Under the pieces are notes generated by a model that worked only from the letters and a program-made list of their open reading frames with translations, searched no databases and had not been told where the DNA came from. The translations under genes and the position numbers were made by a program. Shown here one piece after another: positions 1-37,608 of a stretch of 37,608 bases of DNA. Numbering within the stretch: the stretch's first letter is position 1; each line of letters starts with the position of its first letter. The DNA comes from an uncultured Rikenellaceae bacterium (GTDB lineage Bacteria; Bacteroidota; Bacteroidia; Bacteroidales; Rikenellaceae), in NCBI GenBank assembly GCA_947054185.1, contig CAMRVW010000003.1, positions 1 through 37,608 of the forward strand. The letters run 5' to 3'.

Positions 1-205
1 TGGGGGGATTTTATGCCCACCGCGAGGTGCGGGCTGCTCGGGACTCGTAACCTCGTCCCGTCCACAAGGAATTTTGCTTACGTCACACTTCGTTATGCCG
101 GGAATAGGAAATGTGTGCGGTTTCGTTACACTCAAACCGCGGTGCAGAACAAAAATCGTGCTTGGTAAAGTTGGGAAGTAAGGCGTGTGTTCGGCAAGTA
201 TTGAC
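1..205. repeat. Non-coding repeat island 1, GC-rich diverged repeat family (R2)
   Basis: Shares gcccaccgcgaggtgcg (about 14-30) with island 3 in inverted orientation (32454-32470), and 'cacttcgttatgcc' with the reverse complement of island 3. No credible CDS. Confidence 0.6.
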
Positions 206-606
206 GTAAGCGTCCGTTATCTTTTGCCATAACTCTTCCGTTTATTGTTTGCCGCACTGCCCTTATTGTCTGCCGTTCTGCCTCCGCACCCTTACCGCGA
301 GAGCCATGGCCCATGTTTTGATATACTTTAGGAATCACCCCCAAAGGCCAAAAAACGTCTGAGTCATAAATGTGTAAGACGCATGTCGAAACACATTTAT
401 GACTCAGACGTAATTATTCCTTAGTTGTTCATCAAAAATATCAAAACGGGGTCCGTGACCCCTCCCCCGGAAGGGCCGCCGGAGGCAGTTTTCGCAAAAT
501 AAACGGCAATTCCCGCAAATCAAAACGGCAATTCCCGCAAATCAAAACAGCAGTTCTCGCAAAACAATAACGGCAGTGCCGCAAAATGTACGCCACTGCC
601 GTCGCA
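206..606 (-). repeat. Composite structured element R1, copy 1
   Basis: ~22-bp units (GGCArTnCsGCAAAnnAAwAAC) reading outward on both sides (inverted). Core has a 21-bp stem hairpin (355-375/391-411) and hairpin GGGGTCCGTGACCCC (448-462). Near-identical core at 11690-12000, diverged core at 32990-33285. Confidence 0.8.
355..411 (-). other. Perfect 21-bp stem hairpin (hp1, copy 1), terminator-like on minus strand
   Basis: acgtctgagtcataaatgtgt / acacatttatgactcagacgt with inner gac-gcat-gtc stem; followed on the minus strand by TTTTTT then GGCC. Confidence 0.9.
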
Positions 607-607
607 G

Positions 608-1558
608 TTAATATACCAACTTTACGTTGTCTATCCAGAATTTGGAGCCGGGGCATCCGACGAATGCGCCGCCATAACCGGACGAGAATCGCAATATAAG
701 ATGAGTTATGGGGGCGTCGTGATCCCACCCCACCTCTTGAATGGGCACTCTGTCGCCCTTGGAGTTGATGGTGAACTGGGGTTCTCTGGTCGTGAGATCC
801 ATGTATGGCTTGAAGAAAGGCTTGTCGGTTATGTCGCCATACTCGACGGTCATGCGGTGGCCATTGGTCCACTCGGGGCTCTCTTGCGAGTATTGCTGCC
901 ATGCGGTGCCCACCCGTTTGGCATATACGTTGCCGTCGGCGTCCTCCCAGCGGCTTTGAAGGAGCAGTTGCACCTCGGCGGCATTGGTGCCGTCAAGCTC
1001 TTTGTCGCGGCCCGTGCCGCTTATCTTCAGGCGCTTGCCGCCATCTTGTCCCTGCTCGAACTTATAGTCGAACTCAAGGGCTTTTAGTCTGTCTGTGAAC
1101 GGTATGCCCATCACCAACTTGGACTGGGGGTCGCGGGCGTCTCTTACAGGCTCTGGCAGCATACCCAGAAAGGCGGTGCCTGTTGATAAGACCGTGATGC
1201 TGAAAAGGCCTAACACCTTGCAGCCGTCTATGCGGGTCTCGAGACGGGCGCAATAACCGTCGCCCCTTTTTTCTGGAAAGACGGTGACGCTGCCCTTGCT
1301 CACGCCGCTGACCTTGGCAAGGACGTTAGAGGTGGCCCAGGGCGACCCTTTGGGGACGTATGGTGTGTTGGGCATAAGCGTGTCGGTGGCGCCTATCTCA
1401 TAGAGGAATACCGTATTGCCGCCTATTATGCCCGACTCTTTGACTTCGCGTACAACCCATTGATTCATATCGCCAAAAGCGATGGGAACTATCTTTTCCT
1501 GTCCGTAAAGCGGCAGTGCCGAGGCGAACATCATTCCCAATGCGATCTTTGTTTTCAT
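608..1558 (-). CDS. PCMD-like (putative carbohydrate metabolism domain) secreted protein
   Basis: 316-aa ORF with N-terminal signal peptide; C-terminal GGAFVGCPGSKFWIDNVKLVY resembles Bacteroidetes PCMD proteins. Confidence 0.65.
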   Translation of the reverse strand: MKTKIALGMMFASALPLYGQEKIVPIAFGDMNQWVVREVKESGIIGGNTVFLYEIGATDTLMPNTPYVPKGSPWATSNVLAKVSGVSKGSVTVFPEKRGDGYCARLETRIDGCKVLGLFSITVLSTGTAFLGMLPEPVRDARDPQSKLVMGIPFTDRLKALEFDYKFEQGQDGGKRLKISGTGRDKELDGTNAAEVQLLLQSRWEDADGNVYAKRVGTAWQQYSQESPEWTNGHRMTVEYGDITDKPFFKPYMDLTTREPQFTINSKGDRVPIQEVGWDHDAPITHLILRFSSGYGGAFVGCPGSKFWIDNVKLVY

Positions 1559-1603
1559 AAATAAAGTTGTTTTGGTCTCACGGAGTGTGTTTTTTCTGTT
1601 TTC

Positions 1604-1649
1604 AAACGCAGACGGACGAAAAGGGATCCCTTTCGTGACATCTGCGTTT
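1604..1649 (-). terminator. Probable terminator of the sulfonation operon
   Basis: Hairpin aaacgcaga...tctgcgttt with inner acgaaa/tttcgt arms between the sulfotransferase stop and the PCMD gene start. Confidence 0.6.
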
Positions 1650-1713
1650 TATCTTTACACAAATCCTGCCAAATAGAGAAAAATACTAAAAAACAGAGAT
1701 TGAAGCGCATGTT

Positions 1714-2820
1714 TTAGAGGTGATACCCCCACTGTTCGAGCGCATAACCCCAGTTTTCCTCAACGATGCGGCGGGTGCGCTCTTCGTATTGGTATGCATT
1801 TTTGCGATAGCCCTTCTTGCCGCCGATATATGCCTCTATGGCCGGACGCGCCTCTTCGAAGCCGTCAAGCGACAGCTCGCGGTATATGCGCTCGGTCATT
1901 CCGAGAGGGTCGGCCTCGAAGTCCTCGAAGCGCACCTCTATCAGATGCCCCTCGGGTATGAGGCTCTTCTGCTCTTCATAGCGGGTGTAAAGGTCGGTAT
2001 ATGTGCTTATGATGTTGGCTTCGATCTGGGCAGGCTCGATGTCTTGCAGCTTCAGAGGCTCTATGACGTTGGTGAAAAAGCTGCGTGTGGACTCGAACAC
2101 GGTGTATGGGTTGCGCACAAGATAGATGAACCGCGCATTGGGGAACATCTCGAGTATTTCGCGTATGTGACCGGTGTGGGGCGGGTTTTTAGAGAGGTAA
2201 CGTTTGCCGCCCGTGTTGTGAAGCGACGTTTTGACCATGCGCACAAACTCTCGTTTGTAAACCTCTCGTTCATGCTCCGAACATGTGCGGAATGTCAGGT
2301 ACTTGTCGGAATACTCGCGGGTGTGACGGGGAAAGTACCAGAAATGATAGAACGAGTAAGGCACCAGGTTTGACATTGCAAACTCCTCTTCCTGAGGCAG
2401 ATCGGGCCCAAGCTCCATATTGTCGGTGGGACGGCGTTCGGGCATCACGGCAGAGACCAGAAGGTGGAAAAGCCTGCGGCCGAAGAACATGATGTTGGGG
2501 AACACCGTCTGATAGGTGGTGGTGTAACCGAACTGCTTGTCTTTGCAGAATATGTTGTGTACGAAGGTGGTGCCGCTGCGCCAGTGACCGAGTATGAACA
2601 ACGGAGCATCGTCTAACGGCATCTTCTTGACCCTGAGTCTATAGGCCAGCTCCTCAAACAGACGTCCACCGTTGAGCAAGGCGCAAACAAAGGCCGTGAG
2701 CAGGTATTTGCCCCTATATTTTTTGTCTATCTTCTTATCACGCACCACTTTACGAAAGGCTCCCCAGCGGGCGCCGACCAACGGATTGGTGGGAAGGGTG
2801 CTGAAATTCAATCTTATCAT
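1714..2820 (-). CDS. Sulfotransferase family protein
   Basis: PLFILGHWRSGTTFVHNIF 5'-PSB loop, KNPPHTGHI and RFIYLVRNPYTVFESTRSFF 3'-PB motif; directly downstream of PAPS synthesis genes. Confidence 0.9.
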   Translation of the reverse strand: MIRLNFSTLPTNPLVGARWGAFRKVVRDKKIDKKYRGKYLLTAFVCALLNGGRLFEELAYRLRVKKMPLDDAPLFILGHWRSGTTFVHNIFCKDKQFGYTTTYQTVFPNIMFFGRRLFHLLVSAVMPERRPTDNMELGPDLPQEEEFAMSNLVPYSFYHFWYFPRHTREYSDKYLTFRTCSEHEREVYKREFVRMVKTSLHNTGGKRYLSKNPPHTGHIREILEMFPNARFIYLVRNPYTVFESTRSFFTNVIEPLKLQDIEPAQIEANIISTYTDLYTRYEEQKSLIPEGHLIEVRFEDFEADPLGMTERIYRELSLDGFEEARPAIEAYIGGKKGYRKNAYQYEERTRRIVEENWGYALEQWGYHL

Positions 2821-2822
2821 AA

Positions 2823-4325
2823 TCAGAGTTTATCCACAATGTTTGCAATGGCCTTGACGGCATCGTCGGTGTCGGCGTCGATGGTGTGCGCACCCTCGAT
2901 GTTATGGCCGACCACTATCACGGTGTGACCCTCATGTGAGAGCTTGTCGGCAAGCAGGCGCACCGTCTCTTCCGACTTAAGCGAGCTGCCGGTGACCGAT
3001 ATGACTGTGCCGGCGCACGAGTGTTGCTCCGACGACTCGACAGGACCTATTATCATACCCACGGCCGATGTGTTGTTGGTTATGGGGTCGATAAGGATGA
3101 AGGCGCCGGTGTTTTTGTTTTTGGCGTAAGCGTCGAAGAAGAGGGGCTTGCCGGTGGTGAACACGACACGACCTATCTCATTGAGGCTTAGGCGGTCGGC
3201 CTTGGTCTGCTCCATGGTGTTGACGTCAACGCGATATTTTATGCCGTCGATGTGGGCGCGTGTCGTATTGGTGGTGTGTTTGATGAAGAACTTCTTTTCG
3301 GGATCCATGGGCTCTTCGTCCATCCACACGACCATGGCCTCGAAGTTGCGCGATACGAACGGGAGGTTGTCGGGGTGCACGAGCATCTCGCCGCGCGACA
3401 CGTCAATCTCGTCCTCAAGCGTCACTGTCACGCTCTGAGGGGGGAAAGCCTCCTCCTGCTCACCCTCATAGACGTGTATGCCCTTGACGGTCGACTGCTT
3501 GCCAGAGGGGAGCGCCATGACCCGGTCGCCCTTGCGTATGACGCCCGAGGCCACCTTGCCGGCAAAACCGCGGAAGTCGAGGTTGGGACGCATCACATAC
3601 TGCACGGGGTAACGCAGGTCGGCATAATTGTGGTCGGAGTCGACACGCACCGTCTCAAGGAAGGTGAGCAGCGGCATGCCATCGTACCACGGCATGTTGT
3701 CGGAACCCTCAACCACGTTATCGCCCTTGAGTGCCGAGAGCGGTATGGGGGTGATGTCGGGTATGCCCAGAGGTGAGGCGAAGGCCATATAGTCGCCGAC
3801 GATGCCGTCGAACACGGCCTTGTCGTAATCCACAAGATCCATCTTGTTGACAGCCAGCACCACATGCTTGATGCCCAGCAACGACACCAGATAGGTGTGG
3901 CGGCGCGTCTGGGTGATAACGCCGCTGCGGGCGTCGACAAGTATGATGGCAAGGCCGGCGGTGGAGCCGCCCGTTATCATGTTGCGGGTGTATTGCTCGT
4001 GACCGGGGGTGTCGGCAATGATGAACTTGCGTCGGTTGGTCGAGAAGTAACGATAGGCCACATCTATGGTGATGCCCTGCTCGCGCTCGGCTTTGAGGCC
4101 GTCGAGCAGCAGCGCATAGTCTATGTTGTCGCCGGCGTTACCCACACGCTTGCTGTCGCGCTCAAGGGCGTCGAGCTGGTCTTCATAGAGCTTTTTGCTG
4201 TCGAACAACAGACGCCCTATGAGGGTCGATTTACCGTCGTCGACCGAGCCGGCGGTGAGCAGGCGGAGAAGGTCTTTCTTCTGGTCGCGGTCGAGAAATT
4301 CCGTTATGTTGAGTTTTGATTCCAT
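2823..4325 (-). CDS. cysN: Sulfate adenylyltransferase subunit 1 (CysN GTPase)
   Basis: [39 protein letters not shown]; adjacent to cysD. Confidence 0.95.
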
Positions 4326-4474
4326 GGTCTTGTTTTTTTGTGTGTTGGTGTCCTCGGGCCTGTGAGGGCAATATGGCTCGCCTTAACCTGCCTTGCGGCC
4401 TGCATGACTCATTGCGTCAGGCGACATTACGGCCTTTTACAAGGCATTGTCGCCATGCCTTTCAGAGAGGCGTT

Positions 4475-5383
4475 TTAGAAATAGCCCTCGCGCTTTTTCT
4501 GCTCCATGCTCCCCTCCTGGTCGAAGTCGATGACGCGTGTGGTGCGCTCGCTCTTGGTGGTGGTCATCATCTCCTCGACGATCTTTTCTATGGTGTCGGC
4601 CTGAGACTCTATGGCGCCGGTGAGGGGGTAACAACCGAGGGTGCGGAAACGGACTGTGCGCATCTGTGCCCTGGCGCGCATATCGGCTGGCATGCGGTCG
4701 TCATCGACCATGATGAGGTTGCCGTCGACCTCGACCACAGGGCGCTCCTTGGCGAAATAGAGCGGCACTATGGGTATGTTCTCGATGCGTATATACTGCC
4801 ATATGTCGAGCTCCGTCCAGTTGGAGAGGGGGAACACGCGTATCGACTCGCCCTTGTGTATCTTGCTGTTATAGATATCCCAAAGCTCGGGACGCTGGTT
4901 TTTGGGGTCCCACTGGTGGAAACGGTCACGGAACGAGTAAATGCGCTCTTTGGCGCGCGATTTCTCCTCGTCACGACGGGCACCGCCGAAAGCGGCATCG
5001 AACTTATATTTGTCGAGGGCCGCAAGAAGCGCCTGCGTCTTCATAAGGTCGGTATGCACCTTGCTGCCGTGGGTGAAGGGGCCGACACCGGCATTGAAAG
5101 CCTCCATGTTAGACTCGACTATGAGGTTCCAGCCATGCTCGCGCGCATACGTGTCGCGGAACTCTATCATCTGACGGAACTTCCACTTGGAGTCGATGTG
5201 CATCAACGGGAACGGCACCTTACCGGGGGCGAACGCCTTTTCGGCAAGGCGAACCATCACCGACGAGTCTTTGCCTATCGAGTAAAGCATGACGGGGTTT
5301 TCAAACTCGGCCGCCACTTCCCGTATGATATGGATAGACTCAGCCTCAAGCTCTTTGAGGTGGCTCAATTTGTAATCTGACAT
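4475..5383 (-). CDS. cysD: Sulfate adenylyltransferase subunit 2 (CysD)
   Basis: [43 protein letters not shown]...; internal Met at 5383 preferred over the longer tracked ORF. Confidence 0.95.
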
Positions 5384-5394
5384 TATTTGGGTTT

Positions 5395-6015
5395 TTATTG
5401 TTTGCAAATGTTGGTTATCTGTCGTGCGGCGATGTGTCCGCCTATGGCTTTCATGATGATATCGACACCCTCGTCGAGGCTCACCTTGGAGGTGTCGATG
5501 GTAAGATTGGGGCGGGCGGGAACCTCGAAGTCGGAGTTGACGCCCGTAAACTCCTTGATAAGGCCGGCACGCGCCTTTTTGTATAGACCTTTGACATCGC
5601 GCGCCTCGCACACCTCAAGCGGGGTGTCGACATATATCTCGAAAAAGTCTTCCTCGCCGATGATGCCGCGGGCAAGCTCACGCATGCGGTCGGTGGGGCT
5701 TATGAAGGCGGCTATGGTTATGACGCCGGTGTCGACGAAGAGTTTGCCCACCTCGGCGATGCGGCGTATGTTTTCATGGCGGTCGTCGAGCGAGAAGCCC
5801 AGGTTGTTGTTGATGCCAGAGCGTATGTTGTCGCCGTCGAGCACACGGCACAGGCGTCCTTCGCCATGCAGCCTGCGCTCCAAGGCCAGGGCCAGAGTGC
5901 TCTTGCCCGACCCCGAGAGGCCGGTGAACCATATCATGACGGCGTGTTGCCCCAAAAGAGCCTCGCGGGCAGTGCGCGGCAGTGTTTCGACAGGATAGAT
6001 GTTTTCTTGCTTCAT
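5395..6015 (-). CDS. cysC: Adenylyl-sulfate kinase (CysC)
   Basis: [74 protein letters not shown]. Confidence 0.95.
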
Positions 6016-6026
6016 CGGCTCAAGGG

Positions 6027-7877
6027 TTAAAATTTCCAGAAAAGAGGCACCAGCAGCACCGTTATTATAAAGGTCAATATGTTGAGCGGCAGCCCTATGC
6101 GCATATAGTCACGGAACTTATAGTTACCCAGGCTCTGCACTATAAGGTTGGTCTGATAGCCTATGGGGGTGGAGAAGCTCGACGAGGCCGCAATGCATAT
6201 GACCACGAAGAAAGGCATGGGGCTGACACCCATCTGCTCGGAGATGGCCAGCGAGATGGGAAAGGTGAGGGCTGCCGCGGCGTTGTTGGTCACTATCTCG
6301 GTAAATATGTTGGTTATCAAAAACATGGCGGCAAGCACCGCATATGTGCCCCATGACGACGAGAGCTCTATCACCTTGGCGGCTATCATGTCGGCGAATC
6401 CCGAGTTTATCATGCCCTTGCTTATGGCGAAGGCCGAAGCCACCGCTATGAGTATGTCCCAGCTTACGAACTTGGTATATTTACGTGCCGGGAATAGCTT
6501 TGTCCACGCCATTATGACCATCACTATGGCGGCGAAGAAGAACATGTCGAGCGTACCGCTTTTAAGGGCCGGGAAGAAGTGGTCGAGCGGCAGGCCGGTG
6601 AATGCGCGCGATATGTCGTCGGCATAGTCGCCCAGTGTGGCGCCAGTTATCATGAATATGAGCAGGCAGAGGGCAAACCATCGCGTCTTCTTGCCGCTGC
6701 GGGGGGTGTAATCGCCGCGCTCGTTGACAGTATAGAATACGCGCGACTCACCCCATGTCGGCATGAAGCTGTCGTCGGCCAGAAGCACCAGGTTGTCGCC
6801 CTCTTTGAGCACCAACGACCCCAACATCTCGGAGATGCGCCCGCCGTTGCGGTGCACCGACATCACCTCGGCACCGTAATGGCGATAGAAGTCAAACTCG
6901 CCGAGGCTCTTGCCTATGCCGGGGAAACGCGGCCCCAGCACCGCCTCTATCTGCTTGGTGGCGCGACGCACAAAATCGGGGTCGGCATTGAGCATGCAGC
7001 TCAGCTCGACGCCCTCGTTGGCAAGCAAGTTGCTTAAAGCCTGCGACTTGCCGGCGAGCACAAGGGTGTCGCCCTCATGGAGGGTCTCTCCCTCGGGGTT
7101 ATGTATTTCAAGTCCGTCGCGTATGATGGTGCGCACCTCGGTTTGCGGAAGCCTGTCGACGGAAAGGTCGGTGACGACACTTCCCGCAAGGCGGCTGCCG
7201 TGCGGTATCATCACGTTATAGAGGTATTCCTTGACGGGTTCTTCGCGCCTGCCACGCTTGCCTCGTTCGCCAGGCAGAAGCATATTGCCGAAGAGGATGA
7301 TGTATATGATGCCCACCACCGTTACCACCAGGCCCACCTTGCCGAGCTCGAACATGGAGAAGCCGGCGAAACCGGCGTCGAGCATCATGCCGTGTATCAC
7401 AAGGTTGGTCGATGTGCCTATGAGCGAACATATGCCGCCGAAGATGGTGGCGTATGAGAGTGGTATCAGAAACTTGGTCGAGGGCAGGTTGATGGACTCG
7501 CTCCACTTTTTTATTATAGGGCCGAATATGATGACCACCGCCGTGTTGTTGAGAAAGGCCGATATGGCCGCCACTGCCGGCAACAGACGCATCTGTATGC
7601 GCGCTATGGGCATCTTGGTCATGGGCAGCACCCTGCTTATTAGTGTGCTCAAAGCACCCGACTGACGCACACCCTCGCTGACGAGAAAGAGCACCGCCAC
7701 CGTGATCATGCCCTTGTTGCTGAAGCCGGCAATGGCCTCCTTTGGTGTTATGATGCCCGCAAGCATGAGCAACACGACGGCCGAGAAGAGCACCAGCCCC
7801 GGACGCATGACATCTTTGGCCAACACCACTATCATGCCCGCAAGCACCAGCAATACTATCACGGAGTGTGTCGTCAT
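6027..7877 (-). CDS. SLC13/DASS-type permease with TrkA-C domains, probable sulfate transporter
   Basis: 616 aa, many TM segments, two soluble TrkA-C-like stretches in the middle, FLNNTAVV and TNNAAAALTFPI motifs; within the cys operon. Confidence 0.85.
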   Translation of the reverse strand: MTTHSVIVLLVLAGMIVVLAKDVMRPGLVLFSAVVLLMLAGIITPKEAIAGFSNKGMITVAVLFLVSEGVRQSGALSTLISRVLPMTKMPIARIQMRLLPAVAAISAFLNNTAVVIIFGPIIKKWSESINLPSTKFLIPLSYATIFGGICSLIGTSTNLVIHGMMLDAGFAGFSMFELGKVGLVVTVVGIIYIILFGNMLLPGERGKRGRREEPVKEYLYNVMIPHGSRLAGSVVTDLSVDRLPQTEVRTIIRDGLEIHNPEGETLHEGDTLVLAGKSQALSNLLANEGVELSCMLNADPDFVRRATKQIEAVLGPRFPGIGKSLGEFDFYRHYGAEVMSVHRNGGRISEMLGSLVLKEGDNLVLLADDSFMPTWGESRVFYTVNERGDYTPRSGKKTRWFALCLLIFMITGATLGDYADDISRAFTGLPLDHFFPALKSGTLDMFFFAAIVMVIMAWTKLFPARKYTKFVSWDILIAVASAFAISKGMINSGFADMIAAKVIELSSSWGTYAVLAAMFLITNIFTEIVTNNAAAALTFPISLAISEQMGVSPMPFFVVICIAASSSFSTPIGYQTNLIVQSLGNYKFRDYMRIGLPLNILTFIITVLLVPLFWKF

Positions 7878-7879
7878 AA

Positions 7880-8686
7880 CTATTCAACAATAAACTGAGG
7901 ATTGGTAAGCTCGGGTTTGTTATATCTCAGGGGCGTCTTGCGGTCTGTTTCAAAGACATTGCATCCGGCCATGAGGGCCACGGCGTGACCGGCGGCGGTG
8001 TCCCACTCCATGGTGGGGGCAAGGCGCGGATAGATGTCGGCGCTGCCTTCGGCCACAAGACATATCTTGATGGAGCTTCCGCGCGATACCGTTTCAAGGT
8101 CGGGGTGTCGCTCGCGCAGAGTGTCGAGAAAAAGGCGCGTGAGGTCGTTCATGTGAGAGACTGAAGCCACGCATGTGTAAGGGCGCGACCCTCCCGGCAA
8201 CGGCAACCGCTCGCCACGGGTCGTAAGCTCGCCAATCGTGAGGCTCTCATGAGGCTCTATGCCGCTGACACGAAAGCTGCCGACCCCGCAAAGGGCGAAA
8301 TAGAGCGTCTTGAACACGGGCAGATAGACCACGCCGAGCACAGGGACGCCATCTTCGACCAATGCTATGTTGACGGTGAAATCGTCGCGCCGGCCTATGA
8401 ACTCTTTTGTGCCGTCGAGCGGGTCGACTATCCAGAGACGCCGCCAGGCAGCACGTTCTTCATATGGTGCCGCGGCCACCTCTTCGCTGAGGATGGGGAC
8501 ACCGGTGGGCTTAAGGAGCGCACCTATGGCCTCGTCGGCCTTGCGGTCGGCGATGGTGAGCGGAGAATTGTCGGCTTTACGCTCAATCTGAAAATCGGCA
8601 TCAGGGTCGCAATATACGGACATGATGCGACCGCCGCCCCGCAATGCCGCGATGACGGCCGTCTCTGCCAGTTTATCCATAGTCAT
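7880..8686 (-). CDS. cysQ: 3'(2'),5'-bisphosphate nucleotidase (CysQ)
   Basis: Inositol monophosphatase fold: LWIVDPLDGTKEFIGRRDDFTVNIALVEDG, PTMEWDTAAGHAVALMAG. Confidence 0.93.
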   Translation of the reverse strand: MTMDKLAETAVIAALRGGGRIMSVYCDPDADFQIERKADNSPLTIADRKADEAIGALLKPTGVPILSEEVAAAPYEERAAWRRLWIVDPLDGTKEFIGRRDDFTVNIALVEDGVPVLGVVYLPVFKTLYFALCGVGSFRVSGIEPHESLTIGELTTRGERLPLPGGSRPYTCVASVSHMNDLTRLFLDTLRERHPDLETVSRGSSIKICLVAEGSADIYPRLAPTMEWDTAAGHAVALMAGCNVFETDRKTPLRYNKPELTNPQFIVE

Positions 8687-9131
8687 GAAGATAACGCTTC
8701 TTTTTGTTTATCCAGCAAAAATAAACTTTTTTTTTGAACCAACCACAAAACAACCTCTTTTTGACCATATATGTGTCGATAAGAACCACCGAGGATTATC
8801 GTCCGCATGGTATATTCAACCCCCTTACATGGTCGATCTCTCTTTCGCACGGCTTTGTCTTCCATGTGAGGTGTTGTTTCTTGCGATACCGCTATTGCAT
8901 ATGTCATTACAAGCCTGCCGATTACACCTGACGGCAACAGCAAGCCACATAATAAGATGACGGGCAAAGAGGAATTTATCATGGGCATGGCATGTTTTAT
9001 TGTGCGATATTTTTTATTTGCATAAAAAAATCATACCTTTGGTCGGAAGTACACGCCTATGCAAGAGGCGATTATGGGCAAGGTACATTTTAGCGGCGGC
9101 GTCTGCATGTTGCCTTTATGGGATTACCGAT

Positions 9132-10193
9132 ATGTTGAAAAAGATATTTACAGCACCTGTATCATGGGTTTACGGCTTGGCGATATCCATACGCCACCTG
9201 CTGTTCGATATAGGTGTGCTCAAAAGCGTCGAGTTCGACATACCCGTGATATGCGTGGGCAACATCACCGTGGGGGGGACGGGCAAGACCCCGCATGCCG
9301 AGTACATCATACGCCACCTGGAGCCTCATTTCAACATTGCCGTGCTCTCGCGCGGGTACAAGCGTCGCACCAAGGGTTTTGTATTGTCGACGGAGCGTTC
9401 GACGGCTTCAGAGATAGGCGACGAGCCCAAGTTGTTGAAGATCAAGTTCCCGCACATACCGGTGGCCGTATGCGAGAAGCGCGTGACGGGAGTGGAGATG
9501 ATACGGCGCGCCCATCCCGAGGTTGACATGATAATACTCGACGACGGCTTTCAGCACCGTTACATCAAACCGCGCGTCAACATAGTGCTGATGGATTATT
9601 CACGCCCCATATACCGCGACCGTCTGTTGCCGTCGGGACGGTTGCGCGACCTCAAATGCTCTATCGAGCGCGCCCACATGGTGATAGTGACCAAGTGTCC
9701 GCCGCAGACCAAGCCCATAGACATGCGCATAGTCTCCAAGCACCTCGACATAAGGCCTTTTCAGTCGCTTTTCTTCACAACCATGACGTCGGCAGAGCCG
9801 GTGCCTCTTTATGAGGGGATAGGCATGCCGCTGACCGACAGACACGATGCGGTGGTGATGACAGCCATTGCCAACCCCGCACACATGATAAGCCGGGCCA
9901 AAGAGCGTTTCAACGTCGTCGCCACGCTCATATATCCCGATCATTACGCATACAGAAACAAAGACATAGCCGCAATGGAGGCGGCCGTGGCAAAAGGCGG
10001 AGACAACACCGTCATACTCACGACAGAGAAGGACGCCGTAAAGTTATCCGCGCCCGAGAAGATACCCGGGCACATACGCAAACGCCTCTATTACATTCCA
10101 ATATCCATCGAGTTCATGACCGATTTCAGACACAACAATCCCAAGTTGTTTTTTGAGGCACTGAACAAATATATCCACAAGATAACTTACTGA
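9132..10193 (+). CDS. lpxK: Tetraacyldisaccharide 4'-kinase (LpxK)
   Basis: ICVGNITVGGTGKTPHAEYIIRHL, LSRGYKRRTKGFV, DDGFQHRYIKP; start at MLKKIFTAPVSW preferred over 9000. Confidence 0.92.
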   Translation: MLKKIFTAPVSWVYGLAISIRHLLFDIGVLKSVEFDIPVICVGNITVGGTGKTPHAEYIIRHLEPHFNIAVLSRGYKRRTKGFVLSTERSTASEIGDEPKLLKIKFPHIPVAVCEKRVTGVEMIRRAHPEVDMIILDDGFQHRYIKPRVNIVLMDYSRPIYRDRLLPSGRLRDLKCSIERAHMVIVTKCPPQTKPIDMRIVSKHLDIRPFQSLFFTTMTSAEPVPLYEGIGMPLTDRHDAVVMTAIANPAHMISRAKERFNVVATLIYPDHYAYRNKDIAAMEAAVAKGGDNTVILTTEKDAVKLSAPEKIPGHIRKRLYYIPISIEFMTDFRHNNPKLFFEALNKYIHKITY

Positions 10194-10243
10194 AAGTTCC
10201 TTTCCGATTGTCGGCAATTAGCGGATGAAGCCGCTTTTTACAG

Positions 10244-10840
10244 GTGATTTCGCGACCCGGCTGCCGGAGGGCTATGTGGCTTGACGTGAAGGAGCCACAG
10301 ACCGAGACTGCCAACCCGAAACAGGCATCGGGCGGCGCCACCTTTGCCACCAAACTGCCGTCACAGTGCAGCGGTACTCGTGCGGAGTCACACGGTAAGT
10401 TCTATCAGTGGGGCATCAATGTGGCATGGAACACCACAGGGTCATCGGCCGCAGGTGCCACCCCGAGCGGGTCTTGGAGTTCGAGCTATCCATCTAACTG
10501 GAACACCCATCCCTGTCCCGATGGTTACCGTCTGCCGACCGATACAGAGTTCCGGAACCTGATAAACAGCAGTACCGTCAGTCGAGGCGGCGGGTGGAGC
10601 AGCTCCGATTATGGCTATATCAAGTTCACCTCAGGCTCTAATTCAGTTGAGTTTCCAGCTGTCGGTTACCGCGACGATAGTACGTCCGGTACGTTACGCG
10701 AGGCGGGTACGGACGGATACTATTGGTCTGCATTTGCACTCACTTATTACGGCGTGTCAGATTTGTGCTTCAATAGCAGCGGTTTGTACGTGGGTGGCGG
10801 CGATAAAGCTGACGGCCATAGCGTGCGTTGTGTCCGCTAA
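10244..10840 (+). pseudogene. C-terminal FISUMP-type (Fib_succ_major paralogous) domain fragment, no signal peptide
   Basis: CPDGYRLPTDTEFRNLI...GYYWSAF...GHSVRCVR* matches the FISUMP C-terminal pattern. N-terminus lacks a signal peptide and starts with GTG just after an in-frame stop. Confidence 0.65.
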
Positions 10841-10871
10841 ATATTAATACTTTGGTCCTTTGATTTCTTTG

Positions 10872-10895
10872 GGTGTCACGGACACCTTTTTGATA
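10872..10895 (+). terminator. GGTGTC-ACG-GACACC hairpin plus T tract downstream of FISUMP fragment 1 (hp2 family)
   Basis: ggtgtcacggacacctttttgat, 32 nt after the stop codon; matches other hp2 copies in the window. Confidence 0.75.
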
Positions 10896-10984
10896 GTCTT
10901 CCGTGTGCTTTTGGCGTTATGGAGAGCGGGACGGAGTCTGCGGAGGGCAAGGAGAGAAAGTCATGTGCTTCACAGCTTTACTTA

Positions 10985-11300
10985 ATTCACTGACCTATAA
11001 TTGCTGTGCGGTGTTGCGGCCCTCCGTTGGCGGAGGCTCCGGGCCGCTCGGGCCTTGTTCCTCGGCCCGTTTGCAAGGAATTTGTGTGCGGTGTTCGTTT
11101 CCCTCAGACCGCGCCTGCCGGGAATGGTGGGCCGAGCCTGCGGGGGCAATGCGGATAGGTGATGCGCGTAACAACCGTGCTTAAGTCACTGAACTGTAAC
11201 AGTCAGGCGGGGTTACATGCCTCCGCGGGGGAGGCGCCGGCCCGTTACGCCTCGTTCCTCGCCCCCTGCCGCCACAAAGCCATAAAAATCCTGCCCGCCC
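10985..11300. repeat. Non-coding repeat island 2, two diverged tandem copies of R2
   Basis: cactgacctataattgctgtgcggtgttgcggccctccgttggcggagg... and cactgaactgtaacagtcaggcggggttacatgcctccgcgggggagg... align; similar sequence, inverted, in island 3. Confidence 0.6.
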
Positions 11301-11372
11301 CACTTCCAACCGCACAACCTGTTGTGCAACCGACCACGCTGCCAACTTTTCGCCCCGGCAGGTCATCAGAAA

Positions 11373-11387
11373 GGTGTTCGTAACACC
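11373..11387 (-). terminator. GGTGTT-ACG-AACACC hairpin downstream of FISUMP fragment 2 (hp2 family)
   Basis: Minus strand: ggtgttacgaacacctttctgat, 19 nt after the stop codon; C-G to T-A compensated difference relative to 10872-10886. Confidence 0.75.
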
Positions 11388-11406
11388 CAAAGAACCAAAG
11401 AATTAA

Positions 11407-11693
11407 TCATTGGCGGACACAACGCACGCTCCGACCGTGCTGCTTGTCATAGTGACTCGCTTTCAAATTTCCGCTATCGAAGTGGACCCCGTGTGTGCTG
11501 ATAGAACTGGCTGCAACAGATGACCAATAGACGCCGCGTGTGCCCGCATATGTCAACGCACCTGACGAATAGTTGCGCCAACCGACAGCTGTAAACTCCA
11601 ACTTCTTGGAACTATCTGTTTTTAGTGTCAAGGTGATATAACCATAGTCTGATGATGTCCATCCCCCGCGCCATCTTTTACCGCCCAGCCCTT
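11407..11693 (-). pseudogene. Truncated FISUMP-type C-terminal domain fragment, 5' end cut by R1 copy 2
   Basis: Minus-strand frame reads WRGGWTSSDYGYITLTLKTDSSKKLEFTAVGWR...GVYWSSVAASS...HGRSVRCVRQ*; similarity stops where R1 units begin at about 11693. Confidence 0.65.
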
Positions 11694-12000
11694 ATTGTTT
11701 GCTGCACTGCCTCATTTTTGTCTGCCGTATTGCCCCACACCCTTCCCGCGAGAGCCATGGCCCATGTTTTGATATACTTTAGGAATCAGCCCCAAAGGCC
11801 AAAAACGTCTGAGTCATAAATGTGTAAGACGCATGTCGAAACACATTTATGACTCAGACGTACTTATTCCTTAGTTGTTTCTCAATATTCTCAAAACGGG
11901 GTCCGTGACCCCTCCCCCGGAAGGGCCGCCGGAGGCAGTTTCAGCAATACAAAAACGGCAGTTCCGGCAAAAACGGCAGTCCCCGCAAACCAACACGGCG
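11690..12000 (-). repeat. Composite structured element R1, copy 2
   Basis: Core 11750-11940 nearly identical to 300-488; hp1 at 11805-11825/11841-11861; hp2 at 11898-11912; ~22-bp unit array running to the lacZ-like stop codon. Confidence 0.85.
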
Positions 12001-15171
<3,171 letters not shown>

Positions 15172-15399
15172 TTAGTCTTTAAAAGTAATCATTTTGTTAC
15201 GGCCTCCGCCGCTTGAAAAACCTATCGCGGGCACGAAAACCCAAGCGCGATGTATTTAATGCATAACAGTGTTGTAATCAGTGGCTTGATGATGATGTGC
15301 CGCATCTGTTCTTCCGCCTTTTGCAAAGATAGTTTCTTTTTGTAAAAGAATGAAATGTAAAATACGACGTTTTTGCTGCACTGCATACGCCTGTGTGGG

Positions 15400-15846
15400 T
15401 TAATCTCTGTCTATCCTTACGAATGTGCCGTCTGCCGAGTAAAGCAACTCAAGCCCGTTGCCTGTCGATATCTCGTAACCGCCGGGCATGCGTTCCGCCT
15501 TATGAATGCCGACACCGGGGTAACGTACGGCAACGTCGGCGACGATGTTCTGAGGCACTATGCCTTCGGGCACTGTCGAAAAATGGCAGTCCACGCTTTC
15601 CCAGTTGCCGTCGCTGTCAAACTCTATCTCGATGCCGCCCCCGAGTCTCACTTCAAATTCTTTGTCTCCGTCATTGCGTTCGCGTTCGGCATATATGTCG
15701 CTTTCGCTCGGGAAAAATGTCTCGATGAAATTTTGGGCCTTGGCCGGTAACTTGTGATACGGAATCTCTCTGTCATCCTTGCATCCGACTGCCAAAAGCA
15801 GATATGCGATGCCTGCCAACATTGTTAAACGAGTTTTGTTTTTCAT
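15400..15846 (-). CDS. PepSY-like domain lipoprotein
   Basis: Lipobox LLAVGC then two PepSY-like repeats (LPAKAQNFIETFFP...YAERERNDGDKEFEVRLGGGIEIEFDSDGNW). Confidence 0.7.
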   Translation of the reverse strand: MKNKTRLTMLAGIAYLLLAVGCKDDREIPYHKLPAKAQNFIETFFPSESDIYAERERNDGDKEFEVRLGGGIEIEFDSDGNWESVDCHFSTVPEGIVPQNIVADVAVRYPGVGIHKAERMPGGYEISTGNGLELLYSADGTFVRIDRD

Positions 15847-15908
15847 GCTTTTAAATTTTAAGGAGTTGTGTTGTTCAGATGTATGTGTGTCCAAGGTGCC
15901 GCCGCCGG

Positions 15909-16259
15909 TCAGCGCTTATGGTATTTGGTGGTCGCCCCGCCCCTTTTGAGCCACAGCTCGTTGTCTGAGAGTCTCTCTATCACAAGGGTGTCCGTGAAAG
16001 GTATGGTCGTGCCGTTGCCTATGCTTTTGCCCGAGAGAATGAGCCTGTCGCCCTGCTTCTGCCAACTCTCGAATTGCAGTGTGGCCATGTTTATGGACGA
16101 TGCCTTGCCGCCCGCCTCAAGGTTTATGCCCTGCACCTGATCCTCCATGCCGGGTACCGGCTCGACCCAGCCGCCCTCGATGCCGCTGCCGTCGCATGCC
16201 GTGAGTGCAATGGCCGATATAAGCCCGCACATGCTTTTAAAGATGATTTTCGTTGTCAT
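15909..16259 (-). CDS. Lipocalin-like lipoprotein
   Basis: Lipobox IALTAC; short beta-rich GGWVEPVPG...LERLSDNELWLKRGG pattern resembling lipocalin-like Bacteroidetes lipoproteins. Confidence 0.6.
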   Translation of the reverse strand: MTTKIIFKSMCGLISAIALTACDGSGIEGGWVEPVPGMEDQVQGINLEAGGKASSINMATLQFESWQKQGDRLILSGKSIGNGTTIPFTDTLVIERLSDNELWLKRGGATTKYHKR

Positions 16260-16346
16260 GATACTGTGTGGTAAATGTCGGATGGCTTGTCCGTCTTGGG
16301 CAAAGATAGGAAAAATAGCTGTTGCGGCATCACATGTCCATAAAGA

Positions 16347-16377
16347 TTTGAACGGAAAAGAAAATTGACTATATTTG
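16347..16377 (+). promoter_or_regulatory. Bacteroidetes-type promoter for tig (TTTG-19 bp-TATATTTG)
   Basis: TTTG at 16347-16350 and TATATTTG at 16370-16377 upstream of the trigger factor start at 16411. Confidence 0.6.
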
Positions 16378-16410
16378 CGGTCGCTTTATGTGCATTTTAA
16401 TCTGATAAAT

Positions 16411-17730
16411 ATGAATATAGTAAAAGAAGATCTCGGAGGCCAAAGATTGCTTGTCAAGGTGAGCGTTGCAGAGGCCGACTATAAAGAGGCGGTCGACAAG
16501 GCCCTCAAGGCATACAGAAAAAAGGCCAACATACCCGGTTTCCGTCCCGGAATGGCTCCTGCCGGTGTCATCAACAAGATGTATCGCCGCAGCACCGTTG
16601 CCGACGAGTCTTACCGCAAGGCATCGTCAGAGCTTATCAAATATCTTGAAGACAATAAGATAGAGATAGTGGGCGAGCCCATGCCGGCAGAAAACCACCC
16701 CGAGCTTCATTTTGACACCGCTGTCGATTTCGAGTTCTGGTTCGAGGTGGGCGTAAAACCCGAGGTGGCCGTCGACCTTGCCAAGGTAAAGGTTACCAAA
16801 TACGATGTCGAGATAGATAACGACATGCGCGCCTCTTACAAAGAGAACTATCTGCGCCGCTTCGGCAAGCTCGTCGATGTCGACACGGCCGAGAAGGACG
16901 ATGCCGTCAGCGCCACCCTCACCGGCGGCGACATAACTGTCGACGATGCTTACATCGGCCTTACCGCCATGGATGAAGACAAACGCAAGCCCTTCTTAGG
17001 CAAGAAGGTGGGCGACAAGATAAAGGTCAACATCGAGGAGCTTTACCCCCAGAAGTCGCAACGTGCGGCCATACTCTCGGTCAAGGAGGCCGAGTTGGAG
17101 GGCATCGCTCCCGAGTTCGAGGCCACCATATCGCGCATACGTCGTTTTGCCGCTCCCGAGCTTAACGAAGAGTTCTTCAAAGAGGCCTTCCCCGACGGCA
17201 AAATCACCGACGAGGCCGGTCTTGACGCCTTTGTCGAAGAGCAGATAAAAGGCGAGCTCACCCGCGAGAGCGACCACAAGCTGGCTGTCGACACGCGCGA
17301 GGCTGTCGTGAAGGCTGCCGCCCTCACCCTGCCCGACGAGTTCCTCAAAAGATGGCTCGTGGCGATAAACGAGGGTAAGTTCACCATGGAAGACATCGAA
17401 CGCGAGTTCGATACCTTCAAAGAGATGATGACCTGGGATATCCTCCAGCGCCATTACCTCAAAGAGGCGGGCCTCACCGTCGATAACGACGACATCAAGG
17501 CCGAGGCGCGCAACCTCGCAGCCATGCAGTTCGCCTATTACGGCATGCCCAACCCCGAAGAGTCGATGCTCGACAATTACGTGGGTCACATCATGGGCAA
17601 CAAAGAGGAGGTGCGCAAGCTCTATGAACGCGTCACCGAGTCTAAGGTTGTCGCATACCTCGACACCAAGGTGAAGATCACCGCCAAGAAGATCTCGACC
17701 AAAGACTTCATGGCGTTGCTCCAGGCGTAA
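16411..17730 (+). CDS. tig: Trigger factor
   Basis: MNIVKEDLGGQRLLVKVSVAEADYKEAVDKALKAYRKKANIPGFRPGMAPAGVINKMYR: ribosome-binding signature and domain layout. Confidence 0.92.
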   Translation: MNIVKEDLGGQRLLVKVSVAEADYKEAVDKALKAYRKKANIPGFRPGMAPAGVINKMYRRSTVADESYRKASSELIKYLEDNKIEIVGEPMPAENHPELHFDTAVDFEFWFEVGVKPEVAVDLAKVKVTKYDVEIDNDMRASYKENYLRRFGKLVDVDTAEKDDAVSATLTGGDITVDDAYIGLTAMDEDKRKPFLGKKVGDKIKVNIEELYPQKSQRAAILSVKEAELEGIAPEFEATISRIRRFAAPELNEEFFKEAFPDGKITDEAGLDAFVEEQIKGELTRESDHKLAVDTREAVVKAAALTLPDEFLKRWLVAINEGKFTMEDIEREFDTFKEMMTWDILQRHYLKEAGLTVDNDDIKAEARNLAAMQFAYYGMPNPEESMLDNYVGHIMGNKEEVRKLYERVTESKVVAYLDTKVKITAKKISTKDFMALLQA

Positions 17731-17792
17731 GGCGATGTGTTTCGCCGCTCGTTCGCTTCTGGCGGCATGGCGGTCGGGAACACTTGAGATAG

Positions 17793-17829
17793 AAAGCGGA
17801 GACATCGTTTCGAATGTCTCCGCTTTTTG
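17793..17829 (+). terminator. Intrinsic terminator downstream of tig
   Basis: aaagcggagacat-cgtttcga-atgtctccgctttttg. Confidence 0.85.
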
Positions 17830-18093
17830 TTTCGACCCGGGGGAGAGGGTCCCGACTGGGCAGTGCCCTTTCCGGTGGTGTTAACATAAAACGACACGCC
17901 CCGCATAGACGCCCGGGAGGTCGTCGGCGAGTGCGGGAAGAACTGCTTCGGATCGTCCGGCGCATATATGGCAGACTGCCGTCTTGTTGTGAATGTTTGA
18001 TTTGATAGGGGGATAGAGATGATTTTGTATTAAAAGCGTGTGTTTTATGAAAAAAAAGTATCTTTACGACCGTAAACATTAAAGATATTAACA

Positions 18094-19293
18094 ATGAATT
18101 CTTCCGTACCTTTGGCTTCCGACCGTCTCAGCGTGGTCGATGCCCTCAGGGGGTTCGCCCTGCTGGCCATCGTTCTTCTGCACAACTTGGAGCACTATAA
18201 CATCTATTTCGCTCCCGAAGGCCTTCCCGAGTGGCTTCAGCGGCTCGACGGCACAATGTGGCGCACCACCTTTTTTCTGCTCGCGGGCAAGGCTTACGCC
18301 ACCTTCTCGTTGCTTTTCGGCTTCAGCTTCTATGTGCAGATGCGCAACGCCCGTGGTCGGGGTGTCGATTTCCGTGCGCGGTTTGCGTGGCGCATGCTTC
18401 TGCTGGCGGGCTTTTCGCAGCTTCACGCCCTCTTCTATAACGGCGACATATTGTTGCTCTATGCGGTCATGGGTCTGGTGCTGATACCGGCGTCTGGATG
18501 GAAAAACCGCACCGTCTTCATTGTGGCCACCGTGCTGATGTTGCAGCCGTTGGAGTGGGGCAAGGTCATATATGCCATGCTCAACCCCGATTACCGCGAC
18601 CCGGTCACCGCCTTCGGCCGCTATGCCGGGCAGGCCTATATGGTGGGCACTCAGGGCAACTTCGTTCAAACCCTGCGCGATAATATATGGAACGGGCAGC
18701 TCTTCAACAGCCTGTGGCAGATAGGTGCCGGACGGCTGTTTCAAACCCCCGCCCTCTTCCTTTACGGCATGCTGCTCGGTCGCCTCGACCTTTTCAAACG
18801 CTCTGAACATGCCGTAAAGGTGTGGCGCAAATTGCTCGTTGCCGGCGTTGTGATGTTCATACCACTCTATCTGTTGCAGACTTACGTGCCCGCCCATATC
18901 GCAAACCCCGTCGTTGCAGCCCATTACGGAGTGGCCGTGCCTATGCTCGCCAACTTCGCCTTCATGACGGTGCTGGTATCTTTCTTTGTGCTGTGCTGGT
19001 TTCACAAGGGCGACGGTTATAAGTTCCAGCGTGCCGTGATACCTTACGGACGCATGAGCCTGACCAATTATATCACCCAGTCTGTCATCGGCGTCTGCCT
19101 CTATTACAATTTCGGGCTGGGGCTGTATCGGTCGACGGGTGCCACGCAGACGCTGCTCATAGGTCTGGGCATCTTCGCCGTGCAGCTCGTTTTCAGCCGT
19201 CTGTGGCTCGCCCGTCATAGGCAGGGGCCGCTTGAATATCTCTGGAAACGGGGTACATGGATAGGTTCCAAGACCGCCTCGCGTCAGGGTTGA
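18094..19293 (+). CDS. DUF418 family membrane protein (YeiB-like)
   Basis: LSVVDALRGFALLAIVLLHNLEHY N-terminus; RMSLTNYITQSVIGVCLYYNFGLGLY. Confidence 0.88.
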   Translation: MNSSVPLASDRLSVVDALRGFALLAIVLLHNLEHYNIYFAPEGLPEWLQRLDGTMWRTTFFLLAGKAYATFSLLFGFSFYVQMRNARGRGVDFRARFAWRMLLLAGFSQLHALFYNGDILLLYAVMGLVLIPASGWKNRTVFIVATVLMLQPLEWGKVIYAMLNPDYRDPVTAFGRYAGQAYMVGTQGNFVQTLRDNIWNGQLFNSLWQIGAGRLFQTPALFLYGMLLGRLDLFKRSEHAVKVWRKLLVAGVVMFIPLYLLQTYVPAHIANPVVAAHYGVAVPMLANFAFMTVLVSFFVLCWFHKGDGYKFQRAVIPYGRMSLTNYITQSVIGVCLYYNFGLGLYRSTGATQTLLIGLGIFAVQLVFSRLWLARHRQGPLEYLWKRGTWIGSKTASRQG

Positions 19294-19347
19294 TCCACGG
19301 CGGCGGGCGAATCGGATTTTTTTATTAAGTTTGTAAACAAAAAAGGC

Positions 19348-20208
19348 ATGAAAAAAGAGTATATCCCATTTGTCAGCGACCTTATAGAGCTGGCTGTCAG
19401 GGAAGATATCGGTGACGGCGACCACACCTCGCTATCGACCATTCCGGCAGGAGAGAGGGGACGCATGAAGCTGCTTGTAAAGCAAGAGGGTGTGCTTGCC
19501 GGTGTCGAGGTTGCGCGCATGGTGTTCGAACGTCTTGTCGGCGACCTTGCATTCGATGGGTTGCTGGGCGATGGCGACAGGGTCAAACCCGGCGATGTGG
19601 CCTTTTACGTCAGCGGCAACATGATTTCGCTTTTGCAGTCTGAGCGCATCGTGCTCAATATAATGCAGCGCATGAGCGGCGTGGCCACCTGCACCGCCAT
19701 ATATGCCGATCGCATCAAGGGCTTCAAGGCTAAGGTGATAGATACGCGCAAGACCACTCCCGGCATGCGTGTGCTCGACAAGATGGCCGTTGCCATAGGC
19801 GGAGGAGGCAACCACCGCATAGGTCTGTTCGATATGATGCTCATCAAAGACAACCACATAGACTTTGCCGGAGGCGTGGCCGAGGCTCTCACACGTGCCA
19901 AGGATTACCTTGCCCGCACCGGCCGCCACCTGCCCATAGAGATAGAGACACGGTCGCTCTCAGACATAGAGACGGCCTTGGCCACCGGAGGTGCCGACCG
20001 CATAATGCTCGACAACTTCGACGTGGCGACCACCGCCGAGGCTGTAAGGCTCATAGACGGACGTGCCGAGGTTGAGTCGTCGGGAGGCATAACGCTCGAT
20101 ACCATAGCCGATTACGCAGCCACAGGCGTCGACTTCATATCTGTGGGAGCGCTTACCCATCAGATAAAAAGCCTCGACATGAGTCTTAAGTTCGTCGAGA
20201 TGGCATAA
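19348..20208 (+). CDS. nadC: Nicotinate-nucleotide pyrophosphorylase (carboxylating)
   Basis: EDIGDGDHTS, LNIMQRMSGVAT, DTRKTTPGMRVLDKMAVAIGGGGNHRIGLFDMMLIKDNHI. Confidence 0.95.
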   Translation: MKKEYIPFVSDLIELAVREDIGDGDHTSLSTIPAGERGRMKLLVKQEGVLAGVEVARMVFERLVGDLAFDGLLGDGDRVKPGDVAFYVSGNMISLLQSERIVLNIMQRMSGVATCTAIYADRIKGFKAKVIDTRKTTPGMRVLDKMAVAIGGGGNHRIGLFDMMLIKDNHIDFAGGVAEALTRAKDYLARTGRHLPIEIETRSLSDIETALATGGADRIMLDNFDVATTAEAVRLIDGRAEVESSGGITLDTIADYAATGVDFISVGALTHQIKSLDMSLKFVEMA

Positions 20209-20643
20209 TTGTGTCATTTGCAACGTTTTAAGTGATTAGTGGCAAGTCGACGCACCGTAAAGCCTTGTAATTGATTGTTGAAAAAGCCATATTTTTCAAA
20301 TGGGTGGAATATGATGCGGTCAGATGGTGTAATGTATTGATATCTAGTAGTATATTGCACTTCATTTAAAGTGTGGGATTAGGTGAAGTGTCGTAAATTG
20401 ATTGGTATCAGTGTGTTATGTGTGCTGAAATTAATGTGTCTTAAGTCTGATTGCGCTGATAATGAGTATGTTGTGCGGTTTATGTGAAGTGCGGCTTTAA
20501 GTAAGTGTATCTAAAGTGTTGTTTTTGTTGGCGTTGGCTGTGGAAAATATGTGCAAAAACGTTGTACTTTTCGATACGATTACTTTTGAAATGAATTTTT
20601 TTGATTTCCACCCAAAGAAGATTTGAAATAAAATTACGATATC

Positions 20644-22749
20644 ATGAAAAAAATTGCCATTACGATTATCGCTTCGCTGGCAGCGCTTTGTGCCGACGCC
20701 CAGCGCAGTAACCTGCTCTCCGGCGTCACGTCGATGGGCGACGGCAACCATTATGCCGTGGTCGAGGGACGTACGGTCAAGCTCTATGATTACGCCACCT
20801 CGTCTATGCGTGAGGTTGTCTTCGATGCCTCCGAGCATACGCCCGAGATAGACTTCAAGCGTTATTTCTTCAGCCCCGACGAGAGCAAGATCATGTTCGT
20901 AACCGACATAAAGCCCATCTATCGTCACTCATACACTGCCGACCATTATGTCTTCAACCGTGCCGACGGCTCGCTGAGGCCCCTCTCGAATGGCGGACCC
21001 CAGCAGGTGGCCACCTTCTCGCCCGACGGCACCAAGGCGGCTTTCGTGCGCGACAACAACCTCTTCTGGGTCGACCTTGCCGCCGACGGGTTTGTCGAGC
21101 ATCAGATAACCGACGACGGACGCTTCAATTACATACTCAACGGCATACCCGACTGGGTGTATGAAGAGGAATACTCTTTCGCCCGCGCATACGAGTGGTC
21201 GCCCGCCTCAGACTATATTGCCTATTATCGCACCGATGAAGAGCGCGTTAAGGAGTATAACATGAATATGTTCCGCGGCGATCTTTATCCCACCGTCTAT
21301 AAGTTCAAATACCCCAAGGCCGGCGAGCGCAACTCTGTGGTAACCATACACACCTATGAGCTTGCTTCTGGCAAGAGCGTCGAGATGGAGACAGGCGATG
21401 CCGACGACCGTTACATCCCACGCATAATGTGGGCGGGCAGTCAACTTGCCGTGGCCAACCTCAATCGTCTGCAAAACAAGCTCGACCTCTTCCTGTGCGA
21501 TCCGGCAACGGGCTGCAGCCGCATCATATACCACGAAGAGGACGACCGTTACGTCGACCGTGTGGGCGACAAAACCTTCACCTTCCTGGGCGATGGCGAC
21601 CGCTTCCTTGTTCAGAACGAGACGAGCGGTTACAAGCATATCTATCTCTATTCCACCGATAAAGGCCTGATATGCCCTGTCACCTCGGGCGATTATGAGG
21701 TGACCGACCTTTTGGGTGTCGACCCCAAAAAAGGCGTTGTCTATTACATGTCCACCGAGGCCTCGCCGCTCAAACGCGACCTTTACACCGTAAGGCTCAA
21801 CGGCAAGGGCAAGAAGCGCCTCACCGGCGGCGACGGCACATACAGAGTGGTTCCGTCAAAGGGCTTCAACTATTTCATAACCTATTTCAGTTCGGCCACC
21901 ACACCCACCGAGGTCACTCTCTGCAAGGGCGACGGCAAACCCGTGCGCAGCCTCTTCCGCAACGAGACCCTCAAGGCGCTGGCCGATGACGGCACCATAC
22001 CCCTCAAGAAGTTCTTCACCTTTGACAATGAGGCAGGGCAGACCCTCAACGGTTATATGCTTTACCCCGCCGACTTCGACTCGACCAAGGTGTACCCCCT
22101 GTTCATGACCCAATACAGCGGCCCGGGCTCTCAGCAGGTGGCCGACAACTGGTCGGGAGGCTGGGAGAGTGAGCTGCTCGCCCACGGTTATGTCGTTGCG
22201 TGTGTTGACGGACGCGGTACCGGTTTCCGTGGCGAGGAGTTCCGCAAGTGCACCTATGGCGACCTTGGCCGATATGAGGTTGAAGACCAGATAGCTGCGG
22301 CCCGTTACTTGGGTTCGCTGCCCTATATCGACTCCACGCGCATAGGCATATACGGCTGGAGCTTCGGCGGTTTCATGGCACTCAACTGCATACTCAAAGG
22401 CAACGACGTCTTCAAGATGGCCATAGCAGTGGCGCCCGTAACCAACTGGCGTTATTACGACACCATATACACCGAGCTTTACAACGGTCTGCCGGGCGAC
22501 AACCCCTCGGGCTATGACGACAATTCGCCCATTAACTTTGCCGACCGTCTCAAAGGCAAGCTGCTGCTGGCTCACGGCACAGGCGACGACAACGTGCACA
22601 TACAGAACAGTTTTCAGATGATAGAGGCTTTGGCTGCCGCGGGTAAGCCCTTCGATATGGCCATATATCCCGACCAGAATCACGGCATGGGTCACGACAG
22701 GGATCACCTGATGGACAAGTGTGTCAAGTATGTGATTGACAATCTCTAA
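20644..22749 (+). CDS. S9 family prolyl oligopeptidase, dipeptidyl peptidase IV-like
   Basis: Signal peptide, DPPIV N-terminal propeller (PDWVYEEEYSFARAYEWSP), catalytic GIYGWSFGGFMALNC and HGTGDDNVHIQNS. Confidence 0.93.
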   Translation: MKKIAITIIASLAALCADAQRSNLLSGVTSMGDGNHYAVVEGRTVKLYDYATSSMREVVFDASEHTPEIDFKRYFFSPDESKIMFVTDIKPIYRHSYTADHYVFNRADGSLRPLSNGGPQQVATFSPDGTKAAFVRDNNLFWVDLAADGFVEHQITDDGRFNYILNGIPDWVYEEEYSFARAYEWSPASDYIAYYRTDEERVKEYNMNMFRGDLYPTVYKFKYPKAGERNSVVTIHTYELASGKSVEMETGDADDRYIPRIMWAGSQLAVANLNRLQNKLDLFLCDPATGCSRIIYHEEDDRYVDRVGDKTFTFLGDGDRFLVQNETSGYKHIYLYSTDKGLICPVTSGDYEVTDLLGVDPKKGVVYYMSTEASPLKRDLYTVRLNGKGKKRLTGGDGTYRVVPSKGFNYFITYFSSATTPTEVTLCKGDGKPVRSLFRNETLKALADDGTIPLKKFFTFDNEAGQTLNGYMLYPADFDSTKVYPLFMTQYSGPGSQQVADNWSGGWESELLAHGYVVACVDGRGTGFRGEEFRKCTYGDLGRYEVEDQIAAARYLGSLPYIDSTRIGIYGWSFGGFMALNCILKGNDVFKMAIAVAPVTNWRYYDTIYTELYNGLPGDNPSGYDDNSPINFADRLKGKLLLAHGTGDDNVHIQNSFQMIEALAAAGKPFDMAIYPDQNHGMGHDRDHLMDKCVKYVIDNL

Positions 22750-22766
22750 TCCCATCATGCAACACA

Positions 22767-22813
22767 GCCGCCCTCCGAAAGTGCTGATACAGGCTTTCGG
22801 AGGGCGGCCTTTG
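22767..22813 (+). terminator. Intrinsic terminator downstream of the DPP-IV-like gene
   Basis: gccgccctccgaaag ... ctttcggagggcggc followed by ctttgtt. Confidence 0.8.
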
Positions 22814-23393
22814 TTCACCAGTCACCTGCCTGCCGCACTCACCACGGCGGCATCGGTTGCGTCATTCGAATCTCATCATGTCGGTCGGATGAAATAGTCG
22901 TTCGGCCATATATCCGACTCCACGGTTCCTTGATGAATGGGGTACGTCGCTGTTGCGGTGGCGCCCCCCGGGGGGCGTAAAAATATTCGGGTTTTGTTTC
23001 AGGGAAAGAGGTTGATTGTTAGGTGGTTGGATGGAGGAGTGAGGCTGTTTTGTATGGAGCGGCAGACTGATATTTGAAGTACCCATGCCCGGGAACGATT
23101 TCGGAGAAAAGAGTCTCAACCGGAAGATGTTCTCATTGACATTCGGTTTTAAGCTTGTATGGGTTGATTATCTCGATGTGGCAATTTTTAGTCTCAAATC
23201 TGTATTTTGCTGCCTGAAGATAGGGCAATATTTCATATTTTATCGTAACTTTGTCAAGCACGGCATACAAGGGTTCTTCTTTATGAATGTTTTTAAGCAG
23301 TGTGCTGTAACTTAATATTTTAAGTGTTTGTTTAAGGGCTCGGAATAAGGTTGAATCACATCAAAGTGCATAGTCATCATTAATCATTTCACA

Positions 23394-25154
23394 ATGAAAA
23401 GAATAATCACAGCCATTATGGGCGCCGTACTCCCATTCGCAGTCGCCGCTCAGGAGACAGACGTCAACGTCATAACCGTCCGCCTTGATTCGCTTTACAA
23501 TACTGTGCTCGCTGCTCCCGGAGCCGAGGTGTGCAAGGTCAGATATACCGGGTCCGACGGCACCAAAGCCCCCGGAGGGTTCTTGTGGCATCGCGGTCTG
23601 GGCAAGGGCTGGACGCAGGGCCTGCGCATCTCGCTCCCCGATGTGTCTCCGGCCAAGGCTGCCGAATTCGACACCTTCTTCCGAGAGATAGGCCGTGACA
23701 ACTTCGTGATACGTTACAATGACCACTGTTCGGCCACTCTCGTCGAGCCGCTGAACACAATATATATCTATGACTATGACGGGGCCGGCTCGCGTCTGAG
23801 TTTCATGAAGGCCTCCACCACGGGTGAAATATGTGTGCCTAAGGTATGGACATGTTGCGACTCACTCGATGCCACCCTGCACGACCCGCTCGCATTCGCT
23901 TCCCGACGCGAGCTGGCACTGCTGGGCCTTTCGAGGCTGTGGTCGGGTGTGAGCCGTAATTTCGCGTTCATGGAGCGCGTGAACCTTGACTGGGACAGCC
24001 TCTATGTGGCAAACATGGGGCCTGTGGCCGACGCCGCCGATAGCGGAGATGACGAGCGTGTGGGCGAACTTATGCAGCTCATGGCGGCCAAGCTCGGCGA
24101 CGGCCATACATTCGTCTATGGTTACGACCGACACAAATGTCACACCCCGTTGTCGACCGTAATTCTCGACGGACGGGTATATGTCGACGAAGTTATGTCA
24201 CAGGCGCTTGAAGAGCAGGGAATAAGGCGCGGCATGGAGCTTGTAAGCGTCAACGGCATACCTGTATTGGAATACGGACATACGCGCGTCATGCCATATA
24301 TATCCTCCTCGACTCCCCAGTGGAGCGAACACACCACCTTCAACGGCTATAATCTTCTTGCCGCGAAGAAAGGGGAGACTCTGCGTATGACGTTCGGAAA
24401 CGGCAAGAGAGACCTTTATATAGAGTACACCCCCGACGGTAACTTCCGGCCTAATTCACCGCGTGCCGTTGAATTCTCACTTCTGAAGGACAGAGTGGGA
24501 TTTCTGCGCATAAACAACTTCATGGATGCTGATTTCCGCGAACAGTTTGACAATATCTATCCCGACATACTCAAGACACGTGCACTTATAGTCGACCTTC
24601 GGGGAAACAAGGGCGGCAATTCAGGCAACGGCGACCATATCTTGCGTCATCTTGCCTCCGACACAATAAAGACCGGGCAATGGACCTCGCCGGCCTATAT
24701 TCCCGCCTTTGCGTCGTGGGGCATGGATCAGCCCGTGCACCATCAAGAGGGAGACACCTTGCTGCCGTATGCCGACCGCCCTCTCTATGACCATCCCGCA
24801 GTACTCCTTGTCGATGGGGGGACCTTTTCTGCCGCCGAAGATTTCACGGCCGCATTCCGTGGCATGGGACGCGGTAAGGTTATAGGAACTTACACGGCCG
24901 GTTCCACCGGCAACGGGGTGCGCATTGTTCTTATACCAGGGGTGGCATACGCCAATATCTGTTCAAAGCATGACGTGGCGCCCGACGGCACCGAGTTTGT
25001 CGGCATAGGAATAAAGCCCGATATCGAAATCAGGGAGAATTACGACAGCTTTTTCGGCACTGCCGGTTCTCCAGTGGTCGAGTCCGCCCTGCGCCTGCTC
25101 GGAAAGGGTGAAATGAAACGGCACACAAAATCATTGAAATCGACGATGAAGTGA
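23394..25154 (+). CDS. S41 family peptidase, secreted
   Basis: Signal peptide; RVGFLRINNFMDADFREQF, ALIVDLRGNKGGNSGNG, VLLVDGGTFSAAEDFTAAF typical of S41/CTP peptidases. Confidence 0.85.
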   Translation: MKRIITAIMGAVLPFAVAAQETDVNVITVRLDSLYNTVLAAPGAEVCKVRYTGSDGTKAPGGFLWHRGLGKGWTQGLRISLPDVSPAKAAEFDTFFREIGRDNFVIRYNDHCSATLVEPLNTIYIYDYDGAGSRLSFMKASTTGEICVPKVWTCCDSLDATLHDPLAFASRRELALLGLSRLWSGVSRNFAFMERVNLDWDSLYVANMGPVADAADSGDDERVGELMQLMAAKLGDGHTFVYGYDRHKCHTPLSTVILDGRVYVDEVMSQALEEQGIRRGMELVSVNGIPVLEYGHTRVMPYISSSTPQWSEHTTFNGYNLLAAKKGETLRMTFGNGKRDLYIEYTPDGNFRPNSPRAVEFSLLKDRVGFLRINNFMDADFREQFDNIYPDILKTRALIVDLRGNKGGNSGNGDHILRHLASDTIKTGQWTSPAYIPAFASWGMDQPVHHQEGDTLLPYADRPLYDHPAVLLVDGGTFSAAEDFTAAFRGMGRGKVIGTYTAGSTGNGVRIVLIPGVAYANICSKHDVAPDGTEFVGIGIKPDIEIRENYDSFFGTAGSPVVESALRLLGKGEMKRHTKSLKSTMK

Positions 25155-25413
25155 ACTTTTTTTTGTATGGAATTGATGGATTTCAAGAGAGTTACTGCTT
25201 TTGAAGTAAAGACTAATTCCAGGGAAAATCAGCGTTTTGCTGTTGAAAGATAGGGCTATATTTCATATTTTATTGTAACTTTGTCAGGTACAGTGCACAT
25301 AGGTTTCTCCTTTAATATAGGGCATAATCTTGAACGTACGCTGTTTGTTGGCATTTTAATCGCTTATTTAAATAACTCAAGATAAGGTTAAATTACTTCA
25401 TTTTATAACCACA

Positions 25414-26025
25414 ATGAAAAAACTATTGTTTCTGACGCTGTTTTTTTCGGCAGTTGCATTTTCGGCAAACGCTCAATCGGGCTTCGGGTGGGGTCCCAGA
25501 ATAGGTTTCAACGCATCTAAGATAACGCGTTCGAGGGCCAATTCCAAGTTAGGTCTCAACGGCGGTCTGTTTGCCGGTTATAACTTCACGCGTTCGTTCG
25601 GCATAGAGGTGGCGGCGATCTATTCTCAGCAGGGGGCCGAACGCGAGGGCTTGAACCTGAAAGCCAACTATATGAACTTTCCCGTGGTTGTCAAAATACC
25701 CATATTCCTGGGCTTGCATGCCTTCGGCGGGCCTCAGTTTTCTGCACGTCTGACCGGCAAGGCCAACGTCACCGGCACCAAGGTCAAAATCAAGAATATG
25801 TTCAAGACATGGGATACCGGCGTGATGGTGGGTCTCGGTTATCAGTTCAAGTTCGGCCTTAACATAGGCACCAATTACACGTTCGGTCTGACCAACATAG
25901 TAAATAAAGATTACAGTTACAAAGACCTTGTCGGCATTGTCAAGCCCGAGACCCTCAATGAGCTCTTGGATGGATTCAAGGGTAAGAACGGCACCTGGCA
26001 GATGACGGTGGGGTGGAGATTTTAA
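25414..26025 (+). CDS. Outer membrane beta-barrel (porin family, PorT-like) protein
   Basis: Signal peptide, SGFGWGPRIGFNASKI start, alternating amphipathic strands, terminal aromatic MTVGWRF. Confidence 0.82.
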   Translation: MKKLLFLTLFFSAVAFSANAQSGFGWGPRIGFNASKITRSRANSKLGLNGGLFAGYNFTRSFGIEVAAIYSQQGAEREGLNLKANYMNFPVVVKIPIFLGLHAFGGPQFSARLTGKANVTGTKVKIKNMFKTWDTGVMVGLGYQFKFGLNIGTNYTFGLTNIVNKDYSYKDLVGIVKPETLNELLDGFKGKNGTWQMTVGWRF

Positions 26026-26041
26026 CCTCACATAAACAGGT

Positions 26042-26425
26042 ATGATCGATTTTTTACTCAGTGAATATCAGTTCTATTCCAAAGAGGAGGAACAGAGACT
26101 CAGGGCCGGCCTTAACGACATCAATGTGGTGCGTGAGCATATCGACCTTCTCGAAAGACGTCACAGACGCTTCAAGAAGAGCTATGCCGTCAGCACGGCC
26201 ATCATAAAGATTGTGCCCATAGCGGTGCTGGCCGTGTGCCTGGCGATTCCCACATACTCGAAGCCCGCCCTTATTGCAGGCTTTGTCGTGGTGGTGGTGT
26301 CCGAGAGTCTGAAAAGCATATTCTGTCCGTTGCGCTATTTCGATTCCATAGCTCGCAATATTTTGATACTTAAGAGTATAGAGAAATCTGGCGACATGTT
26401 TGCCAAACCTTGTACTAACAAATAA
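26042..26425 (+). CDS. Small membrane protein of unknown function (two predicted TM helices)
   Basis: 127-aa ORF, 16 bp after the barrel gene and 10 bp before hppA; hydrophobic AIIKIVPIAVLAVCLAIP and ALIAGFVVVVVS. Confidence 0.65.
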   Translation: MIDFLLSEYQFYSKEEEQRLRAGLNDINVVREHIDLLERRHRRFKKSYAVSTAIIKIVPIAVLAVCLAIPTYSKPALIAGFVVVVVSESLKSIFCPLRYFDSIARNILILKSIEKSGDMFAKPCTNK

Positions 26426-26435
26426 ACTTATTGAT

Positions 26436-28652
26436 ATGAACATTCCCACACTGTTTTGGATGGTGCCGTCCGCGTCTTTGTTGGCGTTGTGTTTCGCACG
26501 TTACTTTTTCACTAAAATGATGAAGGTGAGCGAGGGAACCCCACGTATGGCCGAGATTGCAGGCCATGTGCGCGTGGGCGCCATGAGTTATCTTCGTCAG
26601 CAATACAAGGTTGTCGGCTGGTTCTTCCTGGCGCTTTGCATCCTGTTCATCTGTCTGGCTTTCTTTAACCTGCAAAACAGTTGGGTGCCCGCGGCGTTCC
26701 TTACTGGCGGATTCTTCTCGGGTCTTGCCGGTTACATAGGCATGCGCACGGCCACTTACGCCTCTGCGCGCACGGCCAATGCGGCATCTGAGTCTTTGAA
26801 TGCGGGCCTGAGGGTGGCTTTCCGAAGCGGAGCCGTCATGGGTCTGGTGGTTGTCGGTCTGGGTCTGCTCGACATATCCATCTGGTTCATTGCGCTTAAC
26901 TATTTCATAGACGGCATCAGCGAGACCGAGAAGATGGTGACTATCACCACCACTATGCTCACATTCGGCATGGGCGCCTCGACGCAGGCTCTCTTCGCAC
27001 GTGTGGGCGGCGGCATATACACCAAAGCTGCCGACGTGGGCGCCGACCTTGTGGGTAAGGTTGAGGCCGGCATACCCGAAGACGACCCCCGTAACCCCGC
27101 AACCATCGCCGACAACGTGGGCGACAACGTGGGTGACGTGGCCGGCATGGGCGCCGACCTTTACGAGAGCTATTGCGGTTCGATACTGGCCACTGCGGCA
27201 TTGGGCGCATCGGCATTCATACTCAACCCCGACATGCAGATGAAAGCCATATTGGCTCCCATGATAATAGCCTCTATAGGCATAGCCCTCTCCATCATAG
27301 GCATATTCCTGGTGCGCACCAAAGAGGGTGCCACAATGCGCATGTTGCTCGGGTCGCTCGGCGTGGGCGTCAACTCGAGCTCGGTGCTTATTGCCGTCGC
27401 CACTTTCGGCGTCATGTATCTTTTGGGCATCGCCAACTGGGTGGGCGTGTCGTTCTCTGTGGTGATAGGTCTTATTGTGGGCATAGTGATAGGCCAGTCG
27501 ACAGAGCGTTACACCTCGCACTCATACAAACCCACGCAGGATATTGCCGAGAGTGCCGAGACGGGTCCAGCCACGGTCATAATAAAAGGTATCGGCACAG
27601 GCATGCTCTCGACAGCCATACCGGTGGTTGCCGTGGTGGTCGGTATAACGCTCTCGTTCCTTTGCGCTTCAGGCTTTGAGCCGTCAAACATAGGCATGGG
27701 CCTTTACGGCATAGGCATTGCCGCCGTGGGCATGCTCTCGACGCTGGGTATAACCCTTGCCACAGACGCTTACGGCCCCATCGCCGACAATGCAGGCGGT
27801 AACGCTCAGATGGCCGGTCTCGACCCTGTGGTGCGTGAGCGTACCGATGCTCTCGATGCACTTGGCAACACCACCGCCGCAACAGGCAAGGGTTTCGCCA
27901 TAGGATCGGCAGCGCTTACGGCACTCGCACTTCTGGCCTCTTACATAGAGGAGATAAAGATAGGCATGATAAGGCTTCTCGACTCGGGCAAGCAGATAAA
28001 CACCCTTACGTTCGTTCCCGAAGGCGGACTTACCAAACAGGTGGTGCATGATGCCGGCATTCAAGATTTCATGACATGGTTCGACGTCACACTGATGAAC
28101 TATAAAGTGTTGGTGGGCATGTTCATAGGTGCCATGATGGCCTTTGTGTTCTGCGGTCTTACCATGAACGCCGTGGGACGTGCCGCAGGTAAGATGGTTG
28201 ACGAGGTGAGACGCCAGTTCCGCGAGATAGCGGGCATACTCACCGGAGAGGCCACCCCCGATTACGCACGTTGTGTGGAGATATCGACCAAAGGTGCTCA
28301 GCACGAGATGATTCTGCCCTCGGCAATGGCCATAATAATACCCATCCTGACTGGTGTCGTGTTCGGTGTGGCCGGTGTGATGGGGCTGCTTGTGGGCGGT
28401 CTGTCGGCAGGCTTCGTGTTGGCGGTGTTCATGGCCAACTCGGGCGGTGCATGGGATAACGCCAAGAAGTATATCGAGGAGGGTTCGCACGGAGGTAAGG
28501 GAAGCGAGGCTCACAAGGCTGCCGTGGTGGGCGACACCGTGGGCGACCCCTTCAAAGATACCTCGGGCCCCTCGCTCAACATCCTTATTAAGCTGATGAG
28601 CATGGTGGCCATTGTTGTGGCCGGTTTGACGGTGGCATTCTCTCTGTTATAG
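26436..28652 (+). CDS. hppA: Membrane-bound K+-dependent-type ion-translocating pyrophosphatase
   Basis: [70 protein letters not shown] (Ala where K+-independent enzymes have Lys); [23 protein letters not shown]. Confidence 0.96.
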
Positions 28653-28653
28653 A

Positions 28654-29409
28654 ATGAATATAAAGGAGCAGATCAATTCGCAGGCTTTGATATTCTTGCG
28701 TAATGTCAAAGCAGGAGGGGTGTTTCGTGTCGATGAGTTTGGTGCATCGCTCGGTTACAATCGCTCTGAGATATCGCGTGTTTTCTTGGCGCTGGCAGCC
28801 GATGGCTTCATAGTCAAGCTCGCCAAGGGCATCTATCTCAAGCCCTCTGACGAACAGAAACGCCGCATAGACGATCTGCGTCCTGAAGAGCTGATTGACG
28901 ACTTTTTGTTCGGCAAAGACGGAGCCAATATAGGTTACCTCACCGGAAGTGCCTATCTGGCATCACTCGGGCTGCTCGACAAGGCGGGTGACGTGGTGGC
29001 CGTTGCCACACCCGGCAGACACTCCATGACAGTGCGCCGGGGCGTGACCTTCACCTTCGTGGTGCAGCGGTTGCCCATAAACACCCACACGTTCGAGTTG
29101 TTGCAGATGCTCGATGCGTTGCGTAACATCAACCGTACCGAGGAGACAGTGGCGCCTGTGGCCCTCTATGAGCGCATGAAAGACAATGTGCGGGCCATGT
29201 CGCCCTCACGCATAGACCGCCTGGTCGATCTTGCCATGAAGTACAACCACATGACCAAGGCGTTGGTCGGGTCTATGATAGAGTGCATACACGGCACGGC
29301 TTATGCCGGTAAACTGCTGATGTCGCTCAATTGCACCACATTGTCGGAGGTGCATATACCGCCCGAAAAACTGCCCAATGCCCAGGTGTGGCGGCTGGTG
29401 TGCAGATAA
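28654..29409 (+). CDS. DUF6088/AbiEi-like winged-helix protein
   Basis: N-terminal w[47 protein letters not shown] resembling AbiEi-type antitoxins; start overlaps the hppA 3' end region (tagaatg). Confidence 0.7.
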
Positions 29410-29428
29410 ATGGCGGACAGGTTTTTAC

Positions 29429-29461
29429 ACGGGTATCATATCAATATGATACCCGTTTTTT
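29429..29461 (+). terminator. Intrinsic terminator downstream of the hppA/DUF6088 operon
   Basis: acgggtatcatat-ca-atatgatacccgt followed by tttttg; 13-bp perfect arms. Confidence 0.85.
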
Positions 29462-29887
29462 GTGTGCGGCTCTTGCAGATGGTTTATTGGTCTTTGCGGG
29501 TATTGTGTTTCCTGTTTGCGGGAGGGTTCTTGGCTTGCGGTGACGCCTGTTTTGGCAGTCCTTGCGGGTGGAGTGTTCCTTGAATGGGGACTGTGCCGTT
29601 ATATGGGTGCGGCCTGTTTCTGACAGTTTTACGGAGGGATGATTTTATGTTTCGGGGTCTGTTTTTGGACAGCCTGTTCTCGGGGTCTGTTTTTGGATGA
29701 ATCGTATTGATTGCTATGAAAAGAGCTGTCTTTTAAGGGCCGGATCGCCTTCCAAAAGGCCATGAAAGCGGTGGGATGAAAATTACGAACCGAATGAAAA
29801 TCATTCCGAAAATTGTCAGAGGCTTCCGGATGGTGAAATGTAAGTGGCTGTAAAACAAAAAGATGTGACCGCATTGATCACATCTTG

Positions 29888-29961
29888 TCGGGGTGAGAAG
29901 ACTCGAACTTCCGACCTCTACGTCCCGAACGTAGCGCGCTAACCAACTGTGCTACACCCCG
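29888..29961 (-). tRNA. tRNA-Pro (anticodon CGG)
   Basis: Minus strand folds as CGGGGTG/CACCCCG acceptor, CTACG-TTCGGGA-CGTAG anticodon arm, GGAAG-TTCGAGT-CTTCT T arm. Confidence 0.95.
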
Positions 29962-30035
29962 AGTATGCGGGGGCAAAGATACGAAATATTTGCCAATGTG
30001 CAAGCGATATTTTGTTGTAAATAGTCAAAAAAATC

Positions 30036-32318
30036 TCATTTTGCCGGTGTTTTGTCGTCGAACAGGGCCGACTTGAGCTTTTGATACATGAACGACAACA
30101 ATAGCAGCACCGCCCCCGACAACACGAACACAACGACCTTGCCGGCGGTGTTCATGAGCCATATATCGTGCACCGCCAGTTTGCCCAAGACAATGGCGAA
30201 CACCGCAAGGCTAACCATGCGCAAGGTCTTGGAGTGCCTTCTCATGCCTATCCACATGAGTGCAGTGCCCGATATCACTAACGACACGGAGAGCGCCGCG
30301 CTTGTCTCGTCGGCAATCAAGAGCTGGTTTACCGATATGAGTGATGCGATGATTGTGAGAGAGACGAACATTGCCGATGCCGTTACGATGAAAAAAACGG
30401 TCGGTTGTTTTTCAAGTCGTATCGTAAGATAGAGGAGTGCCGTCGCCGCCATCACCGCCAGCCACTGTAACATGTTGCCTGCAAGATATGTCATGGGCGG
30501 ATAGTGGCGCAGTGCCGACACCACGCACAGTGTTGCGATGGCCGTTGCCGATGCTGTGAGCGAGAGACGTGGGCCTATCTTATTGCGGTAATGCCACAGA
30601 AACAGCCCTAAAACCGCCGATATGACCACCGAAGAGAGCATTTGTCGTGCAATGGGGTGGGATAGTGTCGTGCACAACTCCCACACGGGCACTATGCAGG
30701 CCAGTATCAGCGTAAGGATGGTGGCCGACGTCGGGATGATGTTGCCGAAACAGGCGTTCCTTCGCATGAAACAGGCGAAAAGAAGAGTGCAGACCGTGAG
30801 TATCACACCCGTGACGAAGAGCGGGTTGACCAGTGGCGTCTGACCGTAACGACAGGCGAACGAGGTGCCTGCTGTTATGAGGTCGAAGAGATATGATATG
30901 AGGGCCACGGGTATCAGTGCGGTTGCGAATAGTCCGTATATGCGGCTGTCGAATTTCGAGCAGAGCCATGCCAGTACTGCCGCCTCGACGGCCCAGAAAG
31001 AGGTTGTCAGGTGACCTGACATGCCGGCGGGGATGGTGAGCGTTACGAACAATACGGCCATGGATGCCGATAACTGTCTGATGATGCGGGTGTTGCTATC
31101 GCGACACCAATACGGTATCGCAAAGTGGAGAGCGGCGTTGACCAAGGCGACGACAAGGGTGCAGAGCCCCTGTATGTTGCCGCTGATGTCATAGTGAGCG
31201 GCTGTTGTATGCAGGAAGGTGAGGCCGAAAGCCGCGAAGATGAAGTTATTGCATACGAACGTGACAGTAAGCAGCTTGGATATGCGCGAGCGTTCGTTTG
31301 AGCGGAGTGCTGCAAAGGCCGAGAGTGTGAATAAGAGAAAGAAGCCGAGCGCGAACAGTGTAAGGTGCACCGACAAAGAGGCGTGGTCGGGGCAATCAAT
31401 GACATCGCAGTCAAGGGTGTATATCAGCATGGTGAGCCATGTGCCGGCAAAGCAGATGATGGCAAGCTCGCCCCAACGGCGTCGTAAAACCAGTGTCAGC
31501 ATTCCGGCATCGAGTATCGCCAGATAGGTGAACAGTCCCACATAGTTGTCGTTGCCGGTGCTTATGATGAAGGGTGAGATGAGTCCGCCCGCCAAGGCTG
31601 TCACGGCCAATTCGCGACGTCCTTGCAGATGTGCCGACAGTGCCATCAGGGCCGTGAACGAGGTGAGCGATATGAAAGCCGCTCTTTGCGAGAACAGCCC
31701 GTAATAGTGGAATGCCACGGCCACGGTGACATAGAAGATGGCGAAACCGCCACCTGCCAGCAGCGACCCGAACGCCCTGTAACGCATGCGTAACAAGAAC
31801 GACAGGCCAAGCAATAGCGTTCCGGACAGGAATCCTGTCACGGTACGGGCAACCTCGCCGAACCATTCGCGTTCGAGGGCGTAATATTTCACGAACAGAC
31901 CCACGCCTATCACCAGTATCAGCACACCTATCTTCCCCAGCAGGTTTTCGCCTATGAAACGTTCGTAATTGATGTGGCGTTTTTGGGGTGTCGGCGTGGT
32001 GGCGGGTGTGTGCATGTGTGGGCTGTGATAGATCTGCGGGGAGAGGGAGGGGTTGAACTGTATGGCAACCGGGGGCGGTGTGGGAGTGGCCTCCTCTTTT
32101 GTCTCTTCGGCAGCAGCTTCTTTTATATCGGCCTCTTCTGTGCGCATCTGACGCATGCTTCTTTCGAGGGAGGCTCTCAACTCGTGGTTGGCACGTGACA
32201 GGTTGTCTATCTTTATGTTGATGACAGTTAATGATTTGATCAATCCGGACAGTTTGACTGCGATAGTGACAAAACAGACCACCGTCGCGGTGAATAACAG
32301 CGAAACGAACCACTCCAT
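30036..32318 (-). CDS. DUF2339 family polytopic membrane protein
   Basis: N-terminal coiled segment, [26 protein letters not shown] motif, then very many TM helices. Confidence 0.85.
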
Positions 32319-32439
32319 AATCCTATGCTTTTATCGTTACACAGTGCAAGATAGTAATTTTATCGTTAAGTTGTCCTTTTTATTGAAGGCGGGGGATGTG
32401 TGGCACTTCACGTTCAGGGGGCGTCAGGTCTTTGCGATG

Positions 32440-32930
32440 TCGCTGGCTCGGGTCGCACCTCGCGGTGGGCAGTAAATTTCCCGCGGAGGTCCGTAACCCG
32501 CAGTGATATATAGTGCAGTGACTTGGGGAGGGTGGTGAAGCACACCGCAGAGTAATATATATCGCAGTGACTCTGTCACACTCACGCCACCCTTGGCTCC
32601 CTGCCTTGCTCTCCGCAAGCCCCGGCCCGTTCTTCGTCACGTCCAAGTCTCGTTACCCACGTCCTTGACCCCGCATCCGCGGTCTGGTGTGATGAAACTG
32701 CCCGCTCTTCCTTATATCAGGCATAACGAAGTGACGCCGTAAGCCTGTTCCTTGTTCCTGGCTGAGACACGACAGCCCGAGCGGTCCGGAGCCTCGGCCA
32801 ACGGAGGGGCGCACATCGCAGAGTAATATATAGGTCGGAGACATAAGCAAAACCGTTAAGCCCATTCCCCCCGCTGGACCTCCGCAAGCCCCGGCCCGCT
32901 CTCCGTGATGCAAGAATCACGTTTCACCCG
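32440..32930. repeat. Non-coding repeat island 3, R2 family in inverted orientation
   Basis: cgcacctcgcggtgggc matches island 1 inverted; 'cgcagagtaatatata' occurs twice (about 32547, 32817); 'ctccgcaagccccggcccg' occurs twice (about 32611, 32880). Confidence 0.6.
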
Positions 32931-32989
32931 CAATCCGACAAACCGCCCATCTGCCTTACAACCGAACGCTCACGCCTTTGCGCTCTCTG

Positions 32990-33285
32990 TCATGCGATGG
33001 GTTGCCGCACTGTCTCGTTTGTGTCTGTTGCAATGTCACGCACTCTTGCCGCAAGCGGTCATGCCCATGTTTGAATGTCATTTTGGCATCACCTTCCGGG
33101 GCCAAAAACGGATAACCCATAAATGTGTAAGACTTTTGTCGAAACACATTTATGGGTTATCCGTAATTATCCTTAGTTTGTCCTCAATATCTCAGAAAGG
33201 GGTTCGTAACCCCTCCCTCGGGAGGGCCGCCGCAGGCAGTTCCCACAAACCTTAAACGGCAGTTTCTGCAATATTAAGAGGCGGT
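32990..33285 (-). repeat. Composite structured element R1, copy 3 (diverged)
   Basis: hp1 at 33108-33128/33144-33164 with altered but perfectly paired stem; hp2 ggggttcgtaacccc at 33199-33213; flanking ~22-bp units; ends just 3' of the pckA stop. Confidence 0.85.
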
Positions 33286-33288
33286 TGA

Positions 33289-34896
33289 TTAGAGCTTGGG
33301 CCCTGCCGCAACGAGTTTTTTGCCCTCTTCGTTGGTGGTGTACTTCTCGAAGTTTTTGATGAATCGGCCTGCGAGATCTTTAGCCTTGGCATCCCACTGT
33401 GAGGCGTCGGCGTAAGTGTCTCTGGGGTCGAGGATGGCGGGGTCGACACCGGGCAACGATGTGGGCACCGTGAAGTTGAAATAGGGTATGCTCTTGGTGG
33501 CAGCCTTGTCTATCGAACCGTCGAGTATGGCGTCGATTATGCCGCGGGTGTCTTTGATGGAAATACGCTTGCCGGTACCGTTCCAGCCGGTGTTGACAAG
33601 GTAAGCCTTGGCGCCCGATTTCTGCATCTTCTTAACGAGCTCTTCTGCATACTTGGTGGGGTGCAGCGAGAGGAACGCCGCGCCGAAGCAAGCCGAGAAT
33701 GTGGGTGTGGGCTCGGTGATGCCGCGCTCGGTACCTGCCAGTTTGGCGGTGAAGCCAGAGAGGAAGTAATATTTGGTCTGCTCGGGATCGAGTATAGAAA
33801 CCGGAGGAAGCACACCGAAAGCGTCTGCCGACAGGAAGATGACCTGTTTTGCGGCGGGAGCCTTGGAGATGGGCTTGACGATGTTGTCGATGTGATAGAT
33901 GGGGTAAGAGACGCGGGTGTTCTCGGTGACGCTCTTGTCGGCGAAGTCTATCTTGCCGGCAGCATCCACGGTGACGTTCTCCAAGAGGGCGTCGCGGCGG
34001 ATGGCCTTATAGATATCGGGCTCGGCCTCTGCGCTGAGGTTGATGACCTTGGCATAGCATCCGCCCTCGAAGTTGAAGACGCCCTCATCGTCCCAGCCGT
34101 GCTCGTCGTCGCCTATGAGCATGCGTTTGGGGTCGGTTGAGAGGGTGGTCTTGCCGGTGCCTGACAGACCGAAGAAGATGGCAGTGCTTTCGCCCTTGGT
34201 GTCGGTGTTGGCAGAGCAGTGCATAGAGGCGATGCCTTTGAGGGGCAACAGATAGTTCATGTATGAGAACATGCCTTTCTTCATCTCGCCGCCATACCAT
34301 GTGTTGATGATGACCTGTATCTTCTCTGTGAGGTTGAACACAACGGCTGTCTCTGAGTTGAGACCGAGCTCTTTATAGTTCTCGACCTTGGCTTTAGAGG
34401 CGTTCATCACCACGAAGTCGGGCTCGCCGTAACCTGCCAGCTCTTCGGCCGTGGGACGTATGAACATGTTGGTGACGAAGTGAGCCTGCCATGCCACCTC
34501 CATGATGAAACGCACCTTTATGCGGGTGTTCTGGTTGGCACCGCAGAAGGTGTCGACAACATAGAGCTTTTTGCCTGAGAGCTCTTTCTGTGCAATCTCC
34601 TTAACCGCGTTCCAGCATTTGGCGTCGACGGGTTTGTTGTCGTTTTTGTATGACTCTGATGTCCACCATACGGTGTCTTTGGTGGTGTCGTCGAGAACGA
34701 AGAATTTATCTTTGGGCGAGCGACCGGTGTAAACGCCTGTCATGACGTTGACGGCGCCCAGCTCGGTGAGCTGACCCTTCTCGAAACCCTCTAAAGAGCT
34801 GTCGGTCTCTGCCTTGAAAAGCTCGTCGTAAGAGGGGTTGTGAATAATCTCTTTGACACCGGTAATGCCGTATTTGCTCAAATCGATTGTTGCCAT
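33289..34896 (-). CDS. pckA: Phosphoenolpyruvate carboxykinase (ATP)
   Basis: MHCSANTD...[45 protein letters not shown]; start [17 protein letters not shown] at 34896. Confidence 0.96.
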
Positions 34897-35015
34897 AAAT
34901 TTTGGTTTTAAAATTATGTTTGTAATACTTTGTTTGCCTTGTCTTAAAACGATCGCACTGTAACTTAAATTGTTGCGATATACGGAGGCGGAATGGGCCC
35001 CTATTCCTCCGATTA

Positions 35016-35174
35016 CAAAGATACGAATAAGCGAGGGTAAAAGCAAGTTCACTTGCATTTTGCCGAGCGGGAGTATCTAAGACCGACAGGTCAAAGATAC
35101 GATTAAGCCGGGAGGCAAGCAAATTTTATTTGTTTGTCCGAGGCGAAGTATCTAAGACCGACAGGTCAAAGATA
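35016..35174 (-). promoter_or_regulatory. Tandem promoter/palindrome repeat upstream of pckA
   Basis: Two exact copies of tatctaagaccgacaggtcaaagata (35074-35099, 35149-35174), 75 bp apart. Minus-strand TATCTTTG boxes at 35016-35023 and 35092-35099 each have TTG/TTTG exactly 20 bp upstream. Confidence 0.75.
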
Positions 35175-35283
35175 CGAAAATTTTATTTATTGTTAATAAA
35201 ATCACACTTATTTTTGTTTCCAAATGGCGTTGTTTGTGTTTATGTGTGTAATATTCAGGATGTTGCTGTCATGTGTGCGCCTG

Positions 35284-35321
35284 CAAAAACAAAGCCGCAT
35301 CCGGGCATGTGCGGGTGCGGC
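35284..35321 (-). terminator. Probable intrinsic terminator downstream of plsY
   Basis: Minus strand gccgcaccc...ggatgcggc followed by tttgttttt. Confidence 0.65.
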
Positions 35322-35343
35322 ATGATATGTATCGGGTGTGCGG

Positions 35344-35982
35344 TTATTCTTTGTTTTTCTTTTTAACGAGGTATATTTTCGATTCCGTGCCCGAGAGGAG
35401 GCGTTTGATGTTTCGCCTGTGGGTGAAAATGAGCATTATGGCCACGACAATGCCGAAGATGACCATTTTAGAGTCGGCATGCCACAAGACAAGCATCACG
35501 GGGAATGATATGCCGCCCAATATGGAGCCGAGCGACACGTAATGGCTCACCGCCAGCACCACCATGAACACCCCGAAAGCCAAAAGCGTGGGCACCGTTG
35601 CCAGAGCCACCATTGTGCCGGCTATCGTGGCGACGCCCTTGCCCCCTTTGAAGCCGGCGAAGATGGGGAATATGTGTCCCATGACGGCCGCCACGGTGAG
35701 AGCCATTCGCAGTACGAACAACTCGGTGCTTCCCTCGGCATAGCCGTTGAAGTCTGTTGCGATGAGCGACAGTTTGACGGCTGCAAACCCTTTGAGGAAG
35801 TCTATTGCAAACACCGGAAGCGCCGCCTTTCGCCCCAACACGCGCAATGTGTTGGTGGCTCCTGCATTATGGCTGCCGTGTTCGCGCACGTCGATGCCGT
35901 AAAAACGTTTGCCTATCCATACCGAGCTGGGTATCGAACCCAAAAGGTAACCTGTTATTACCAATATTATGTTCAGAGCCAT
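35344..35982 (-). CDS. plsY: Glycerol-3-phosphate acyltransferase PlsY
   Basis: GYLLGSIPSSVWIGK, REHGSHNAGATNTLRVLG, GHIFPIFAGFKGGKGVATIAG. Confidence 0.95.
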   Translation of the reverse strand: MALNIILVITGYLLGSIPSSVWIGKRFYGIDVREHGSHNAGATNTLRVLGRKAALPVFAIDFLKGFAAVKLSLIATDFNGYAEGSTELFVLRMALTVAAVMGHIFPIFAGFKGGKGVATIAGTMVALATVPTLLAFGVFMVVLAVSHYVSLGSILGGISFPVMLVLWHADSKMVIFGIVVAIMLIFTHRRNIKRLLSGTESKIYLVKKKNKE

Positions 35983-36111
35983 TTGTAATCTTTTCTACAA
36001 AGATATTAACGTTTAAGTTCAAATCAAAATCTGCCCCGCTTCATGTGAGCCATGCCGGGGTGGCGTGTCGCTCTCAAAAGGGCTGTACTGCGGTGTTTGA
36101 AGAGGTGATGT

Positions 36112-37311
36112 CTATGCCGACAGCGCCTCTTTCCCGGCCTCTCTGCCGTAAATTTTAAGCGACATCCGTTTTACGATCACCACGAAGAAGCCCGTGAGTA
36201 TGAGATTGAAAACGATTGTCAGCAACGATATGATGAGCAACGGTCCGCCCAGGCCGTAACCTATGGCTATGAATATTATGCCGGCACCCACCTCTCCTCG
36301 CGTGAACATGCCTATGGAGAGGGCCAGTCGCTCGAGCAACGGACGGTCGCGATAGAAGAATACCGGTATCAGCTTGCCTATGTTGGAGAGGGCCGTGACC
36401 ACCACCACGTGCAGGGCTATGGTGCCCCAGCTCATGTGCGGGATGGCTGCCGTCACCTTGTCTGATATGACAGGCTCTATATCCATGCCCACGAAAAGAG
36501 GTGTGCTAAGCCCCACCAGCAGCATGAACAGATATGATATGCCGCCCGATATTTTGTGCTCCAACCCGGTCTCGGTGTGATGCGAGGTGTGCATTATCAT
36601 GCCTAACACGAAGGCAGGCAGAAGCACCTCTATGTGTATGGCGCTGTCGACGCCGAACCTGTGTTTGGTGAATATGTAAAGGCCCTGGCAGAACGCCACC
36701 AGTGCGACGGAATATATCAGCAGCGCCCACCAGTTTTGGTTGAAACGGTGTCTTTTGAGTCGTTTCCATCCCAGAAACAGCAGCGATATCACCACCACCA
36801 ATATGACGAGCAGTTGCCACTTGAGGCCTATCATCATGATCTGCAACGGTATCATGAGCAATATGGTGTCGAGGTCGTCGAAGATGGCCAGCACCTGCGT
36901 CTTTTTGTATATCCATTTACCCGCAAGGCCGGCGCCGGCGAGCATGGTGAAGAGGATGCCCGCCGAGGTGGGGGCTGCAAAACGGCTCAGAAGCAGGTTT
37001 TCTTTCCAGGCGTTCCAGTCGGCGAACGATCCCTCGGGCATCAGCCACATATAGTAAACGGCAATGAGAAGCCAGGGAGCCGCCGCCGTGGCCATGGCAA
37101 TGAAATAATCGGCCGTGTAACTGCGCCAGCGGCTCTTGTCTAACTCGAACTCGCGACCCACTCCTATCATTATATAGGCAAGGCACACGAACAAAAGGGT
37201 GTCGGTGACATGCTTGAAACCGGCGTAATGAGAGCCTAACTCTGTCGGTATGATTTGAGAAAATACCAGACCGACAATAAGGAAAATTGAAAACAGTACT
37301 ATTTTTTTCAC
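36112..37311 (-). CDS. Cation/proton antiporter (CPA-type sodium/hydrogen exchanger)
   Basis: 399 aa, about 12 TM; FAAPTSAGILFTMLAGAGL, AIFDDLDTILLMIP, GMFTRGEVGAGIIFIAIGYGL. Confidence 0.85.
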   Translation of the reverse strand: MKKIVLFSIFLIVGLVFSQIIPTELGSHYAGFKHVTDTLLFVCLAYIMIGVGREFELDKSRWRSYTADYFIAMATAAAPWLLIAVYYMWLMPEGSFADWNAWKENLLLSRFAAPTSAGILFTMLAGAGLAGKWIYKKTQVLAIFDDLDTILLMIPLQIMMIGLKWQLLVILVVVISLLFLGWKRLKRHRFNQNWWALLIYSVALVAFCQGLYIFTKHRFGVDSAIHIEVLLPAFVLGMIMHTSHHTETGLEHKISGGISYLFMLLVGLSTPLFVGMDIEPVISDKVTAAIPHMSWGTIALHVVVVTALSNIGKLIPVFFYRDRPLLERLALSIGMFTRGEVGAGIIFIAIGYGLGGPLLIISLLTIVFNLILTGFFVVIVKRMSLKIYGREAGKEALSA

Positions 37312-37489
37312 GCAAGAAAATTTATGTCCGGCAAAGATAGGGTTTTTCCCCTATCTATCAATATCGACGGGCTAATTATGTGTAAATCTTTTCGTTGTAC
37401 GTTGCGGTTTTCAGTGGTTAAATGGGGGGGCGGAGCTTTGGGCTTTTCGGTATGCTGCGGGCACGGTGTGTCGCAAGAGAGATATTTAT

Positions 37490-37608
37490 TATCTTTAGTC
37501 TGATGGTCTAAGATACTTCCGCTCGGCAAAATGCAAGCACACTTGCTTTTGCGCTCGCTTATTCGTATCGTTGACCTGACGGTCTTAGATACTCTCGCTC
37601 GGCAAAAT
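37490..37608 (+). promoter_or_regulatory. Inverted copies of the promoter/palindrome repeat at window edge
   Basis: tatctttagtctgatggtctaagata (37490-37515) and tatcgttgacctgacggtcttagata (37566-37591), 76 bp apart. TTG (37543-37545) lies 20 bp upstream of TATCGTTG (37566-37573). Confidence 0.7.

Follow-up and report, generated by a model that had tools for sequence, protein, structure and literature searches.

The DNA upstream of pckA contains a short tandem repeat whose palindrome overlaps a putative -7 promoter box, and variants of the same repeat recur inverted at the end of the contig. These observations raise the question of what the repeat is and how it came to lie in a promoter. The stretch that was analysed (the window) is the entire contig C3 of genome G000, 37608 bp in length; the genome is a 2.0-Mb draft, 84% complete and 0.08% contaminated.

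Anatomy and distribution of the repeat

The 26-mer TATCTAAGACCGACAGGTCAAAGATA occurs exactly twice, 75 bp apart (35074-35099 and 35149-35174), and inverted variants 76 bp apart lie at 37490-37515 (three mismatches) and 37566-37591 (one mismatch). Together, these four matches compare with 0.01 expected in the window by chance. The preliminary description of this DNA, which reported these copies, was right that the 26-bp sequence is repeated, but the sequence is not the unit: it is the junction of a linker hairpin with the octamer of the next unit. The true unit is ~75 bp long (73-78 bp) and comprises the octamer CAAAGATA (TATCTTTG on the other strand) and a ~67-bp core with two hairpins. In gene sense, the order is linker hairpin, main hairpin, CGCTTATTCG or GGCTTATTCG, and then TATCTTTG. 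Two subtypes, A and B, are intermixed inside arrays. Similarly, the promoter boxes noted within the 26-mers are there, but the gene-proximal box lies outside them, and the copies said to mark the window's edge are present but are merely a second array cut by the contig end, whose gene would fall beyond 37608. The octamers of this second array are off the -7 consensus, reading TATCGTTG at 37566-37573 (internal) and TATCTTTA at 37490-37497 (distal). The two arrays share a larger repeat pair, an 84-nt inverted repeat at 35016-35099 and 37490-37573 (85%). The features of the window are as follows.

33289-34896, minus strand: pckA, encoding ATP-dependent phosphoenolpyruvate carboxykinase and served by the array (PF01293, E 1.3e-203)
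35016-35091, minus strand (gene sense): gene-proximal unit (unit 1), subtype A, with octamer, main hairpin and linker hairpin (alignment; 69.0 bits, model R1)
35016-35023, minus strand: proximal octamer TATCTTTG, predicted to act as the pckA -7 box; it fits TAnnTTTG, and empty orthologues have TATATTTG here
35036-35064, no strand assigned: main hairpin of unit 1, one arm of which has a single-base bulge (ssDNA z -3.58; covariation)
35044-35046, minus strand: TTG in an arm of the main hairpin, predicted to be the -33 box and lying 20 nt upstream of the proximal octamer (unit and native spacing)
35074-35099, no strand assigned: linker hairpin plus octamer, first copy of the 26-bp palindrome (exact match)
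35092-35166, minus strand: second, distal unit (unit 2), subtype B (alignment; 75.5 bits)
35092-35099, minus strand: internal octamer TATCTTTG at the junction of units 1 and 2 (sequence)
35116-35136, no strand assigned: main hairpin of unit 2, limits approximate (z -4.09)
35120-35123, minus strand: TTTG of unit 2, 20 nt upstream of the octamer at 35092-35099 (sequence)
35149-35174, no strand assigned: linker hairpin plus octamer, second copy of the 26-bp palindrome (exact match)
35167-35174, minus strand: distal octamer TATCTTTG, adjoining the native upstream flank, which reads GTGATTTTATTAACAATAAATAAAATTTTCG / TATCTTTG / ACC
35175-35211, minus strand: native upstream flank of the pckA promoter, displaced ~150 bp by the array (matches the empty sites of G001 and G003)
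35344-35982, minus strand: plsY-type glycerol-3-phosphate acyltransferase, the upstream neighbour (PF02660)
37490-37608, plus strand: second array, in opposite orientation, cut by the contig end (70.5 bits for 37490-37573)

The repeat in the window is one array of a genome-wide dispersed family. A profile search of the fetched regions of G000 yielded 136 units in 49 arrays of one to six units each; BLASTN gave 77 matches and a pattern search 89, with 0 for the reversed-pattern control. According to a covariance model, the family is patchy within the order, being found in 15 of 196 sampled genomes. The carriers span more than ten families and usually hold several copies per genome. The closest named carriers are Rikenellaceae, such as Alistipes and Tidjanibacter, and the cultured carriers include Heminiphilus faecis AM35 and Alistipes muris DSM 112343. 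Loci from the search that gave the closest named carriers were retrieved with a pattern that contains the octamer, which inflates their apparent conservation; comparison within G000 is less biased. No known Rfam family matched the pckA array, and a text search of open-licence papers returned nothing matching the motif or such Bacteroidales repeats. Searches for carriage by mobile replicons gave 0 in IMG/VR and 0 in plasmids, together with two unannotated 'Bacteriophage sp.' records.

The window holds further repeats of other kinds. Another dispersed family occurs at 244-566, 11694-11992 and 32997-33271, with a perfect hairpin (ACGTCTGAGTCATAAATGTGT), a GC-rich block (GGGGTCCGTGACCCCTCCCCCGGAAGGGCCGCCGGAGGCAGT) and 22-nt tandem repeats (AAACGGCAATTCCCGCAAATCA); the GC-rich block also adjoins arrays on other contigs (L073, L086 and L098). 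An 87-nt repeat with TAACTTTG, 77% identical between 23196-23282 and 25226-25312, lies upstream of neighbouring genes and may represent duplicated promoters. Finally, a 95-nt imperfect inverted repeat (10768-10862 and 11388-11482, 525 nt apart) occupies a stretch with few convincing genes.

The hairpins covary

In 41 diverse units, the 21 stem pairs were formed in 92% of cells. Compensatory cells numbered 80 in these units; shuffling gave 28.7, with 0 of 500 shuffles reaching 80, and slid controls gave no more than 20. The linker stem occurs as GACC/GGTC, AACC/GGTT, GGC/GCC or GAC/GTC. The main stem occurs in numerous unrelated sequences, and one of its arms invariably has an additional base. 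When the hairpins of the pckA array were folded as ssDNA, z was about -3.6 and -4.1 on that strand. Divergent members of the family keep CAAAnnTA with the nn altered, as in CAAATATA and CAAAGTTA, and the outer stem changes to match; distant members with a matched outer stem include CAAATATAC..GTATAT and CAAAGTTAC..GTAATTT. Such matched changes are expected of an octamer constrained both to remain a -7 box and to base-pair with the core. As transcription is predicted to start downstream of the array, these hairpins would be missing from the transcript of the gene. The simplest inference is that they would act as folded DNA during movement.

The terminal inverted repeats of a MITE of the DDE type are absent, the core ends CGAATAAGC and GGCGAAGC not being inverted copies. 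Nor are the arrays CRISPR-like: whole units are homologous, and their variable part is a covarying hairpin rather than a set of unrelated spacers. A search for an autonomous, longer copy with an ORF found only composite hairpin variants, at L189 (~3219), L199 (minus strand, 917) and L227 (minus strand, 5121); these lack a reading frame and carry an additional GC-rich hairpin in nested position.

The units carry promoter signals in a fixed position

Bacteroidetes promoters have the -7 consensus TAnnTTTG with TTTG near -33 (PMC7366714), the -7 box spanning -12 to -5 (PMC9723704). In gene sense, TATCTTTG is a perfect -7 box. The TTG noted earlier 20 nt upstream of TATCTTTG was borne out, being found at exactly this distance in 78 of 85 units genome-wide and in both subtypes; at a spacing of 19-21 nt it is present in 25/26 proximal and 56/59 internal units. 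Native TAnnTTTG boxes, scored upstream of genes in the same sequences with the elements removed, have TTG peaks at 20 nt (40/274) and 19 nt (21/274) over a background of ~5 per position. The spacing in the unit is also the one preferred by native promoters, which we take as the best sequence evidence for a real promoter in the unit. Overall, the units have the Bacteroidetes sigma-A pattern of TAnnTTTG with TTTG or TTG ~20 nt upstream.

The proposal that the repeat supplies promoters in series holds in part. The -7 consensus is intact in 24 of 26 proximal octamers (a degenerate unit and a spurious match account for the other two), compared with only 25 of 59 internal octamers (p 1e-5). These data indicate that usually only the proximal unit looks functional.

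Genes start at the octamer side of the arrays and run away from it in 30/30 arrays of G000 and 89/90 elsewhere, according to a retrained gene caller. Thus, 119 of 120 arrays lie directly upstream of a gene in one orientation, which supports the earlier suggestion of dispersed units bearing promoter boxes and is opposite to the outcome named there as refuting it, copies mostly at non-promoter positions. The gene start is most often 18-30 nt from the octamer, and the far side of the arrays is mixed (48 '+' and 52 '-'). Some '+' neighbours called in other genomes were rejected as shadow ORFs, as the proteins there read as the starts of MetG, DnaG, GalE, YchF, HutI and SerB. Element octamers had a gene start no more than 300 nt downstream in 147/151 cases, versus 59/80 for native intergenic TATCTTTG (Fisher 1e-7), so the octamer alone is not enough to explain polarity and position. 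Besides pckA, the genes served presumably include ispF, argS, purM, murI, trkA and nfo, named from protein sequence. Four features suggest that the units function as promoters: their spacing, their polarity, the preferential retention of the consensus in the proximal box, and the decayed remnants described below.

Empty sites and array growth

Pieces of 17 neighbouring genes were concatenated into a single query, which located the orthologous regions in three species of the genus. Array-free orthologues have a -7 box at the corresponding place at ispF, trkA, ntrC, L075, L065 and pckA. At a few loci (pckA and ntrC), the empty site could be recovered with both flanks, and in these the box is at both ends of the insert. 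At pckA, the empty site of G001 reads GTGATTTTGTTAACAATAAAAATTTTTTCA / TATATTTG / TATCGGAG, and the filled site of G000 reads GTGATTTTATTAACAATAAATAAAATTTTCG / TATCTTTG / ACC(array)CG / TATCTTTG / TAATCGGAG, the proximal TATCTTTG continuing straight into the native leader. At ispF, the filled CGCTTATTCG / TATCTTTGCAGATATG corresponds to the empty TTTTTTTTGC / TATCTTTGCAGATATG. At trkA, filled and empty sites alike continue into TATCTTTGAACGTTAAT, and the distal edge is at the TA of the box. At both pckA and L065, empty orthologues have TATATTTG and filled ones TATCTTTG; the octamers at the two ends may be a duplicated target, but such variants suggest that the octamer may instead be borne by the element.

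At ntrC, G001 and G002 have no array and those of G000 and G003 are of different unit types, a pattern suggestive of two insertions. The sequence upstream of G003 ntrC (L307) holds a species-specific unit type, an apparent parallel insertion relative to G000. Two loci, L073 and L086, each have one decayed unit in G002 that matches the most distal G000 unit, indicating that the newer units lie between that unit and the gene; precisely TTTG-20 nt-TATCTTTG is what survives of the unit in G002. The argS array of G000 is ~50 nt downstream of the former promoter, whose -7 box is decayed in G000 and intact in G001. Entry ~50 nt from the old box indicates that targeting is not absolute. Distal-most units score below proximal ones (47 versus 61.5 bits, p 3e-4), and the nearest relative of a unit is in the same array for only 28 of 108 units, being in another array for the other 80. 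Together, the empty sites, decayed remnants, distal scores and unit kinship fit insertion at the proximal box followed by decay of older units.

A probable mobile repeat, proposed to rebuild promoters

Most probably, the repeat is a short, non-autonomous mobile element of Bacteroidales that inserts at -7 boxes and rebuilds the promoter of the adjacent gene. Both its mobility and its targeting of pre-existing -7 boxes were missed by the preliminary description. The element would insert, in one orientation, at an existing TAnnTTTG box and leave a -7 octamer at each end. The native -33 region would be pushed away and the unit would bring its own (TTG or TTTG 20 bp upstream), such that the promoter of the downstream gene would be rebuilt from element sequence and would drive its transcription. 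Further units would enter at the gene-proximal octamer, so that arrays of one to six units would grow from the gene side as distal units decay. The mobile form is probably a single-stranded hairpin, moved by an enzyme that would act in trans. More tentatively, we propose as a possibility that this enzyme is a novel recombinase acting on the single-stranded, bulged hairpin, targeting TAnnTTTG and adding units gene-proximally.

Four other explanations were considered. An element of the REP/BIME kind, moved as a single-stranded hairpin by a RAYT (Y1/HUH) transposase and found at promoters as a by-product, would have the short hairpins, constant one-arm bulge, high copy number and tandem mosaics seen here, and the Bacteroidetes TnpA_REP subclass 2.6 is flanked by atypical structures (PMC6006769). 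We nevertheless consider it unlikely: PF01797 is absent from G000 and from the carriers G002, G003, G018, G021, G064, G163, G037, G132, G140 and G230, and many PF01797-negative carriers are 99% complete. At the Y1 loci examined (L272 and L331-L336), no true element adjoined the gene, there being only loose matches without unit structure, and inspection of 69 distinct units revealed no GTAG/CGTC tag. To our knowledge, moreover, REPs do not occur at -7 boxes with fixed polarity. Somewhat less likely still is the earlier proposal of a dimeric regulator that would bind the palindrome as its operator, overlapping the -7 box, with the arrays forming a regulon. The 26-bp junction is indeed palindromic and recurs upstream of many genes, but the palindrome exists only at unit-unit junctions, its right half being absent at the very box predicted to be active. 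Its inner stem varies with pairing kept (GACC/GGTC, AACC/GGTT and GGC/GCC), which fits folding and not base-specific recognition. Furthermore, the genes served are unrelated housekeeping genes, and close species lack the repeat at these same genes.

We consider it highly improbable that the units are not mobile and arose by local promoter duplication, through slippage or unequal crossing-over, and were kept since strong promoters are useful. Tandem arrays are what this process would produce, and a same-array nearest relative for 28/108 units is above chance; however, most nearest relatives are in other arrays, array-free orthologues have single-copy promoters, the ntrC unit types differ between two species while two others are empty, and single-unit loci carry unit sequence close to copies elsewhere. 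An equally improbable role is that of a terminator or insulator blocking read-through into the promoters. Strong covarying hairpins between genes would suit it, but the pckA array has no terminator-like site (a stem with a T run), and divergent upstream genes are as frequent as co-directional ones, so that there is often nothing to terminate.

If the tentative recombinase proposal holds, the arrays would be a directional record of insertions, and Bacteroidales promoters would be continually replaced by element-borne ones, decayed units leaving just TTTG-20-TATCTTTG. A mobile repeat that restores its target box would explain how the element persists at housekeeping genes without killing them, would provide a direct route for the birth and replacement of promoters in gut Bacteroidales, and points to an undiscovered recombinase. 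In the open-licence literature, we found no described mobile repeat that targets and restores a core promoter box.

Comparison with known systems

The element has partial counterparts among known repeats. Mobile promoters (Matus-Garcia 2012 and van Passel 2014, cited in PMC8049555) are reportedly repeated sequences that give promoters to unrelated genes and are defined by sequence repetition. The present repeats likewise appear to furnish promoters to unrelated genes, but they differ in having a promoter box as target, precise empty sites and a structured unit. Mycobacterial MIRUs are interspersed tandem units of ~50-100 bp with fixed polarity that enter overlapping stop/start codons (DTGA). 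They share with the present repeat the tandem, interspersed units, the fixed polarity and a gene signal as target, which here is the -7 promoter box. The palindromic elements derived from IS200/IS605 (PATEs) have bulged hairpins and insert site-specifically beside a short target repeated at the element end. Insertion beside a short target echoed by the element end, and bulged hairpins, are common to both; in contrast to PATEs, no Y1 transposase was found in many carriers of the repeat, and the architecture is different.

The BrickBuilt MITE of Porphyromonas gingivalis has 23-nt repeats, IS5-type terminal inverted repeats and bidirectional promoters, with variable or no target duplication, and is confined to Porphyromonas (PMC4596501). 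Like the present repeat, it is an intergenic mobile element of Bacteroidales with tandem repeats, promoter elements and no transposase of its own; the present repeat differs in its ~75-nt hairpin units, lack of terminal inverted repeats, fixed polarity and -7 box target. The REP, BIME and REPIN sequences associated with RAYTs (PMC2817692, PMC3116915, PMC6006769) resemble it in being short, non-autonomous hairpins of conserved structure that occur at high copy number and in tandem mosaics. By contrast, most carriers of the repeat described here are without a Y1 transposase, its units lie in a single orientation at the core promoter, and the TAnnTTTG octamer stands in place of the GTAG tag of REPs.
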